From: Gallaecimonas mangrovi | Lineage (GTDB): Bacteria; Pseudomonadota; Gammaproteobacteria; Enterobacterales; Gallaecimonadaceae | Length of the DNA: 64,000 nucleotides | Direction: 5' to 3' | Assembly: GCF_003367375.1 (NCBI RefSeq) | Contig: NZ_CP031416.1 | Coordinates: forward strand, 62,001 to 126,000 | Shown: piece after piece, positions 1 through 64,000 of the stretch | How the letters are laid out: each line of letters opens with the position of its first letter | How positions within the stretch are numbered: position 1 is the first letter of the stretch | Made by a program: the position numbers and the translations under genes | Notes under the pieces: model-generated | Told to the model about the DNA's origin: nothing | The model's input: only the letters and a program-made list of their open reading frames with translations | Database searches by the model: none

Positions 1-34
1 GCGACAACCTGCCTAACTAACTTGGAACCCATTG

Positions 35-391
35 ATGGCTTTTACTTCTTTAGATGCCCTTAAGGCGCAACTGGCTAAGGCCCCGCAAGACATCGAATTT
101 AATGATGTGATTGCGCTTATCGACAGCGCCTTTGTGTTTACCCCTAGCGCCTTTAAAAATGGCGAGATCAGCAATGAAGCCGGGCAAAATAACGGCTCGT
201 GCAAGCTTATCGCCCTTGGCCAATACCTTGAGCTTAGCGACGCGCAAACCTTGGCGCTCTTTGGCCGCTATTACCGCGACGATGTGCTGGGCAATCCCGG
301 CGGCAGTGACCACGCCAACATTCGCAACTTTATGCGCAGCGGTCAGGCCGGGGTAGAGTTTGCCCATTTTCCCTTACTTGCCAAGGCGTAG
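35..391 (+). CDS. HopJ-family small protein
   Basis: 118 aa. The pattern AGQNxGSCKL, then a Tyr-Arg-Asp-rich stretch, GGSDHANIRNFM and a C-terminal hydrophobic tail matches the HopJ family. That family is named after a Pseudomonas type III effector but occurs in many free-living gammaproteobacteria without secretion systems; its biochemical role is unknown. I take the ATG at 35 rather than the TTG at 32; no strong ribosome binding site decides it. The 3' end overlaps the convergent oxidoreductase gene by 49 bases. No signal peptide or membrane segment. Family assignment is fairly sure, function is not known. Confidence 0.8.
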   Translation: MAFTSLDALKAQLAKAPQDIEFNDVIALIDSAFVFTPSAFKNGEISNEAGQNNGSCKLIALGQYLELSDAQTLALFGRYYRDDVLGNPGGSDHANIRNFMRSGQAGVEFAHFPLLAKA

Positions 392-876
392 TCGGCTTTA
401 AAAGGGTGCGCGGCTGCCACCTTGGCCAGCGCTGCCTGATCAAGGCCTTGCTGGGTGTCGAGGTAGCTCATGCCTTGGTAGTGCATGCCAAGGTAGGCAA
501 AGGTCAGCCGAAACGGCTCTTCAAAACAGGCCGGTGCTTGAGCGGCGCCGCCGGTTGCAATAACACCCGCCGCCTTGCCCCTTAACTGGCGGCCCAGGGC
601 TTTGTGGTGGTCAAGCAAATCGGTAATACGGTCTAAAAACACCTTCATCTGCCCGCTCATGCTGTACCAATACAGCGGGCTGGCCAGCAAAATGCGGTCG
701 TACCTCAGTAGTCTTTCCATCAGTGGCAAAAAGTCATCACCAACACCGTCGCTGCGGTAGTCATAGTGGCGAATATGGTAGTCATTTAAATTCAATGTCT
801 TAAAGCCAATTGCTTCACAAAGCGCGGCGGTGTAGCCGTTACCGCGGGCACTGCCAAGCAGGGTAATGGTGTTCAT
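343..876 (-). CDS. Flavodoxin-fold NAD(P)H-dependent oxidoreductase
   Basis: 177 aa cytoplasmic protein of the NADPH-dependent FMN reductase / flavodoxin-like superfamily. The N-terminal beta strand and phosphate-binding loop (LLGSARGNGYTA, residues 5-16) bind the FMN phosphate. ASPLYWYSMSG around residue 90 is the usual second flavin loop of the multimeric reductases. Such enzymes reduce flavins, quinones or azo/nitro compounds with NAD(P)H. Start ATG at 876 is preceded by GAGGA at a suitable distance. Convergent with, and overlapping by 49 bases, the HopJ-like gene. Substrate cannot be told from sequence. Confidence 0.85.
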   Translation of the reverse strand: MNTITLLGSARGNGYTAALCEAIGFKTLNLNDYHIRHYDYRSDGVGDDFLPLMERLLRYDRILLASPLYWYSMSGQMKVFLDRITDLLDHHKALGRQLRGKAAGVIATGGAAQAPACFEEPFRLTFAYLGMHYQGMSYLDTQQGLDQAALAKVAAAHPFKADYALASKGKWANSTPA

Positions 877-972
877 GGCGTCTTCCTCGTAGCCCCTTGG
901 GGCGGTGGATTGATGGCAACTGGCCAGCTATAGCCGCAAACCATGTTGATAGAGCCTTTCCATGGCTACTCC

Positions 973-1425
973 TTATGCGCGGTAACTGTGCCGCTGGGCC
1001 GGGTCATCCGACAGGTATTGAATAACCTCGAGCATCAACCCCTCGGAAACTTTGATATAGGCGCGTTTGCGGGCGGGATGAGCCGGGCTTTCCTTGGTTA
1101 CAAGTTTCAGCCTTGCGGCGCTTTTTAGGCATTGTGCCAAGTCCGTTACCACCAGCCCCAAATGGTTAAAGTAAGGCTGTGGGTTTGGGATAAAGGCATC
1201 GCCGTCGGCCGGTGCTTGCAGCGCGATATAACTGTTGTCATCCCCCACATGGGCCCAGTCGAGGGTAAACGCCTTATCGCTAAAGGTGGGGATGATGCGT
1301 TCTTGTCGCCGGCAACGCAGCTGCCAGCTGGGGAATAATGCCAGTAGCGTTGTGATGGCGGCATCAAGGTCGGGCACGGTGATGTTTTGGTGCTCTACAT
1401 AGGTCGTTGACATGAGTAAATCCAT
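973..1425 (-). CDS. VOC (glyoxalase/bleomycin-resistance) family protein
   Basis: 150 aa. Two beta-alpha-beta-beta-beta modules typical of the vicinal oxygen chelate fold can be seen: the first begins HQNITVPDLDAAI (about residues 13-25), the second begins NHLGLVVTDLAQC after the midpoint. Candidate metal ligands are the early His of each module and a C-terminal Glu (LMLEVIQYL). Family members include glyoxalases, dioxygenases and drug-binding proteins; the substrate here is unknown. A second in-frame ATG at 1413 gives a 146-aa form; neither start has a clear Shine-Dalgarno. Its upstream region carries an imperfect direct repeat (see separate entry). Confidence 0.8.
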   Translation of the reverse strand: MDLLMSTTYVEHQNITVPDLDAAITTLLALFPSWQLRCRRQERIIPTFSDKAFTLDWAHVGDDNSYIALQAPADGDAFIPNPQPYFNHLGLVVTDLAQCLKSAARLKLVTKESPAHPARKRAYIKVSEGLMLEVIQYLSDDPAQRHSYRA

Positions 1426-1426
1426 T

Positions 1427-1494
1427 TATAAAGTGTTTTATTTATTTAATCTGGTCTCCCTTGCTGACTTTGTAAAGTATTTTGTTTATTTAAT
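1427..1494. repeat. Imperfect 24-base direct repeat pair
   Basis: Two copies, 1427-1450 and 1471-1494, spaced 44 bases start to start (about four helical turns). Both contain AAAGT, a T run and end in TTTATTTAAT; they differ at three positions by my reading. They sit directly upstream of the VOC gene (minus) and about 65 bases upstream of rsmJ (plus). They may be tandem operator or duplicated promoter elements; no matching known motif is recognised. Confidence 0.55.
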
Positions 1495-1558
1495 GGTTGG
1501 TGACATTGCTCAGAACCGTAGTGAACAGTAGACTTGCCGGGCCCAACAGGAGATCGCC

Positions 1559-2293
1559 ATGGCCGTACCACTGATTTGTGAAAGCCCCGAACGCCAGGCG
1601 CATGCCAAGCTGCTGCGTCAACGTTATGGCTTTACCGAGGTGCTGGCCGATAGCCCCTGTTTACTGGTGCTAACCGACAGTCGCCTGGAGCTTCGAAAAA
1701 CAGACGAGCCCAAGCTTGGCGCGGTATTTGTGGATTTTGTTGAAGGCGCCACGGCCCATCGCCGCAAATTTGGGGGCGGCCGTGGCCAAGCGATAGCTAA
1801 AGCGGTTGGCCTTAAAAAGGGCGCTAATCCTTCGGTTATTGACGGCACCGCCGGCCTTGGCCGCGACGCCTTTGTGCTGGCAACCTTGGGGTGTCAGGTC
1901 ACGCTGGTTGAGCGCCATCCGGCGGTTGCCGCTTTACTGGAAGACGGCTTAGCCCGGGCCCAAGGCTCGGAAGTGGCCGACATAGTGGCGCGTATGACGC
2001 TACGTTTTGGGCCAGCGCTTGCACTGCTGCCCACCCTGGCAGCCGATGTGGTTTATTTAGACCCCATGTATCCGCACCGGGAAAAGTCCGCCCTTGTGAA
2101 AAAGGAAATGCGGGTTTTTCAAACCTTGGTGGGGCCTGACCTTGATGCTGACGCCCTGCTGGCCGCGGCCAAGCAAGCGGCCCGGTTAAAAGTGGTGGTA
2201 AAAAGGCCCGATTACGCCGAGCCAATGGCGGGTGTTAAGCCGGCCTCAGCCGTTGCGACCAAGAAAAACCGCTTCGATATTTACCCAAGCTGA
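1559..2293 (+). CDS. rsmJ: 16S rRNA m2G1516 methyltransferase RsmJ
   Basis: 244 aa, close to the 250 aa of E. coli RsmJ (YhiQ). It methylates the exocyclic amine of G1516 in helix 45 of 16S rRNA with S-adenosylmethionine. Seen in the sequence: family N-terminus with [22 protein letters not shown] motif [12 protein letters not shown] (about residues 96-106), acidic motif [14 protein letters not shown], catalytic-type motif [11 protein letters not shown], and the conserved C-terminal [16 protein letters not shown]. Start ATG at 1559 preceded by AGGAGA. Stand-alone housekeeping gene. Confidence 0.96.
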
Positions 2294-2378
2294 AAACGGG
2301 CCTTGCACGGCCGCTTTGGCAGTGGCGACCAAGGCAAGGCTGGGGTAGGCTTTGGGCAGTCTTTTCAAGGAGCGCGAT

Positions 2379-2852
2379 ATGATCCAGGTTGGCGATAAGA
2401 TCCCCCAAGCCAGTGTGCAGCAAATGATCGACGGCAAGCCTGCCGAAGTGCACACCCAAGACTTTTTTAAAGGGAAGAAAGTGGTGCTCTTTTCGGTGCC
2501 CGGCGCTTTTACCCCAACATGCAGTTCTGCCCACTTACCAGGCTTTGTGGTGCTGGCGGACAAAATCAAAGAAAAAGGCGTGGATGCCATCGTCTGTATG
2601 GCGGTGAACGACGCCTTTGTCATGGATGCCTGGGGCAAGGTACATAACGCCAGCGAACTGTTAATGTGGGGCGACGGCGATGCCAGCTTTGCCAAGGCTC
2701 TGGGTCTGGACGTTGACACCGGCGCCTTTGGTGGCACCCGTTCTCGCCGCTTTGCCATGATTGTTGACGATGGCAAAGTCACCTTGCTGAATGTTGAACC
2801 CCCGAAAACCTTCGAAAGCTCAAAAGCGGAAACTATCCTGGCTGCACTGTAA
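2379..2852 (+). CDS. Peroxiredoxin, Prx5 type
   Basis: 157 aa thiol peroxidase of the Prx5 subfamily, which reduces hydrogen and alkyl hydroperoxides. The active site PGAFTPTC is present with the peroxidatic Cys at residue 48 and the Pro and Thr of the PxxxTxxC motif; the later Arg of the active site lies in GGTRSRRFAM. Another Cys (about residue 73) is at the position often used for disulfide or glutaredoxin recycling. No fused glutaredoxin domain, unlike the Haemophilus homologue. Start ATG 2379 with AAGGAG eight bases upstream is preferred over an upstream in-frame codon at 2352. Its stop overlaps the start of the MscS gene by one base (TAATG), so the two are translationally coupled. Confidence 0.93.
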   Translation: MIQVGDKIPQASVQQMIDGKPAEVHTQDFFKGKKVVLFSVPGAFTPTCSSAHLPGFVVLADKIKEKGVDAIVCMAVNDAFVMDAWGKVHNASELLMWGDGDASFAKALGLDVDTGAFGGTRSRRFAMIVDDGKVTLLNVEPPKTFESSKAETILAAL

Positions 2853-3979
2853 TGGAACAACTGAAATCCTGGTGGCGCCAAAGTTATAGCGCCATGACCG
2901 ACTGGCTGGGTGAAGGCTGGTTGGTTGATGTGTTAGTGATTGTATTGGTCACCTTGTTGGTGACCTTGCTCTGGCGCGTTGTTGCTAAGCGGCTGTTTAC
3001 CCTGATTAGCCGTTCCTCTTCGAAATGGGACGACATGTTCTGGGACAGCCTAAACGGCCCGGTAAATTGGCTGATTTTGCTGGTTGGGGTGTCGATGGTG
3101 GCGCAAACCGTCGCCGGGCGTATTGACTCTGAATTGGCCAACTATTTGCCGGTGCTGCGCAAAGTGCTGTTTGAATGCTTAACCGCATGGTGCCTGTGGC
3201 GCCTTACCAACGGCGGTGAGCAAGAGTTTATTCGCCGTGGCCGTGATATCACCACAGTGCAAGCGGTAAGCAAGCTGCTCAAAGCCACCATTATTGTGAT
3301 TTTCCTGCTGACCATATTTCAAAGCGTCGGCGTGAATATCTCCGGTATTTTGGCGTTAGGCGGGGTTGGCGGCTTGGTCATTGGTATGGCCGCCAAGGAT
3401 CTGCTGGCAAACTTCTTTGGCTCTTTGGTGGTGTACTTCGATAAACCCTTTAAGGTTGGCGACTGGATCCGCAGCCCCGACCGGCAAATTGAAGGCACCG
3501 TCGAGCATATTGGCTTTCGGGTGACGCAAATTCGCACCTTTGATCAGCGGCCGCTTTACGTACCCAACTCGGTGTTTACACAAATTTCTGTGGAAAACCC
3601 GTCGCGGATGCTCAATCGCCGTATCAACGAAACCATCGGTATTCGCTACGAAGATGCCGCGAAAATGGGCGAAGTGGTCAATAAAGTAAAAGCCATGCTG
3701 CAAAACCATGAGGCCATTGACCAAAGTAAAACACTGATGGTCAACTTCAATGCCTTTGGCCCCTCTAGCCTGGATTTCTTTATTTATACCTTCACCAAAA
3801 CCACGGTGTGGGCCGAGTACCATGAAGTGAAGCAGGATGTGATGCTAAAAATCATCAACATCATTCACGACTTAGGCGCCGACTGCGCCTTCCCGACGCA
3901 AACGCTGCATATCGAGTCGCTGCCGGAAGGTTTTGGCCGCCAAGACGATGCGCCGAAGCCGGCGCCGTCAGAGCACTAA
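2852..3979 (+). CDS. MscS-family mechanosensitive channel
   Basis: 375 aa inner-membrane channel that opens on hypo-osmotic stress. Hydrophobic segments lie near residues 24-45, 70-90, 100-115, 145-162 and the pore helix region 165-190, where the glycine/alanine-rich GGVGGLVIGMAAKDLLANFFGS is the family pore motif. The beta domain follows with DKPFKVGDWI and the conserved PNS (residues near 232). Longer N-terminus than E. coli MscS, so closer to the YbdG/YnaI group. Start overlaps the peroxiredoxin stop. Followed by a terminator at 3983. Confidence 0.93.
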   Translation: MEQLKSWWRQSYSAMTDWLGEGWLVDVLVIVLVTLLVTLLWRVVAKRLFTLISRSSSKWDDMFWDSLNGPVNWLILLVGVSMVAQTVAGRIDSELANYLPVLRKVLFECLTAWCLWRLTNGGEQEFIRRGRDITTVQAVSKLLKATIIVIFLLTIFQSVGVNISGILALGGVGGLVIGMAAKDLLANFFGSLVVYFDKPFKVGDWIRSPDRQIEGTVEHIGFRVTQIRTFDQRPLYVPNSVFTQISVENPSRMLNRRINETIGIRYEDAAKMGEVVNKVKAMLQNHEAIDQSKTLMVNFNAFGPSSLDFFIYTFTKTTVWAEYHEVKQDVMLKIINIIHDLGADCAFPTQTLHIESLPEGFGRQDDAPKPAPSEH

Positions 3980-3982
3980 CGA

Positions 3983-4008
3983 AAACCGGCCTGGTGCCGG
4001 TTTTTTGT
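3983..4008 (+). terminator. Rho-independent terminator after MscS gene
   Basis: AAACCGGC and GCCGGTTT arms (3983-3990, 3996-4003) followed by a T run to 4006. Ends the peroxiredoxin-channel transcript. Confidence 0.85.
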
Positions 4009-4106
4009 TGCAAAAAATAGAATGTAATAGCGCCTATTTTGCGATTGTAGGCCAGTCTTTAGGTCGCTAACGTAAAAACACACCCCAACATAATGAGACT
4101 AACGCC

Positions 4107-4634
4107 ATGAAAGTTATCGCCTTTGGTGCCAGTACCAGCTCTACCTCCATCAATAAAGCTCTGGCAACTTATGCCGCCGGCCTGGTGCCTGGCGCCGACG
4201 TTAAGGTGCTGGACATTCGCGACTACGATGTGCCGATGTTCAGCCAGGATCTGGAACAAGAGATTGGCCAAGCCGAAGGCGCTAAACAGTTTCTGGCCGA
4301 CTTAGCCACCGCCGATGCCTTTGTGATTTCCTACGCCGAGCACAATGGTCATTATCCGGCGGCCTATAAAAACCTCTTTGACTGGGCCAGCCGCATTGAC
4401 CGCAATATGTTCAATGAAAAGCCGGCTCTTTACCTGGCCACGTCGCCGGGCCCCGGTGGCGCCAGCTCAGTACTGGCAGCAGCGCAAGCCTCGGCGCCGT
4501 TTTTCGGTGGTAACGTCAAAGCGGCACTGTCGGTACCGTCCTTCTTTGATAACTTCGATGTTGAAGCCGGTAAAGTCACTAACCCCGACATTGACGCCGA
4601 GCTTAAAGCTGCCGTGGCTAAATTAACGGCCTAA
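4107..4634 (+). CDS. NADPH-dependent FMN reductase family protein
   Basis: 175 aa flavodoxin-fold oxidoreductase, cytoplasmic. FMN phosphate loop FGASTSSTSINKAL (residues 6-19), second loop SYAEHNGHYPAAYKNLFDW (about 75-93), and the third TSPGPGGASSVL near residue 112. These fit the azoreductase/quinone reductase-like family (YieF/ArsH relatives). Single gene between terminators at 3983 and 4658. Electron acceptor unknown. Confidence 0.88.
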   Translation: MKVIAFGASTSSTSINKALATYAAGLVPGADVKVLDIRDYDVPMFSQDLEQEIGQAEGAKQFLADLATADAFVISYAEHNGHYPAAYKNLFDWASRIDRNMFNEKPALYLATSPGPGGASSVLAAAQASAPFFGGNVKAALSVPSFFDNFDVEAGKVTNPDIDAELKAAVAKLTA

Positions 4635-4657
4635 GCTCAGGCTTTATAGAATGCAGG

Positions 4658-4681
4658 CCACCTCCCTTGAGGTGGTTTTTT
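4658..4681 (+). terminator. Rho-independent terminator
   Basis: CCACCTC/GAGGTGG stem (4658-4664, 4669-4675) and seven T residues, 24 bases after the reductase stop. Confidence 0.85.
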
Positions 4682-4744
4682 ATTGGCCTGCCTTGTGTAG
4701 ACTAGCGGCCCGGCAATTGAGTGATACAAGGTATGGGGAACAGC

Positions 4745-5932
4745 ATGACGCAGTTTGACGTTGTGATCATTGGCGCTGGCGCCGCTGGCCTGATGTGCGC
4801 CGCCCAAGCGGGCTATCGCGGCCGCTCGGTGTTGGTGCTGGACCATGCCAAACAGGCCGCAAAGAAAATTCTGATTAGTGGTGGTGGCCGCTGCAACTTC
4901 ACCAACCTCAATGCCAGCCCGGCCAATTACCTTTGCCACAATCCGCATTTTGTAAAATCTGCCCTAGCGCGGTTTAGCCAGCACGACTTTATTGAGCTGG
5001 TGGAACGCCATGGCGTTGCCTACCACGAGAAAACCCTAGGCCAGCTGTTTTGTGATGACTCCGCCAAAGACATTGTGCAGCTCCTTTTGACCGAATGTGA
5101 CTGGGCCGATGTTAAGGTGCAGCTGCGCACCGAGGTCACCGATATCAGCAAAACGGCCGAAGGTTTTCGCCTCAGTGCCAATGGCGAGGCTATTGGCTGC
5201 CAAAGTTTGGTGGTTGCCTGTGGCGGCCTATCAATGCCCAAGCTTTGTGCCACGCCCTTGGGCTATCAAATTGCCGAGCAGTTTGGCCATACTATCCTGC
5301 CGACTCGGGCGGGCCTGGTGCCCTTTACCCTTGATAAACCCGACCTTGCGCAATATGCCGAACTGGCTGGCGTATCGCTGAGCGTTACTGCTGAAAGCGC
5401 CGATGGCACCCGCTTTAAAGAGGCGCTGCTTTTTACCCACCGCGGTCTTTCCGGCCCGGCGATCTTACAAATCTCCAGCTTCTGGCAACCCGGTGAAGAT
5501 GTCACCCTTAACCTGCTGGCGGATACCGACTTGCCGGCTACCTTGCGCCAATGGGCCGAAAAGCAGCCCAATCAAACGCTGAAAACCGCCTTGGCCCGCT
5601 TGCTACCGAAACGGTTAGTGGAGGTGCTGGGTCAACAAGGCAAGATTGACGGCGACTTGCCGTTAAGGGCCCTTGATGCCGGGCGTATGCAAAAGTTGCT
5701 GGCAAGCCTTAGCCAGTACCCGGTGCACCCCAATGGCACCGAAGGCTACCGCACCGCCGAAGTGACCTTGGGCGGGGTTGATACCGATGAGTTGTCGTCC
5801 AAAACCATGGAAAGTAAAAAGGTGCCGGGGCTGTATTTTATTGGCGAAGTGATGGATGTCACCGGCTGGCTGGGTGGCTACAACTTCCAGTGGGCCTGGA
5901 GTTGCGGCTGGGCTGCCGGCCAGGCTGTCTAA
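4745..5932 (+). CDS. YhiN/HI0933-family flavoprotein (BaiN-like oxidoreductase)
   Basis: 395 aa FAD-binding protein. The N-terminal Rossmann motif VVIIGAGAAGLMCA is at residues 6-19, with the acidic end of the second strand (VLDHAKQAAKKILISGGGRCNFTN) and the family-specific GGGRCNFTN. A second nucleotide motif ACGGLSMP sits near residue 163, and the C-terminal FAD motif GLYFIGEVMDVTGWLGGYNFQWAWSSG-like region ends the protein. The family is widespread in bacteria; its physiological substrate is unsettled. In-frame GTG 4721 and ATG 4733 are possible starts; ATG 4745 has GGGGA about eight bases upstream and starts right before the Rossmann fold. Confidence 0.92.
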   Translation: MTQFDVVIIGAGAAGLMCAAQAGYRGRSVLVLDHAKQAAKKILISGGGRCNFTNLNASPANYLCHNPHFVKSALARFSQHDFIELVERHGVAYHEKTLGQLFCDDSAKDIVQLLLTECDWADVKVQLRTEVTDISKTAEGFRLSANGEAIGCQSLVVACGGLSMPKLCATPLGYQIAEQFGHTILPTRAGLVPFTLDKPDLAQYAELAGVSLSVTAESADGTRFKEALLFTHRGLSGPAILQISSFWQPGEDVTLNLLADTDLPATLRQWAEKQPNQTLKTALARLLPKRLVEVLGQQGKIDGDLPLRALDAGRMQKLLASLSQYPVHPNGTEGYRTAEVTLGGVDTDELSSKTMESKKVPGLYFIGEVMDVTGWLGGYNFQWAWSCGWAAGQAV

Positions 5933-6000
5933 TTTAACTTTCGCTGTTTTATCACTTTAGGTTTGGCTTTTTTCATTATATTTGGCGGCCGGAGGTTGCC

Positions 6001-6333
6001 ATGAAACTGCGTTATTTAATTGCCTTGGCCACATTGGCGCTGGCAGGCTGTTCGGCCAGTAAACCCTGGATAGTTGATCTGGGTGGGGTGTGTGACGTTG
6101 GCTATAAATACGCTATTACAGCCGCTGACTTTAGCCAGCTGCGGCCACAACTGGTGCGTGACTCGGGCTGTATTATCGAAACCGACCTGACCGCCACGGG
6201 TAATGTGAAGCCCCATGCTATCAAGGGTTACATGACCATTCGCCAAGCCCTAAAAGAAGCGATTAGCGGCACCGACCTAGAAGTGGTCAAAGAAACCAAA
6301 GACGTGATTCATGTTGAGAAAAAGCCTGCTTAA
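6001..6333 (+). CDS. Small STN-domain-like lipoprotein
   Basis: 110 aa. Signal peptide with lipobox LALAGC, lipidated Cys at residue 16; Ser at +2 predicts outer-membrane sorting. The mature part has a cysteine pair (CDVGYKY, SGCIIE) and a C-terminal KGYMTIRQALKEAISGTDLEV..DVIHVEKK that resembles the Secretin/TonB short N-terminal (STN) fold, usually found at the front of secretins and FecA-like receptors, here alone. Strong GGAGG precedes the ATG. The stop codon sits in the loop of its own terminator. No partner gene is adjacent, so the function is open. Confidence 0.75.
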   Translation: MKLRYLIALATLALAGCSASKPWIVDLGGVCDVGYKYAITAADFSQLRPQLVRDSGCIIETDLTATGNVKPHAIKGYMTIRQALKEAISGTDLEVVKETKDVIHVEKKPA

Positions 6334-6345
6334 GCAGGCTTTTTT
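6322..6345 (+). terminator. Terminator containing the lipoprotein stop codon
   Basis: AAGCCTGCT/AGCAGGCTT perfect palindrome (6322-6341) with T run to 6345; the TAA stop (6331-6333) is at the centre. The reverse direction can also serve the convergent XapX gene, whose stop lies at 6344-6346. Confidence 0.85.
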
Positions 6346-6511
6346 AATGGCTGAAATAGTGGCGTATCAGGTTAACCAGCACCGCCCCTAAAAACACTCC
6401 CCCGGCACCAACAATACCGGTAAGCGTTGGTGGCGCTGGTATTGGTAACCGCAACCAGCTGAAAAAGGCGCCAACCGACAACCCCGCCACCAGTGCTAAT
6501 AGTATTTGCAT
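6344..6511 (-). CDS. XapX-domain small membrane protein
   Basis: 55 aa, below the usual ORF cut-off. Reading the minus strand from ATG 6511 gives MQILLALVAGLSVGAFFSW, then RLPIPAPPTLTGIVGAGGV and a second hydrophobic segment. Two membrane helices with the internal PIPAPPxLxGIxGxxG motif are diagnostic of the XapX domain family (DUF1427), function unknown. It starts one base after the stop of the flavin reductase gene and is surely cotranscribed with it. XapX proteins are often encoded beside NAD(P)H-dependent reductases or hydrolases, as here. Confidence 0.85.
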   Translation of the reverse strand: MQILLALVAGLSVGAFFSWLRLPIPAPPTLTGIVGAGGVFLGAVLVNLIRHYFSH

Positions 6512-6512
6512 C

Positions 6513-7052
6513 TTAAAGACTGGCCAGAAAGGCTTTTAGCTGGACGTCGATAAAGGTCAGGGTGGCGTCGTCTGTTAAGTAACCGTCTTCGATTTTTTTA
6601 TGCACAAAGGGGATAGCCATCTCTGGCATTGGTTTGAGCACACAAAGCATCGACGACAAGGTTTCGCGCATCTGGTACTGGGCGCGAACGCCGCCAAGAG
6701 CACCTTCTGATTGGGTCACAAAAAATACCGGCTTTCCCTGCATGGGGCTGGCTTTAAAGGGACGCGACAACCAGTCGAGGCTGTTTTTTAACACCCCGGG
6801 TATGCCGTGGTTATATTCGGGTACAGCAAAGAGAACGGCGTCGGCTTGGGCGGCTAATTGCCTTGCCTGTTGCACACTCACCGGCAGCTCGCCGTTTTCA
6901 AGGTCGACGTCGTAATGGGGCAGGCTGCCAATATCGAGGTGAGTGACCTCACTACCCTGGGGCAACATCGCAATCATACTGGCCATCACGGCGTGGGAAT
7001 TGGCACTGCTGCGCAGGCTGCCAGCAACACATAGAACATTTAACGTTTTCAT
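6513..7052 (-). CDS. NAD(P)H-dependent FMN reductase (ChrR/YieF type)
   Basis: 179 aa. N-terminal FMN loop CVAGSLRSSANSHAV (residues 8-22), the family signature VPEYNHGIPGVLKNSLDWLSRP around residue 77-98, and TQSEGALGGVRAQYQMRETLS near 112. This is the chromate/quinone reductase group of flavodoxin-like reductases, usually tetrameric and cytoplasmic. ATG 7052 is chosen because GAGG lies five bases upstream; ATG 7055 and GTG 7058 also exist. Forms an operon with xapX and is divergent from an AraC regulator, which probably controls it. Confidence 0.88.
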   Translation of the reverse strand: MKTLNVLCVAGSLRSSANSHAVMASMIAMLPQGSEVTHLDIGSLPHYDVDLENGELPVSVQQARQLAAQADAVLFAVPEYNHGIPGVLKNSLDWLSRPFKASPMQGKPVFFVTQSEGALGGVRAQYQMRETLSSMLCVLKPMPEMAIPFVHKKIEDGYLTDDATLTFIDVQLKAFLASL

Positions 7053-7148
7053 CATCACCTCAATAAAGCGTTACGTCAGTTACTGTATTTTCGCTATAAA
7101 CTGAAGTAATACTGTCGAATATCTGCCAACTGGCATCGGGATCCCGCC

Positions 7149-7886
7149 ATGTCGAGCTTTGAAAGCAAACGCCTGTCTCACCAACAGGGCAACGAGGTTA
7201 GTCTGCATCAACATGCACAGGGGCAATTGACCTTGGTGATGGGCGGGACCGCGAACATCTACAATAGTGATGGCTGGTGGCTGGCCACGCCTGGCTCTGG
7301 TGTCTGGGTGCCGCCGGGGGTACGCCACTGTGCCAGTTATCGCGAGCAGGCCGTTATCATCAATTTGCTGTTGGAGGTACCGGCAGGTATCGATACGCCG
7401 CCGCAATGTTGTCTGGTGATGGTGTCATCGCTGTTAAAAGCGTTGGCGACGGAGGCCACACAATTACCCGCCAGTGATCCGCAGATGCCGCTGATTGCCC
7501 AGTTGGTTTTGCATCAGCTAGGCCTGCATGCAGTGCACTCCGAGCTTTATGTGCCGGAAGGCGAAGACAAAAGGTTAAGAGCGGTAACCGGCTTTTTAAA
7601 AGCCAACCCCGGCTGTAGCGACGACTTGCCGGCTCTTGCCACCAGAGCCTATACCAGCCCAAGAACCCTCACCCGTTTATTTGAAAAACAAACCGGCATG
7701 ACCTTTAGCCGTTGGCGGGAAAGACTGCGGGTCGTGGTCGCCATAGACCGGTTGCTGGCGGGCCAGCCCATTACCACCACCGCTCTTGATTTGGGCTATC
7801 AAAGCGCCAGTGCCTTCACCGCGGTATTCACCAAAGTGATGGGTATGCCGCCCCGTCGTTATCTTGCTGAAATAAGGAAAAAATAA
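7149..7886 (+). CDS. AraC-family transcriptional regulator (cupin sensor)
   Basis: 245 aa. The N-terminal half is a cupin-like sensor (LHQHAQGQLTLVMGG, then PGSGVWVPPGVRH, typical of the NimR/AraC_binding group). The C-terminal half has the two AraC helix-turn-helix units: DLPALATRAYTSPRTLTRLF around residue 160-180 and TTALDLGYQSASAFTAVFTK near 210-230, ending GMPPRRYL. Start ATG 7149. Divergent from the reductase-XapX pair with about 95 bases between, so probably their regulator in response to a small toxic or quinone-like molecule; that is inference. Confidence 0.9.
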   Translation: MSSFESKRLSHQQGNEVSLHQHAQGQLTLVMGGTANIYNSDGWWLATPGSGVWVPPGVRHCASYREQAVIINLLLEVPAGIDTPPQCCLVMVSSLLKALATEATQLPASDPQMPLIAQLVLHQLGLHAVHSELYVPEGEDKRLRAVTGFLKANPGCSDDLPALATRAYTSPRTLTRLFEKQTGMTFSRWRERLRVVVAIDRLLAGQPITTTALDLGYQSASAFTAVFTKVMGMPPRRYLAEIRKK

Positions 7887-8009
7887 TGCTTTCCTGCGTT
7901 ATCGAGTGATAAACGTATCAAAATAGGCATTTGTTCTTTCAAGCTATAGAAAAGTACTAGTTTGTTGGGTACATTATCGCCAATTTTTTGACGCCTTGAG
8001 GTTATGGGG

Positions 8010-9566
8010 ATGACCAGCAATCTTCTTAGCATCGACTTTCCCTCTGGGAAACGTAACGAGCCACGTATAGATTTTCCCGCCTACGTCTCACTTTGTGGCC
8101 AGGAGGTTAAAACCCTTGACTGGAGCGTCAGTGGCTTTTCTATTCCCGATAAAACAGTGAAGGAAAGTGATTTTACTGATCGCCAAGTCAGCCTTTATTT
8201 TCCGCTACATCAAGGTAGCTTAAAGCTAGAGGTTACCTGTGAGGTGGTTCGGCGCTCAGCAGATGGTTATGCACTTGGCTTTAAGTTTGTCGAGCTTGAC
8301 CCCGTTAAAGAAGACACCTTAAAGCGAATAATTAATAGTTTTCTTCACAGTGAAGAAATTACGCTGGATGAAGCAATAAAACAGGGAGTTAAGGGCCGTC
8401 TTTTGTCAGATGAAAAGGCTCGCCTTGCTGCTAGCTGGGGTAAGTTTGCGGCGTTAGGGTTAGCAGTTTTTGCTGTCTTTTCGTTGGCTGCCTTTTTACT
8501 TTATAAAAAAGCCTTTGTTGTTAGCTCCCAATATGCGGCTGTTGTTGAAAACATCATTGAGGTGCAATCCAATAGCTATGGCAAGCTCAGCTTTGATGGC
8601 CTCACCGTTGGCGATAAAGTGAAAGACGGCCAGCCGCTTTTTAAGATTGTTTCTGCTGATCAGCAGGATAAGTTACGTGATAAAAGTACTGCTCTGGCTG
8701 TACTTAACCTAGATATAAAAAGAGATAATGAAAAGTATAATAACATTAATGAATTTCTTAAAAGCTATACCGAACGGCTAGATGTTAAAGAAGCTAGCCT
8801 TGCCAAAATCATTGATGCCATAAAAAAAGAAATCGACGTTCAGCAGAACCAATATGACCTGCTTTCTACTAAGTTCAATAACGGCATTGTTGACGCTGTC
8901 GCCAAGAATAAAAATGAACTTTTATTGTATGAGAAAAAAACCGAGCTTTTGCAAAATGAAGAACAGGCTAGATTGCAACGTAACTATGCACAGCTAGCGG
9001 CTAAAGGCGTTTTTTCTCGTAGCGAAATATCCAACGTGAATACTCTAAATGAATTAAGACAGGATTTAAGCTACAAGAAAAATTATCGTGCTGTGTTAGA
9101 AAAGGAAATATCGGACTTAAAATCCAGCTTGGTTTATCGCTCACCTTGCGACTGTGAGGTTAGAGAATTAAATGCTTACCAAGGGGCTATTTCTACTAAC
9201 AAGATGATTTTAAAACTGGTGCCAACCAAGAATAAAGAAAAGTTCATTTTAGCGTTGGTACCCTTAGATGACGCTAAAAACATTTTTGATGGCGACACGG
9301 CCGATTTCATGCTTGCCAGCAGTCCAAAGGTGCATGAAGGTACCGTCGCGAAGATCAGCTATTTCAGCTCTGAAAATTCGAACATTTATACCAACAAAGG
9401 CGAGTTGCTTTCCGGACTGCCTAAAAACCTACCTAAGGTCACGCAATATGCGTTGGTTAAAATCAAGCCCGATGAACATCTTGCTGAGGCGAGTTTTAAC
9501 GAACCCGCAACGGTGAACATTAACTTGGGTGTTTGGAAAAGCTTAAAACGTGGGTTTTTCCTTTAA
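8010..9566 (+). CDS. PilZ / HlyD-type c-di-GMP receptor, Alg44-like
   Basis: 518 aa. Cytoplasmic PilZ domain first, with the complete c-di-GMP binding signature RNEPR (residues 15-19) and DWSVSG (37-42). One transmembrane helix at about 148-168 (AALGLAVFAVFSLAAFLLY) leads to a periplasmic membrane-fusion part: a half-lipoyl segment (GKLSFDGLTVGDKVKDGQPLF), a long Lys/Glu/Asn-rich coiled-coil hairpin of about 170 residues (220-390), then the second half-lipoyl segment (YRSPCDCEV..NAYQGA) and a beta domain. Alg44 of Pseudomonas has the same order but is about 390 aa with no such long hairpin. GAGG eight bases upstream favours ATG 8010 over ATG 8004. Stop overlaps the next start. Codons are visibly more AT-rich than in neighbours. 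Likely activates the downstream synthase when c-di-GMP binds. Confidence 0.88.
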   Translation: MTSNLLSIDFPSGKRNEPRIDFPAYVSLCGQEVKTLDWSVSGFSIPDKTVKESDFTDRQVSLYFPLHQGSLKLEVTCEVVRRSADGYALGFKFVELDPVKEDTLKRIINSFLHSEEITLDEAIKQGVKGRLLSDEKARLAASWGKFAALGLAVFAVFSLAAFLLYKKAFVVSSQYAAVVENIIEVQSNSYGKLSFDGLTVGDKVKDGQPLFKIVSADQQDKLRDKSTALAVLNLDIKRDNEKYNNINEFLKSYTERLDVKEASLAKIIDAIKKEIDVQQNQYDLLSTKFNNGIVDAVAKNKNELLLYEKKTELLQNEEQARLQRNYAQLAAKGVFSRSEISNVNTLNELRQDLSYKKNYRAVLEKEISDLKSSLVYRSPCDCEVRELNAYQGAISTNKMILKLVPTKNKEKFILALVPLDDAKNIFDGDTADFMLASSPKVHEGTVAKISYFSSENSNIYTNKGELLSGLPKNLPKVTQYALVKIKPDEHLAEASFNEPATVNINLGVWKSLKRGFFL

Positions 9567-11059
9567 TGAAAGCAGCCCATCTGTTTGGTTTTAGCACGCA
9601 AGATAGTCGCCGCAGTTATCTGCTGTGGTCATTGTTGCTGCTGGGGATCTTAATCACCTGTATCACCTTAATGGTATTGGATGCAGACCAATTGCCGCGT
9701 AAGCATCTTTTATTTGCGGTCGGTGTTATTGGCTTGTGGCGTTACTCTTGGAAAATGGTACATGCTGCCAGGGCCATTTATTATCGGCATTATCATTACC
9801 CCAAGCTGCGTGCGGCGGCTGATCTTGGCGGCAAAGCTTCAGAGTTGCTGGTCATTGTTCCGAGCTATCGTGTGGCCGCCTCCATCAATTACCGGGTATA
9901 CAGAAAGCTTTTTGAAGAACTGCAAAGCTATGGTGTACCAAGCCGTGTTGCTGCTTGTATTACCGACCCTGTCGATGTCAGCTTAATTGAAAAAGCCCGA
10001 GAAGATGTGGGCTATGACGTGGCTGTTGATTACCTTCCCCAAAGCGGTAAAGGCAAGCGTTCTGCTATGGCTGAAGCTTTATCGCTCTTTCTCGCGCAAG
10101 GCATTGATGATAATGCGCAGCTGGTGTTGATGGATGGTGACACCCTGCTATCAGATAATGTCTTTAACCAATCCTGCTGCTTTTTAAGCCGTTTTTCTGA
10201 TCTTGGTGCCATTACTTGCCATAACGTTCCGTTAGTAAAAGGCAGCAACGTTATCCGGCAGTGGTACAAGCAACGTATGGCGCTGCGTAATTTTTATATG
10301 AATTCGCTTAGCCTTAGCCATGGGCTGCTGGTTTTAACCGGGCGTTTTTCTTTATTTAGGGCGCGTATCTTAGTCAATAAAGACTTTATTCATACCCTTG
10401 AACACGACAGCATCCAGCACTGGCGTTACGGGCGCTTAAAAATGCTGACCGGAGATGATAAATCCAGCTGGTTTTATCTGCTGCGTTATCGATGGAAAAT
10501 GCTTTATTTGCCCGACGTGACAATTAACTGTGTAGAGGAAGCTATCGATAGCCGATTTGTGGTGTCGAGCCTCAATCTAATGAAGCGCTGGTATGGCAAT
10601 ATGCTGCGCAATAATGGCCGGGCTTTAGCGCTAGGGCCCAAACACTGTGGCTTTTTCTTATGGCTTTGCATACTCGATCAACGAGTCAGTATTTGGACCA
10701 CCTTAACCGGCCCGGCATTTGTTGGTTTATTTGCTTTGTTATACAGCCCCATCATCTTTGCTGCTTATCTGGCCTGGGTGATCATTGGCAGGGGGCTAAA
10801 CTGCATGGTAATTGCCTTGGTTAGCCGCAGCTTTCACCCGCTTTATATTTTTCTGCTTTGGTATGAACAAGTCATTGGTTCCGCACTTAAAGTCTACGTT
10901 TTGTTTCGCCTTAACCGGCAAAAATGGAACCGGCAAAAGATCCAAACCGGTGGCACTTCATCGCTACATGACGTGCTTTGGCCAAGGTTGCTCACCTTGG
11001 CAAGCGTGATGTCTTTGGTGCTGTTTATTGCCCTGATCCATGGCTTTTTAACCATTTAG
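9566..11059 (+). CDS. Alg8-like family 2 glycosyltransferase (exopolysaccharide synthase)
   Basis: 497 aa processive inner-membrane synthase. Two N-terminal membrane helices (about residues 17-38 and 48-62), then the cytoplasmic GT-A domain: VIVPSYR, first Asp and DGDT metal site (190-193), TGDD catalytic-base region (296-298) and the RW of the Q/RxxRW-type motif in KRWYGNMLRN (341-342). C-terminal membrane helices follow. The pattern matches Alg8 mannuronan synthase more than cellulose or PNAG synthase; the product sugar is not certain. ATG 9566 overlaps the TAA of the PilZ gene (TAATG). The genes for alginate export, epimerisation or GDP-mannuronate supply are not in this window. Confidence 0.88.
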   Translation: MKAAHLFGFSTQDSRRSYLLWSLLLLGILITCITLMVLDADQLPRKHLLFAVGVIGLWRYSWKMVHAARAIYYRHYHYPKLRAAADLGGKASELLVIVPSYRVAASINYRVYRKLFEELQSYGVPSRVAACITDPVDVSLIEKAREDVGYDVAVDYLPQSGKGKRSAMAEALSLFLAQGIDDNAQLVLMDGDTLLSDNVFNQSCCFLSRFSDLGAITCHNVPLVKGSNVIRQWYKQRMALRNFYMNSLSLSHGLLVLTGRFSLFRARILVNKDFIHTLEHDSIQHWRYGRLKMLTGDDKSSWFYLLRYRWKMLYLPDVTINCVEEAIDSRFVVSSLNLMKRWYGNMLRNNGRALALGPKHCGFFLWLCILDQRVSIWTTLTGPAFVGLFALLYSPIIFAAYLAWVIIGRGLNCMVIALVSRSFHPLYIFLLWYEQVIGSALKVYVLFRLNRQKWNRQKIQTGGTSSLHDVLWPRLLTLASVMSLVLFIALIHGFLTI

Positions 11060-11137
11060 AACCATAGGCTCGCGGCGGAACACACCACTAAAGCCTGGAA
11101 AATGGCGCCATTAAATCTGGCTTTGATACTTTTCCTC

Positions 11138-13676
11138 TCAGCTAAACACTTGGCTTTGCTGCGTATCACCACTACCGACCGTAATAACAGGCACCAGCAG
11201 TGGCGTGCTTGCCCCCACCAATAGCGCCAGTATTTGTTGCAGTTCCAGCATCGGTTCGGTTAGCGACTCGGTAAACCAACCGCTGATGATGCCGCGGCAA
11301 TCCAGCCAGTGGCTAAGGGTGCTCTGCATGTGCTGGTGGATATCGTTAAGGGCGGCCACTAGCTGCTGCGGCTCATCTTTTAGGGCGGCGGTTTGGGACT
11401 TTAATGCAGCAAAGCTGCCAGGCAAGGTGCTAAGGGTTTCAATGTGCTTAAGGGTGCGGCGGATAAAAGCGACGCGGCGGCGAAAATCTTTACCCTTTGA
11501 CGTGCTCTGTGGGTATTGGCTGGCAACGCTGTCGGCGGCGTCATCAAAGCGCTTTAGCAGGGTTAGCGCACTGCTTGGCGGCTCAGGCACCACCTGCGCC
11601 AGCACCTTTTTATAAGCGCGTTGTTGCTGTAAGTGCGCCAGCGCCACGGTGGCGCCTGCCTGTTGCCACTGCTCTGTGCTGGCACTCAGTAGGGCTTGCA
11701 CTTGGCCGGGGCTTAGCGCGGTTGCGGCCTGAATTTGGCTGGGCTGTGGGCCAAGGGCTTGGCGTTTTGCCTGATACCAGGCCTGCGCTTGCTGATAAAC
11801 GCTGGCGGCCAGCAGTGGTGGCGTGGTTTGGGTAAGGGGGGCAAGTAATTGCTGGCACTCTTTAATATCCATACCTTTTTCATCGCTAAAGGCAAAGCTC
11901 AAGCCGAGGCTTGGCGGCGTGTTATCAAGCAGGGCTCTGGCCAAGTCATAGCTACAGACAAAGCCAACACTTCGCGACTCGCCAAAGGCGCTGGCATTAT
12001 CGCCCAGCTTTACCTCGCTGGTGGCAAGCAACAAATCGCCATTGGCTGCGACTTTCACCTGGCTGATATCGCTAAAAGTGCGGCTTTGGCTGAGGGTAAA
12101 ACCCAATAACTGGCAGGTAAAACCCAGGCTTCGGCTTTGTTGATACTGGCTGTGCAGCCAGCCATCAAGGCCCAAAATAACGCCTTGGCTCTGGGCGCTG
12201 GCCAAGGTGTCAAGGTCAAGGGGGGCGCCGGCCAAAAGCGCTGCAAAAAGGTCTTTACTCGGCGCACTGGTTAAGGCGTTAAGGGTAAAGCTCAGCATGG
12301 TCTGTTGCTGGCTTTCGGCACTGCGCGTGGCTTGCCAGTTAACGCCAAGGCGCAGTTTGGCGCTTTGTGCCAGAGCGCTACTGACTTTGCTGCGAAGCTG
12401 CTGGTAGTCATCTAGCCAGTATCTGATGGCGGCCCGCAGCTTGGCGGCGTTTTCTTCACCGTCTTTTTCTAGTGTATTAACTGCTTGTTTTGACTGCGAC
12501 AGCGCTGCTTTCGCGACGGCAAATGCGTGAGAGCCCTGCTGTTGTAGCCAGCTATTCACCTCGGCCGAAAAGGTGGTTTGTAGGTAGCCAATGCCCTCGG
12601 CAAGCAACCCTTCAACGGCGGCGGCAACGTCACTACTTAAGCCAAGCGCATTAGCCACCTTGCCCGATGTAACAGCGGCCAAGGCAGCGGCGTCGGTACT
12701 GAATACGGCCAGTTGCTGATTAAGGTGGCCCGCCGCACTTTGGATGAGCATGGCGTCGGCCGCGCTCGGGTTATCTGCCAGTAATGCTTGGGTAATGGCA
12801 GCCCAAGCATGGCTGCCTTGTTGCTGAGAAAGCCAGGTTGCAAGCTTATCGCCAGGGTTTTTCCAGCTATTAAGCAACTCACTGAGCTTGCTTGCTTTAT
12901 TGTCAATGGGGGCTAACAGGTCGTCGGCCCAGGCCGACAGATCCGATAACCCAAATGCTGCGCCGAGTGCCAAGGTCTGCTGCTGGCTGGCATCTTGCTG
13001 GCGATAAAGGCTTATGGCCAGGGCCTTGCTGCCAGCGCCTTTAATCACCAGCTGATACTGGCCGCCAAGTTGGCTGTTAACGCTGATTTTGCCACTGAGG
13101 CTCAGGCCGGTTGTCAGCGTACTTGCCAATTGGAAGCTTTTGCCGCCGCTGACAGCAAGCTTCACCCCAAGCTGGCTGTTGCGGCTAAGGCTAATGGCCT
13201 CCAAACGGGTATCGCCTTGCCGGTGGCCCAAAGCCGTTGCCAGGGTTTGGGGGTCGGCAAGGTTTAGCACCAGTGCTGCCTGCTGCTTGACGAAATCCCC
13301 AGCCTTTGCTGTTTTGGGCCGGAACCCGCCAGCTTGATTTGCTGGCTGAGCTGCTGAGAAAAGGCCAAATAGCGGGGGCGGCGCCCAAGGCGAGTTGCCC
13401 GGTAAATTGCCCCACCACCAGGCGGCGGTCAGTTGTGGTAGAAAAGTGCGGGTAGTGGCTCAGCTCATCTTGCTGCACCACATCTAACAGGGCGGTAGTG
13501 CCGGCGCCGATGGTGATGCTATCGGCATCATTCTCGGGGGCTAATGCGTACTGATAGGTTTTGGCAACGGCGCTAAGAGGTTGGTTTAGGGCGGCGATAA
13601 CGTCGGTGAGCTGTTCCTTGCCAGCGGCCGCTTTTCCTTGTGCCAGCAACTGCTGATAAAGCGTTAATAGCGACAT
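11138..13676 (-). pseudogene. Large Ala/Gln-rich protein of unknown function, interrupted by one frameshift
   Basis: Reads from ATG 13676 (GGGAG at a good distance) through about 100 codons (begins MSLLTLYQQLLAQGKAAAGK), then must change frame in the run of five G at 13374-13378 (C on the coding strand). After removing one base there, the frame continues without a stop to 11138, giving about 845 aa. Without correction the long 3' part appears as 710 aa from a GTG at 13270. The protein is rich in Ala, Gln, Leu, Ser, has no signal peptide or clear membrane helix, and contains two copies of a WLxQQQGSHAxA motif about 105 residues apart. I recognise no family. The lesion may be a real mutation, phase variation in a short homopolymer, or a sequencing error. 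Confidence 0.65.
13374..13378 (-). other. Frameshift point in five-G homopolymer
   Basis: The upstream frame runs on here into a low-quality tail of about 60 residues, while the downstream frame is open upstream of this point. Removing one base from the run joins LALGAAP to LFGLFSAAQPANQAGG and onwards. Confidence 0.6.
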
Positions 13677-13786
13677 AAAAGCTCCCTTTTTATGTTGGGC
13701 TCGCCTCAAAGGAGGCCAGCTGGGGCGCAACGCTGTTAGCGAAAAACCGGTACACTCAGCTGGCCACTTCTTATTTTTCAACAGCC

Positions 13787-14665
13787 ATGGTGCGATTAGA
13801 CGACTTACAGGTTTTGGTGCAAGCGGCAGAGCAGGGCAGCCTGTCGGCGGCGGCCCGAGAGCTGGATATTACCCCAGCCGTTGCCAGTGTTGCCATTAAG
13901 CGTTTGGAAGCCGAACTTGGCCTTCGGCTGTTGGTGCGCTCAACCCGCAGTCTGCGGTTAACCTCGGAAGGTGCCCATTATTTGCAGCACGCCAAAGCGG
14001 CGCTAAATAGTTTGCAGCAAGGGCAAATTGCCCTGGCTCAAGGGCGCCAGCAAATCGCCGGTGAATTAGCCCTTTCCATGCCGTCTGATCTGGGTCGCAA
14101 CCTGCTACTGGGTTGGTTGGACGAACTGATGGCCCAATACCCGGCACTGCGTCTGCGCTTGCGGGTTAGCGACCGTCTCAGCGACCTGTTTCGCCAGCCG
14201 GTTGATATTGCCATTCGCTATGGGGTGCCGGAAGACTCTTCCTTGGTGGCGCTGCCGCTGGCGGCTGACAACAAACGATGTTTAGTGGCTTCACCGGCCT
14301 ATTTGGCGCGGTTTGGCGAGCCAAAAACCCCAAACGATTTAAAGGACCATAATTGCCTGCGCTTTGTGTTGGGCGAGCGGCTTTTTGAGCAATGGCCTTT
14401 TGGCAACGAGACGGTAAAGGTAACGGGTAACCGCATCAGTGACGACGCCGAGTGCGTGCGCCGCTGGGCGTTAAATGGTGAAGGCATTGCTTATAAGTCA
14501 GCGATAGATGTCCGCGCCGACATTGAGGCCGGGCGGCTAAAGGTGCTGTTAAGTGCGTGGCCTACAGAGCTTTGCCCGCTGTATTTAGTGTGCCCGCACC
14601 GGCTTTCCATCACCCCGGCGGTAGTGGCTTTAAAAGATTTTCTAAGCGAGCGCCTGCGCCGCTAA
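13787..14665 (+). CDS. LysR-family transcriptional regulator
   Basis: 292 aa. N-terminal winged helix-turn-helix (residues 1-60; AAEQGSLSAAARELDITPAVASVAIKRLEAELG) and a periplasmic-binding-like effector domain from about residue 90. The LVRSTRSLRLTSEG wing and the DIAIRYGVPEDSSLVALPL segment resemble the DmlR/AaeR-type subgroup. The gene is head to head with the frameshifted unknown gene (about 110 bases between starts) and convergent with a TonB receptor, so either could be its target. Effector unknown. Confidence 0.92.
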   Translation: MVRLDDLQVLVQAAEQGSLSAAARELDITPAVASVAIKRLEAELGLRLLVRSTRSLRLTSEGAHYLQHAKAALNSLQQGQIALAQGRQQIAGELALSMPSDLGRNLLLGWLDELMAQYPALRLRLRVSDRLSDLFRQPVDIAIRYGVPEDSSLVALPLAADNKRCLVASPAYLARFGEPKTPNDLKDHNCLRFVLGERLFEQWPFGNETVKVTGNRISDDAECVRRWALNGEGIAYKSAIDVRADIEAGRLKVLLSAWPTELCPLYLVCPHRLSITPAVVALKDFLSERLRR

Positions 14666-14673
14666 CGTTAATA

Positions 14674-14697
14674 AAAAAGCCCCGCCTTGGCGGGGCA
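14674..14697 (-). terminator. Terminator of the TonB receptor gene
   Basis: GCCCCGCC/GGCGGGGC arms (14679-14686, 14689-14696); on the minus strand the stem is followed by TTTTTTAT. On the plus strand it has no T tract. Confidence 0.8.
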
Positions 14698-14713
14698 GCC
14701 TTGCGCACGGCTT

Positions 14714-16954
14714 TTAGAAGAAGTTGGCTTTAAATTCGATGCCCACTACCCGTGGGTCGTTCACAAAACCGGTGAGGTTATTAAAATCAATACCGCCGGT
14801 GCGGCTGTTGTCATTATTGATATTGCGGCCATAAGCGGCCAGCTCGTAGTCGGTACTGCCGCTACTCCAGCGGTAACCGGCCCTGAGCCCACCTTCTAGC
14901 AGATACTGGTCTTGATATTCCTCTGATTCATACAAGAAAAAATACACCTTAGAGCGGTACGCCCAGTCGGTGAACACAAACAATTCGCCGCTGGCAAAGG
15001 GGTAGCTATAGCTGGCGGTGGCATTGGCTATCCACTCTGGTGCCTGGGGCAGGGGATTGCCGTCAATAAGCGCATTGCCATCGGCGTTGAGCGGGTCGGT
15101 CACGGTGCAGCCGCTGGAACAGGCTGCGATGGCAAGGCTGGGGTCGTCGAGCTCTGTGTGGTTGTAACTGACACCTGCGGTCACTAAAAAGCGATTGGTA
15201 ATGGCAAACTGGCTGTCGAGCTCCAGACCGTAGCCGATGGTTTTGTCAGCGTTGATCAAGCGGTTGTAGTTGGCGCCGCCACCCACGGCCGTTAATTGCT
15301 GGTCGTGCACTTGGTAGTAGTAGGTGTCGATGTTCACCCGGCCACGATTATCGAGGATGTCGGATTTAATACCCACTTCGCCGCTGTAGAGGGTTTCCGA
15401 CTTGGCTTGGGTAACTTCATCCCCAAACAGTAACCGGCCTTGAATAGACGGTGCCCGAAACCCCTTGGCTAACCGGCCATAGAGATTGGTGTCGCTGCTG
15501 AGGTTGTACACACCGCTGAGATCCCAGCTAATTTCGCCGTCTGAAGGGTTGGCATAAAGCTTAGGGGTAGCGCCGTCATTGCTGGGCGAAACCAAGCGCT
15601 GGGCCACAAAGTCTTTCTTCTCATGGGAATAGCGCAAGCCACCGGTCAGCTTAAAGTCGGGGGTTAGGTCGTAGTCAACCGAGCCGAAGATGGCCCAAGC
15701 CTTGGTGTCCTGTTTTTGGTAGGCGTAGCCGTTCTGAACGCCGCTTTCGTCGTAGTTAAAGCTGTCGATGCTAAGCGACTCGTCAAAATAAAACAGCCCA
15801 GCCTGATAGTCCAAGCGTCCCAGCTCATTGCTGGCAATGCGCAATTCTTGTGTCCATTGGTCGTGGTCGGGCAAGCCGTCGGCAGACTCGGAGGTATAAG
15901 GAATATAGCCCGGGCCCATCTCGGCTAAATAGCTGGCACCATAGCCGCCATCTACGTCACCCCGCGAGAAGGCCTCGGCACTTTCATAGCCGGTGATAGA
16001 AGTTAGGGTGTAAAGGCCAAGGTCGTAATCGATTTTGATACTGCCGCCGTGGGTTTTAACGGTTTGCTTGGCCCGGCTGGCAGCGTCTTGGTAAACGGTG
16101 TCGCGGTCATAGTATGGGGAGAAGTTATCGGTGCCCGCTTCAATGATATTGGCGCGAAAGACCCTTGGTGTGCCGTCAAGATCGCGAAAATGGGCGTTAA
16201 AAAGCACGTTAAGCGCAGTTTGTGGCTGCCAAAGCAGTTGTACCCGGCCGGCGCTGTCGCGGTAGCCACCCAGCTGGTTGTTTTGCTCATAACCAGGGGC
16301 TTTGTTGTCTATCCAGTCATCGCGGCGCTGGTCAAGCAGTGAGATACGCCCAGAGAGGGTATCGGTGAGGCCGCCACCAACCGCGCCTTCAAGGTTAGTG
16401 GTGCCATAGCTGCCATAAGAGCCTTTGACATAAGCATCGAAAGCTTGGGTTGGCTTTCTGGATTCAAATTTAATCACCCCGGCAGTGGTGTTGCGGCCAA
16501 ATAAAGACCCTTGCGGGCCGCGCAGCACCTCGATGCGGTCGGTGTCGAAAATTGGAAAGCCTTTTAAAATGGGGTTTTCCTGCACGACGTCGTCCACCAC
16601 CATTGACACCGGCTGTGACGAGTTCAAATCAAAGTCGGTATTGCCCATGCCGCGAATGTAAAAACGCGGGAAAGTGCGGCCAAAAGATGACTCTATTTGC
16701 AGGCTGGGTATCCGCGATGACAACGCACGGATGTCCTGGCCGGCGGCCCCAAAAGTGCTGAGCTGTTCGGCATTTAGCGAGGTAATTGAAATCGGTACTT
16801 CCTGGGCGTTTTGTACCCGTTTTTGTGCGGTAACCATGATCCGTTCAAGTTTGCCATCCTGGTCTGTGTCGTCGTCGGCGCCAAAGGCGGGCGACCCCAA
16901 GCTAAGCAATAAAACCTGGCAGCCAAGCATGATTGGCGTTGTTAAGCTCTTCAT
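14714..16954 (-). CDS. TonB-dependent outer membrane receptor
   Basis: 746 aa. Signal peptide (residues 1-25, ending PAFGA), a TonB box-like region LERIMVTAQKR at about 34-44, plug domain with IPSLQIESSFGRTFPRFYIRGMG and EVLRGPQGSLFGRNTTAGVI, then a 22-strand beta-barrel ending in a terminal Phe (FKANFF). The plug motifs are those of the substrate-uptake receptors common in Alteromonadales and sphingomonads rather than of classic siderophore receptors. I see no Fur-like box upstream, so an organic nutrient is as likely as iron. Single gene with its own terminator, convergent with the LysR regulator. Confidence 0.92.
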   Translation of the reverse strand: MKSLTTPIMLGCQVLLLSLGSPAFGADDDTDQDGKLERIMVTAQKRVQNAQEVPISITSLNAEQLSTFGAAGQDIRALSSRIPSLQIESSFGRTFPRFYIRGMGNTDFDLNSSQPVSMVVDDVVQENPILKGFPIFDTDRIEVLRGPQGSLFGRNTTAGVIKFESRKPTQAFDAYVKGSYGSYGTTNLEGAVGGGLTDTLSGRISLLDQRRDDWIDNKAPGYEQNNQLGGYRDSAGRVQLLWQPQTALNVLFNAHFRDLDGTPRVFRANIIEAGTDNFSPYYDRDTVYQDAASRAKQTVKTHGGSIKIDYDLGLYTLTSITGYESAEAFSRGDVDGGYGASYLAEMGPGYIPYTSESADGLPDHDQWTQELRIASNELGRLDYQAGLFYFDESLSIDSFNYDESGVQNGYAYQKQDTKAWAIFGSVDYDLTPDFKLTGGLRYSHEKKDFVAQRLVSPSNDGATPKLYANPSDGEISWDLSGVYNLSSDTNLYGRLAKGFRAPSIQGRLLFGDEVTQAKSETLYSGEVGIKSDILDNRGRVNIDTYYYQVHDQQLTAVGGGANYNRLINADKTIGYGLELDSQFAITNRFLVTAGVSYNHTELDDPSLAIAACSSGCTVTDPLNADGNALIDGNPLPQAPEWIANATASYSYPFASGELFVFTDWAYRSKVYFFLYESEEYQDQYLLEGGLRAGYRWSSGSTDYELAAYGRNINNDNSRTGGIDFNNLTGFVNDPRVVGIEFKANFF

Positions 16955-17227
16955 GTGCGATACCCGTATCCATTTAGGTTGAAAGAATTGTTACTTAAAG
17001 GTTGCATTTTTTGGCAACTTTACGGCTGGCTCTGGTGCCTTGAAAATGACCGGGGTCATGAAATGTGAGCTTAATAGGGCGGGTGAATCGGAGGTTAATG
17101 GCGGCGTGAGTCGCTATCACTTAAAGCGAGGTCTTCACTTTTCATCGTAGCTATTTGTAATGTAAGTTAAATTATTTTTAACATTTGTTATGGCAAGATG
17201 ACGACTAAACGCCAGCGGAGTGTTGGG

Positions 17228-17764
17228 ATGAAAAGCGCTTTTTTGCCGCGGTGGCTTCTGGGGGCTGTCTTTGGCTTTTTGAGTGGACCATCGCATGGGC
17301 AAGTGGTTTCCAGCGCCGATAACGGCTTTGATATCGCCCTTGAGCAGCAGGTAAAGGCCTCGCCAGCGCAGGCATATCAACAGTTTTTAGCCATTGGTCA
17401 GTGGTGGAGTAACGATCACAGCTGGTTTGGTGATGCGACGAAAATGCGCCTAGAGCCACGCCTTGGCGGCTGCTTTTGCGAAATTAACGGCCGGCGCCTC
17501 GCCCGGCATATGACGGTAACCTATGTCGACCCAGGCCGGGAACTGCGTATGGTTGGTGGATTGGGGCCACTGCAAATGATGGGCGTTAGTGGTGGCATGG
17601 CCTGGCGCTTTACCCCCAATGACCAAGGCACTTTGATTGAATTGCACTACCAGGTGAGCGGCTATACCCAAACCGGGCTGGGCTCTTTGGCACCAACCGT
17701 CGAACAAGTGCTGGCCGAGCAGCTTGATAAGCTTACCCAGCGTTTGCGCGCCGAAAGTAAATAA
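17228..17764 (+). CDS. Exported SRPBCC-family protein
   Basis: 178 aa. Signal peptide MKSAFLPRWLLGAVFGFLSG..HGQ, then a START/Bet v1-like SRPBCC domain: DIALEQQVKASPAQAYQQFL, WWSNDHSWFGDATKMRLEPRLGGCFCE, and C-terminal helix LAEQLDKLTQRLR. This resembles the AHSA1/polyketide cyclase-type sublineage, here secreted to the periplasm. ATG 17228 has GGAG seven bases upstream and begins directly at the signal peptide; an ATG at 17198 would add ten residues. Overlaps the convergent DUF2238 gene by 32 bases. Ligand unknown. Confidence 0.85.
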   Translation: MKSAFLPRWLLGAVFGFLSGPSHGQVVSSADNGFDIALEQQVKASPAQAYQQFLAIGQWWSNDHSWFGDATKMRLEPRLGGCFCEINGRRLARHMTVTYVDPGRELRMVGGLGPLQMMGVSGGMAWRFTPNDQGTLIELHYQVSGYTQTGLGSLAPTVEQVLAEQLDKLTQRLRAESK

Positions 17765-18329
17765 CGCCAATGCCTGCGCCTATTAGCGCGCCCAGTAAAT
17801 CGGCCAACATGTCTTTTTGTGCATCCCAAACATCGCCTTGTGCGCCCAAAAAACTAATGCCGGCTTCCCCGCCTTCTTTGACTGCGTAAAGCCATTCGAT
17901 GATCTCGTAGCTGGCTGCCACGGTGCCGATGGCAAAAACCGCAAACAAAGCGGCAACGGTGATACCGCACAGCCGTTTTCTTATTAGCACTTCCATGATT
18001 GGCACCGTAAACAAGCCCACCAGAAAGTGGCCAATGCGGTCATAGGGGTTACGTTCTAGCTCGAATACCGACATCACCCAGCCAAAGGGCACTTTGGCAA
18101 AGGTGAAGTGGGCACCAATGAGATGCCAAAGCAGCGGAATAAACACAAACAGATAAGACAGGTTGCTAAAAGTGAACCTAGGGGCGCTGACCAGCAGTGC
18201 AAGATACACCAGCACCAGCGGCGTCACTTCGGCATACCAGACGGTTCGCTCGGCAACCGACCAGCTCAAGGCGATAAAGAGCACGGCATAAAGACCGGCT
18301 AGTCCTTTGGCAAAAACACGCTGACTCAT
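17733..18329 (-). CDS. DUF2238 (YjdF-like) inner membrane protein
   Basis: 198 aa with about six membrane helices. The family motifs ERNPYDRIGHFLVGLFTV (about residues 91-108), SYEIIEWLYAV (about 141-151) and the QGDVWDAQKDMLADLLGALIG near the C-terminus are all present. Acidic and His residues in the membrane (DRIGHF, EIIEW, QGDxWDxQxDM) suggest a metal site or catalysis, but no activity is known. Strong AGGAGG precedes ATG 18329. Confidence 0.9.
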   Translation of the reverse strand: MSQRVFAKGLAGLYAVLFIALSWSVAERTVWYAEVTPLVLVYLALLVSAPRFTFSNLSYLFVFIPLLWHLIGAHFTFAKVPFGWVMSVFELERNPYDRIGHFLVGLFTVPIMEVLIRKRLCGITVAALFAVFAIGTVAASYEIIEWLYAVKEGGEAGISFLGAQGDVWDAQKDMLADLLGALIGAGIGVIYFRRANAG

Positions 18330-18688
18330 GGCCCCTCCTGGTTGCGTCTAGCTTAACTCTGCCTGCCATGCTTGGTTACATCTATTTAATATATTTGGCT
18401 TTTTTTGGCCCGTTCGTTGCAGTTGTTTTCATAAATTCTGGCCATGCTCTGGTAATTAAGTAGAGGCTAATGATAAACAGTCAATTTATTGACGCATTAG
18501 CAGGCGCAGGGTTTTAGAGGTTTTTTAGTCAGTAGTCGCTTCGATATAACAGGCACAGATAAGCCTGAATATGTAGATAGCTCTGAAGCTACGCCCTGCA
18601 CGCCAAGTTTGATAAATGCCTGTTGAGGCAGTTGCCGGCTTGGCTAAGACGGGGGTTACACCAGTAACCCTAAAGGAAGGTATTAGCA
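18330..18688. promoter_or_regulatory. 359-base non-coding region with hairpin-rich leader
   Basis: No gene seen. The first 200 bases carry the DUF2238 start region and AT-rich promoter-like sequence. From 18551 to 18670 there are four hairpins in a row: AGGC/GCCT (18551-18566), TAGCT/AGCTA (18578-18591), GCCAAG/CTTGGC (18602-18644) enclosing TGCCT/AGGCA, and GGGTTAC/GTAACCC (18653-18670). The last ends two bases before the AAGGAAGG ribosome binding site of the LuxR-type regulator. It looks like a structured 5' leader. It does not carry the conserved cores of the c-di-GMP-I riboswitch. Confidence 0.5.
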
Positions 18689-19321
18689 GTGCGAGTGTTA
18701 CTCATTGAAGACCAGGACGAGGCCAGCAGGCAGCTGGCTGCCGTCATCACGTCTCTTGATTATGAATTGGTGGCCGTTGACCAAGACAGCCAGCAACTGA
18801 GTCACCTTATCGAGGTGAAAACCCCTGATCTGGTGATACTGGATGTTAGCAGTGACTGGCAAGAGGGACTGGATGCCTTAAGGGCAGTGCGTAGCCGTTG
18901 GCACCGCTTGCCGGTAATACTGTTGTCCCTTTATGACAGTGGTAGCTATGTTCTTAAAGGAATGAGTTTAGGTGCCTCGGGTTTTATTCCAAAGGATGCG
19001 GCGGCAGACGAACTGGCGGTGGCCATGGCATCGGTACGGGACGGCCACCGCTATCTCAGCCCGCAAGTGGTGTCGTCGTTGTTGGATGTGGTAACCGAAA
19101 AACCCGAGGAGGACGCCGGCGACATCATTCTGACCAAACGCCAAGTGGAAGTGTTGCATTGGTTGGCGTTGGGAAAAACCAACAAGGAAGTAGCGCAAAT
19201 ACTTGATTTAAGTGTTAAAACGGTTGATAGCCACCGTGCGCAGATCATGGACAGGTTAGGTGTGAGTGGCTTAGCTGGGCTGGTCGTTTATGCCCTGCGC
19301 AAAGGCATAATATCCCCATAG
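18689..19321 (+). CDS. NarL/LuxR-type response regulator
   Basis: 210 aa. Receiver domain with acidic pocket E7/D8, phosphoacceptor D52 (LVILDV), and Lys in GFIPKDA; LuxR-type HTH at about 145-205 (LTKRQVEVLHWLALGKTNKEVAQILDLSVKTVDSHR). Start is GTG with a strong AAGGAAGG. Binds DNA on phosphorylation; the kinase is not obvious. It sits 200 bases before the chemotaxis operon in the same direction and may regulate it or be its output; CheA is a candidate kinase but this is inference. Confidence 0.93.
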   Translation: MRVLLIEDQDEASRQLAAVITSLDYELVAVDQDSQQLSHLIEVKTPDLVILDVSSDWQEGLDALRAVRSRWHRLPVILLSLYDSGSYVLKGMSLGASGFIPKDAAADELAVAMASVRDGHRYLSPQVVSSLLDVVTEKPEEDAGDIILTKRQVEVLHWLALGKTNKEVAQILDLSVKTVDSHRAQIMDRLGVSGLAGLVVYALRKGIISP

Positions 19322-19430
19322 TTTATAAGGGGAAGGAATTTTCTTTCCGGGTAAAATTACCTAGTTTTTCCTCCGGCATTTCACCGATTTATTCCCGCGA
19401 TCCCTAAGTTAAGCTTTTGTTCATCTTGAT

Positions 19431-19454
19431 GTGGCAATGGCGCTCCATTGCCAC
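19431..19454 (+). terminator. Strong hairpin between response regulator and chemotaxis operon
   Basis: Perfect 10-base stem GTGGCAATGG/CCATTGCCAC with a four-base loop, followed by only TTT. Could be a weak terminator of the regulator gene or an operator/leader element of the chemotaxis operon. Confidence 0.5.
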
Positions 19455-19524
19455 TTTACCCCTGTTTAACAATGACAAAGCGTCAGCCTTCGGCGTTTAG
19501 CGCCTGGCCTAAGGGAGCATATTC

Positions 19525-20646
19525 ATGGTTTCACCATTGCGATCCCCGGTTGGCTTTCACCCGGCCATGCTTGCGGCTGGGGTGTTGTTGTTATTGGGGT
19601 TACCACTGTGGCTGGCCAGTGTTTGGTGGCAAGGGCTGATAGTGGCTGCGGTATTGTTGGCCTGGTTGGTGGCGCTGCTGGCAAGTTGCCGTACCAGGCA
19701 GGTTGTTATGAATAACGAAGAGGGGAAAGCCAAGGGATTGGTGGATAACAACCAACCCTTGCGTGAACTAGTCGGCGCGGTATTGCCGCTGTGGGGACAA
19801 CATATCCATCTGGTAAATCAACAGACCGAAGAGGCAGTGTCGGGGCTCACCGATAAATTCGTGAGCCTCAGCCAGAAGGTACAGCAGCAAGACCGTGACC
19901 AAGGGGGCGACAGTGCGGTGTTTTCGATACTGCAAAATGCCCAGGTTGAACTGCCAAAGGCGGTAAAAACACTCGATCAGGATCGTGAACAACGGGACGC
20001 GTTTTTCAAAGAAATCAACGAACTGAGCGATTTCGTTACCGAGTTACACCAAATGGCTGAAGAAGTCTCGAAAGTGGCTTCACAAACCAACCTGCTTGCA
20101 CTTAATGCTGCCATAGAAGCAGCTAGGGCAGGTGCCTCCGGTCGCGGCTTCTCCGTGGTCGCCGATGAAGTTCGCAAGTTGTCCATTATGTCGGAGCAGA
20201 CCGGCAGCAAAATCACCGCCAAGGTGCGGGTGATGAGCCAAGCCATGGAATCGATGGTGCAGCAATCTGAACGCATGAGCAGCCTTAGCCAGCAGCAGCT
20301 TCAGGACGTAGAAACCATCGTTACCACGGTATTAGCTGAGCTTTCCCAAGGGGTTAGCCAGATGGAGCAGCAGCTAAAGCACATGCAGGAAAACAGCCGG
20401 GACATCGAGCACACCGTTAACGGCGTGCTGATGGACCTGCAGTTTCAAGACCGGGTAACACAAATTCTTGGTCATGTTGGTGATGACATGGCGTTGCTGA
20501 ACCAGGGCATCGAACAAAGCCCATTGCCATCCAAGGCCGATTGGCTCAAGCGGCTTGAAAGCAGTTACACCACCTTAGAACAGCGCCAGTTGCACCAGGG
20601 GCAAAGCGTTTCCAGCCCCGGCGACTCTGCGGTGACCTTCTTCTAA
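19525..20646 (+). CDS. Short methyl-accepting chemotaxis protein without sensor domain
   Basis: 373 aa. Two adjacent N-terminal membrane helices (about residues 14-54) with almost no periplasmic loop, a coiled-coil region, then the MCP hairpin tip: [37 protein letters not shown] at about 190-225. HAMP and ligand-binding domains are lacking, and the C-terminal part is short ([20 protein letters not shown]), a feature seen in chemotaxis-linked proteins of the CheB/STAS-containing accessory clusters. GGGAG precedes ATG 19525. First gene of the chemotaxis operon. It may sense a membrane or internal signal. Confidence 0.88.
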
Positions 20647-20667
20647 TTCAACAGCTAAGGAGCACAG

Positions 20668-21036
20668 ATGAGCAAGACGGTGCTGGTCGTGGATGATTCT
20701 GCGAGCTTTAGACAAGTTGTTGCCCTTGCCCTCAAGGGGGCGGGCTACCAAGTGATAGATGCTTGTGACGGCAAAGACGGCTTGTCGAAATTGGACGGCC
20801 GCAAAGTGAACCTCATTATTTCCGACGTCAACATGCCGGTAATGGATGGCATCAGCTTTGTGAAAGCGGCTAAGCAATTGCCTGCCTACAAATTTACACC
20901 CGTTATTATGCTAACAACCGAATCCGGCGAAGCCCTAAAAGCCCAAGGAAAAGCGGCAGGGGTAAGAGCTTGGGTTGTTAAGCCCTTTCAACCCCCGGTA
21001 CTGCTGGATGCGGTTTCAAAACTGATCCTCCCCTGA
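20668..21036 (+). CDS. CheY-like response regulator
   Basis: 122 aa single receiver domain with D9/D10 pocket, phosphoacceptor D53 (IISDVNMPVMDG), Thr at TTES and Lys at VVKPFQ. Phosphorylated by the CheA three genes below; no output domain, so it acts by protein contact. Because the cluster has no flagellar genes it may not control the flagellar motor. Tight spacing with both neighbours. Confidence 0.93.
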   Translation: MSKTVLVVDDSASFRQVVALALKGAGYQVIDACDGKDGLSKLDGRKVNLIISDVNMPVMDGISFVKAAKQLPAYKFTPVIMLTTESGEALKAQGKAAGVRAWVVKPFQPPVLLDAVSKLILP

Positions 21037-21043
21037 GGCGCCT

Positions 21044-21382
21044 ATGGCCGAGCTGGCGATCCGCGAAACCGCAGGGCAAGTGCAGTGCTTGGTAAAGGGG
21101 GAGCTGACCATTTACCAAGCCGCCAGTGTGCGCGAACAACTGGCGGCATTGGTTAATGAACATCCCAACGCCGAGCTGGATCTGGCGGGCGTTACCGAGT
21201 TCGATAGTGCCGGGGTGCAACTGCTGCTGGTGTTAAAGCAAAAGGCGCGGCAGTTAGGGGGAGAATGGGCGCTGGTAAACCATGCGCAAGCGGTTACCGA
21301 GGTGTTAGAAACCCTGAACCTAGCGGCGCAGCTTGGCGACCCGCTGCTGCTCACCGATAGCGGCAACGGAGGCCAGCCATGA
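21044..21382 (+). CDS. STAS-domain protein of the chemotaxis cluster
   Basis: 112 aa, one STAS (anti-sigma factor antagonist-like) domain. The conserved phosphorylatable serine is in TEFDSAGVQLLL at about residue 55. In accessory chemotaxis clusters such proteins sit beside CheA and CheY and may take phosphate or bind partners; role not settled. Its TGA overlaps the ATG of cheA (ATGA). Confidence 0.88.
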   Translation: MAELAIRETAGQVQCLVKGELTIYQAASVREQLAALVNEHPNAELDLAGVTEFDSAGVQLLLVLKQKARQLGGEWALVNHAQAVTEVLETLNLAAQLGDPLLLTDSGNGGQP

Positions 21383-23550
21383 ATCTCGATGAAGCCAAAG
21401 GCGCCCTCGTTGAAGAGGGGCGTGAACTGCTTCTGGCCATGGAAGAAGCGCTACTGGCCATTGAGCAAAGCGGCCCTGATGCCGAAGCCATCAACGCTAT
21501 TTTTCGCGCTGCCCACACCATCAAAGGTTCGGCAGGCCTGTTTGGTCTGCAATCGCTGGTGGACTTTACCCATCTGGTAGAAAGCCTGCTGGACAAGGTA
21601 CGCAATAACGAGCTGGCGGTGGAACCGGCGATGTTGTCGCTGTTGCTGCGCTGCGGCGACTACATTGGCGAGTTGCTAAGTGCGGTAGAAGCCAGCGGCG
21701 AAGACCAAGACCCAGACGCCGCCAAGCGGCTGGAGCTGATGAAAGAGCTGGGCGGCTTTTTACGAAAAGTCAGCGCCGTGGCCGCTACGCCGCCCACAAG
21801 CCCGGTGCAAGTGCTGGCTACAGACGCCGTCAGCAATGAATGCTGGCATATCTCGTTAAGGCCAAGCCTTGATGTGCTGCGAAATGGCATGGATCCACTG
21901 TCTATCTTTCGCTATCTCGGCAAACTTGGCCGCATTGTTCACATTCACACCCTAACCGACGCCTTACCGGCTCTTGATAGCTTCGACGAAGAAAGCGGCT
22001 ATCTCGGCTTTGAGCTGGAATTTGCCTCCGATGCCAGCAAGCAAGAGATAGAAGACGCCTTTGAATTTATCCGCGAAGACAGCCAGCTACTGATTTTACC
22101 GCCCCACAGTGCGGTGGCCGCTTACATTGAACTGATTGCCAGTTTGCCGGAAGAGCCAGCGCTACTGGGCGAGCTATTGGTGCAAAGCGGCGCCTTAACC
22201 GCGCACGAGCTTGATAAGGTGCTGGCCCGCCAGCGTGAAGACACTATTCCCCAGCCCATTGGCGAAATGCTGGTACAAGCGCAGCACGTTGCCGGGCCAG
22301 TGGTGTCGGCGGCGCTAACCAAGCAAAAGCAAAGCGAGCAGAAAAAGGCGCAAGAGCAGGTCTTTATCAAGGTTGAAGTCAGCAAGCTTGACCAATTAAT
22401 CAACCTGGTTGGCGAGCTGGTTATTGCTGGCGCGGCGGCCAATATGGCGATGTCTCAAAACAACATTGAAGCCATGGCGGGCGCCAATGAAGACGTCATT
22501 GGCCTGGTGGAAATGGTGCGCGACGCTTCGCTTTCGCTGCGGATGGTGGCCATTGGTGAAGTGTTTCAGCGCTTTCCGCGGGTGGTACGCGATATCAGCC
22601 AGGAGCTTGGCAAAGACATCGCGCTAACCGTCACCGGCGCTGACACCGAGCTTGATAAATCAATGGTCGAAAAACTGGCCGACCCGCTAATGCACATTGT
22701 GCGCAATGCCATGGACCACGGTATTGAACCTGCCGAGCAGCGCTTGGCCAGCGGTAAGGTGGCCAAAGGCAGTTTGCACCTTAATGCCCACCACGATTCC
22801 GGCAGCATCGTTATTGAGGTCAGCGACGATGGCCGTGGCCTTAATAAAGAAAAAATTCTGGCCAAAGCCATCGAAAAAGGCTTGGTCCAACCCGAGCAAA
22901 GCCTCACCGACAGCGAGATCTTCAACCTTATCTTTGAACCGGGCTTTTCCACCGCCAGTGAAATTACCAACCTTTCTGGCCGCGGCGTTGGCATGGATGT
23001 GGTGCGCCGTAACATCGAGCAGCTGCGCGGGGTGGTGGAAGTGTCCAGCCAGCAAGGACAGGGCACCCGCGTGCAAATTCGCTTGCCGTTAACCCTGGCC
23101 ATTATTGATGGCTTTCAGGTCAAAGTTGCCGAGCAAATTCTGGTGCTGCCCCTCGACCAGGTCGTGGAATGCGTCGATTTGGGCCAAGGCAATGGGCACA
23201 ACGACTTGTTTAACCTGCGCGGCGAGCCCTTGCCCTTTGTGCGTTTGCGAGAACTGTTTGAACTGGGGCAAGCCGATGCCATCCGCGAAAGTCTGGTGGT
23301 GCTGCAATTTGGCCAAAACCGCGCCGGGGTGGTGGTAGACAAGCTGCTTGGGGAATCCCAGGCCGTTATCAAACCCTTGGGCCAACTGTTTGGCCAAAGC
23401 AAAATGCTCAGCGGCTCCACCATTCTTGGCGACGGCTCGGTCGCGCTGATTCTTGATGTACCCAACCTTATCCAGCGGGCCTGTAGCACCGCAAAAACCA
23501 CAAGCCAGGACGCAATGTTGGCCAGGGCGGCTGCCGGCATAAACGGCTAG
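21379..23550 (+). CDS. cheA: Chemotaxis histidine kinase CheA
   Basis: 723 aa. HPt domain with the phosphorylated His46 in [13 protein letters not shown]; a P2-like region about 150-240 ([25 protein letters not shown]); dimerisation helices near 335-400; HATPase with N box [12 protein letters not shown] (about 440), G1 [12 protein letters not shown] and G2 [16 protein letters not shown] (about 530-545); C-terminal CheW-like domain. All catalytic motifs intact. It couples the two MCPs via CheW to CheY, CheB and possibly the LuxR-type regulator. Overlaps the STAS gene by four bases. Confidence 0.95.
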
Positions 23551-23560
23551 GAGACGAATA

Positions 23561-25210
23561 ATGTTTGAACGTATGAAGGTGATGACGCGGCTGCTGCTGT
23601 TGGCCGGTATTTTGGTGCTGTTTATGGTGGTGATTGGTGTGCTCGGCATGTCGGGGATGCGCACCGCCAATAGCGGCCTTGAATCGGTGTATCACGACCG
23701 GGTGCTCCCCCTTGATGACTTAAAAACCATCTCCGACCGCTATGCGGTCAACATCGTTGATACCGCCCTTAAGGTGCGCATGGGCACCCTGGATTGGGAC
23801 CAGGGCCTTGCCAACATTAACCAGGCCCAGGACGACATCCAGAAGAACTGGACCAGCTACCTGCAAAGCAAAATGGTGCCCAAGGAACAAACCCTGATTG
23901 ACGAGCTAAAACCGCTGATGAGCACCGCCAATCAAGCTGTTGCCAAGCTCAAAGACATCATCAGCCGCAAAGACCAAGCCGCGCTGGATGATTTTGCCAA
24001 TCACCAGCTCTACCAACAAATTGACCCGGTCACCAGCCGCTTTAATAAGCTTGAGCGGCTGCAAATTACCGTGGCTAAAGACATCTACGCTAACTCCAAC
24101 GCGCTCTATAACCGCATTTTTGAGCAAGTTGTTGGCTGCATCGTTATCAGCTTGGTTTTGGCCGCGTTACTGGGCTTTATTATTACCCGCAGTTTGATTC
24201 GCCAGCTCGGCGGTGAACCCAATGATGCCGCCGAATCGCTGCGCTTGGTAGCCGAAGGCGACCTTAGCCAGGAAATCACCCTGCGCCAGGGTGACCAGTC
24301 CAGCATGCTTTATAACCTGCAACAAATGGTCTTTAAGTTGCGTTCGGTGATGGGCGATGTGCGGATGACGGCTGACTCCCTGGCCTCGGCTTCTGAACAA
24401 GTGGCCGCCTCGGCGCAGTCACTGAGCCAAAATGCCTCTGAACAAGCGGCCAATGTTGAAGAGACCAGCGCCTCGGTAGAAGAGATCTCTGCCACCGTGG
24501 CCCAGAACACCGAAAACGCCAAGGTCACCGACGGCATGGCCAGCCAGTCTTCAAAAGACGCCGAAGAGGGCGGCGATGCGGTGCGGGAAATGGTCAACGC
24601 TATGCACCAAATTGCGGGCAAAATCGGCATCATTGATGACATTGCCTACCAAACTAACCTGTTGGCGCTGAACGCTGCCATTGAAGCGGCGCGCGCTGGC
24701 GACCACGGCAAAGGTTTTGCGGTCGTGGCGGCGGAGGTACGCAAACTGGCGGAACGCAGCCAAGTGGCGGCCCAGGAAATTGGCGCCGTGGCCGGTGACA
24801 GCGTCACCCTTGCTGAACGTGCCGGGGTACTGCTGGACCAAATGCTACCGTCGATCCGCAAAACCGCCGATTTGGTGCAAGAAATTGCCTCGGCCTCTAG
24901 GGAGCAAAACACCGGCCTTGAACAAATTAATCTGGCCGTTACCCAGTTAGCGCAAACCACCCAGGTCAATGCCTCCGCTTCGGAAGAGTTGTCGTCTACC
25001 TCGGAAGAAATGAGCGGCCAGGCCACCCAGCTTCAAGAAATGATCCAGTACTTCAAGCTCAGTAACGTTGCGGGTGTGGCGGCGCGGCAAGCGCCAACCC
25101 TTAAAAGCCAACCCATGGCAGCGGCTGCGGCCAAACCCTTGGCCAAAATGCCCAGCGCCAAGGTAATGGCCGAAGAGGCGGTTGATGAAAGCCAGTTCAG
25201 TCGCTTTTAA
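23561..25210 (+). CDS. Methyl-accepting chemotaxis protein, four-helix-bundle sensor
   Basis: 549 aa. TM1 at about 10-31, periplasmic four-helix-bundle-type domain 32-185 ([28 protein letters not shown] is the classic start), TM2 at 187-209, HAMP 210-262, signalling domain with the tip [41 protein letters not shown] around 365-405. Glu/Gln pairs for methylation flank it ([31 protein letters not shown]). No C-terminal NWETF-like CheR tether. Sits between cheA and cheW, so it is the main transducer of this cluster; ligand unknown. Confidence 0.93.
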
Positions 25211-25224
25211 GCCGGAGGTTTGCG

Positions 25225-25752
25225 ATGTCTAATCTGCCTGCTGTTGCCGAAGGCCAGGCGGTTGCCCACCAGGACAACAGCCAGATGCTGCAGTTTTTGA
25301 CCCTGACCTTGGGCGATGAACTCTTTGCACTGCCAATAGCGCACATCCGCGAGATCATTGAGTTTGGCGGCTTGACCGAGATCCCGCTGATGCCAGCCTT
25401 TTTACGTGGCGTGATAAACCTGCGTGGCGCCGTGGTGCCGGTGATTGACCTGTCGTCACGCTTTGGCCGGGCGCGCACCGAAATTGCCCGCCGTACCTGC
25501 ATTGTGATTGTTGAGTTTGAACAAGATGGCCGCCAGCAGATGCTGGGCATTATTGTTGATGCCGTTAATGAGGTGATGGACGTTGCTGCCAATCAGCTGG
25601 AAGGCCGGCCCACCTTTGGCGCGAAAATTCGTGCCGACTTCATTGCCGGCATTTTAAAAAACAAAGAGCAATTTGTGATTGTGCTGGATATGCCGCAGGT
25701 ATTGTCCCTTGACGAGTTGGCTGAGCTGGCGGGCGCCATGGAGCAAGACTAA
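25225..25752 (+). CDS. cheW: Chemotaxis coupling protein CheW
   Basis: 175 aa with one CheW domain: LTLGDELFALPIAHIREIIEF at about 32-52, MPAFLRGVINLRGAVVPVIDLSSRFG (65-90) and IVDAVNEVMDV. Links the MCP to CheA. Tight spacing to the MCP gene upstream and CheR downstream. Confidence 0.94.
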   Translation: MSNLPAVAEGQAVAHQDNSQMLQFLTLTLGDELFALPIAHIREIIEFGGLTEIPLMPAFLRGVINLRGAVVPVIDLSSRFGRARTEIARRTCIVIVEFEQDGRQQMLGIIVDAVNEVMDVAANQLEGRPTFGAKIRADFIAGILKNKEQFVIVLDMPQVLSLDELAELAGAMEQD

Positions 25753-25754
25753 GG

Positions 25755-26609
25755 ATGATAACGGCTGCAGCCAACCGTTCGGCAGGCTATCAGGTACAGC
25801 TTAAAGACAACGAGTTTCGGCTGTTGCAGCGGCTTTTTTTCGATTTGGTGGGGATTCAGCTGCCGGATATTAAAAAGTCGTTGGTATCCGGGCGCTTGGC
25901 CAAGCGGCTTAGCGCCTTGTCCCTTGATAGCTACATGGCGTACTACCAGTTGTTGCTGTCCGGCCAAGGCCAGCATGAACGCAGTATCGCCATTGACCTT
26001 ATCACCACCCACGAAACCTATTTCTTTCGCGAGCCGCGCCATTTTGCGTTTTTAGAAAAGCAGATTTTGCCAAGGCTTAGGCCCGGCCAGCCGTTTCGTG
26101 CCTGGAGCGCTGCGGCGTCCACCGGTGAAGAAGCCTATAGCCTTGCCATGGTGTTGGACCGCTTACTGCCGGGGCGCGACTGGCAGCTTTGCGGCACCGA
26201 TATCAGTGAGCCGGTGCTGGCCAAAGCGCGGCGCGGCCTTTACCCCATGTCGCGGGGCGAACAAATTCCAGCTGCGCTATTAAAGCGTTACTGCTTAAAA
26301 GGCAAAGACCGCTATGAAGGCTGCTTTTTGGTGAACAAGGCGCTACGGGAAAAAGTGAATTTTCAGCCGTGGAATCTCACCTTGCCCGCGCCGCAGCTGG
26401 GTCAGTTCAACTTGGTGCTGCTTAGAAACGTGCTGATTTACTTCGACGCCGATACCAAACACAAAGTGCTAAATAACGTTATTGATAGGCTGGCGCCGGG
26501 CGGCTGCTTAATGCTGGGGCATTCCGAAGCCCTGCATGAAAGCTGCTTGCCCCTTGAGCAGTTGGCCTCGTCAATTTACCGCAAAGTAGGCACCCCAAAA
26601 GCCCCATAG
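25755..26609 (+). CDS. cheR: Chemotaxis protein methyltransferase CheR
   Basis: 284 aa. N-terminal CheR helical domain and the SAM-binding domain with TTHETYFFREPRHF (about 79-92), AASTGEEAYSLAMVLDRL (about 118-135), and LRNVLIYFD near 220. Methylates Glu residues of MCPs. No TPR extension. Start ATG 25755 lies two bases after the cheW stop. Confidence 0.94.
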   Translation: MITAAANRSAGYQVQLKDNEFRLLQRLFFDLVGIQLPDIKKSLVSGRLAKRLSALSLDSYMAYYQLLLSGQGQHERSIAIDLITTHETYFFREPRHFAFLEKQILPRLRPGQPFRAWSAAASTGEEAYSLAMVLDRLLPGRDWQLCGTDISEPVLAKARRGLYPMSRGEQIPAALLKRYCLKGKDRYEGCFLVNKALREKVNFQPWNLTLPAPQLGQFNLVLLRNVLIYFDADTKHKVLNNVIDRLAPGGCLMLGHSEALHESCLPLEQLASSIYRKVGTPKAP

Positions 26610-26633
26610 CCGATAACGGATGACGAGCGCAGC

Positions 26634-27677
26634 ATGAGCATAAAGGTGATGATCGTCGATGACTCGGCGGTGATGCGGGAAGTGATGCAGCAGTTGCTGG
26701 CGCCACAAAAAGACATTGAAGTGATAGGCGCCGTGGTTGACCCGCTACTGGCCAAGCAGCGCATGGCCCGCCAGTGGCCCGATGTTGTGCTGCTGGATGT
26801 GGAAATGCCGCGTATGGATGGCCTGACCTTTCTGCGCCAAATCATGGCGACCCGGCCAACGCCGGTGGTCATTTGCTCATCGCTAACTGAAAAGGGCGCA
26901 GATATTACCTTGCAGGCGTTAGCGGCTGGTGCTGTGGAAGTGATTGCCAAACCCAGCATGGGGCTTAAGGATTTTTTGCAAAGCCACAGCCAGACCCTGG
27001 CTACCGCCATTCGCCAGGCTGCGTTAGCAAGGCCCAGAGTCAAGGCGCCGGTGGCGCGCACCTTGCCATCAGAGAGCTTGGCCAGCAAGCAGCTATTAAA
27101 TCAGCGTACCACCGAAAAAATTGCCGTGATTGGCACTTCTACCGGCGGCACCCAAGCCCTGGAGCAGGTGTTAACCCTGCTACCGGTTACCACCGCGGGG
27201 TTGGCTATCGTGCAGCACATGCCGGAAAAATTTACCCGTGCCTTTGCCGAGCGCTTAAATAGCCACAGCCAGATAGAAATCAAGGAAGCGCAAGACGGTG
27301 ACCGGCTGCTGCCGGGGCGCGCCTTAATTGCACCGGGCGGGCTGCATATGCAGATTGTGCGCTCCGGTGCCCAGTACCAGGTGGCGATTAAAGATGGCCC
27401 CTTGGTTAGCCGGCACCGGCCGTCGGTGGATGTGCTGTTTCGAAGCGCCGCCAGTCAGGCCGGGCGCAACGCTCTTGGCGTTATCATGACCGGTATGGGT
27501 GATGATGGCGCCAGGGGGTTAAAAGCGCTGCATAACAGCGGTGGTAGCACCTTCGCCCAAGACGAGCAAAGCTGCGTAGTTTTTGGTATGCCAAAAGAAG
27601 CCATCAAGCTTGGCGCCGTCGACAAAACCGGGGATTTAAACGCCATCGTGGCAGCGCTAACCCGTTGGGGGCATTAA
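26634..27677 (+). CDS. cheB: Chemotaxis protein-glutamate methylesterase CheB
   Basis: 347 aa. Receiver domain with D10 and phosphoacceptor D55 ([11 protein letters not shown]), linker, and methylesterase domain with catalytic Ser in [10 protein letters not shown] (about residue 168), His in QHMPEKFT (about 194) and Asp in GMGDDGARG (about 287). Demethylates and deamidates MCPs. Last gene of the operon; no cheD. Ends at a bidirectional terminator. Confidence 0.95.
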
Positions 27678-27702
27678 AAAAAGCGGCCAAGGCCGCTTTT
27701 TT
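27678..27702. terminator. Bidirectional terminator between cheB and bactofilin gene
   Basis: AAAGCGGCC/GGCCGCTTT stem (27680-27688, 27691-27699) flanked by A and T runs on both sides. Confidence 0.88.
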
Positions 27703-28160
27703 TAGGCTTTTGAAGCCAGGGCTGGGTCGGCGCTGGGCTTTTCCAGCTCTTTATTATCTTTAACGTCAGATTTCAGCTGCATGATGTTGTTGCTGGCGCT
27801 GGCGTGCTCTTTTAACGGCTTGGACTCACCCAGGAAGCGGCCGCCTTTGGCGATAATAAGCTCGTCGCAATAGACGGTACCTTCAATTAAGCCGCCTTCA
27901 ACAATTTCCACGACTTTCGCTTCAACAATGCCGTCTACCTTGCCGGCAACCACCAGGCTGTCGGCCTTGGTTTCGCCTACTATTTTGCCGTCCCGGCCGA
28001 TACGAATGGCGTGGTCGGCTTGGATTTGCCCATTAACTTCTCCATCGAGGTGAAGGTTGCAGGTGAGTTCGATTTCGCCACGGATGAATGTGCCTGCTGC
28101 GATAACGGTGGTTGCCATAGGGTCCTGAGATTTTCGATTGTCGCTAGTAAAGATGGCCAT
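27702..28160 (-). CDS. Bactofilin (polymer-forming cytoskeletal protein)
   Basis: 152 aa. Central beta-helix domain (about 18-115) with repeating short strands: GTFIRGEIELTCNLHLDGEVNGQI, KIVGETKADSLVVAGKVDGIV, GLIEGTVYCDELIIAKGGRFLGE. Flexible tails at both ends. Bactofilins form nucleotide-free filaments that place cell wall enzymes. The gene begins inside the M23 peptidase gene in another frame; a second ATG at 28118 (MATTVIAAG) would still lie inside it. Confidence 0.93.
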   Translation of the reverse strand: MAIFTSDNRKSQDPMATTVIAAGTFIRGEIELTCNLHLDGEVNGQIQADHAIRIGRDGKIVGETKADSLVVAGKVDGIVEAKVVEIVEGGLIEGTVYCDELIIAKGGRFLGESKPLKEHASASNNIMQLKSDVKDNKELEKPSADPALASKA

Positions 28161-29044
28161 GGCACTTTGTTCTCCAAGTCAAAAAGCTTTGCGTAGTTGT
28201 TCAATCGCCAGTTCAAAAAAGGTTTTGGATTCAGCGGGATACCTGCATAAGTTACTTCGTAATGCAGGTGTGGCCCGGTGCTGGATCCGCTATTGCCCGA
28301 ATAGGCAATAAGGTCACCTTTGTGAACGTACTGCCCGCGTTTCACCACTATCTTGCTGAGGTGTCCGTAGCGGGTTTTAAAACCGAAGGCATGGGCCAAA
28401 AGCAGCATATTGCCGTAGCCGGTTCGGCGATGACTCACAATCTCAACTACACCGTCTGCGGTAGCGTGCACTGGAGTGCCAATATTGACCGCCAAGTCGT
28501 CCCCGGCATGAAAGAGTTCGCGCCCTCGAATAGGGTGCATCCTCATCCCAAACGGGGAACTGATGTACTCGTAATTCACCGGGTGCCCATTGGGAAGCAA
28601 GTTCAAGGTGACTTCCCGGGTACCCATGGCTATGGATGCTAAATCCAGCCGTTTTACCAAAGTACCGCCGTCAGCCGCGGCACCAATATTACCGCCCAGC
28701 TTGTCTTCTAAGTCGTCGAGCCGGTTAGAGGCGGCGCTCAGCTCTTCGGTTTTGCGGGTAATACTCGATTCCAGTAACTGCCGCTGTTCTTCTGCATCGT
28801 TGTAAGCGTTTTTGGCTGTTTTTAAATCAGCCTGTAATTGCGTTAGCGCTTGGCGGTTTTTCACCAGGCGCTGATCGGAATTGTCGGCCTGCCACTGCAA
28901 AAAGCGGATGTAGGCAAACATCAACAGCAGAAACACAACAAACCCGATTGCCAGGCCCATTAAGGCCTTTCTTCGCTGTACTGTCAGGGCAAGGTGGCGG
29001 GTGCCGTTGTTGCTGCTGACTGTGATGTGCAATATGTCTTTCAT
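27980..29044 (-). CDS. Membrane-anchored M23 (LytM) peptidase
   Basis: 354 aa. Cytoplasmic N-terminus, one membrane helix (about 28-48), coiled coil (55-115), periplasmic LytM domain with complete zinc ligands H179 and D183 (HAGDD), and H228, H259/H261 (HLHYE). A Pro/Ser-rich tail of about 60 residues follows, encoded in the 181 bases that overlap the bactofilin gene. Such peptidases cut peptidoglycan cross-links and with bactofilin control cell shape (Csd1-CcmA in Helicobacter is the model pair). No strong ribosome binding site is visible at ATG 29044. Confidence 0.92.
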   Translation of the reverse strand: MKDILHITVSSNNGTRHLALTVQRRKALMGLAIGFVVFLLLMFAYIRFLQWQADNSDQRLVKNRQALTQLQADLKTAKNAYNDAEEQRQLLESSITRKTEELSAASNRLDDLEDKLGGNIGAAADGGTLVKRLDLASIAMGTREVTLNLLPNGHPVNYEYISSPFGMRMHPIRGRELFHAGDDLAVNIGTPVHATADGVVEIVSHRRTGYGNMLLLAHAFGFKTRYGHLSKIVVKRGQYVHKGDLIAYSGNSGSSTGPHLHYEVTYAGIPLNPKPFLNWRLNNYAKLFDLENKVPWPSLLATIENLRTLWQPPLSQQAHSSVAKSNSPATFTSMEKLMGKSKPTTPFVSAGTAK

Positions 29045-29171
29045 GCGAAAAAGGGGTCTGTGCCACTGTCATTATTGGTGTATCGGCGCTCAGTCCTTGG
29101 GCTCTTTGCACTATTGCCTGTGGGCCAGTTTCTGGCCATGGCAATAGCAGCGCTGCAACGATACGCCATGC

Positions 29172-29897
29172 TTATTTATTGAGAAACCCTTGGTCTGCAA
29201 GGAAGGCGCGAATATGTGGTCTAGATTCCTTTTCTAAGGTGCCCGCAATCTGTTCGCTCCACGAAGTGGCCTTGTTCGCTCCGGTCCTCTCTTTGTAGTA
29301 GCGACGGACTTCTTCGTCATATTTAGCCAAATTTTGAACGTCCAAGTCCGGCTGGTAGGCGTTTTCGTGTAGCACCAAGCTGCGAGGCAGCCGTGGCCGC
29401 AGGCTAGGCGCCTGATTGGGATGTCCCAAACAAAGACCAAAAAGCGGGATCACCTGGCTGGGCAGTTCAAGCAGCTTGACTACCTCAGCGGGGTTATTGC
29501 GAATACCACCAATAAAGACACCGCCAAGGCCCAACGATTCAGCGGCAATCAGGGCGTTTTCGGCCATTAGCGCGGTATCGATGGCGCCAATTAATAGCTG
29601 CTCGGCGTAGCCAAGCTTGGCGTTGGGGGCGATTTGTTGGTGGCGATGAAAATCGGCGCACCAGACAAGAAATTCCGCGGCTTGGCCAACCCATTTTTGA
29701 CCGCCAGTGAGTTCGACCAATGCCGCTCTTTTCTCGGTGTCGGTAATGCGGATCACCGAGCTTGCTTGTAAAAAACTGGAACTTGATGCCATTTGCGCGG
29801 CATCTAAAATGGCATTCAGTTGCTCGCTACTGATCGGCTGCTCGGTGAACTTACGTATGGAGGTATGTTTACAGATGAGGTCGATAGTGGGTGTCAT
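29172..29897 (-). CDS. nfsA: Oxygen-insensitive NADPH nitroreductase NfsA
   Basis: 241 aa, same length as E. coli NfsA (240). FMN contacts HTSIRKFTEQPIS (residues 11-23), QMASSSSFLQASSVIRI (35-51), the FIGGIRNNP loop near 130, and C-terminal SWSEQI with RPHIRAFLADQGF typical of NfsA. Two-electron reduction of nitroaromatics and quinones with NADPH. Divergent from the M16 lipoprotein gene. Confidence 0.93.
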   Translation of the reverse strand: MTPTIDLICKHTSIRKFTEQPISSEQLNAILDAAQMASSSSFLQASSVIRITDTEKRAALVELTGGQKWVGQAAEFLVWCADFHRHQQIAPNAKLGYAEQLLIGAIDTALMAENALIAAESLGLGGVFIGGIRNNPAEVVKLLELPSQVIPLFGLCLGHPNQAPSLRPRLPRSLVLHENAYQPDLDVQNLAKYDEEVRRYYKERTGANKATSWSEQIAGTLEKESRPHIRAFLADQGFLNK

Positions 29898-30034
29898 GTA
29901 CTTACCTTAAAATAGCGAAAGGCTAGAATGGCTGAAGGTGGCAGCATTGCACTGTGACCTTGGATTTACAAACATGGAATGGCCAATTGAGCTGTGGCAT
30001 GGTTTTAACAACTTGCAGTAAATGGGAATATTCA

Positions 30035-32875
30035 ATGGTGCTAAGAGCTGCTCTTGGGATAGTGTTCGCCGCCTTTTTGGTGGGGTGTCAGCAAACGGCA
30101 AGGGCACCTGCACCAGACCCAAACACCATTATCACCAGCCCGGCCGATAGCCTGCATTACCGCTACCTGACCTTAAGTAACGGCTTAAAAGTGGTATTGG
30201 CCTCTGACCCTTCTGCTGACAAAGCCGCGGCGTCCTTAATGGTGCACGTGGGTAGCACCGCCGACCCGAAGGGCCGCGAAGGCTTGGCGCACTTTTTAGA
30301 ACACATGCTGTTTATCTCTTCCACCAAGTACCCGAAGGTGGACGATTACATGCACTTTATTGAGTCTAACGGTGGCACCACTAACGCCTACACCGCCCAA
30401 ACTGAAACCAACTTCTTTTTTGATGTGGCCCCGGGCCAACTGGCACCGGCGTTAGACCGCTTTGCGCAGTTTTTTATTGCCCCGAGCATGGACCCGGCCT
30501 ATGTCGAGCGCGAAAAGCACGCCGTTTATTCCGAGTACCAGCTTAAGAAGAAGGACGATGGCCGCCGCATTCATGCAGTGCTAAAGGCCACGGCCAACCC
30601 GGCCAATCCGGCGGCGCGGTTTTCGGTGGGCGACTTAAATACCCTGTCTGACCGGCCTGGCGATAAAGTCTGGCAAGACTTAAAAGCCTTTCATGACAAG
30701 TACTACCACGCTGGCAATATGACCCTGGCGGTAGTGGGTAAAGGCAGTTTGGATGAGTTACAAAAGCAGGTAACCGCGACCTTTAGTGCGGTTCCCAAAG
30801 GCCTGCCCAACCCGCTAACAACCCTTGAGCCGGCCTTTTTACCGGACCAGCTGGGGGTACGCATCGACATTGCGCCGATAAAAGATTTTCGCACCCTGAT
30901 GCTGCGCTTCCCGGTGCCTTCCAGTGACCCGTACTTCCTGGCCAAACCCTTGGATTACTTGGCGTCAATGCTCTCTAATGCCGCGCCGGGCAGCCTTTAT
31001 ACCACCCTTAAGGAAAGCGGCTGGGTTGATAGTATGTCGGTGAACCATGCCGGCCCGGATGACTATGAAATTTTCAGCATCAATTTTAGCCTGACCGACA
31101 AGGGCGCCAAGCATGTTGATGATATTACAGCTGCCACCTTTGCCTATTTGCATCGCATCAAAAACGAAGGGGTAACGCCCGACTTCTTTAATGAGCTGCG
31201 TAAGGCCGGTAACCTCGATTTTCGTTTCCAAGACAAGGCCAATGAGCTGGCTCTGGCTAACTACCTGGCGGGCAACCTGCAAAAGGTGCCGCCGGCCCAC
31301 TTAATGGACGCGGGCTTTGTGTATCAGCAATATGACCCGGCGCTTATCGACAGTTATCTGGCCAAACTGACCCCGCAAAACCTGCGCCAAGTGGTGGTGC
31401 TGCCCGGTATTCAAACCAATAAGCTGGAAAGCCACTACCAAGTGCCCTACAGCATCAAGCCAATCAGTGTGCCGCTGCAAGATAGCTGGGCCAAGGCTGA
31501 AGCCGAATTGTCGCTGCCGCCAGCTAACCCCTATTTGCCGGACGACCCTAAGGTAAAAACGCTGACGGGCAAGGCCACCGAGCCGCAGGAAATTGTCAAA
31601 GAACCCGGCATTAGCATCTGGGCGCTGCAAGACCGGCAATTTCGGGTACCCAAAACCGAAAAACGGGTTGCGCTGCAAAGGCCCATTAATAGCCTCCAAG
31701 ACAACGTAATGAACAGCCTTTATGCCGACTTGGTGAATGAACAGCTGGAGTCGCAGGCCTATCCGGCCAGTCAGGCCGGGCTCTATTACCATTTGGCGGC
31801 CACCCGCGACGGCTTGCTGTATGGCTTGTCGGGATATGATGAAAAGCAGGCGCTGCTGGAAGATAAAATCTGGACCGCGCTCAGCCTGCCGGGCCTGCGG
31901 CAAGTGCAGTTCCGCCAGTACCGTGATGAACTCGCCCGCCATTGGCGTAACCGGGCAAAAGAATGGCCGGTAAAACAGCTCTACGCATCGGCGATGGTGT
32001 CGATGATGCGCCAAGCCTATCAACCACAGCAAAAAGCCACAGCCTTAGAACAAATTAATTACCGCCAATTTATGGCCTTTGTGCAGCACTACCGCGACCA
32101 GTTGCATCTGCAAGCCTTGGCCATCGGTAATATTTCGCCAGCAGAGGCTGCAAGCTGGGGTAAATCGCTGAAAAACCTGTTGCTGCGTGACGCCCAGCCC
32201 ATCGCCAAGCCCCAGCTCGACTACGCGCAAATTCCGCCAGCCACTGAAGTGGCGCGCAAAATGACGATTGACCACCATGACTCGGCGCTGGTGATCCTCT
32301 ACCAAGGGCACCAAAGCGATGCCTACACCAAAGCCAAGTGGGCGTTGATGGGCCAGCTGATTAGCCAGCCTTTTTTCGCCAAGCTGCGCACCGATAAACA
32401 GCTGGGATATGTGGTGCAAGCGGGCAGCACCAGCATTGGCTTAGCGCCTGCGTTGCAGTTTGTGATCCAGTCGCCGGTGGCCGACCCGTACAGCCTTGAG
32501 GGCCAGGTGCAAGATTTTATGATTGCCTTTGGCATCGAGCTGGCGGGGATGTCGCCAGCGCAATTTGCCGAGCAAAAACAAGGCCTGATTAACAGCATTA
32601 CCCAGGCCGACAAACAGCTTGGCGATAAAACGGAGCGCTACTGGTCTTATATTGATAACCACCGGCCCTTTGACTGGCGCCAACAACTGGTTAAAGCCGT
32701 GAACGAGCTCAGCCTGACCGACATGCTAGAGTTCTTTCAACGCGATATCGTCCATAACGGTGCCGGGCGCTTTTTACTGTGGAGTAAGGGCCAGCAACCG
32801 GAAAAAGGGCCAATGCCAGTGGCCTGTACCGACCAAGCCTGCCTTGATGCCAAATGGCAATATCAGGCGGAATAA
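30035..32875 (+). CDS. M16 family zinc protease, lipoprotein (protease III/insulinase-like)
   Basis: 946 aa. Lipoprotein signal ending FLVGC with lipidated Cys at residue 18. The inverted zinc motif HFLEH is at 86-90 and a third Glu ligand lies in EREKHAVYSEYQ about 75 residues on. Four M16 domains as in pitrilysin; the second half has DKQLGYVVQAG, the typical substrate-binding Arg/Tyr region. Degrades small peptides in the periplasm or at the membrane. ATG 30035 has GGGAA at a good distance and starts at the signal peptide; a longer frame from 29954 has no support. Followed by a bidirectional terminator. Confidence 0.94.
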   Translation: MVLRAALGIVFAAFLVGCQQTARAPAPDPNTIITSPADSLHYRYLTLSNGLKVVLASDPSADKAAASLMVHVGSTADPKGREGLAHFLEHMLFISSTKYPKVDDYMHFIESNGGTTNAYTAQTETNFFFDVAPGQLAPALDRFAQFFIAPSMDPAYVEREKHAVYSEYQLKKKDDGRRIHAVLKATANPANPAARFSVGDLNTLSDRPGDKVWQDLKAFHDKYYHAGNMTLAVVGKGSLDELQKQVTATFSAVPKGLPNPLTTLEPAFLPDQLGVRIDIAPIKDFRTLMLRFPVPSSDPYFLAKPLDYLASMLSNAAPGSLYTTLKESGWVDSMSVNHAGPDDYEIFSINFSLTDKGAKHVDDITAATFAYLHRIKNEGVTPDFFNELRKAGNLDFRFQDKANELALANYLAGNLQKVPPAHLMDAGFVYQQYDPALIDSYLAKLTPQNLRQVVVLPGIQTNKLESHYQVPYSIKPISVPLQDSWAKAEAELSLPPANPYLPDDPKVKTLTGKATEPQEIVKEPGISIWALQDRQFRVPKTEKRVALQRPINSLQDNVMNSLYADLVNEQLESQAYPASQAGLYYHLAATRDGLLYGLSGYDEKQALLEDKIWTALSLPGLRQVQFRQYRDELARHWRNRAKEWPVKQLYASAMVSMMRQAYQPQQKATALEQINYRQFMAFVQHYRDQLHLQALAIGNISPAEAASWGKSLKNLLLRDAQPIAKPQLDYAQIPPATEVARKMTIDHHDSALVILYQGHQSDAYTKAKWALMGQLISQPFFAKLRTDKQLGYVVQAGSTSIGLAPALQFVIQSPVADPYSLEGQVQDFMIAFGIELAGMSPAQFAEQKQGLINSITQADKQLGDKTERYWSYIDNHRPFDWRQQLVKAVNELSLTDMLEFFQRDIVHNGAGRFLLWSKGQQPEKGPMPVACTDQACLDAKWQYQAE

Positions 32876-32882
32876 CACTAAA

Positions 32883-32908
32883 AAGCCCGGCCAAGGCCGG
32901 GCTTTTTT
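32883..32908. terminator. Bidirectional terminator between M16 gene and recG
   Basis: GCCCGGCC/GGCCGGGC stem (32885-32892, 32895-32902), A tract before and T tract after; the recG stop codon (32907-32909) overlaps the T tract. Confidence 0.88.
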
Positions 32909-34982
32909 ATGCATTGGCATAACTTTCGCGGCCTGCTAGCCAGCGGTTAATGAGGGCGTCGGCGGTGGCGGGGTGGTCGCGCAGCATTTGCTGGGCAGCA
33001 TGTTGTACTTTCGGTAGCAGGTGCGCGTCTCGCACTAGGTCGGCGATGCGCAGCTCTGCCACGCCGGTTTGGCGGGTGCCAAGGAGCTCGCCGGGGCCAC
33101 GAATTTCCAAATCGCGCTGGGCAATCACAAAGCCGTCGTTGGAGTCGCGCAACACCCCAAGCCGCGCGGTGGCGGTGGGGGAGAGCGGCGCATGATAGAG
33201 CAGTACGCAGTGCGACGCGGTGCTGCCCCGGCCAACCCGGCCCCTTAGCTGGTGTAGCTGGGCCAGCCCCAGGCGCTCTGGGTTTTCGATGATCATAAGA
33301 GACGCATTAGGCACATCAACCCCCACCTCAATAACGGTGGTGGCCACCAGCAAATTCAGCTCACCGGCCTTAAAAGCGGCCATCACCTGCTGCTTTTCAT
33401 CGCTTTTCATACGGCCATGTACCAAGCCAACCTTCAGCATGGGTAGCGCCGCCTTAAGCGCCTCGGCAGTGGCTTCGGCGGCTTGTGCTTCCAGGACCTC
33501 GGATTCTTCAACCAAGGTGCAAACCCAGTAGGCTTGGCGGCCTTCAAGGCAGGCGTCTTTTACTCTGGCTACCACTTGCTCGCGGCGACCGTCCGGTACT
33601 GCCACCGTGGTAACCGGGGTGCGGCCGGGCGGCAGCTCGTCGATGATAGAGCTGTCTAAATCGGCGTAGGCAGCCATGGCCAAGGTGCGGGGAATGGGGG
33701 TGGCGGTCATGATTAATTGATGCGGGTAATGTTCGCCCTGGCGGCCTTTTTCGCGCAGGGTTAGCCGCTGATGCACCCCGAAGCGATGCTGCTCGTCAAT
33801 AATCACTAACGCCAGGTTGGCAAAGTCGACGTCGTTTTGAAAAAGGGCGTGGGTGCCCACCGCCAGTTGGCTGGCACCGCTGGCCAGTGCTTCAAGGGCT
33901 TGGGCTTTTGCCTTGGCTTTTAGCTTGCCGGCCAACCAGCTAACGCCAATACCGAGCGGCGCGAACCATTGGCTGAAGGTCAGCGCGTGTTGCTCGGCCA
34001 GAATTTCTGTGGGCGCCATCAGCGCCACTTGGTAGCCGTTACTGATGGCCCTTAGCGCCGTTAGCGCTGCTACCAGAGTTTTACCTGCGCCAACGTCGCC
34101 CTGCACCAGCCGCATCATCGGCTTTTGCTGGGCCAAGTCTTGATAGGCATCGTTAACCACCCGGCTTTGGGCGCCGGTTGGCGTATAAGGCAGCGCCGCC
34201 AAAAACTGCTGCTCCAAGTCGCCTTTTGCCGTTAAGGCTACCGCTTGGTGGTGTTGATGGTGGGCCCGCAGTTTTAAAAGTGACAATTGCTGCGCCAGTA
34301 ATTCTTCCAATGCCAGCCGCTGCTGGGCCGGGTGTTGGCCTTCTTCTAACAGCTCGAGCGACACGTCCGGTGGCGGCCGGTGCACAATACGCAGCGCCTG
34401 CACCAACGGCAGCTTATGGGGATTTAACAGCGGCGGTATCAGTTCCGGGATCGCATCCGACAGGTAATCAAGGCCCTGTTCGACAATGCTGCGCAAGGTT
34501 TGTTGGCGCAGCCCTTCGGTGGTGGGGTAGACCGGGGTTAGGCTTTCCTCAAGGTCAGGCTCTTTGCCTTCGTCCAGCAATTTGTATTCGGGGTGGATAA
34601 TTTCAAAGCGCACTTTACCGGTACGGATCTCGCCAAAGGCTCGCACCCATTTGCCAGGGCTGAAGCTATTTTTCTGGGCGGCGGAGAAATTAAAAAACCG
34701 CAGGGTGGCCGAGCCCGAGGCGTCGGCAACGGTAACCACCATCATGCGCCGCCGGCCATAAACAATTTCCGCCTTTAGCACCTCAGCCATGATGGCAATG
34801 TGCATGCCCGGCAACAGGTCAGCGATGGGGCAAATACGGGTGCGGTCTTCGTAACGTAGTGGCAGGTGGAACCACAGGTCGGGGATGGTGCGAAGGCCAA
34901 GGCGCTCTAGCTTTTCCACCACCTTAGGGCCGACCCCTTTGAGGGTGTTAATGGGGGTGATTAAGCCAAGATCTGGCGCCAC
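32907..34982 (-). CDS. recG: ATP-dependent DNA helicase RecG
   Basis: 691 aa (E. coli 693). Rescues stalled replication forks and moves Holliday junctions. N-terminal wedge/OB domain (LRYEDRTRICPIADLLPG, then ASGSATLRFFN), Walker A GDVGAGKTLVA, DExH-type IIDEQHRFGVHQR, motif III TATPIPRTLAM, and helicase C-terminal TTVIEVGVDVPNASLM with QLRGRVGRG. Start taken as GTG 34982, with GGAGG seven bases upstream inside the end of trmH; a frame from 35027 would overlap trmH more without a binding site. Last gene of the gmk-rpoZ-spoT-trmH-recG operon. Confidence 0.96.
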   Translation of the reverse strand: MAPDLGLITPINTLKGVGPKVVEKLERLGLRTIPDLWFHLPLRYEDRTRICPIADLLPGMHIAIMAEVLKAEIVYGRRRMMVVTVADASGSATLRFFNFSAAQKNSFSPGKWVRAFGEIRTGKVRFEIIHPEYKLLDEGKEPDLEESLTPVYPTTEGLRQQTLRSIVEQGLDYLSDAIPELIPPLLNPHKLPLVQALRIVHRPPPDVSLELLEEGQHPAQQRLALEELLAQQLSLLKLRAHHQHHQAVALTAKGDLEQQFLAALPYTPTGAQSRVVNDAYQDLAQQKPMMRLVQGDVGAGKTLVAALTALRAISNGYQVALMAPTEILAEQHALTFSQWFAPLGIGVSWLAGKLKAKAKAQALEALASGASQLAVGTHALFQNDVDFANLALVIIDEQHRFGVHQRLTLREKGRQGEHYPHQLIMTATPIPRTLAMAAYADLDSSIIDELPPGRTPVTTVAVPDGRREQVVARVKDACLEGRQAYWVCTLVEESEVLEAQAAEATAEALKAALPMLKVGLVHGRMKSDEKQQVMAAFKAGELNLLVATTVIEVGVDVPNASLMIIENPERLGLAQLHQLRGRVGRGSTASHCVLLYHAPLSPTATARLGVLRDSNDGFVIAQRDLEIRGPGELLGTRQTGVAELRIADLVRDAHLLPKVQHAAQQMLRDHPATADALINRWLAGRESYANA

Positions 34983-34984
34983 AC

Positions 34985-35683
34985 TTATGCCTCCATGGCT
35001 GCGTTGGCACTGCGCATTTGCTGCCACCAGTTGGCATCGGCCTGCACTTCGCCGGCGTCGTCAATCATCGGGTAGGGCAAACCCTTGCGCTGGCACTGGC
35101 GTGCCAGTTGCGGATAACCGCGTTCAAACAGCAGGCGTTGCCACTGCGCTTGTGGCAGGCGGCTTGCTTCGTACATGCCGGCAATTTGCCGTTGGCGCTG
35201 GGCTTCATAAAGAATAAGGGCACTGGCGACTGACACATTTAACGATTGCACCATACCCAGCATCGGGATCACCACATGGTGGTCGGCAAGGTTAAGAGCG
35301 GCTTCACTGATCCCTTGTAGCTCTTGCCCCACCAGTAACGCCGTGGGCCGGGTGTAGTCGATATCGCGAAAATCTTTGGCTTTTTCCGACAAATTGGTGG
35401 CAACGATTTGCATGCCTTGGTTACGCAGGGCGCCAACCGCTTCTTCAATACCGGGGTGGCGGTGAACCTTTACCCAATTGAGGCTGCCGCCAGCAGTATG
35501 GGGGCGCATGCGCACGCCTTTGGTCGGAAAGATGGCGTGCACTTCATGAATGCCAATGGCATCGGCGGTGCGTACTACGGCGCTAAGGTTATGGGCCTTG
35601 TGCACCTCTTCCATACAAACCGTTAAATCAGGCTGGCGCTTGGCCAGCACCGCCTTAATGCGGGCAAAGCGTTCCGGGCTCAT
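34985..35683 (-). CDS. trmH: tRNA (guanosine-2'-O)-methyltransferase TrmH
   Basis: 232 aa SPOUT-class enzyme that makes Gm18 in tRNA. Motif 1 EEVHKAHNLSAVVRTADAIGI (residues 25-45), motif 2 LLVGQELQGIS near 118, motif 3 IPMLGMVQSLNVSVASALILYE (about 140-160) forming the trefoil knot. Start overlaps the spoT stop (ATGA). Same position as in E. coli. Confidence 0.96.
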   Translation of the reverse strand: MSPERFARIKAVLAKRQPDLTVCMEEVHKAHNLSAVVRTADAIGIHEVHAIFPTKGVRMRPHTAGGSLNWVKVHRHPGIEEAVGALRNQGMQIVATNLSEKAKDFRDIDYTRPTALLVGQELQGISEAALNLADHHVVIPMLGMVQSLNVSVASALILYEAQRQRQIAGMYEASRLPQAQWQRLLFERGYPQLARQCQRKGLPYPMIDDAGEVQADANWWQQMRSANAAMEA

Positions 35684-37806
35684 CCCCGTTTCACCCGGGA
35701 TACCCGTACCACTTCCGGTACTTTACGGATGTGGCGAATAACGCTGGCCAGATGCACCCGGTTATGGGTGGTGAGCTGCACAAAAATCGAATACAGACGG
35801 CTGTCACGCTCTTCGGTGCTGAGGTTTTGAATGCTGGCGCCGGTGCCGGAAATGGCCGAGGTCAAGGTTGCCAGGGCGCCTTGGTGGTTCAGGATATCTA
35901 CCCGCAGTTCGGTAATAAACTCCCCTTCCACGCCTTGTTCCCACTGCACCGGAATGTAGCGCACCGGGTCTGACTGATAACCGGCGATGTTACGGCAACT
36001 TTCCACATGCACCACCAGCCCTTTACCCGGGCTCATGTGGGCAACAATAGGGTCGCCAGGAATGGGGCGGCAGCACCTAGCAAAGCTCACCAACATGCCT
36101 TCGGCGCCGCGAATAGGCAGCTTGTTGCGGCCAGTGCTGGGCGCCTTTTTGGCACTGTCGTCTTCGCTGCCGTCGTTTTCTTGCAGGCGGCGCGCCACCA
36201 CAATGCTCATGGCATTGCCCAAGCCAATGTTGGCCAGCAGGTCATCAAAGCTGTCGCTGTGGGTACTTTGCAATACCGCTTGCACCTTGTCGCTATCCAA
36301 ATCTTCAATTTTGGTGCCGCCCAAGGCGTGGCTCAGCAAACGCCTGCCCAAAACAATGGCTTCTTCTGATTTGAGCAGTTTGAGGTGCGAACGGATTTTC
36401 GCCCGGGCCCGGCTGGTAACCACAAAGTTGAGCCAAGCTGCATTGGGCCTGGCGCCAGGGCTGGTGATCACTTCCACGGTTTGGCCGTTTTCCAGCGGCA
36501 TGGACAGCGGGTAAGGCTGGCGGTCTACCCGCGCGCCAACACAGCTATGGCCAACGTCGGTGTGCACCGCATAGGCAAAGTCGACCGGTGTGGCACCGGC
36601 CGGCAGTTCGAGAATGCGCCCTTCCGGGGTGAAAACGTAAATTTCATCCGGGAACAGGTCACTTTTAACGTTCTCGATAAATTCGAAGGAGTTACCGGCA
36701 CTTTGCTGCAAGTCCAGCAAGCTTTGCATCCAGCGCCGCGCCCGTACCTGGGCGGTGGTGCCGGAGTTTTCACCGTCTTTCTTATAAAGCCAGTGCGCCG
36801 CCACACCGCGGTCAGCCATCAGATCCATATCTTCAGTGCGGATCTGAATTTCAATGGGCACGCCATGGGGGCCCACTAAGGTGCTGTGCAGGGACTGATA
36901 GCCGTTGGCCTTAGGTATGGCGATGTAATCTTTAAAGCGGCCAGGCTTGGGCTTGTACAGATTGTGCATCGCCCCCAGCACCCGATAACAGGTGTCGAGG
37001 TCTTTAACGATGATGCGAAAAGCGATGATGTCCATCACTTCGTGGAACTGCAGTTCCTTGTTGCGCATCTTGTTATAGAGCGAATAGAGGTGTTTTTCCC
37101 GGCCCTTTACTTCGCCCTTGATATCCAACTCTTCCAAGCGGCCACTCACGGCATCTTGGATGTTGTTAATCAGCTGCTTACGGTTGCCGGTAGCGCGCTT
37201 GACCGACTCTTTTAGTACCCGTTGGCGCATAGGATAGAGCGCTTCAAAACCCAGCTCTTCGAGCTCGTTTTTGATGTTGTGGATACCAAGGCGGTTGGCA
37301 AGCGGTGCGTAAATTTCCAAGGTTTCCCGGGCAATACGGCGCTTTTTGTCGGGGCGAAGGGCACCGAGAGTACGCATATTGTGGGTGCGGTCAGCCAATT
37401 TAATCAGAATGACGCGGATGTCTTGGGTCATGGCCATGATCATCTTGCGAAAGTTCTCGGCTTGCGCTTCTTCCTTGGAATTGAATTTGATTTTGTCGAG
37501 CTTGGAAACCCCTTCCACCAATTCAGCCACGGCGTCGCCAAACTGTTCGGCAATTTGTTCTTTGGTAACAGGGGTGTCTTCGATGGTGTCGTGCATCAAG
37601 GCGGCACACAGGGTCTCGTGGTCGAGCCGCATGTCCGCCAAGATACCGGTCACCGCAACGGGGTGGGTGATGTAGGGCTCGCCAGAGGTACGAGACTGCC
37701 CTTCGTGAGCGTCCCGGGCCAGCACATAGGCCTGCCTGATGAGATCCACCTGCGCCGGGTCCAGATAACTGGTTAGACGCCCTTTCAAGCCCTCAAATAG
37801 ATACAC
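35680..37806 (-). CDS. spoT: Bifunctional (p)ppGpp synthetase/hydrolase SpoT
   Basis: 708 aa (E. coli 702). HD hydrolase domain with HPVAVTGIL, LMHDTIEDTP (about 70-79) and LADRTHNMRTLGAL; synthetase domain with YKPKPGRFKDYIAIPKANGYQSLHS (about 283-307); TGS domain near 390-450 (VYVFTPEGRILELPAGATPVDFAY); C-terminal helical, zinc-finger-like (ARCCRPIPGDPIV) and ACT regions. Hydrolase motif intact, synthetase probably weak as in E. coli SpoT. Start is GTG at the same MYLFE position as in E. coli. Confidence 0.96.
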   Translation of the reverse strand: MYLFEGLKGRLTSYLDPAQVDLIRQAYVLARDAHEGQSRTSGEPYITHPVAVTGILADMRLDHETLCAALMHDTIEDTPVTKEQIAEQFGDAVAELVEGVSKLDKIKFNSKEEAQAENFRKMIMAMTQDIRVILIKLADRTHNMRTLGALRPDKKRRIARETLEIYAPLANRLGIHNIKNELEELGFEALYPMRQRVLKESVKRATGNRKQLINNIQDAVSGRLEELDIKGEVKGREKHLYSLYNKMRNKELQFHEVMDIIAFRIIVKDLDTCYRVLGAMHNLYKPKPGRFKDYIAIPKANGYQSLHSTLVGPHGVPIEIQIRTEDMDLMADRGVAAHWLYKKDGENSGTTAQVRARRWMQSLLDLQQSAGNSFEFIENVKSDLFPDEIYVFTPEGRILELPAGATPVDFAYAVHTDVGHSCVGARVDRQPYPLSMPLENGQTVEVITSPGARPNAAWLNFVVTSRARAKIRSHLKLLKSEEAIVLGRRLLSHALGGTKIEDLDSDKVQAVLQSTHSDSFDDLLANIGLGNAMSIVVARRLQENDGSEDDSAKKAPSTGRNKLPIRGAEGMLVSFARCCRPIPGDPIVAHMSPGKGLVVHVESCRNIAGYQSDPVRYIPVQWEQGVEGEFITELRVDILNHQGALATLTSAISGTGASIQNLSTEERDSRLYSIFVQLTTHNRVHLASVIRHIRKVPEVVRVSRVKRG

Positions 37807-37827
37807 CGCGGCCCCTTGGTATGCGAC

Positions 37828-38106
37828 TTATTCCAGGGAACCGTTAGCGATAGCAGATACGGCAGCCAGTTCAGCAGCTTCCTGCTCTTTTTGCATGCGG
37901 GCGTCTTCCGCGTCAAGCCTAGCAACGTCAATCAGGCCTTCTTCGATTTCGCGAAGGGCAATAACGGTGGCTTTATCGTTCTCAGGATCGACCAAAGTGT
38001 CTTTACCCTGAGTGGCAATTTGGCGGGCGCGACGAGCGGCCAACAGCACCAGGTCAAAACGGTTACCGACTTTATCGACGGCGTCTTCAACGGTTACACG
38101 AGCCAT
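37828..38106 (-). CDS. rpoZ: RNA polymerase omega subunit
   Basis: 92 aa (E. coli 91). Typical start [20 protein letters not shown] and core [27 protein letters not shown]. Helps RNA polymerase assembly and forms part of a ppGpp site, so its link with spoT is meaningful. Between gmk and spoT. Confidence 0.97.
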
Positions 38107-38155
38107 AATTTACTCCCATCAGGCAAAACAAGACTTTCGAAGGTAGCCTGCTAGT

Positions 38156-38785
38156 TTACTTAACCGCCAATAAGGCGTCCAGCAGTGCTGCATTGGCTTG
38201 GCGCTGATTTTCCAAGGTTTGACGGGCAGAAAGCACCACAGCGCGCAGCCGGTCTAGGGTGATTTCAAAATCGTCGTTAATCAGCAGGTAGTCGTATTCG
38301 TCAAAATGCGACATCTCGGATACCGCTTCATGCATCCGTTTGGCGATGGTTTCGCTGCTGTCTTGGCCGCGGCCTATCAGGCGTTTTTCAAGCTCTTCGG
38401 TGCTGGGCGGCATAATAAAAATGCCAATCGCCTGCGGCATCATCAGCCGCACCTGGCGGGCGCCTTGCCAGTCGATATCCAAAAAAACGTCGATGCCGTT
38501 TTCCAGCTGCTCTTCCACTGCCAGCCTGGAGGTGCCGTAGAAGTTATCGAACACTTCCGCCCATTCGAAAAAGGCACCTTGTTCGATGAGATCTTTAAAA
38601 TCGTCAACCGTTACAAAGTGATAATGCACGCCGTGCTGTTCGCCAGGGCGCTTGTTGCGGGTGGTGTGGGAAATGGAAACCGCCATCGATTTATCCACGC
38701 TGTGGCGCTCCAAAAGCGCTTTAATCAGGCTGGATTTACCGGCGCCGCTAGGGGCTGACACTATAAAAAGGTTACCGCGTCGCAT
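38156..38785 (-). CDS. gmk: Guanylate kinase
   Basis: 209 aa. GMP + ATP to GDP + ADP. P-loop [15 protein letters not shown] (about 10-24), GMP-binding [20 protein letters not shown] (39-58), [10 protein letters not shown] (about 100) and the lid [14 protein letters not shown]. First gene of the rpoZ-spoT operon. Confidence 0.97.
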
Positions 38786-38834
38786 AACAAGAGTATCTGT
38801 TGTAAAAAAGGGATTTTATCAGCTTATGCCAGTA

Positions 38835-39527
38835 TTAGGCAGCCAGGGTCCTGGCAAGCTCCATGGCAGCGCCAACCAAGGTCATTGCCAGGTAAAATTT
38901 CAGCATTAACCGGCGCACGTTTGTGGCCTGTGAGTGCGACCCCAAAATCAGGTAAGACAGGCCATAAATGGTTAGCGCCAACAGCAGGCTTAGGGCAAAA
39001 GCCAGCCAGTAAACGGGGCTAAAAGCCGGTAGCAATGCCAGCATAAAAAGCGGCAGTACCTGCATTTCATAAAAGCCCTTTTGGTTCTTTTCGTCTTTTG
39101 CCAGCCGCGATTTCACGCCAAAATTCACCGCTGCCGCAACGGCAATAAGATACAGTGCCAGCTCCATTGCTGACCAGTTTTCACCCAGCAGCTTGATGGG
39201 CTCAAGGCCCAGCAACCAGCCGCTGGCGCGCTGAATAACATGCAGCAAGATGCTGATAAAGAGAATACCGAGCAGTATCACTATCATGCCCACGGCTGCG
39301 CCGTGGCCACCGCGGCGCTTCTCCAGCGCGCTCTCTACCACCACCATCAGTAGCGCCGTGGCAAAGCTGGCAATAAAGGCATGCCAATAGTGGCTGGCAA
39401 AAAGCGGTACTATCGCCAGCAGCGCCATGAGGTAATTAAGGGCTGAGCCGCCCTGTTTTCGCAGCAGCAAATAGCCGATAAAAATGGCCACGTAAATGGC
39501 TAAAAAAAACCAGAACAGACTTGCCAT
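38835..39527 (-). CDS. Polytopic inner membrane protein of unknown family
   Basis: 230 aa with about seven hydrophobic segments (near residues 4-22, 30-50, 52-66, 78-100, 118-138, 157-190, 208-225). No charged signature or known motif recognised. Located between queH and gmk in the same direction. Function unknown. Confidence 0.75.
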   Translation of the reverse strand: MASLFWFFLAIYVAIFIGYLLLRKQGGSALNYLMALLAIVPLFASHYWHAFIASFATALLMVVVESALEKRRGGHGAAVGMIVILLGILFISILLHVIQRASGWLLGLEPIKLLGENWSAMELALYLIAVAAAVNFGVKSRLAKDEKNQKGFYEMQVLPLFMLALLPAFSPVYWLAFALSLLLALTIYGLSYLILGSHSQATNVRRLMLKFYLAMTLVGAAMELARTLAA

Positions 39528-39547
39528 AACCTTAATCCTGCCCGCTG

Positions 39548-40198
39548 TTATTCGTCGCCGTAATACTTCACGCCCAGCTTGATAATATCGCGCCCTTGGG
39601 CTTTGCGGTGCTGGTTGGTGTCGCGTAATGAATACACACAGCCGCAGTACTCTTGCTGATAGAAATGCTCGCGTTTACTTATTTCGACCATCCGGGCAGC
39701 GCCGCCGCCTTTGCGCCAGTTGTAGTCCCAGTACACCATGCCGTCGTAGGGTGCGGCAGCGCGGTGGCCGCAGCCATTAATTTGCTCCATGTTCTTCCAG
39801 CGTGAGATACCAAGGGAGCTGGAGATGACATTAAATCCGTGTTCATGGGCATAAAGGGCGGTGCGTTCAAAGCGCATATCAAAGCACATGGTGCAGCGCT
39901 CGCCCCGCTCTGGCTCCCACTCCATACCTTTGGCACGCTCAAACCAGTTGTCGGTGTCGTAGTCGGCATCGACAAAAGGCACCTTGTGCTGCTCGGCAAA
40001 ACGAATATTTTCTTCTTTACGCAGCAAGTACTCACGGGCCGGATGAATGTTGGGGTTGTAGAAGAAAATGGTGTAATCGATGCCGCTGGCGTGAAGGGCT
40101 TCCATTACCTCCCCAGAACATGGCGCGCAGCACGAATGCAGCAGTAATTTGCGTTCACCATTGGGTAGTGCCAGCTGGGGCCTTTTGAGTTCAGACAT
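39548..40198 (-). CDS. queH: Epoxyqueuosine reductase QueH
   Basis: 216 aa. Last step of queuosine synthesis in tRNA, the QueG alternative that uses adjacent cysteines, an iron-sulfur cluster and another metal. Seen: [15 protein letters not shown] (residues 20-34), [13 protein letters not shown] (about 101), and [11 protein letters not shown] near 188; all cysteine pairs present. ATG 40198 has GAGGA upstream; an in-frame start at 40234 is less likely. Followed upstream by the efflux operon terminator. Confidence 0.94.
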
Positions 40199-40264
40199 CG
40201 TCCTCGCCTGTATTTCGCTTAACCATAACGCCAAAGTCTAAGAGCCAAGCAACTGATAGCCAAC

Positions 40265-40291
40265 AAAAAAGGGTCCGAAGACCCTTTTTTC
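40265..40291. terminator. Terminator of the efflux operon
   Basis: AAAAAGGGTC/GACCCTTTTT stem with loop CGAA; A and T runs on both sides. On the minus strand it ends the EmrB-like gene three bases after its stop. Confidence 0.85.
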
Positions 40292-40293
40292 TG

Positions 40294-41844
40294 TCAGTGT
40301 CCACCGCCACCACCGGCCCCAAAGGGCGGCTTGGCAAACCAAATGATCACGGTAATGGCCAGGAAAATGATGCCAAACATCCAGAAAATGTCGTTAAGAG
40401 CCAGAGTTTGCGCCTGCAGGTTAACCATATGGTTTACGTAGGCATCGGCTGACTGACTGGGCATACCGCTTTGCTCAATGGTATTGAGATAGGCTTCGGT
40501 GTTGGGGTCACCTTCCTGAACATGCCGTACTAGGGTGGCATGGTGGAAGATGGTTCTGTGGTCATAAAGGGTGGTACTGACCGCCGTGGAAACCGAGCCT
40601 GCCAGGGTTCGAAAGAAGTTCGACATGCCCGACGCCGATGCCAGTTTTTCGGGTGGTAGGCCAGACAAAATGATCTGGTTAACCGGCACAAAGAACATGG
40701 CAATACCAAAACCTTGTACCAAACGCGGCAAGGCCACGTGGTCAAAGCTCATGGTGGTGGAGGCGGTTGCCATCCAGAACATGGAGATGGCAAAAATGGC
40801 AAAGCCGAGGGTGTTGAGCACCCGCAAGTCAAACTTGTGCTGGTTGGCACCGATTATCGGCGACATAAAAATGGCCGCCAGCCCCACCGGCGCTACTGCA
40901 AAACCGGCCCAGGTGGCGGTGTAGCCCATGGTGGTTTGCAGCCAGGTAGGCAGTACCACGGTGCCGCCGAAAAAGGCGAACATCCCGGCTGACAAACACA
41001 CCACGCCAGCTAAAAAGTTGCGCCGGCCCAACAGCTTTAGGTCGATAACCGGGTTTTTGTGCATCAGCTCCCAAGCGATAAGGAAGGTGATACACACCAC
41101 CGCGATGACCGCCAGGGTGGTGATGAGGTTAGACGAGAACCAGTCTTTGTCGTTACCGTTATCCAGCATGAACTGCAACGAGCCCACACCCACGGTTAGC
41201 AGCACCAAACCGATGGCATCAATTGGGGAATGTTCGGTTTTGGTTTCGCGTTTTCGCAGCAGGCTCATGGTGACCACCAGCGCGAAGATCCCCACCGGAA
41301 TATTGATGAAGAAGATCCACGGCCAGGAGAAGTTGTCGGTTATCCAGCCCCCCAATATCGGGCCAAATACCGGCGCTATTACCACCATCATGACCCACAG
41401 TGCCAAGGCAATAGGCCTTCGCTCCGGCGGGTAGTTGTTCATTAGCAGCGTTTGCGACAGCGGCACCATCGGCCCCGATACCGCCCCTTGCAGCAGCCTG
41501 AAGAAGATCAGCATATCCATGCTGGTCGACAAGCCACACATAAAGGAAAACAGCACAAACAGCCCAACCGAGAAGGCAAAGGTACGCACTTCGCCGAAGC
41601 GGCGTGCTATCCAGCCGGTTAACGGCTGCATAATGGCGCTGGCCAGCGAATAAGCGCTGATGGCCATGGTACCTTCCGAGGCGCTCACCCCAACGTTACC
41701 GGCAATGGTGTGCACCGATACGTTAACGATGGAGATGTCCAGCACCTCCATAAAGGTGGCCAGCGCCACCCCGGCGGTTAGGGCAATCAGCGACGGGCCG
41801 TGCAGTGGCTCGCCGCTTTGCTCTCGGTTAAAGAAGTTAGTCAT
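40294..41844 (-). CDS. EmrB-like MFS drug efflux transporter (DHA2, 14 helices)
   Basis: 516 aa. Motif LDISIVNVSVHTIAG in TM1, motif A region GWIARRFGEVR, motif C in TM5 (APVFGPILGGWITD) and 14 predicted helices; ends in a Gly-rich tail with His. Proton-driven export of hydrophobic drugs with the adaptor EmrA. Its ATG overlaps the emrA-like stop by eight bases, so expression is coupled. Drug range unknown. Confidence 0.94.
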   Translation of the reverse strand: MTNFFNREQSGEPLHGPSLIALTAGVALATFMEVLDISIVNVSVHTIAGNVGVSASEGTMAISAYSLASAIMQPLTGWIARRFGEVRTFAFSVGLFVLFSFMCGLSTSMDMLIFFRLLQGAVSGPMVPLSQTLLMNNYPPERRPIALALWVMMVVIAPVFGPILGGWITDNFSWPWIFFINIPVGIFALVVTMSLLRKRETKTEHSPIDAIGLVLLTVGVGSLQFMLDNGNDKDWFSSNLITTLAVIAVVCITFLIAWELMHKNPVIDLKLLGRRNFLAGVVCLSAGMFAFFGGTVVLPTWLQTTMGYTATWAGFAVAPVGLAAIFMSPIIGANQHKFDLRVLNTLGFAIFAISMFWMATASTTMSFDHVALPRLVQGFGIAMFFVPVNQIILSGLPPEKLASASGMSNFFRTLAGSVSTAVSTTLYDHRTIFHHATLVRHVQEGDPNTEAYLNTIEQSGMPSQSADAYVNHMVNLQAQTLALNDIFWMFGIIFLAITVIIWFAKPPFGAGGGGGH

Positions 41845-43021
41845 TGGCCACCAGGTTGGCGTTAATCACGCTTTGGGCGTCGGCATCGGCTGCTGCTAGC
41901 TGGCCTTGATAGATGTCTGTACCCATGACCATCTGATCCACCGCCTTGGTGGCAAGTGCCGCGCCAGAGCGGTCGTGTGTATCAACGGTTACGGTGGTTG
42001 AAAGGCCTAACTGCAACGGCTTTTTATCGAGATCGGCTTGGTCAATGGCAATACGCACCGGCAGGCGCTGAATTACTTTGATCCAGTTACCGGTCGCGTT
42101 TTCTGCCGGCAGCAGCGAGAACACGCTACCGGTACCGGCTGCCAAACCCTGCACCTTACCGTGATAGGTCATATCGCTGTGGGCATCGACTTCAATGGTT
42201 ACCGGCTGGCCAACCCGCAGGTGGGCTATCTGGGTTTCCTTGAAGTTGGCATCAATCCAGGTGTGATGCAGCGGCACCACGGTCAGCAGGGTTTGCCCGG
42301 CTTGAATGTGCTGGCCAACTTGCACGTTGCGCTTGGCCACGTAGCCGTCGGCGGGGGCCAAAATCACGTGGCGTTTGTTGTCTATCCAGGCGCTCACGTA
42401 GCTGGCTTTGGCCTGCTCTACGCTGGGAAATTGCTTCACAGTCATGCCGTCTACGGCGACGTGGGCAGCGCGGGCACTGGCCTTGGCTTGCTCGTACGCC
42501 GCTTTGGCCGCTTCCATTTGCCGGCGGGCAGAATCGACGTCTTCTTTGGCGGCGGCGCGCTGCGCTAACAGCGGTTCGCGGCGTTGGTAGTCGGCTAAAG
42601 CGCGGTCGTAACTGGCTTTGTTTTGCACCACTGCCGCGTCGGCTTCGTTAGCTTGGGCAATGCTGGCTTGGGCTTGGCGCACCGCTTCGCCCAATTTGGC
42701 TTTGGCTTGGGCCAATTGCACCTGGGTGTCAACCGGGTCCAGTTTTACCAGCAGCTGGCCTTTTTTCACCAGGTCGGTGTTGTCGGCATAAACGGCGGTT
42801 ACGGTACCGTTACTGCGGCTGGAAATGCTAATTTGGTCACCATTGACATAGGCATCTTCGGTTTCGGCTTCATAGGCCAAAACCAGCCGGTCATAGGCGT
42901 ACCAGCCTGCCCCTAGCAGCACAAAAATAATCGCAATAGTGCCCAGTACCTTGCGGCGCTTGCTGTTATTGGCCTTTTCTTCCTGCGGCTGCTGTTGTTC
43001 GGTGTTTTGCTGCTCTGTCAT
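41837..43021 (-). CDS. EmrA-like HlyD-family membrane fusion protein
   Basis: 394 aa. One N-terminal membrane helix (about 25-45), half-lipoyl segments ISSRSNGTVTAVYADNTDLVKKGQLLVKLD and APADGYVAKRNVQVGQHIQAGQ around a coiled-coil hairpin (80-210), then beta-barrel with VEVDAHSDMTYHGKVQGLAAGTGSVFSLLPAENATGNWIKVIQRLPVRI-type EmrA signature. Connects the MFS pump with the outer membrane channel. ATGA overlap with the upstream gene. Confidence 0.93.
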   Translation of the reverse strand: MTEQQNTEQQQPQEEKANNSKRRKVLGTIAIIFVLLGAGWYAYDRLVLAYEAETEDAYVNGDQISISSRSNGTVTAVYADNTDLVKKGQLLVKLDPVDTQVQLAQAKAKLGEAVRQAQASIAQANEADAAVVQNKASYDRALADYQRREPLLAQRAAAKEDVDSARRQMEAAKAAYEQAKASARAAHVAVDGMTVKQFPSVEQAKASYVSAWIDNKRHVILAPADGYVAKRNVQVGQHIQAGQTLLTVVPLHHTWIDANFKETQIAHLRVGQPVTIEVDAHSDMTYHGKVQGLAAGTGSVFSLLPAENATGNWIKVIQRLPVRIAIDQADLDKKPLQLGLSTTVTVDTHDRSGAALATKAVDQMVMGTDIYQGQLAAADADAQSVINANLVAND

Positions 43022-44499
43022 TTCACGTCCTCAGAGGCAGAAGTTTTGGTGGTGGTGTAGGCGTCTGGCGCGGGGCCTTGATAGCCGCCACCCAATTGGT
43101 GAATAAGCTGCAACTGGGCGCCAAGGCGCTGGGCTTGCAGTTGAATACGGCTGTCGCTTTCGTTGTTAAGGCTGAGTTCGGCAGACAGGGCTTGGCGAGG
43201 GTCATCAACCCCTTTTTCTACCCGAGCCTTAGCGCGGATAAGCTGGGAGTCGGCCGCTTGCCATTGTTTATTAAGCTCTTTTGAAGCGTTGGCTAACTGC
43301 TCGATAGTCAGCACGGCTTGCGCCACGTCACCCGCCGCTTCAACCACGGTTTGGTTGTAACTGGCAATGGCGGTGTTGCGTTTGGCATCGCTTGATGCCA
43401 ACCCGGCATCAAGGCGGCCGCCGTTGTAGAGGGGCAAGCTAATGGCTGGGCCAACGTTACCCACAGCACCGGTTACATCGGTGCTAGAACCAAGGGCCGG
43501 GAAGACTTTGAGCAAAGCGCCAATGCCGGAAAGGCTAACATCGGGGTAGAAATAGGCCCGGGCTTCGTTAATGCCTTGGTTGGCGGCTTCAACCTGCCAA
43601 CGTGCCGCCACGATGTCGGGGCGGCGGGCAATAAGGCCCAGCTTGGCATTTTGCGGCACTGAACCGGCTGGCTTCGGCAACGCTTTGGCTGTTAACGGGC
43701 CCAGCTCTTCTTCGCTAACCCCCATTAAGGCGGCAATTTGCGCGTGATAAATGCGCTGCTGGCCTTCGAGCATGGCTTGCTGTTGGCGAATTTGTGCCAG
43801 TTGCGCCCTGGCTTTATCAAGACTGCTGTCTTCTTCAACGCCGGCATTAATGCGCACTTTGACTACCCGCAAGTATTCACGGGCTACAGCAGCACTGTTT
43901 TTAAGAACGTTCAGCCGGGCAGCTTCGGTTTGCCAATTAAAATAAAGGCTCGCCAAGTTGTATTGCAAAGAGGCAAGGGCCGCGGCTTGGCTGGCCTTTT
44001 GGGCATGGGCGGTATCGATGGCTTGCATCAATATCGCTTCTTTTTTGCCCCACAGGTCCAGGTCCCAGCTGAAGTTAAGCATGCCAACGCCGGCCAGCAC
44101 GTTGCTGGTGTCGCTGGTATCGGTGCCGTCAGTGTCGATATCGTAGTGGCTTACCCCGGCGCCCAGGTTACCCGAGGCCTTTAGCTCCGGGTTTTTATCC
44201 GCCCTTTTGTAGCCGGCTTCGGCCATGGCTTGCTGATACCGCGCCAGCGCCGTTTGCAGGCTGGGCGCATCAGAGATGGCGCGGGCCATTAGGCTGTTGA
44301 GCTGGGGGTCGTTAAAGGTGTGCCACCAATCGGCAGCGGGCCAGCCCGGCGCGTTGGTGGGTAACCCTGCCAGAGGCGCTTCGTTTCGAAGTTGAAACTC
44401 GGGTTTTTTACGGGCCGGTGCTGAGCAACCAGCCAGTAATACCAGTGTTAGCCCTAGCCAGGCGGCCCGTTGGAGGCGTGTTCCTGAAACCTTCTGCAT
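43018..44499 (-). CDS. Outer membrane efflux lipoprotein, NodT/OprM type
   Basis: 493 aa. Signal peptide with lipobox VLLAGC (lipid Cys near residue 25), two outer-membrane-efflux repeats: first with WWHTFNDPQLNSLMARAISDAPSLQTALARYQQA, second with RRPDIVAARWQVEAANQGINEARAYFYPDVSL. Trimeric channel of the tripartite pump. First gene of the three-gene operon, so the whole pump is encoded here. A regulator gene is not adjacent. Confidence 0.93.
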   Translation of the reverse strand: MQKVSGTRLQRAAWLGLTLVLLAGCSAPARKKPEFQLRNEAPLAGLPTNAPGWPAADWWHTFNDPQLNSLMARAISDAPSLQTALARYQQAMAEAGYKRADKNPELKASGNLGAGVSHYDIDTDGTDTSDTSNVLAGVGMLNFSWDLDLWGKKEAILMQAIDTAHAQKASQAAALASLQYNLASLYFNWQTEAARLNVLKNSAAVAREYLRVVKVRINAGVEEDSSLDKARAQLAQIRQQQAMLEGQQRIYHAQIAALMGVSEEELGPLTAKALPKPAGSVPQNAKLGLIARRPDIVAARWQVEAANQGINEARAYFYPDVSLSGIGALLKVFPALGSSTDVTGAVGNVGPAISLPLYNGGRLDAGLASSDAKRNTAIASYNQTVVEAAGDVAQAVLTIEQLANASKELNKQWQAADSQLIRAKARVEKGVDDPRQALSAELSLNNESDSRIQLQAQRLGAQLQLIHQLGGGYQGPAPDAYTTTKTSASEDVK

Positions 44500-44585
44500 T
44501 TAAAGTGCACCGTTTAAGACGGAAAAATCAGCCAGAACATTGAATTACTTTAGGAAAGTTATACATAGCTTGGCCAAGAAACCAC

Positions 44586-44621
44586 ACAAGCCTGGTTGAC
44601 GTTGACGCCAACCAGGCTTGT
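44586..44621. terminator. Long perfect hairpin between pump operon and POT gene
   Basis: 13-base perfect stem ACAAGCCTGGTTG/CAACCAGGCTTGT with a 10-base loop; no clear T tract on either strand. It lies about 115 bases after the POT stop and 87 bases upstream of the pump start, so it can be a factor-dependent terminator or an operator. Confidence 0.5.
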
Positions 44622-44735
44622 TAATTTGTTAACGCAAAAAAACGCTGTTCGCACAGACTACCGGAGCCTAAAAAAGATGCAACTGGACACTGCGTTACGG
44701 GATTGATCCAATTGCTGGCTAAAGTTTAGGCGTCG

Positions 44736-46202
44736 TTACGGCAGTGCAATTCCTCGGCGGGCAAAACGCTTGTTAAAGCGGTGTGATGCCGCAAAAAACA
44801 GCACCCCAAAAATAAGCGAGGCCAGCGCCAGGTAGGAATAAAAGTGGGTGTAAATCGGCAGCGTTAATTGTGGTGCTACTTTTTTCTCTGGCAAAGCGAC
44901 GAAGTCACTGAGCTTGCCAGATACCAGGTTGGCCAGCGAGACCACCAGATAGAACACACCCATGGCAAAGGCCATCATTTCCATTTCGCAATAGAGCGAA
45001 ATCATCGACAGGCCGATGGCGCTTATCAGTAGCTCCGAAATGGTCAGTGTGAAGTACGCCAGGCCAACAAAGTTGCCGCTGACCAAGCCGTTGTGTTCGG
45101 AAAAACCCGACAGGTACAAAAAGAAGATACCCAGTGCGCCCAACAGCAAGCCCGCCGAAAACTGGTAAGGGATATTGAACTGCGGGAAGCGCTTGTAGAT
45201 TTTCGAAATAAAGCTGCCAATTAAAATAATGGCAATGGGGTTAATCAGCTGGAATGACGCCGGATACAGGGTAAAGCCCAGCAGTTTGTGGTCGGAATTG
45301 TTCTTGGTGAACAGAATGAGGCTGGTGTTCATTTGCGCGTAGAGCACAAAGAAGGCAAATACCGCTAACAGCAGGTAAATAGACAACATCTGTTTGGAAC
45401 GGATCTCACCGCTCAAATTCAGGGTCTTCAGCAAATAAACCAGCAAGGTCACCACGATAGCAGCGCCGATCAGGTAGAACGACAGATGTGCGTGGGAGAA
45501 CAGGAAGCAGGTAACAAAGTAAGCCACCGCACAATAAAGCACTAAAATGCCGAGCTTTTTCATGCCAATAGGCATGGCATCTTCGCCGTGCATTACATCG
45601 TCGTAGAGCTTACGGCGCAGGGCAAAGTTGAGCCAGGCAATAAACTTGCCGACAAAGGCCACCAAAAATACCGACATCGGGCCAAAGCTTGAATGCAATA
45701 GATAAGGGGCTAAGCCAATACCCAACATTGAGCCCACGTTAATGGTGATGTAGTACACCGTCATCGCGCGCTTGGATGAATGCTCGTCGTCTTTGAAGAT
45801 ACGGCCAATCAGCGCTGACGCTGTACCCATGTACAAAGAGCTGCCCAAAGGCACCAGCGCATAAGCGAGGAAAAAGGCTTGGCGCATATTGCCGGTAAAG
45901 GCATGGGTGCTAATCACCAGGGCCAGAAAACCAAAGGCCAGAATACAGGCGCCGTAGCTCATGGCGCGCCTGACTCCCAGCACTTTATCCGCAAGGTATC
46001 CGCCGACAACTGGCAGTATGTAACCCATGGCTTGCACCACGCCGTAAAGCATATAGGCGTCATGGTCGTTCAGGCCAAGGCCAGACTGGGCCACTGGCAT
46101 GGTGAGAAAAACAATGAGGATACCGGCAAAGGTATAGCTGGCGAACATACTCCAGAAGGTCATGCTGGCGATGTTCAAAAGTTGCTTTGTTTTAATGTTC
46201 AT
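44736..46202 (-). CDS. POT/PTR2-family transporter with atypical first helix
   Basis: 488 aa with about 12-14 membrane helices. Family features: GGYLADKVLGVRRAM after TM2, YYITINVGSMLG (the FYxxINxG motif, about residues 160-171), FFVLYAQMNTSLILF in TM7, and TISELLISAIGLSMISLYCE in TM10. The TM1 proton-coupling motif ExxERF is missing: the aligned stretch reads FWSMFASYTFAG. So di/tripeptide transport with the usual coupling is doubtful; another substrate is likely. A CRP-like site lies about 105-120 bases upstream. Adjacent to a lyase and DcuC carrier in the same direction. Confidence 0.85.
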   Translation of the reverse strand: MNIKTKQLLNIASMTFWSMFASYTFAGILIVFLTMPVAQSGLGLNDHDAYMLYGVVQAMGYILPVVGGYLADKVLGVRRAMSYGACILAFGFLALVISTHAFTGNMRQAFFLAYALVPLGSSLYMGTASALIGRIFKDDEHSSKRAMTVYYITINVGSMLGIGLAPYLLHSSFGPMSVFLVAFVGKFIAWLNFALRRKLYDDVMHGEDAMPIGMKKLGILVLYCAVAYFVTCFLFSHAHLSFYLIGAAIVVTLLVYLLKTLNLSGEIRSKQMLSIYLLLAVFAFFVLYAQMNTSLILFTKNNSDHKLLGFTLYPASFQLINPIAIILIGSFISKIYKRFPQFNIPYQFSAGLLLGALGIFFLYLSGFSEHNGLVSGNFVGLAYFTLTISELLISAIGLSMISLYCEMEMMAFAMGVFYLVVSLANLVSGKLSDFVALPEKKVAPQLTLPIYTHFYSYLALASLIFGVLFFAASHRFNKRFARRGIALP

Positions 46203-46307
46203 GGGTACTGCCGTAGAAAAAGCTCAACCCCGTTGTGGGAGCGCTGCGAGCGAAGCGCAGCAAATTGGGTGGAAGCCGCATAAAAGACAACCATTCACGG
46301 CAGCTAA

Positions 46308-46323
46308 AGTGATCTTGATCACA
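46308..46323. promoter_or_regulatory. CRP-like binding site upstream of POT gene
   Basis: AGTGATCTTGATCACA, on the minus strand TGTGATCAAGATCACT, which matches the CRP consensus TGTGA-N6-TCACA except the last base. Centre about 113 bases upstream of the POT start codon. Suggests cAMP-CRP activation, as for catabolic genes. Confidence 0.65.
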
Positions 46324-46354
46324 TAAAAATGGGGCTTTTAATGAAAAACCCCAT
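46324..46354 (-). terminator. Terminator after the lyase gene
   Basis: Minus strand ATGGGG/CCCCAT stem (46349-46354, 46329-46334) with AT-rich loop, then ATTTTTAT. Separates dcuC-lyase from the POT gene. Confidence 0.65.
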
Positions 46355-46420
46355 AAAAAATAACCTGCCGTTAAAAAACCTTAAAAGACGCGAAAAGGGC
46401 GTTAATTGAGCACTTTTTCG

Positions 46421-47788
46421 TTAATCGAGTAAAACTTTGGCAAAGGCCAGCGCTTCGTCAATTAAGGCGTCATTGGCGCCCAAATGGTTGGCGGGGTCGC
46501 AAGCGGCTTTTAGCTCGTCGTAACTGAAATACTGCATCAGCTCGGGAGACGTGAGCAAAATGTCTTCCAGCTGCATGCTGCTGTCTTGATGACGGGCAAT
46601 GGCTTCTTTGACCAGCCGGTAGCCTTGGTCGCGGCCTACCTTGTCGGCCACCTTCATCATTACCGACTCCGACATAATAAGGTGGCGGGAGGCTTTAAAG
46701 TTCTCTCGCATTTGCTCGCTATTAACGTGCAAGTGGGTAAGCATTTTTTCACCCCGGTGCAGGGCACCTGACACCGCCAGGCAAGACTCTGGCAGTAAGG
46801 ACCAGTCCAGCATTCGCGCAGCCGATGAGCGTACATCGGTTTGGTCTAGCATGTTGGGCGCACTGGACGCGTACATCCAACCCAGGCGAGCCATGGCTTG
46901 AATGCTGTTCGCTGCCCTGGGGTTGGCTTTATGGGGCATGGTGCTAGAGCCGCCGCCTTCTTCGCCTTCACGCAATTCAGCGATAGAGGCGCGGCTCATC
47001 AGCTCGACGTCGTTAGCGATACGCTGCAATGAGCCATGCACCAAGGCAAAAAACTGTATTACTTCCACCAAGCTGTCATGGCTGGCATTCCATTGGCCAA
47101 CCGGCCTTGGCAAACCCAGTTTGTCCAGTAACAGGTTGCGAATGGCAATACCGTTTGGGCCGGCAGATGACAGGTTGCCAATAGCGCTACCGTACATACC
47201 GGTGGTGGCTCTTGGGGTGATCTGGGCCAGGCGTTGGTAGTGGCGGCAAAATTCACTGAGGTAGCCGCTCACATGAAAGCCCCAGGTGCTGGGCGACGCA
47301 TCCTGAGCGTTGGTGCGGGCCACCATCAGGGTATGGCGGTGGGTATTTGCCATGGCTGCCAGCTGTTTTATCACCTGCTGCAGCTGCATTTTGATAAGCG
47401 CTAAGGCCTTAGCTAAGCGCATGGCCTGGCCGCTATCGAGTAAATCTTGGGTGGTACTGCCCCAGTGCAGGTAGTGCTTTACTTGCTCGTTACCGGCGGC
47501 GGCAACTTGGTCAACCACCGGTTTGACGGCCATACCCACCTTGCGGGTGTCGTCGGCGAGCTGCTGCCAGTCGATGTGTTCAAGGCGGGCTGCCTTGGCA
47601 ATGGCGTCTGCCGCAGCTTGCGGTATCACCCCAAGCTGGGCCTGCGCCGATGCCAGCGCAATTTCGTAATCTAACCAGGCTTGTACCATGGCCGTATCAG
47701 ACCAAAGCTCGTGCATTGGCGGGTAGCTAAACAAGGGTGAGTACACCGCGGAATCAAAAATAGACACATTAAGTGACGGCACGGACAT
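46421..47788 (-). CDS. Fumarase/aspartase-superfamily lyase (PurB/PcaB-like)
   Basis: 455 aa. Superfamily signature GGGSSTMPHKANPRAAN (about residues 280-296) with the flexible catalytic loop serine, conserved HWGSTTQDLLDSGQAMRLA near 107-125 and DASPSTWGFHVSGYL near 165. The lineage looks like the class II lyases related to 3-carboxymuconate cycloisomerase and adenylosuccinate lyase, but the neighbours are not purine or protocatechuate genes. Most members eliminate an amine or alcohol from a C4-dicarboxylate and release fumarate; the adjacent DcuC carrier fits such a substrate. Starts three bases after the dcuC stop, with GGGAG in the dcuC end. True substrate unknown. Confidence 0.88.
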   Translation of the reverse strand: MSVPSLNVSIFDSAVYSPLFSYPPMHELWSDTAMVQAWLDYEIALASAQAQLGVIPQAAADAIAKAARLEHIDWQQLADDTRKVGMAVKPVVDQVAAAGNEQVKHYLHWGSTTQDLLDSGQAMRLAKALALIKMQLQQVIKQLAAMANTHRHTLMVARTNAQDASPSTWGFHVSGYLSEFCRHYQRLAQITPRATTGMYGSAIGNLSSAGPNGIAIRNLLLDKLGLPRPVGQWNASHDSLVEVIQFFALVHGSLQRIANDVELMSRASIAELREGEEGGGSSTMPHKANPRAANSIQAMARLGWMYASSAPNMLDQTDVRSSAARMLDWSLLPESCLAVSGALHRGEKMLTHLHVNSEQMRENFKASRHLIMSESVMMKVADKVGRDQGYRLVKEAIARHQDSSMQLEDILLTSPELMQYFSYDELKAACDPANHLGANDALIDEALAFAKVLLD

Positions 47789-47790
47789 GC

Positions 47791-49152
47791 TCAGACTCCC
47801 AGACTACACAAAATAATGAGGGTTAAAATACCGCCAATCATTGGCAGGGCGGTACGTTTGACCAAATCCATAGGGGAAATGTCAGCCACCCCCGCGCAAG
47901 CGATCACGACACCTGAAACCGGCGAAAATGAGCGGAACAGGCCCGCAGCCAGCTGCATTGGCATGGCGATAACGGCGGTGCTCACCCCAGCTTGGGCAGC
48001 AACCCCTGGGGCCAGGCTTGAGAAACTAAAGAAGGCGGCGTTGCCGGAGCCGGACAAAATCGCGGTGACGCCGATAATGGCAATCAGCACAATAGTGATG
48101 GCCAGATAACCAAAGCCTAAATGCTGCGAGGTCGACAATAACAGGTCGATAAAGCCCATGGCTTTAAGGCCCGCCACAAAGGTTTGGGCGGCGATAATAA
48201 GAGATACCACCGACGCAAAAATGGCGCCCATACCTTGCAGGTAAACCGACAGCGACTGTGCAACTGCCTTGCCGTCACGCTGGTAGAGGTACTGGCAGAT
48301 CATGGAAATGAACAGGCTCAGGAACATGGCGGTTATCACGTCCATGTGGATGGAGGCCACCGCATATTTGCTGAAGGTCAGCAGCAGCGCCAAGGGCAAT
48401 ATCGGCAGAATGGCGAACCAATTAGGTGATGCCTTTTTATCCTCTTTATCCACATTAACGGCTTTAAGATTACCGAGCTTAGAGTCGCGTTTATCAAAAT
48501 AAGCCTGCGACACATAATGCAGCAGCGCGATGACAATCATCACCACCGGTGCATAGGCAAGCTGGTGCTGCACAAAGTAGGTGGCGGCATCGATGCCAAT
48601 CACATCAGCCGCTTTGTTAGAAGCGCCAGAGGCGGGCCCTAAATCCAGGCAGGCGGTGGTGGCAATAACCGCGGCGGCACTGGCCGGTGAACAGCCGACG
48701 TTAACGAGAACGGGATATAGTGCCACCAGCAACAGCATGGCCAAGCCCACGGCGCTGGGAATAAAAATGTTCAGTACCTGGCCTAGCAAGTAGGTCAGAG
48801 ACAAAATCACATAGGGATTTTTGATGTAAGACAGCGGCTTGGTGGTCACTCTGACCATGGCATCGGACGCGCCGATATGGTTCATGTATTTAGAAAAGCC
48901 GCCCACTGACATGATGATAAGCCCCAAGTTACCCAAGGTAGTGGAGCTAAAGTATTTAATAATAAGGAAAAGATCGATCACTTGGCTGCCGGATGAAGCG
49001 AGGCCCTTAGGCAGGAAACCGCTATGGCCGAATAACTCTCCTAACGCCATCATTAAAAGGCCGGTTAAAAAGAGCACCGCGGAGGTGTGATACTTTTTTA
49101 TAACTAAGTAACCCGCGCCGATGACGATGGGGACCGAGAGTAGTGCAATCAT
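47791..49152 (-). CDS. DcuC-family C4-dicarboxylate transporter
   Basis: 453 aa with about 12-14 membrane helices. DcuC family motifs: VNVGCSPASAAAVIATTACLDLGPASGASNKAAD (about 148-180), AILSGSGNAAFFSFSSLAPGVA near 360 and the C-terminal RSFSPVSGVVIACAGVADISPMDLVKRTALPMIGG. E. coli DcuC exports succinate and takes up fumarate or aspartate. Operon with the lyase; GGAAT precedes ATG 49152. Promoter region carries the palindrome at 49244. Confidence 0.92.
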   Translation of the reverse strand: MIALLSVPIVIGAGYLVIKKYHTSAVLFLTGLLMMALGELFGHSGFLPKGLASSGSQVIDLFLIIKYFSSTTLGNLGLIIMSVGGFSKYMNHIGASDAMVRVTTKPLSYIKNPYVILSLTYLLGQVLNIFIPSAVGLAMLLLVALYPVLVNVGCSPASAAAVIATTACLDLGPASGASNKAADVIGIDAATYFVQHQLAYAPVVMIVIALLHYVSQAYFDKRDSKLGNLKAVNVDKEDKKASPNWFAILPILPLALLLTFSKYAVASIHMDVITAMFLSLFISMICQYLYQRDGKAVAQSLSVYLQGMGAIFASVVSLIIAAQTFVAGLKAMGFIDLLLSTSQHLGFGYLAITIVLIAIIGVTAILSGSGNAAFFSFSSLAPGVAAQAGVSTAVIAMPMQLAAGLFRSFSPVSGVVIACAGVADISPMDLVKRTALPMIGGILTLIILCSLGV

Positions 49153-49243
49153 CTTTATTCCTTAGAAGGCGATGTTTTGTTATAACTGCGGTTCGAGATT
49201 TTCTGCTTTTCCGATTCTGCCCTGCTCTTATGGATTGGAGAAC

Positions 49244-49260
49244 GGGAAATCTTTCTTCCC
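49244..49260. promoter_or_regulatory. 17-base palindrome GGGAA-N7-TTCCC, proposed operator
   Basis: GGGAAATCTTTCTTCCC, 40 bases before the regulator ATG and about 90 bases upstream of dcuC. Same half-sites and spacing as the two sites before the porin gene. Proposed binding site of the RpiR-type regulator encoded next to it; inference from shared occurrence. Confidence 0.6.
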
Positions 49261-49299
49261 AAAATACAATACTAAAAACCACCTGAAAAAGAGGTACTT

Positions 49300-50166
49300 A
49301 TGCCAGATGCAGAAGTCCTGAATCTTGCAGATTACAAAGAAAAGGTGGCCCTACTGCAGCATCTACCCGAATCAGAACTGAAGGTTGCCGGTTATATCGA
49401 GCGGATCTTCAAGGAATTGTCCTATTACGGGATCACTGATATTGCCAATACTTGTGGGGTCAGTAAGGCAACCATTGGCCGTTTTCTTAATAAAATCGGA
49501 TTTTTAGGTTATACCCGGTTTAAAATTGCCGTTGTTAATTCATTGGAAACAGCGCGACATCCCTACCCGTTAGAAGCGGCCAATAATGGGATGGAAATAG
49601 AAAATGAACCGATGTTCGACTCCCACATCCATGATGTGGTTAACAATCTCTATGACTCTTCGGAAAGCATCTCTGCTCAAGACTTTGATGAGGCTGCCAG
49701 CCACTTAGCTGACGGCTCGCGTAGCCTCTACATCATTGGCCCGGCATCAAGCGGTGCGCTGGCAGTCTACTTTTCGACCTTTATCCGCTATGTGCGCCCT
49801 GACGTACACCGGCTGTCACTGGACACCTCTTTTTTACCGCATAACTTATTAGACGTTGATGAAAATAGCGTTTTATTTGTGGTGTCGTTTTACCGCTTTA
49901 ATGTTGAAGCGGCAAAAATTACCAAGTGGTTTAAAAAGAAAGGGGCAACGGTCATTGTATTAAGTAATACTCAGGCAAATCCCTATAGCCCTTATAGTGA
50001 TATTGAGTTAATTGTTGCCAGTAAAACGCGCAGTATATTTCAAAGCCGGAGTAGTGGTTTAGTTTTAATTGAAGCATTGCTGCGAAAAATAGCTCAACAG
50101 AATTTAAATAAAGAAAGAATGGAATCACTGGAAGAGCTATTTGGCGAATTTAATACCTTTCCATAA
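49300..50166 (+). CDS. MurR/RpiR-family regulator with SIS domain
   Basis: 288 aa. N-terminal RpiR-type helix-turn-helix (about 12-75; LPESELKVAGYIERIFKELSYYGITDIANTCGVSKATIGRFLNKIGF) and a C-terminal SIS sugar-phosphate-isomerase-like domain (about 125-260; LYIIGPASSGALAVYFSTFIRYV, NSVLFVVSFYR). SIS domains mostly bind phosphosugars; here the neighbours point to a C4-dicarboxylate-linked compound. GAGG precedes ATG. Divergent from dcuC-lyase with the palindrome between; probably their regulator. Confidence 0.9.
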   Translation: MPDAEVLNLADYKEKVALLQHLPESELKVAGYIERIFKELSYYGITDIANTCGVSKATIGRFLNKIGFLGYTRFKIAVVNSLETARHPYPLEAANNGMEIENEPMFDSHIHDVVNNLYDSSESISAQDFDEAASHLADGSRSLYIIGPASSGALAVYFSTFIRYVRPDVHRLSLDTSFLPHNLLDVDENSVLFVVSFYRFNVEAAKITKWFKKKGATVIVLSNTQANPYSPYSDIELIVASKTRSIFQSRSSGLVLIEALLRKIAQQNLNKERMESLEELFGEFNTFP

Positions 50167-50171
50167 ATAAA

Positions 50172-50200
50172 AAGGGCCCCAATTAAATTTGGGGCCAATA
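50172..50200 (-). terminator. Terminator of the porin-hydrolase-MORN operon
   Basis: GGCCCCAA/TTGGGGCC stem (50175-50182, 50189-50196); minus strand continues CCCTTTTTATTTA. No T tract in the plus direction. Confidence 0.75.
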
Positions 50201-50226
50201 CCACTTACAGAAACAATTAACTTTCT

Positions 50227-50928
50227 TTAGTCTTTTAACCAGTAAGGGTGCAATCCTTTTGCATCAGTTACCTTAGCAACCTGTTTGCCATTTTTATATT
50301 CAATGGCATATACCGGCAAATCATGGCGGTATTGTACTTCGGTAATTAACTGGCCTTGCTCGTTGTAGATTTTGCGCATTCCTTCACGCGACGAGTGCGA
50401 GTAGGGAAGGGTTTGCATGACCTTGCCATTCTTGAAGTAGTCGGTGCGGGTACCGGTACGCTGGCCTTTGTGGTCATGCTCAATATGGCTTTTCACCTCA
50501 CCACTGCGGTAGTAGTCCACCTCTTCGGTATTACGGGCGCGGCCGCGCTCGTAAGTGGTGGTCATTTTCAGTTTGCCGTTATCCCAATACTCTTTTAGCG
50601 GGCCGGTCAATTTACCTTTTTTGTTATAGGTAATTTCCAGGCGCACTTGGCCATTTTCAAAATACTGCACGTATTTTCCGTATGGCTTGTTGTGGCGATA
50701 TTCGCCCTTGGATAACAACTTACCGCTTGGGTAATACGCTATTTCTTCACCATTTCGTGAATGTTTTTTACCGGTTACGCCAACGACAACTTTTACTTGG
50801 CCGCCGGGGTAATAGGTGGTTTCTTTTCCGTTAGCGTAAGTTGGTGCGCCTAAGGTGTAGTCATTGGCCAAGACCGAACTTGACCCCAACACCAACAGCG
50901 AGGCAATAAGCAGATTACTTGCTTTCAT
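50227..50928 (-). CDS. Exported MORN/YwqK-type repeat protein
   Basis: 233 aa. Signal peptide ending SVLA; mature part made of about seven repeats with the pattern YY.sGkv...y..g...G (e.g. YYPSGKLLSKGEYRHNKP, YFENGQVRLEITYNKKG, YWDNGKLKMTTTYERGR), as in YwqK-like/MORN_2 repeat proteins. Likely periplasmic or surface protein-protein or glycan contact role; no enzyme motif. ATG 50928 has GGGTG upstream; GTG 50937 is the alternative. Overlaps the end of the hydrolase gene. Third gene of the porin operon. Confidence 0.82.
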   Translation of the reverse strand: MKASNLLIASLLVLGSSSVLANDYTLGAPTYANGKETTYYPGGQVKVVVGVTGKKHSRNGEEIAYYPSGKLLSKGEYRHNKPYGKYVQYFENGQVRLEITYNKKGKLTGPLKEYWDNGKLKMTTTYERGRARNTEEVDYYRSGEVKSHIEHDHKGQRTGTRTDYFKNGKVMQTLPYSHSSREGMRKIYNEQGQLITEVQYRHDLPVYAIEYKNGKQVAKVTDAKGLHPYWLKD

Positions 50929-51838
50929 TGACGTCACCCATAATCACTTTGATGGCATCTTGCTGAACGATGTAATTGTCATGTTCAGCACCTACGACGG
51001 TGTGCTCTTTCCAGTTAAACGGCGTTTTTAACTGTTTGGCGACGGCTTCGGCATATTTAAAGTAGTAATGCCCACGTTCAAAGCGTCCGTCGATACCGGT
51101 TCTGTTTGGCTCGGGAGCGTTACGGAACAGGTAATGGTTAAAGTCGTCGTCGTGGTCACCCAGCATCAAGGTGATAGGCAGTGCGAAGAAATGCTTTAAG
51201 GTTTCGGCATTAATGGCATCAACACCTTGGATGCTATAGGGCCATCTTTCATCGCGGGTGGGCAGGGTGTACCAGCCGGGGTTACCGACGATAGCCAGCT
51301 TAATGTCGGCCTGCGGGTAGAACATCAGCATGCGAATTAAAAACTGGCTGCCACCGCCGTGGCCATAGGCGTAGTAACGCTTGGCGTTGGTTTTCTCCCG
51401 GTGCTGGAAATCGGCAAAGATTTTATTGGGCAGCGTAAAGCTCCACTGATCTTTGGGATTAATCTGCTTGGGAACCACCTGGCCTTTCAGCTCGGCGCGG
51501 CTTACCGCGTGGTAGACGTTACCCAGGTTGTAGCCGTTGACGCTGGGATAGAGCCGGTTAGAAAACTCCGGCACCAGCAACATCAGGTTGTATTTTTCTG
51601 CCAGCGCTTTCCACTGGGCTGAGTATTCATCGGCATTGCGTTTACGGCCGTGAAACACAAACAGCACCGGGGTATTGGCGTTGTAATGGGAAGGCTTGTA
51701 ATACCAGATCTTCATCAACTGGCCGCCCTGCCCGGTGGACGCCGGCATGGTGAAATTGTAGGTGTGATAGCCCTGTTCCAGCGCAGCGTTCGCACCAAAC
51801 GAGCACAGTACCACCAACAAAGTGAGAAGATATTTCAT
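50915..51838 (-). CDS. Exported alpha/beta-hydrolase-fold protein lacking nucleophile Ser
   Basis: 307 aa. Signal peptide ending GANA, then a PHB-depolymerase/feruloyl esterase-like fold: PVLFVFHGRKRNADEYS (oxyanion side, about 57-73), nucleophile elbow YGHGGGSQFLIRM (158-170), acid-side LMLGDHDDDFNHY near 220, and His in VVGAEHDNYI near 285. In active relatives the elbow reads GHSxGG; here position 161 is Gly (codon GGC), so the usual nucleophile is lost. S164 is three residues on and not in the usual geometry. May bind rather than cut its ligand, or use another mechanism. Operon with the porin (15 bases) and the MORN protein. Confidence 0.82.
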   Translation of the reverse strand: MKYLLTLLVVLCSFGANAALEQGYHTYNFTMPASTGQGGQLMKIWYYKPSHYNANTPVLFVFHGRKRNADEYSAQWKALAEKYNLMLLVPEFSNRLYPSVNGYNLGNVYHAVSRAELKGQVVPKQINPKDQWSFTLPNKIFADFQHREKTNAKRYYAYGHGGGSQFLIRMLMFYPQADIKLAIVGNPGWYTLPTRDERWPYSIQGVDAINAETLKHFFALPITLMLGDHDDDFNHYLFRNAPEPNRTGIDGRFERGHYYFKYAEAVAKQLKTPFNWKEHTVVGAEHDNYIVQQDAIKVIMGDVNESK

Positions 51839-51853
51839 AAATCACCTTTGTGG

Positions 51854-52906
51854 TTAGAAGTAATAGCGAAGCCCAAGCAGGTAGCTGTTTTCGTCGTTCA
51901 CACGGTCACTTAGATAAGTCGCTGCCAGATACGTTTTTCTGGCCAGACGATACTCCAGCTCCATCCGCCAGTCTTCTTTCTTGCGGGTAACCGAGATCTC
52001 GCGGATAGACGAATAACCCAGGGTCATGGTGGTGCGGTTGGTAACGCTGTAGGCCAACATCGAGTCAAAACCGTTGAATTCACGCTTGGTGTAGTCAAAG
52101 TCGGTCAAGGTTTGGTGGTTGGCAGTAACACCCAGGTTCCAGTCGCCGTAGTACATGTCGAAACCGCCCATGTATTGGCGATGCTCACGCTCGTTTTCAT
52201 CGGCAATGCTATCGGCAGACGCTTTAAAGTCGCTATAAGCCAGAGCTGGGCTGAATTTAAAGTCGCCATTGCGGTAGTCGTAGCGGTAACTGGCCATGTT
52301 GCCGTAATCAACCCGGGCATCAGACTCGCCATTGCCCATCACCCGGGCAAATTCGAAGGTGTTATGGCCGTTGGTGTAGTTCCACTGCACGGTGGCGTCT
52401 TGGCGGTTAAAGCTGTAGGACTTGTCGACACGGCTAAGCAGGTAGCTATTGGTATCCGGGGTCCAGTTAATGTACTTGTAGGTGATTTTAATGACCTGCC
52501 ACAGCGGGTTTTGGGTACGGCCAATCAGTAAGTCACCGTATTTCTTGTTACTCAGGCCCAAATAGGCGTAACGCGGTGTCCAGGTGCCGTCGCTGCTGTG
52601 GGTGTCGTATTCCTCGGTGTTGGTTTGCCACTCATATTTGCCCACCACCTTGGTGCCTTCCAGGAAGGTGCCGTCAAGGCCGGTTAAGTAACGGGACATG
52701 GCAAAACCCAAACGGCCACCCATGCGGGCTTCGGCGCCGCTGTCTTCATCGCGGTTCCAACCGTTACCAATTTGCGCCTGCAAACGGCCATAAACATCGA
52801 GGGTGTTATCGGCATCTTTGTAGACGGTGGCGCCATAGCTCGTTGATGACATTGCGCTCAGGCCTAATGCCACTGCCAGGGAGGCAACTTTAATTTTTTT
52901 ATCCAT
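51854..52906 (-). CDS. Outer membrane porin (general porin fold)
   Basis: 350 aa. Signal peptide MDKKIKVASLAVALGLSAM ending near SYGA, mature N-terminus TLDVYGRLQAQIG as in Gram-negative trimeric porins, many alternating strands with aromatic girdles and a terminal Phe (LLGLRYYF) for BAM recognition. Acidic loops. ATG 52906 has AGGA seven bases upstream; a frame extending to 53047 would place extra 47 residues before the signal peptide and is rejected. First gene of the porin operon; upstream carries two copies of the proposed operator. Confidence 0.88.
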   Translation of the reverse strand: MDKKIKVASLAVALGLSAMSSTSYGATVYKDADNTLDVYGRLQAQIGNGWNRDEDSGAEARMGGRLGFAMSRYLTGLDGTFLEGTKVVGKYEWQTNTEEYDTHSSDGTWTPRYAYLGLSNKKYGDLLIGRTQNPLWQVIKITYKYINWTPDTNSYLLSRVDKSYSFNRQDATVQWNYTNGHNTFEFARVMGNGESDARVDYGNMASYRYDYRNGDFKFSPALAYSDFKASADSIADENEREHRQYMGGFDMYYGDWNLGVTANHQTLTDFDYTKREFNGFDSMLAYSVTNRTTMTLGYSSIREISVTRKKEDWRMELEYRLARKTYLAATYLSDRVNDENSYLLGLRYYF

Positions 52907-52994
52907 TGTGTGTTCCTGCTGTTTGGTTATTGCTGCGGGGGCTCTATTTTTCGGCCCCGGGCAGATTAAACGGCATTTCCAGCAAGAAACTGGC

Positions 52995-53011
52995 GGGAAA
53001 GCATGTTTCCC
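52995..53011. promoter_or_regulatory. Proposed operator, copy 1 before porin
   Basis: GGGAAAGCATGTTTCCC, half-sites GGGAAA/TTTCCC, same GGGAA-N7-TTCCC layout as at 49244. About 90 bases upstream of the porin ATG. Confidence 0.6.
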
Positions 53012-53018
53012 GGCGAGT

Positions 53019-53035
53019 GAGAAATGAACTTTCCC
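53019..53035. promoter_or_regulatory. Proposed operator, copy 2 before porin
   Basis: GAGAAATGAACTTTCCC, one mismatch to GGGAA-N7-TTCCC, 24 bases from copy 1 start to start (a little over two helical turns). Confidence 0.5.
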
Positions 53036-53047
53036 GGCAATAGCCAA

Positions 53048-53078
53048 AAAACAAAAGGCCGGTTAACCGGCCTTTTGT
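53048..53078 (-). terminator. Terminator of the HD-GYP gene
   Basis: Minus strand AAAAGGCCGG/CCGGCCTTTT stem around TTAA, followed by GTTTTTTGG. Confidence 0.85.
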
Positions 53079-53093
53079 TGGGTCAGCAAAGAC

Positions 53094-54209
53094 TTAGGAA
53101 AGGGCTGAGCGTTTGAAGTCCAGTTCGGTATCGGCGTAGGTTTTGGACACCTCGTAGAACTGGTCAGCAATGCTGATAAAGGTGTCAAAAATGCTTGGGT
53201 CAAAATGGCTACCCCTGCCTTCTTGCATGATGGCAATGGCCTTGGCGTGGGGAAAAGCCGGCTTATACACCCGCACACTAATCAGCGCATCATAGACATC
53301 GGCAATGGCCATCAACCGGGCTGACAGCGGAATATCTTCACCTTTAAGGCCCTGTGGGTAACCGCTGCCGTCCCACTTTTCATGGTGGCCGTAGGCAATT
53401 TCCATGGCGTAGCGCAGGAAGTTGTTGGCTTCATTCAGGGTGCCAATGGCGGCATTCAGGGCATCGCGCCCATACCCGGGGTGCTTTTTCATTTCGGCAA
53501 ATTCGGCGTCGGTGAGTTTGCCGGGTTTTAGTAAAATATGGTCTGGCACCCCAACCTTGCCAATGTCGTGCAAGGGCGCAGATTTAAAGAGCATGGTGAT
53601 ATTTTCCGGCGTCAGCTCCACGGCGTATTGGGGCTTTTTGGCCAGTTCCGTGGCCAGAAGCTGCACATAATGCTGGGTGCGACGAATATGGTTGCCGGTT
53701 TCCGGATCGCGCGCTTCGGCCAGGGCACCCATCGATACCATGGCTACGTCCTGCAGCTCGGCTAGCTGGTGGGTACGCTCGCGCACCTTGTCTTCCAGTT
53801 GCTGGTTTTGTTGTTCTAATGCTTTACGGGCCTGGGCCAGCGCTAAGTGGTTTTTTACCCGCGCCAGCAAAATCGGCGGGCTCAAGGGTTTGGTAATGTA
53901 ATCGGCGGCGCCCAATGCCAAACCGTGGGCTTCGTCTTTAATATCGGCTTTAGCGGTGAGAAATATCACCGGAATGGCCTGGGTATTGGGGTCGGCCTTG
54001 AGCTGCTGGCATAACTGGTAACCGTCGACATCCGGCATCATTACATCAAGCAGAATAAGGTCTGGTGCCTTACGTTCAATGATTTTAAGGGCCAACGTGG
54101 CGTTAATGGCCGCCTGAACGTTGTAGCTTTCCTTGAGCACTTCCTTGGCAACGTCGATATTGGCCGGCGTGTCATCAACAATCAAAATGGTGTACTGAGC
54201 GTTGTCCAT
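53094..54209 (-). CDS. Response regulator with HD-GYP c-di-GMP phosphodiesterase domain
   Basis: 371 aa. Receiver domain with D12/D13 and phosphoacceptor D55 (LILLDVMMPDVDG), K107; coiled linker (125-155); HD-GYP domain with HD at 214-215 (HDIGKVGVPD) and the full HHEKWDGSGYPQGLKG (275-290) needed for c-di-GMP hydrolysis to GMP, so likely active (RpfG type). Three bases after the hybrid kinase stop, so probably phosphorylated by it. Gives a c-di-GMP lowering output that could oppose the PilZ-regulated synthase at 8-11 kb; that link is inference. Confidence 0.93.
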   Translation of the reverse strand: MDNAQYTILIVDDTPANIDVAKEVLKESYNVQAAINATLALKIIERKAPDLILLDVMMPDVDGYQLCQQLKADPNTQAIPVIFLTAKADIKDEAHGLALGAADYITKPLSPPILLARVKNHLALAQARKALEQQNQQLEDKVRERTHQLAELQDVAMVSMGALAEARDPETGNHIRRTQHYVQLLATELAKKPQYAVELTPENITMLFKSAPLHDIGKVGVPDHILLKPGKLTDAEFAEMKKHPGYGRDALNAAIGTLNEANNFLRYAMEIAYGHHEKWDGSGYPQGLKGEDIPLSARLMAIADVYDALISVRVYKPAFPHAKAIAIMQEGRGSHFDPSIFDTFISIADQFYEVSKTYADTELDFKRSALS

Positions 54210-54212
54210 GGG

Positions 54213-57200
54213 TTAATCCTTGATGGCCTCGGCCACAACGGCCTGTAAATGTACTTTCGCTTGCTCGTAGTCGTATTCGTCCAGGCAGCGTGCCAGCTTT
54301 TCCAATTCGGGTTTAACGCCGCTGGCCATGATGCCAAGCAACTGCTGGCAGCTTTCCTGGGCATTGACATCAAAGTCATCTATTTGCGCTTCAAGCCGCG
54401 CTAACACTGGCCCTGGCTGCTGCAACGCCGGCGCTTTAGCCGCGGCAGCTTTACCATCAAGCGCGGCGAGCTTTTGCAAGGTGTCTTGTAAGATTGCTGT
54501 TAGCTCGGCAATACCGGCGATATTGCCTGTGGCCAGTTGCGGTTCAATGGCTAAGCAGTGCTGGTAAAGCGCAGTGGCACCCAAGTTACCGGCCAAGCCT
54601 TTTAGGCGGTGCACTTCAAATTTTAAGGCGTCTGTATCGGCTTTTTCGGCAAGGCTGCTGAGCTTGGTGGCGGTTTGCTGCTCGTCGCGCGCGGCGTTTT
54701 GTAAAAGCTTTAGTAGCAGTTGGCTGTTACCGCCAAGGCGCAGCAGGGCATTGTCGATATCAAAGCCGCTAAGATCCTCAAAGCCAATGGTGTGGTTATC
54801 GGTTTTAACCGCTTGCTGGTGGGTTTCGGCCAGTGGCAAGTAGTGCGCGAGGGTGCTCATTAGTGCGTCGGGGTCGATGGGCTTTTTGACGTGGGCGTTC
54901 ATACCGGCGTCTAAGCACTGCTGCACATCGCTTTCCATCACATTGGCGGTCATCGCAACGATGGGTAGCTCGGCCAACGCGCTCTGTTGGCGCAGCTGGC
55001 GAGTGGCTTCAAAGCCATCCATTACCGGCATTTGAATGTCCATTAGCACCAGTTTGAAATCGGTTTTGGCAACGGCGTCCAGCGCTTGCTGGCCGTCACC
55101 GGCAATGGTGACCTCGAGGCCCGCTTGTTCTAGCAATTCTTGGGCAACCTGCTGGTTGATGGGGTTATCTTCTACCAGCAGTACCGGCGCGCGGCTGAAG
55201 TGGTATTGGTTGCCGTGGTCAAGGTGTTGGCGTTTCGCTGGCGCTTTGGCACTGGGGCTAAAGACTTCCATAATGGTGTTGAACAGCACCGAGGGATTAA
55301 CCGGTTTGGCCAAAAAGCTTTCTACCTTGGCTTCTTGCGCCTCATTCATGATCTCTTCGCGGCTGTAGGCGGACACCATCACCACTTTCGGGGCGTTTTT
55401 GATGTCGGGGTCGGCATTGATGCGCCGGCAGGTTTCAATGCCGTCGATACCCGGCATTGCCCAGTCCATCAGTACCAGCTGGTATTCTTTTTCCCGCATC
55501 ATGGCTAGCGCTTGTTGGCCGCTAAGGGCGGTATCGTTCTGGCAACCCATTTGCCCTAACAGGTTACTGAGAATATCCAGTGACGCTTGATTGTCGTCCA
55601 CCACCAGCACCTTGAGGCCTTTAAAGTCGGCGGCGGTAGTGACTTTATGCTCTTGTACCTGGGGCAGTGCTAACTGGGCGGTAAACCAGAAGGTACTGCC
55701 TTTACCCAACTCGCTTTCAACGCCGGTGCTGCCGCCCATTAGCCCCGCCAACCTTTTACAAATCACCAGGCCAAGGCCGGTGCCGCCATAGCGACGGGTG
55801 GTGGAGTTATCGGCTTGCGAAAATGACTGAAACAGCCGGCTTAGTTGCTCTTGGCTCATACCGATGCCGGTGTCAGTAACGGTAAAGCGCAAGGTGACTT
55901 GGTTGTGGCTGGTGCTTTCGCGCTGTATTGCCACCACAATCTCACCTTTTTCGGTGAATTTAACCGCATTATTGACCAAGTTAGTTAGTACCTGGCCAAG
56001 GCGCAGCGGATCACCCACCAGGTGGTCGGGCACATCACTACCGATATCAAAGAGCAGCTCCAGGCCTTTTTTATCAATATTGAGCTGCACCAGGTTGGCC
56101 ATGTTCTCCAGCACTTTTTCCATGGAAAAGTCGGTTTTTTCCAGGCTCATCTGGCCGGCTTCGATTTTTGAAAAATCGAGAATGTCGTTGATGATGCGCA
56201 GCAATGCTTTGGCGGCAATATCGATTTTGCCAAGGTAGTCGCGCTGTTTATCGGTTAAATCGGTGCGTAGCGCCAAGTGGTTCATGCCCAAAATGGCATT
56301 CATGGGGGTGCGTATTTCATGGCTCATGTTGGCCAAGAAATCCGATTTTGCTTTGGTTGCCTGCTCGGCTTTCTCTTGGGCGATTTTGAGTTCGGTTACA
56401 TCAACAATAACCCCCACCAACCCCGCCGGGCGGCCGTCCGCCAAGCCAAAGCCTCTTACCCAATACAGCACTTGGTGCTCTTGACCGTCAGCAAAACGCT
56501 GAACGATTTCGCGGCTGGTACTGCCCTGGCGGCGAATAAGCGCCATGTCTTCTTCGTGGAAAGCCTGGCGGTCTTGCTGGTCCAAATAGGTTAAATCGAG
56601 CACCGTTTTACCGATAAGGTCGTCCCGGTTTACCCCGTAAGCGGCCTCATAAGCCTGGTTAAAACCAACAAATTGGCCGTTGGTGCCTTTGATGAAAATG
56701 GGGTAGGGGATGGTGTCGATAAGGGCCGACTGGAACATCAACCGGCTTTGCCGGGCCAGTTCGATTTCCTTGCGCTGGCTGATGTTTTCAACCACCCACA
56801 GAATGCCTTGCAGGTCACTTTCGCTACTGAGCGGCTTGGCTGAAAGCGAACACCAGATGGGGTTGTTATCGGCGGTACATAACTGGTGGTCGAATTGGAA
56901 CTGCCCTTGCTGGCGGATTTGTTGGTTAAGGTCTTTAAAGCTGATGTTCTTTTCGGCAAAGAGCTTGGGGAAAGACCAACCCACCAGGGTTGAGGGACCG
57001 GCGTAGCCTAAAAGGCCGGTCAAGCTCTTGTTGCAACGAACAATGTGCAATTGCTCGTCAACCAAGACGATGCCCACCTGGGCACTGTCGAAGATATTCT
57101 GCAGATCGGCCTTAATGGCGGTGATGTCGTGTTGGGCCTTAACCCGCTGCGCCACTTCTTTGGCCAGCTTACGGTTGGCGAATAAAATCACCGCAACAAT

Positions 57201-58832
57201 GACCGCCGCAATGGCGAAAATGCCTAAGGTAATTAACCACACTAACTGCCAATTGGTTTGTTCTGTGGTGCGCACATTGACCCAGCGGTCATAAAAAGAT
57301 TGGCGTTGGTCGTCGGTAAGCTGTGCCAGGGCTTTATTCAGAATGGGGATAAGCTGTGGCCAGTCTTTGCGCACCGCCATGGCCAGTTTAAAGGAATAGG
57401 GGGTGGTGGCGGCAATTTTAAGGTTATGAAACTGATGCTGGCGGATGTTGTAGGTAACGGCTGCTTGGTTATCAAAAGCGGCAGCGACATCACCGCCACT
57501 AACAGCCGCCAGGGCCTTTTCTAAATTGCTAAAGCCCACTACCTCAATGCTTGGGTAGTCTTGCTGCAAATACTCTTGGGTAACATAGCCCTGTACCACC
57601 GCCACCTTTTTGCCTTTAAGGTCATTTAGGCCAGCAATAAAGGGCGCCTTGGCGCGGGTTATCAGCACCATCGGCAGGGTTTGGTAAGGGTCGGTAAAGA
57701 GGTAGTCTTTGCGGCGCTCGGCGCTGGGCGTCATGGCCGGGAACAGGTCGACCTTGCCTTCCTTATAAGCCGCTAAAGCCTGCGCCCAAGATAAGCCCTT
57801 AACCGGCTTCATTTGCACATTCAGTAGTGTCGATAACCAGTTGATGTACTCCGAACCTACCCCAACATATTCATTTTGTTTCGAAAAACCTTCTATCGGC
57901 AACCAGGAAGGGTCAATGCCCAAGCGAATGCTGCGGTGCTGATCCAGCCATTGTTTTTGTTTGTCGGTAAGGGCAAAGGCTTGGCTGGAAACAATGTTTT
58001 GTAGGTAATGGCTGCGAATACTGTTGATGTCGTCATCACTGAGGCTATTGAGCCCCTTTTGCAGAATCGACAGCAATAACGGCTGCTGAGGACTTATGGC
58101 AAAGGCAAGGGTGGTTGAGGGAGCGCTAAAGGCACTAATACGCGCGAGCTGCCCGGGGAAATCGTGGTGAGCCAGATATTGGCCAGTAAAATTAGGGCCA
58201 ATAAAAAGGTCGGCCTGAGAGGCGGCCAGCATCGCCAAGCCTTGGTGAGTATCGCGGGCTTCCTTGATTTGCAGCTGCGGATAGCGCTGGTGTACCAAGG
58301 TGACCAGGCCATTGCCTTTAAGCACTGCCACGGTCTGTGTTGACAGCTGTTCGGCGCCAGTGATGGGCGCATCGTTGCTGCGGCCAAATATCGCTGGCAC
58401 CGTTTCGAGATAAGGTGAGGTCAGTAGCAGCGTTTGTTCGCTATTAGCGTGACGACGATACTGGGCAATCACATCCAAGTTGCCATCGCGCAAAGCCTGC
58501 AGCTGTAACTTGGGCTTATCAAAGTGTACCTGCAGGTTAAGGCCTGCCTTGTCGGCAATGCGGCTTAATATGTCGGCGCTAATACCTTCATAAACGCCAC
58601 TTTGTGATTGGAATTCAAAAGGAGCAGCATCTATGGCGCCCACTTTAAGTTGCCGGTGCGCTTTAACCCAGGCCTGCTCTTGTGGAGTCAGTGATAAGTC
58701 GGCGGATATGGCTTGGCTACTAAAAACAGCAAAAAAGGCGGCACCGGCAATCAGCCATGCTGCCTTTTGACAACGCTTACTTAACAGCAACACAGTGAGC
58801 GGTCCATCGTTATAAATCCTTGTGGCTATCAC
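54213..58832 (-). CDS. BvgS/EvgS-like hybrid sensor kinase
   Basis: Up to 1539 aa. Signal peptide about 15-44; two periplasmic SBP_bac_3 (Venus flytrap) domains at about 60-285 and 300-515; membrane helix about 530-550; two PAS domains (about 580-690, 700-810); HisKA with His near 837 ([13 protein letters not shown]); HATPase with N box near 957 and G2 YGGTGLGL near 1017; two receivers with Asp near 1122 ([10 protein letters not shown]) and 1264 ([13 protein letters not shown]); HPt with His near 1407 ([12 protein letters not shown]). Senses amino-acid-like or small organic ligands. The GTG at 58832 lies inside a hairpin and the start is uncertain; a GTG at 58793 begins right at the signal peptide. 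Confidence 0.92.
58781..58807 (-). CDS. Putative 8-codon leader ORF with three Cys codons
   Basis: ATG GAC CGC TCA CTG TGT TGC TGT TAA read in a frame different from the kinase; AAGGA lies nine bases upstream. It ends just after the possible downstream kinase start at 58793. May be a Cys-responsive leader or chance. Confidence 0.25.
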
Positions 58833-58850
58833 CGGTAGGGCGCCCGGTGA
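58831..58850 (-). other. Hairpin at the kinase start
   Basis: Minus strand CACCGG/CCGGTG stem with eight-base loop; the annotated GTG start is part of the 3' arm, so it would be hidden in the folded message. Confidence 0.4.
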
Positions 58851-58949
58851 CTTTTCCTTAGGCTAAGGCCTGCCATAAAGCTTAGCAATCAGTTGGCGTC
58901 GAAAATTTGACGCATCTCTATTTAACTGTTTTTTTTGAAGTTTAAATAA

Positions 58950-58980
58950 AAAAGGCCGCTCGCCGGCGGCCTTTTTTTAT
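58950..58980 (-). terminator. Terminator of sodA
   Basis: AGGCCGC/GCGGCCT-type stem (58953-58959, 58965-58971) flanked by A and T runs; minus strand ends TTTTTTTATTT. Confidence 0.82.
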
Positions 58981-58987
58981 TCACAAT

Positions 58988-59599
58988 TTACGCCAGCGCC
59001 GCGATATAATTTTGCTCAACCTGTGGCCAATTTATAACCTTAAAAAAGGCCTTAATGTAATCCGGGCGCTTATTTTGATACTTGAGGTAATACGCGTGTT
59101 CCCAAACATCTAACCCCAAGATGGGGGTGTTGCCGTTAAGCAAGGGGCTGTCTTGGTTGAGGGTGTTTTCTACCACCAGTTTGCCGTCTGGCGTCACTGA
59201 CAGCCAGGCCCAGCCAGAGCCAAAACGCGCCACGGCGGCGTTGGTAAAAGCGGCTTTAAAGGCATCAAAGCCGCCTAATTCCTGGTCAATGGCCTTGGCC
59301 AGCTTTGGTTGCGGTGTTCCGCCGCCCTGTGCTGACATTACCGTCCAAAACAGCGAGTGGTTGGCATGGCCGCCGCCATGGTTGATCACGGCTTGGCGCT
59401 TGGCTTGCGGTACGTCACTTAGCTGGCGCAAAAGCTGCTCAACGGGCCAGTCTTCAAGGCCAGTGCCCTCAAGGGCGTCATTGAGTTTGTCGACGTAGGT
59501 TTGGTGGTGGCGCGAATGGTGAATTTCCATGGTGAGCGCATCGATGTGCGGTTCCAGTGCATCGTAAGCGTAAGGAATTGCGGGTAATTGATGTGCCAT
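58988..59599 (-). CDS. sodA: Superoxide dismutase, Mn type
   Basis: 203 aa. Metal ligands seen: first His in [14 protein letters not shown] region, second in [11 protein letters not shown], Asp and His in [20 protein letters not shown]. The NQDSPL segment with Gln and the [10 protein letters not shown] pattern are of the Mn-type rather than Fe-type. Converts superoxide to hydrogen peroxide and oxygen in the cytoplasm. ATG 59599 has GGAG at eight bases; upstream ATG and GTG (59605, 59608) are too near the binding site. A Fur-like box lies about 100 bases upstream, as for sodA in E. coli. Confidence 0.94.
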
Positions 59600-59693
59600 C
59601 TGCATCACTCCTTATGGTGAAGGGTTATGCCGCCAGGGCCGCATACTCTGGCGGTGTCAGCACCAGTAAACCACTCATTTCTTTTATTTAAAA

Positions 59694-59710
59694 GATAACT
59701 ATTATCATTT
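59694..59710. promoter_or_regulatory. Fur-like box upstream of sodA
   Basis: GATAACTATTATCATTT, close to the Fur consensus GATAATGATAATCATTATC in its left 16 positions. Placed in the sodA promoter region; iron-loaded Fur represses MnSOD genes in related bacteria. Confidence 0.6.
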
Positions 59711-59749
59711 GTGATTTTGTAAAGTAGATGGCGATAATCGCCGTTGAAC

Positions 59750-59779
59750 AAAAAAGCCGCCATGAGGCGGCTTTTTTTA
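59750..59779. terminator. Bidirectional terminator
   Basis: AAAAAGCCGCC/GGCGGCTTTTT stem with loop ATGA. Ends the transcript from the muramidase gene (minus) before the sodA promoter. Confidence 0.8.
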
Positions 59780-59807
59780 TGGCTGCTGGGCTCGGAGAAT
59801 TTTCCCT

Positions 59808-59947
59808 TTAGGGCCGACAACTGGCTTTGGGCATCTTCACAAACCAGGGTTTTAGGTGACGCTTAATAACCAGGCCTTTTTCGTCAATCAGCGGCTTATC
59901 CGCTTTGCACAAAGCCCCGGCCTTTGGCCGCAGTAGCTACTAGCCAT
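59808..59947 (-). pseudogene. Possible small gene broken by a one-base shift
   Basis: From ATG 59947 (MASSYCGQRPG) the frame stops after 19 codons. If one G were added in the GGGG run, it would continue ALCKADKPLIDEKGLVIKRH..PKASCRP and stop at 59808, giving 46 aa. The second part looks protein-like (basic, hydrophilic). No ribosome binding site of note. Weak call; no family recognised. Confidence 0.25.
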
Positions 59948-59950
59948 GGC

Positions 59951-60802
59951 TTAGCAATGACGTTGATAAGCCGCTTGCAGGCGCTCAGCATAGTGATTTT
60001 GCTGGTAGCTTTCGCCGTTGTATCTTCTGGCAAAGTCGTCCCACTGCTTGGTTTGCAGGTATTGGCCCAGTTGCTGGCTTTTAATAAAGCTAACAAAGGC
60101 CGCTAACTGCTCTTTGGCGGAGGTAAATTGCGCTGTAACCATCTCATCAATGTCACTAAAGCCCGCGGCTGAATAATGAAAACCCATTATCTGAAATTGC
60201 CCCCAAGACGCCGATTGCAGCGCCGCTGCCCTGTTAAGCGCCATCGCCGCGGTTAAGCGGTCATATTCCTGTTCGCCACCCAAATAAAGCGCCCTGTTCC
60301 AGGTGGCGCTGGAAAGCGCCGGCTGGGTGGCATCAAAAACATGGTTGGTCAGTCTCGAAAAAATATGCGCCTCAAAAAGTATGACGGGGCGCCCAGAGTG
60401 TAAAAAGGCATTGCCCTGGCTTTCTACGTCGGCCACGGCCTTAAGGGCCGCAAGCGCTATGCCGAGGTCTGCGGCGGCTTGTTGATAGTCGGTTTCTTGC
60501 AAGGGCGGATGCGGGCAAACGGGCGGCAGCGCGGTAGCAGTATCGGCGTTAACGCCGCGATTAAGCAGCAGCAGCGTTTTACCGTCAGGGTCCACCCGCT
60601 CATCCGGGTGCTGCATCTCAACCACCAACCGCTGAAAAAGGGCAATGGCGTTTAAGGTGCTTGGGCCCATAACGCCGTCTTCGGCGAGGCTGACATTAAA
60701 AGCGGGCAACTGTTGGTGGTTTAGCAGCCACTGCACGGTTTTAACATCACTGCTGTGGTTGTCGCAGCCGCGGCCAACAGCTGCACTAAGGGTCTTTGAC
60801 AT
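59951..60802 (-). CDS. N-acetylmuramidase with peptidoglycan-binding domain
   Basis: 283 aa. N-terminal PG_binding_1-type domain (about 10-70; SSDVKTVQWLLNHQQLP, EDGVMGPSTLNAIALFQRLV), then an N-acetylmuramidase (DUF3380) domain with DVESQGNAFLHSGRPVILFEAHIFSRLT (about 120-147), the Glu of DVES or FEAH being catalytic candidates, and SWGQFQIMGFHYSAAGF (about 205-221). No signal peptide and no membrane helix. The fold is typical of phage endolysins and of some T6SS or tailocin effectors; no phage or secretion genes are near. ATG 60802 has GGAGAG upstream. Confidence 0.85.
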   Translation of the reverse strand: MSKTLSAAVGRGCDNHSSDVKTVQWLLNHQQLPAFNVSLAEDGVMGPSTLNAIALFQRLVVEMQHPDERVDPDGKTLLLLNRGVNADTATALPPVCPHPPLQETDYQQAAADLGIALAALKAVADVESQGNAFLHSGRPVILFEAHIFSRLTNHVFDATQPALSSATWNRALYLGGEQEYDRLTAAMALNRAAALQSASWGQFQIMGFHYSAAGFSDIDEMVTAQFTSAKEQLAAFVSFIKSQQLGQYLQTKQWDDFARRYNGESYQQNHYAERLQAAYQRHC

Positions 60803-60908
60803 CACTCTCTCCGTGAGTGCTCGGCGCCTTTGCCTCTAGCAAGCATAGCCGCTGACCCACACCGCTTTGTGACGGCGCTTGGATTTTTAAAAACGGGGGA
60901 ACTGAAAT

Positions 60909-60938
60909 AAAAAAGCCCCACCAAAGCGGGGCTTTTTT
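60909..60938 (-). terminator. Terminator of yicC
   Basis: AAGCCCC/GGGGCTT stem with T run on both strands; placed just after the yicC stop on the minus strand. Confidence 0.82.
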
Positions 60939-60950
60939 GTAGAAACGGCG

Positions 60951-61814
60951 TTATTCGATATTTTGAATTTGCTCGCGCATCTGCTCAATCAGCACTTTTA
61001 ATTCCACCGAGCTGGCGGTAATTTCGCTGTTGATGGATTTTGAACCCAGGGTGTTCGCCTCGCGGTTAAACTCTTGCATCATAAAATCCAGGCGGCGGCC
61101 AATGGCGCCTTTGCCTTTAAAGATTTTACGGGTCTCTTTAACGTGGGATTCCAAGCGGTCTAGCTCTTCGGCCACATCAATGCGGCTGGCCAGCATCACC
61201 ATTTCTTGCTCAAGGCGGCCCGGTTCCAGCTCAACCTTGGCTTCTTCGAAGCGGTTTTGCATGCGCTCGCGCTGCCAGACCAAAACTTCGGGCATTTTTT
61301 CCCGCACCTTGGCCACTTCCACCAGCACGCCTTCAAGACGGCTTTCGATAAGGACTTTAAGGGTGTCACCTTCGCGGCCGCGGGCGGCAATAAAGTCTTC
61401 TAAGGCGTCGTCAAAGGCGGCCAGCAGTTCTTCGCTGATGGCATCAAGGTCGGCTTCTGGGGCGTTCATTACCCCGGGCCAGCGCAGAATATCAACCACA
61501 TTAATGTTTGACTGCGGCGCCTTGGTGGCCAGCTCGCTGGCGCGGGCCATCAGCATGTCGGCCAGGGCCTTGTTAAAGGCTAGGGAGTTGGCGTCGGCGT
61601 TGGCAAAGTCATAGCGCAGCTGCACTTCAACTTTGCCGCGGCTGAGCTTGGCGCGCAGTTTTTCACGCAGCACCGGATCTAAGCTTCTAAAGGCGTCGGG
61701 CAGACGAAAATAGGTTTCTAAATAGCGCTGGTTAACCGAGCGAATTTCCCAGGAGGCGGTGCCCCAGTCGGCCCGTACATCTTTACGGGCAAAGGCGGTC
61801 ATGCTGTAAGTCAT
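60951..61814 (-). CDS. yicC: YicC/YloC-family endoribonuclease
   Basis: 287 aa, same length as E. coli YicC. Start MTYSMTAFARKD, internal EIRSVNQRYLETYFRLP, SRGKVEVQLRYD and C-terminal GRRLDFMMQEFNREANTLGSKSIN are family signatures. E. coli YicC is an endoribonuclease that promotes small RNA (RyhB) decay with PNPase. ATG 61814 has AAGGA eight bases upstream; a longer frame to 61850 is not needed. Divergent from rph. Confidence 0.95.
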   Translation of the reverse strand: MTYSMTAFARKDVRADWGTASWEIRSVNQRYLETYFRLPDAFRSLDPVLREKLRAKLSRGKVEVQLRYDFANADANSLAFNKALADMLMARASELATKAPQSNINVVDILRWPGVMNAPEADLDAISEELLAAFDDALEDFIAARGREGDTLKVLIESRLEGVLVEVAKVREKMPEVLVWQRERMQNRFEEAKVELEPGRLEQEMVMLASRIDVAEELDRLESHVKETRKIFKGKGAIGRRLDFMMQEFNREANTLGSKSINSEITASSVELKVLIEQMREQIQNIE

Positions 61815-61952
61815 AAGGGCGTCCTTATCGATTTGCGCCCAGTATCCCACATTCGCGCCTTGCAGTGAAAAGTCTCAAGCGCCGCCCTTGGCGTGGCCCT
61901 TATTGGCCCCTTCCTTTATAATGACCGCCAATTCTTTCAGCCAGGACTCTTC

Positions 61953-62666
61953 ATGCGACACAGCGGCCGAACCCCCAGCCAAACCCGTGAGGTTAGTATT
62001 ACCCGCCATTACACTCAGCACGCCGAAGGTTCGGTGCTGGTGGCCTTTGGTAACACCAAGGTTTTGTGCACCGCCTCTGTTGTTGAAGGTGCGCCGCGCT
62101 GGTTAAAAGGCAAAGGCCAAGGCTGGGTAACCGCTGAGTACGGCATGTTGCCACGCGCCACCCACACCCGTAATGACCGCGAAGCGGCGCGGGGCAAGCA
62201 GTCGGGCCGGACCATGGAAATTCAGCGCCTTATTGCCCGTAGCCTGAGGGCGGCGGTGGATTTAACCAAGCTGGGCGATGTTACCATCACCGTTGATTGC
62301 GACGTGATCCAAGCCGATGGCGGCACCCGCACCGCGGCCATTACCGGCGGTTGTGTGGCCCTGTTTGATGCGTTGACCTGGATGGTTGAGCAGAAGAAAA
62401 TTAAAGCCAGCCCCTTTAAGCAAATGGTGGCGGCGCTGTCGGTGGGCATGGTGGCAGGTACCGCCGTTTGTGACCTTGATTACGTGGAAGACTCCAGCGC
62501 CGAAACCGATATGAATGTGGTGATGACCGAAGACGGCCGCATGATTGAGGTGCAAGGCACCGCCGAAGCAGAGCCCTTTAGCCGCCAAGACCTCAACGCC
62601 ATGTTGGAGCTGGCTGAAAACGGTATCAGCCAACTCTTTACTGCCCAGCGCGCTGCGCTGGCTTGA
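61953..62666 (+). CDS. rph: Ribonuclease PH
   Basis: 237 aa (E. coli 238). 3'-5' phosphorolytic exonuclease for tRNA 3' ends. Start [21 protein letters not shown] as usual; [21 protein letters not shown] and phosphate/active region [33 protein letters not shown] 61953 preceded by AGGA; the frame extends upstream to 61893 but that part is not conserved. Intact, unlike the frameshifted rph of E. coli K-12. Confidence 0.96.
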
Positions 62667-62675
62667 ATGAATTGA

Positions 62676-62700
62676 ACGGGGCCTTGGCCCCGTTTTTTTA
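62676..62700 (+). terminator. Attenuator-like terminator before pyrE
   Basis: ACGGGGCC/GGCCCCGT stem (62676-62683, 62686-62693) and seven T. It lies ten bases after rph and ends eleven bases before pyrE, the place of the UTP-sensing attenuator in E. coli, where translation of the rph end controls pyrE. Confidence 0.75.
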
Positions 62701-62710
62701 GGAAAGTGCC

Positions 62711-63352
62711 ATGAAAGCCTATCAACAAGCCTTTATTGAATTTGCCATTGAACGCCAAGTGCTGCGCTTTGGCAGTTTTACCTTAAAGTCGGGCCGTCAA
62801 AGCCCGTACTTCTTTAATGCCGGCCTTTTTAACACTGGCCGTGACTTGGCAAAATTGGGCCGTTTCTACGCCGACGCGCTAGTGGATGCGGGCATCGATT
62901 TTGACGTGCTGTTTGGCCCTGCCTATAAGGGCATTCCCATTGCTACCACCACGGCGGTGGCCTTGAGTGACCAGCACGATAAAGACTATCCCTACTGTTT
63001 TAATCGCAAAGAGAAAAAAGACCACGGTGAAGGTGGCAGCCTGGTGGGTAGCCCGCTTAAGGGCAAGATCATGTTGGTTGACGATGTGATCACCGCCGGT
63101 ACTGCCATTCGTGAGTCGATGGAGATAATAAAAGCAGAAGGCGCTGAACTTGCCGGTGTATTAATTGCTCTGGATAGACAAGAAAAGGGCAAAGGTGAGT
63201 TGTCAGCAATTCAGGAAGTGGAGCGGGATTTTGGCTGCCAGGTGATTAGCATTATTACCTTGGCCGATCTTGTGACCTTCCTCGAACAAAAGCCTGAACT
63301 GGCTGAGGCGTTAGCCGCGGTACGGAACTATCGCACGCAATATGGGGTCTGA
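62711..63352 (+). CDS. pyrE: Orotate phosphoribosyltransferase
   Basis: 213 aa. Orotate + PRPP to OMP, pyrimidine synthesis. Start [42 protein letters not shown] loop [17 protein letters not shown] (about 120-136); [12 protein letters not shown] flexible loop. Follows rph across an attenuator-like hairpin. Confidence 0.96.
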
Positions 63353-63419
63353 CCTCTTGTTGCAAGGAAACAAGGACGTTTAAGGCGCTTAGCCTTCGTT
63401 GAATGTCTGCAAAGACACT

Positions 63420-63450
63420 GGGCCAGAGTTTACTCTGGCCTTTCTTTTAT
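63420..63450 (+). terminator. Terminator after pyrE
   Basis: GGCCAGAG/CTCTGGCC stem (63421-63428, 63433-63440) followed by TTTCTTTT. Confidence 0.8.
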
Positions 63451-63483
63451 CTGCGTCATTTGGTTTGTCCTTAACTTTATTGA

Positions 63484-63502
63484 AATGAGAATGTTTTTCA
63501 TT
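63484..63502. promoter_or_regulatory. Fur-like box before the siderophore receptor
   Basis: AATGAGAATGTTTTTCATT, an imperfect AATGA/TCATT palindrome like the Fur 19-base site. About 40 bases before the receptor start. Confidence 0.65.
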
Positions 63503-63539
63503 TAAATTACGGCCATTGTGATTTTTCCTTGGCCTTTCA

Positions 63540-64000
63540 ATGAAGTCTTTTGCCTTGCTCCCTTTGGCTGTTTTTGCGGCCAGCTATTTGCAACCTGTTT
63601 ATGCAGATACCCAATCCCAAACTGCCACAACCGGCACCAGTGCCTCGCAAACCAAAAGTGACAGTAGCGATGTTGAACACATCACGGTAAAGGGCCGGGC
63701 GCTGTCGCTGTATCGGGTTGATGACGGTTCCACTGCCCTGAAAACCCCAACGCCCATCGAACGCACACCGCAAACGGTGCAGGTACTGCCAGAGCAACTC
63801 ATTGAAGACCAAGGTGCCACTGATATCAGCGACTTATACCGCTCTATTAGTGGTGTCAGTCAGTACAACTATTCCTGGGTAACCTTTCGCGGCTTTCGCC
63901 AAGACAATGTGCGCTATGACGGTGTGCAGGGTGACCCCTACGGCGATTTTTCAACGCCATTGCTGTTTAATATCCAGCAGGTTCAGGTGCTTAAAGGGCC
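63540..64000 (+). CDS. TonB-dependent siderophore receptor, 5' part
   Basis: First 153 codons; the gene is cut by the window end. Signal peptide MKSFALLPLAVFAASYL..VYA, TonB box-like VEHITVKGRALS (about 50-60), plug start ERTPQTVQVLPEQLIEDQGATDISDLYRSISGV and WVTFRGFRQDNVRYDGV, as in FhuA/FoxA-like ferric siderophore receptors. Fur-like box upstream supports iron regulation. ATG 63540. Confidence 0.88.
   Translation, partial: MKSFALLPLAVFAASYLQPVYADTQSQTATTGTSASQTKSDSSDVEHITVKGRALSLYRVDDGSTALKTPTPIERTPQTVQVLPEQLIEDQGATDISDLYRSISGVSQYNYSWVTFRGFRQDNVRYDGVQGDPYGDFSTPLLFNIQQVQVLKG

Follow-up and report, generated by a model that had tools for sequence, protein, structure and literature searches.

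A conserved GGGAA-N7-TTCCC palindrome as the probable operator of an RpiR-type regulator and its local catabolic regulon in Gallaecimonas mangrovi

The palindrome GGGAA-N7-TTCCC is, with a probability that we put at roughly 0.85, the operator of the adjacent RpiR-type regulator, which would thereby run a local catabolic regulon in the window, as we call the whole 64,000-nucleotide stretch of the Gallaecimonas mangrovi genome that was analysed. Judged from sequence comparison, the most likely arrangement is a regulon in which the RpiR protein also controls its own gene and which serves a C4-dicarboxylate-type compound. The predicted assignment of an operator and a regulon to this branch of RpiR proteins, for which no paper was found in the literature searched, is strongly supported; it runs counter to the habit of treating RpiR proteins as sugar regulators and would define a module in marine bacteria, gut-bacterial plasmids, and E. 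coli. The genes and sites of the locus are as follows.

44736..46202, minus strand: POT-family peptide/H+ symporter gene, possible end of the dcuC operon
46421..47788, minus strand: gene for a fumarase/aspartase-superfamily lyase of 455 aa, 2 bp after dcuC
47791..49152, minus strand: gene for a DcuC-family carrier of 453 aa
49244..49260, no strand assigned: putative operator O1, GGGAAATCTTTCTTCCC, between the divergent dcuC and rpiR (pattern scan)
49300..50166, plus strand: rpiR, gene for an RpiR-type regulator of 288 aa with HTH (HTH_6) and SIS domains
50227..50928, minus strand: gene for a predicted secreted MORN-repeat protein, overlapping the hydrolase gene (signal peptide by eye)
50915..51838, minus strand: gene for a predicted secreted alpha/beta hydrolase (signal peptide by eye)
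51854..52906, minus strand: gene for a porin of 350 aa
52995..53011, no strand assigned: putative operator O2, GGGAAAGCATGTTTCCC, upstream of the porin operon (pattern scan)
53019..53035, no strand assigned: putative operator O3, GAGAAATGAACTTTCCC, 24 bp from O2 (pattern scan)
53050..53079, no strand assigned: hairpin resembling a terminator, separating the porin operators from the adjacent gene for an HD-domain response regulator

The three 17-base sequences on which the original prediction was built lie where it had placed them (49244, 52995, and 53019), and the arms that all three were said to share are intact at O1 and O2, whereas O3 departs from them by one mismatch, reading GAGAA-N7-TTCCC (GGGAA-N7-TTCTC on the other strand), a variant also found in relatives. 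With at most one mismatch allowed, the window holds four matches (22235, 49244, 52995, and 53019) versus 2.17 expected, and since this count is not significant, being reached by 21 of 100 shuffles, it is by itself no proof, and the analysis moved to conservation. Nor is the perfect palindrome enriched genome-wide, with four copies in 4,071,977 bases versus six for the reversed control, or in 22 genomes summed, with 56 copies versus 113 for the reversed control. What is unusual is the placing: two of the four genome copies lie inside this locus, one in the 147 bp that separate dcuC and rpiR and one in the 187 bp upstream of the porin gene; for these two gaps together, about 3e-4 perfect copies would be expected at the genome rate.

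The link between regulator and sites, which had been put forward as an inference, is strongly supported by the computed conservation, placing, and co-occurrence of the sites, from which we infer physical binding. The operator is conserved in relatives: of 30 related RpiR loci, 29 have such a palindrome, perfect or one mismatch away, upstream of rpiR, dcuC, or the porin gene. Many of these loci are closely related, so that the counts are not independent, and a perfect site is present in 23 of the 30 and absent from 7. Among the other upstream regions, 3 of 315 carry such a site, and all three overlap the same sites. These counts cover the 30 loci, 22 weaker family-wide RpiR matches having been left out; L093, which has a divergent RpiR, is a control outside the 30 that was set aside once its map showed neither dcuC nor the site (29 of 31 loci have a site if it is counted). 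An unbiased de novo dyad search placed GGGAA-N7-TTCCC first, in 23 of 30 loci, with the runner-up in 6 and a maximum of 4 in 20 shuffles. Of the best 30 rpiR matches in Vibrionaceae, 26 carry a perfect site, which lies 56-176 bp away from where the matched stretch begins. A class-wide search gave a match in 8 of 369 genomes, the window's own included, and none of the seven distant RpiRs, which belong to other branches, has the site, which is absent also at L093. A scan of GTDB contigs returned one locus (Vibrio ouci), fewer than family-wide genome searches yielded. Comparison of the window with G001 revealed constant arms at both O1 and O2 while flanks or spacer vary: the arms of O1 are kept although its flanks diverge, and those of O2 are kept; for O3, G001 has a perfect site, 22 bp from its own O2. 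The same pattern is seen between two E. coli variants.

Several other origins of the sites can be considered. A chance cluster would fit the ordinary one-mismatch count of the window, yet conservation in relatives and prediction by a held-out matrix make it scarcely credible: with the matrix trained without the window's genus, O1, O3, and O2 took ranks 1, 2, and 3 in the window, their scores being reached by 0, 1, and 10 of 20 shuffled windows, respectively, so that O2 alone is unexceptional under this matrix. It is also very improbable that the sites are RNA hairpins (terminators or attenuators) rather than protein sites; O2 was flagged as terminator-like on the porin strand, but its tail carries no T run and a separate terminator-like hairpin lies at 53050-53079, and, across loci, the arm sequence is nearly fixed and the centre nearly random (at most 0.22 bits at positions 7-11), whereas a hairpin needs pairing and not one fixed sequence. 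Slightly more weight, although still little, can be given to the idea that the palindromes are owned by another regulator of broader distribution and lie near rpiR incidentally, as there are two more perfect copies in the genome (one at C1:411859, 20 bp ahead of an ORF that neighbours a LysR-like ORF and by eye encodes an outer-membrane protein, and one at C1:528190) and a Morganella plasmid on which the sites are kept and no annotated rpiR was found. On the other hand, stray matches, whose abundance would have counted against the original prediction, are few, with 0-5 perfect sites per genome across 22 genomes, and 23 of the 56 perfect copies fall in the rpiR/dcuC/porin loci of 17 genomes (tallied from maps); moreover, three genus mates lacking rpiR carry 0, 2, and 1 perfect copies, and the site stands beside rpiR again in Vibrionaceae, in Providencia and Proteus plasmids, and in E. 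coli. We favour the adjacent RpiR regulator as the owner of the sites.

The proposal of a local regulon was borne out in that porin, secreted hydrolase, DcuC, lyase, and RpiR co-occur with the same sites in other families. The first four of these, often joined by an NAD-malic enzyme, were found together in Vibrionaceae, on plasmids of Providencia and Vibrio, and in E. coli (78 of 5,426 genomes). In E. coli, the lyase gene has moved beside that of the porin and the sites lie in the porin/lyase and rpiR/dcuC gaps. Within the genus, regulator and porin co-occur, both being present in the same two of five genomes. The MORN protein, which had been counted as a regulon member, was found only in the window and G001 and thus falls outside the wider module. 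The POT symporter has a counterpart at the same place in G001 (78% identical), and none was seen in the other modules. Porin relatives with 36-41% identity belong to the same module at L066, L089, L101, L102, and L104, and the hydrolase bears a weak likeness, below the cut-off, to PHB-depolymerase esterases. The carrier passes two family models (NF037994, 395.4 with a cut-off of 100; TIGR00771, 342.5 bits with a cut-off of 187) and is of the same family as E. coli DcuC, an anaerobic C4-dicarboxylate carrier, but scores too low for either equivalog model of E. coli DcuC (331.5 versus a cut-off of 513 and 319.6 versus 623) and, unlike E. coli DcuC, has an RpiR, a porin, and a lyase as partners. 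If the family names are a guide, its substrate would be a C4-dicarboxylate.

The aligned lyases share GGGSSTMPHK.NPR, invariant in 11 of 11, which we take to be the flexible-loop signature of the fumarase/aspartase superfamily with the catalytic Ser (GSSxMPxKxN). The labels adenylosuccinate lyase and carboxymuconate cycloisomerase (PcaB) were rejected, all 18 NCBIfam matches of the window lyase being below their cut-offs. Closest among solved sequences are TAD1 (trans-aconitate decarboxylase; 9h4e and others) and the fumarate lyase 3c8t, with moderate similarity (E 1e-84 to 1e-76); TAD1 has RSN and the window lyase RTN, both with Asn, whereas 3c8t has RTH, with His. Trans-aconitate decarboxylation was not adopted as the function, the shared Asn and the moderate similarity being all that speaks for it, and a literature search on the TAD1 structure found no paper. 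Nor was 2SL, the S-(2-succino) lyase of the S-(2-succino)cysteine pathway, adopted as the identity of the lyase. In the excerpts of PMC9706529 used here, 2SL is a superfamily lyase that releases fumarate from a succino adduct and sits in yxe-type clusters with an acetyltransferase, a deacetylase, and an ABC transporter; no yxe cluster was recognised around the module lyases, the comparison being one of gene context and not of sequence. Among the annotated genes around L101, L102, and L104, no yxe-type partner was found bar an N-acetyltransferase, which lies 3' of the malic enzyme gene in L101, L105, and L106.

The regulator matches HTH_6 (PF01418, 53 bits, cut-off 28.3) and SIS (PF01380, 37.3 bits, cut-off 25), and its predicted fold matches RccR, NanR, and MurR in Foldseek, with full-length TM-scores of about 0.5 that support an RpiR-like fold and nothing more. 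Pseudomonas RccR (PDB 8ju9 and 8k3b) is among its best sequence and fold matches, and RccR and HexR, also a Pseudomonas regulator, share its RpiR architecture. In the portion of PMC5489143 cited here, the operators of both are pseudo-palindromic (TTGT-N7-8-ACAA for HexR and TGTAGT/ACTACA for RccR, which is also found at its own gene) and the effector is KDPG; the window operator differs from both, and the window regulator is without the phosphosugar loop. NanR (Vibrio vulnificus 4ivn; Streptococcus pneumoniae) has the RpiR fold in common with the window regulator and, according to the parts of PMC12713135 on which we draw, governs a local catabolic regulon from several sites, which a tetramer is proposed to bridge, and in this it resembles the proposed window system. 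In the same parts of that source, its effector is ManNAc-6-P, the phosphate of which is held by Ser135, Ser179, Ser181, and Thr184; the window equivalent of this phosphate loop is S[FY][YH]R[FY].

This loop bears on whether the regulator takes a phosphosugar effector, like RpiRs of known ligand, with the link to C4 acids being indirect. All four known-effector RpiRs compared in the consulted part of PMC12713135 bind phosphorylated carbohydrates, and Ser150 (first loop) and Ser196 are both kept in the window regulator. However, the SxSGx[ST] phosphate-binding loop of phosphosugar-sensing RpiRs (SSSGST in NanR, SQSGRS in RccR) is missing and replaced by S[FY][YH]R[FY], in which all 24 aligned sequences, that of the window among them, have Ser196 and Arg199, and no sugar genes were recognised in the mapped modules, whose flanking ORFs were identified in part. 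An ordinary phosphosugar is an unlikely inducer on this evidence, and we regard the reading as a whole as improbable, albeit less so than the rival origins of the sites. An Arg at the same loop position is also present in the distant control RpiRs that were aligned (L011, L012, L015, L016, and L093) and so appears to mark a wider RpiR sub-branch, not being peculiar to this regulator group. The HTH residue Lys56 is shared by all 24 aligned members and absent from these five controls.

In the mechanism that we propose, in which repression, inducer, and substrate are deduced from the above comparisons, one regulator dimer would occupy each palindrome: (i) the single site at the divergent rpiR/dcuC promoters would provide autoregulation and control of dcuC and the lyase gene, and (ii) the two neighbouring sites, at a distance of 22-24 bp from each other, would control the porin-hydrolase-MORN operon. 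The secreted hydrolase and the porin would bring the compound to the periplasm, the DcuC-type carrier would take it up, and the fumarase/aspartase-type lyase would split it, C4 acids passing to malic enzyme where its gene occurs. Repression by the regulator probably lasts until an inducer occupies the SIS domain; simple scans revealed no sigma-70-like promoter in the dcuC/rpiR gap or the porin gap, so that promoter occlusion is no more than a possible mode of repression. A bolder extension, which we consider possible but rather doubtful, is that an Arg stands in for the phosphate loop in this RpiR sub-branch, which gave up phosphosugar sensing and responds to a carboxylate instead, acting through several operators bridged by a tetramer; the portable scavenging module (secreted ester hydrolase, porin, DcuC-type carrier, non-classical RTN lyase, and often NAD-malic enzyme) would then serve an undescribed malyl or succino conjugate, and a sister branch, running DcuC with the peptidase PepT, and often the peptidase PepE, through the same operator, would perhaps serve aspartyl peptides. 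If so, both branches would handle a C4-dicarboxylate head group joined to something else. The tight constraint on the operator should make it straightforward to screen for the substrate with a reporter.

Some copies of the site lie in settings that speak against an operator role: at L064, rpiR is closely followed by a second perfect site that precedes no gene start, and a perfect site of one E. coli locus falls within the malic enzyme gene (L104:13647). In wider gaps, site pairs are spaced 192-197, 204, and 214-222 bp apart (11 spacings from related loci, p 0.008 versus uniform), which fits looping weakly.

The three copies of the putative operator motif GGGAA-N7-TTCCC that the original prediction placed in two promoter regions of this locus were all found where it had put them:
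49244, O1, in the gap between dcuC and rpiR
52995, O2, in the gap upstream of the porin gene
53019, O3, in the same gap, a copy with one mismatch

The regulator, RpiR, has HTH_6 and SIS domains, and the genes for the DcuC-type carrier and the lyase (fumarase/aspartase superfamily), spaced by 2 bp, are both divergent from rpiR. On the minus strand, the genes for the porin, the hydrolase and the MORN protein follow one another in tandem, overlapping or with gaps of <20 bp; the window porin had no Pfam match, and its relatives in loci L066 and L089 match Porin_4.

The signal is where the sites sit, rather than how many there are. One-mismatch matches in the window number 4 versus 2.17 expected, a count reached by 21 of 100 shuffles and thus no excess, and the genome scan returned four perfect copies, two of them sites named in the original prediction, against six for the reversed control. 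Away from the locus, one perfect site (L003, G000:C1:411859) lies 20 bp ahead of an outer-membrane-protein-like ORF with a LysR-like ORF adjoining. A held-out matrix, built from 49 sites that all came from outside the genus and scanned over the 64-kb window, ranked 49244 first (19.8), 53019 second (14.7) and 52995 third (10.3), the fourth match scoring 6.0; these three scores were attained by 0, 1 and 10 of 20 shuffled windows, respectively, so that O1 and O3 are exceptional and O2 alone is not.

Conservation in relatives had been named beforehand as a check, and the sites are kept both in G001, the second genome of the genus with the regulator, and in loci of the Vibrionaceae. The regulator and the porin occur in the same two of five genomes of the genus. 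The RpiR of G001 is 73% identical to that of the window, its dcuC/rpiR gap contains GGGAAATCCCTATTCCC, and its porin gap holds two perfect copies with a spacing of 22 bp. When the two genomes are aligned, O1 and O2 retain their arms and differ in the adjacent bases, and O3 is displaced by 2 bp. In the three members of the genus that lack the regulator, 0, 2 and 1 copies occur in the whole genome; in G001, the sole perfect copy beyond its module is within an ORF elsewhere.

Among 296 genomes of the Vibrionaceae, a second family of the order, 55 gave RpiR matches at E values of 1e-25 or better, from which we took the 30 best loci and later 8 weaker matches, leaving out 22 weaker ones. In 26 of the 30 best loci, a perfect site and the beginning of the rpiR match are 56 to 176 bp apart; two of the remaining four have a one-mismatch site, and two (G653 and G630) have no site within 1.5 kb of the rpiR match and carry sites at porin and/or dcuC instead. 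The site was absent from all seven distant class-level RpiR loci and from L093, the divergent second RpiR of G437 used as a control. With L093 left out, 29 of 30 mapped loci have a perfect or one-mismatch site upstream of rpiR, dcuC or porin, the single exception being L096, where rpiR is interrupted and dcuC was not seen; 3 of 315 other upstream regions have such a site, each overlapping the same sites from the opposite side. A dyad search without a supplied motif ranked GGGAA-N7-TTCCC first (23 of 30 loci; runner-up, 6; maximum over 20 shuffles, 4). The 30 loci are related and several are near-identical, so these counts are not independent. A Vibrio ouci locus almost matches that of G047. 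Across the loci, the arms are almost fixed and the 7-base center is almost free, with a slight A/T preference flanking the site. In loci L094 and L096, rpiR is divided between two ORFs (G710) or broken by a stop within the gene (G612, where no dcuC was seen), which suggests that the system is decaying in some strains.

The operator is common to two module types. Type 1 consists of rpiR-dcuC-pepT, frequently with pepE, and in L009/L010 with an AstE-like gene in addition. A type 1 module with pepE on the Vibrio diabolicus plasmid NZ_CP069194 (L103; perfect site at L103:6021) adjoins chondroitinase-family lyases. Type 2 combines dcuC, the lyase and rpiR. It is accompanied by the porin and a secreted hydrolase in the window, G001, L066, L089, L101, L102 and E. 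coli; these two genes were not seen in the fetched stretches of L064, L067/L090, L091 and L092, although L064 does have a porin of only 23% identity. Beyond the genus, a DUF4886 protein, sometimes annotated as SGNH/GDSL, takes the place of the hydrolase. L066, L067/L090, L089, the plasmids and E. coli also carry a gene for an NAD-malic enzyme; none was seen in the window, G001, L064, L091 or L092.

Type 2 modules with rpiR are plasmid-borne in Providencia, Proteus and Vibrio, and a Morganella plasmid (L106) has kept the sites in the absence of an annotated rpiR. The Providencia plasmid (L101, NZ_CP123252) is an NDM-1 plasmid, and that of Vibrio campbellii (L102, NZ_CP092685) is typed as conjugative; L105 (Proteus) and L106 have a shorter porin annotation and no annotated DUF4886 gene. 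In E. coli, 80 of 5,426 complete genomes match (64 records at 99% or more and 16 at 80 to 90%), 78 of which contain at least 80% of the query and are counted as having the module. The lyase gene there adjoins the porin gene, with two sites in the porin/lyase gap and one in the rpiR/dcuC gap, and the arms of all three are unchanged between two variants of the module; an extra perfect copy within the malic enzyme gene of L104 is taken for chance. The variants are about 85% identical and have insertion sequences adjoining (L104, L107 and L108), and 14 of the 25 best-scoring E. coli rows listed are of poultry origin.

The lyase has the superfamily loop and scores under every named-model cutoff. 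The RTH of 3c8t is replaced by RTN in all 11 relatives, and the equivalent stretch of TAD1 is RSN. By way of aspartase enzymology, we take RTN to fit a leaving group needing little help (amine, thiolate or carboxylate). A reaction yielding fumarate or malate appears likeliest, since malic enzyme often adjoins the lyase. In one genome, a 950-amino-acid FAD/Fe-S protein resembling D-2-hydroxyacid or glycolate dehydrogenases lies immediately before rpiR (L066:8897-11749) and is possibly a clue to the module substrate.

An ordinary phosphosugar would be an unlikely effector of the window RpiR, judging from its sequence. PMC12713135 compares four effectors, all phosphorylated carbohydrates, and describes the phosphate loop as highly conserved among RpiRs of known effector. 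This loop is SSSGST in NanR and SQSGRS in RccR, and the aligned window stretch is SFYRFN. Ser196 and Arg199 are invariant in all 24 aligned sequences, and Arg199 may contact a carboxylate; five RpiRs that lack the site share the loop Arg, so the loop change is broader than this regulon. Lys56 of the HTH, invariant in the 24 aligned members and missing from those five, is a candidate specificity residue.

RpiR would likely act as a repressor released by an inducer, since activation by NanR is called unique in the family in PMC12713135, which also proposes that NanR tetramers bridge sites. The broader gaps contain two to four sites, with pair spacings of 192 to 197 (seven pairs), 204, 214, 215 and 222 bp. 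The phase statistic of these spacings (R of 0.64; P of 0.008 versus uniform) is only suggestive of looping, because (i) the loci are related, (ii) the 150- to 260-bp range was picked post hoc, leaving out spacings of 86, 103 and 108 bp, and (iii) one two-mismatch site and one site in the rpiR gene start are included. The window porin pair, O2 and O3, is 24 bp apart, and any loop there would therefore be of another kind.

No title or abstract on this regulon was among the matches listed from the open-access literature; subscription papers and regulon databases, outside that scope, may hold an earlier prediction. In L064 and L065, a second perfect site lies directly 3' of rpiR (L064:8932, with no gene start behind it, and L065:8997). 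CRP-like TGTGA-type sequences were seen by eye near operators in L104:8583-9000, L066:3135-3503 and L101:6353-7000.
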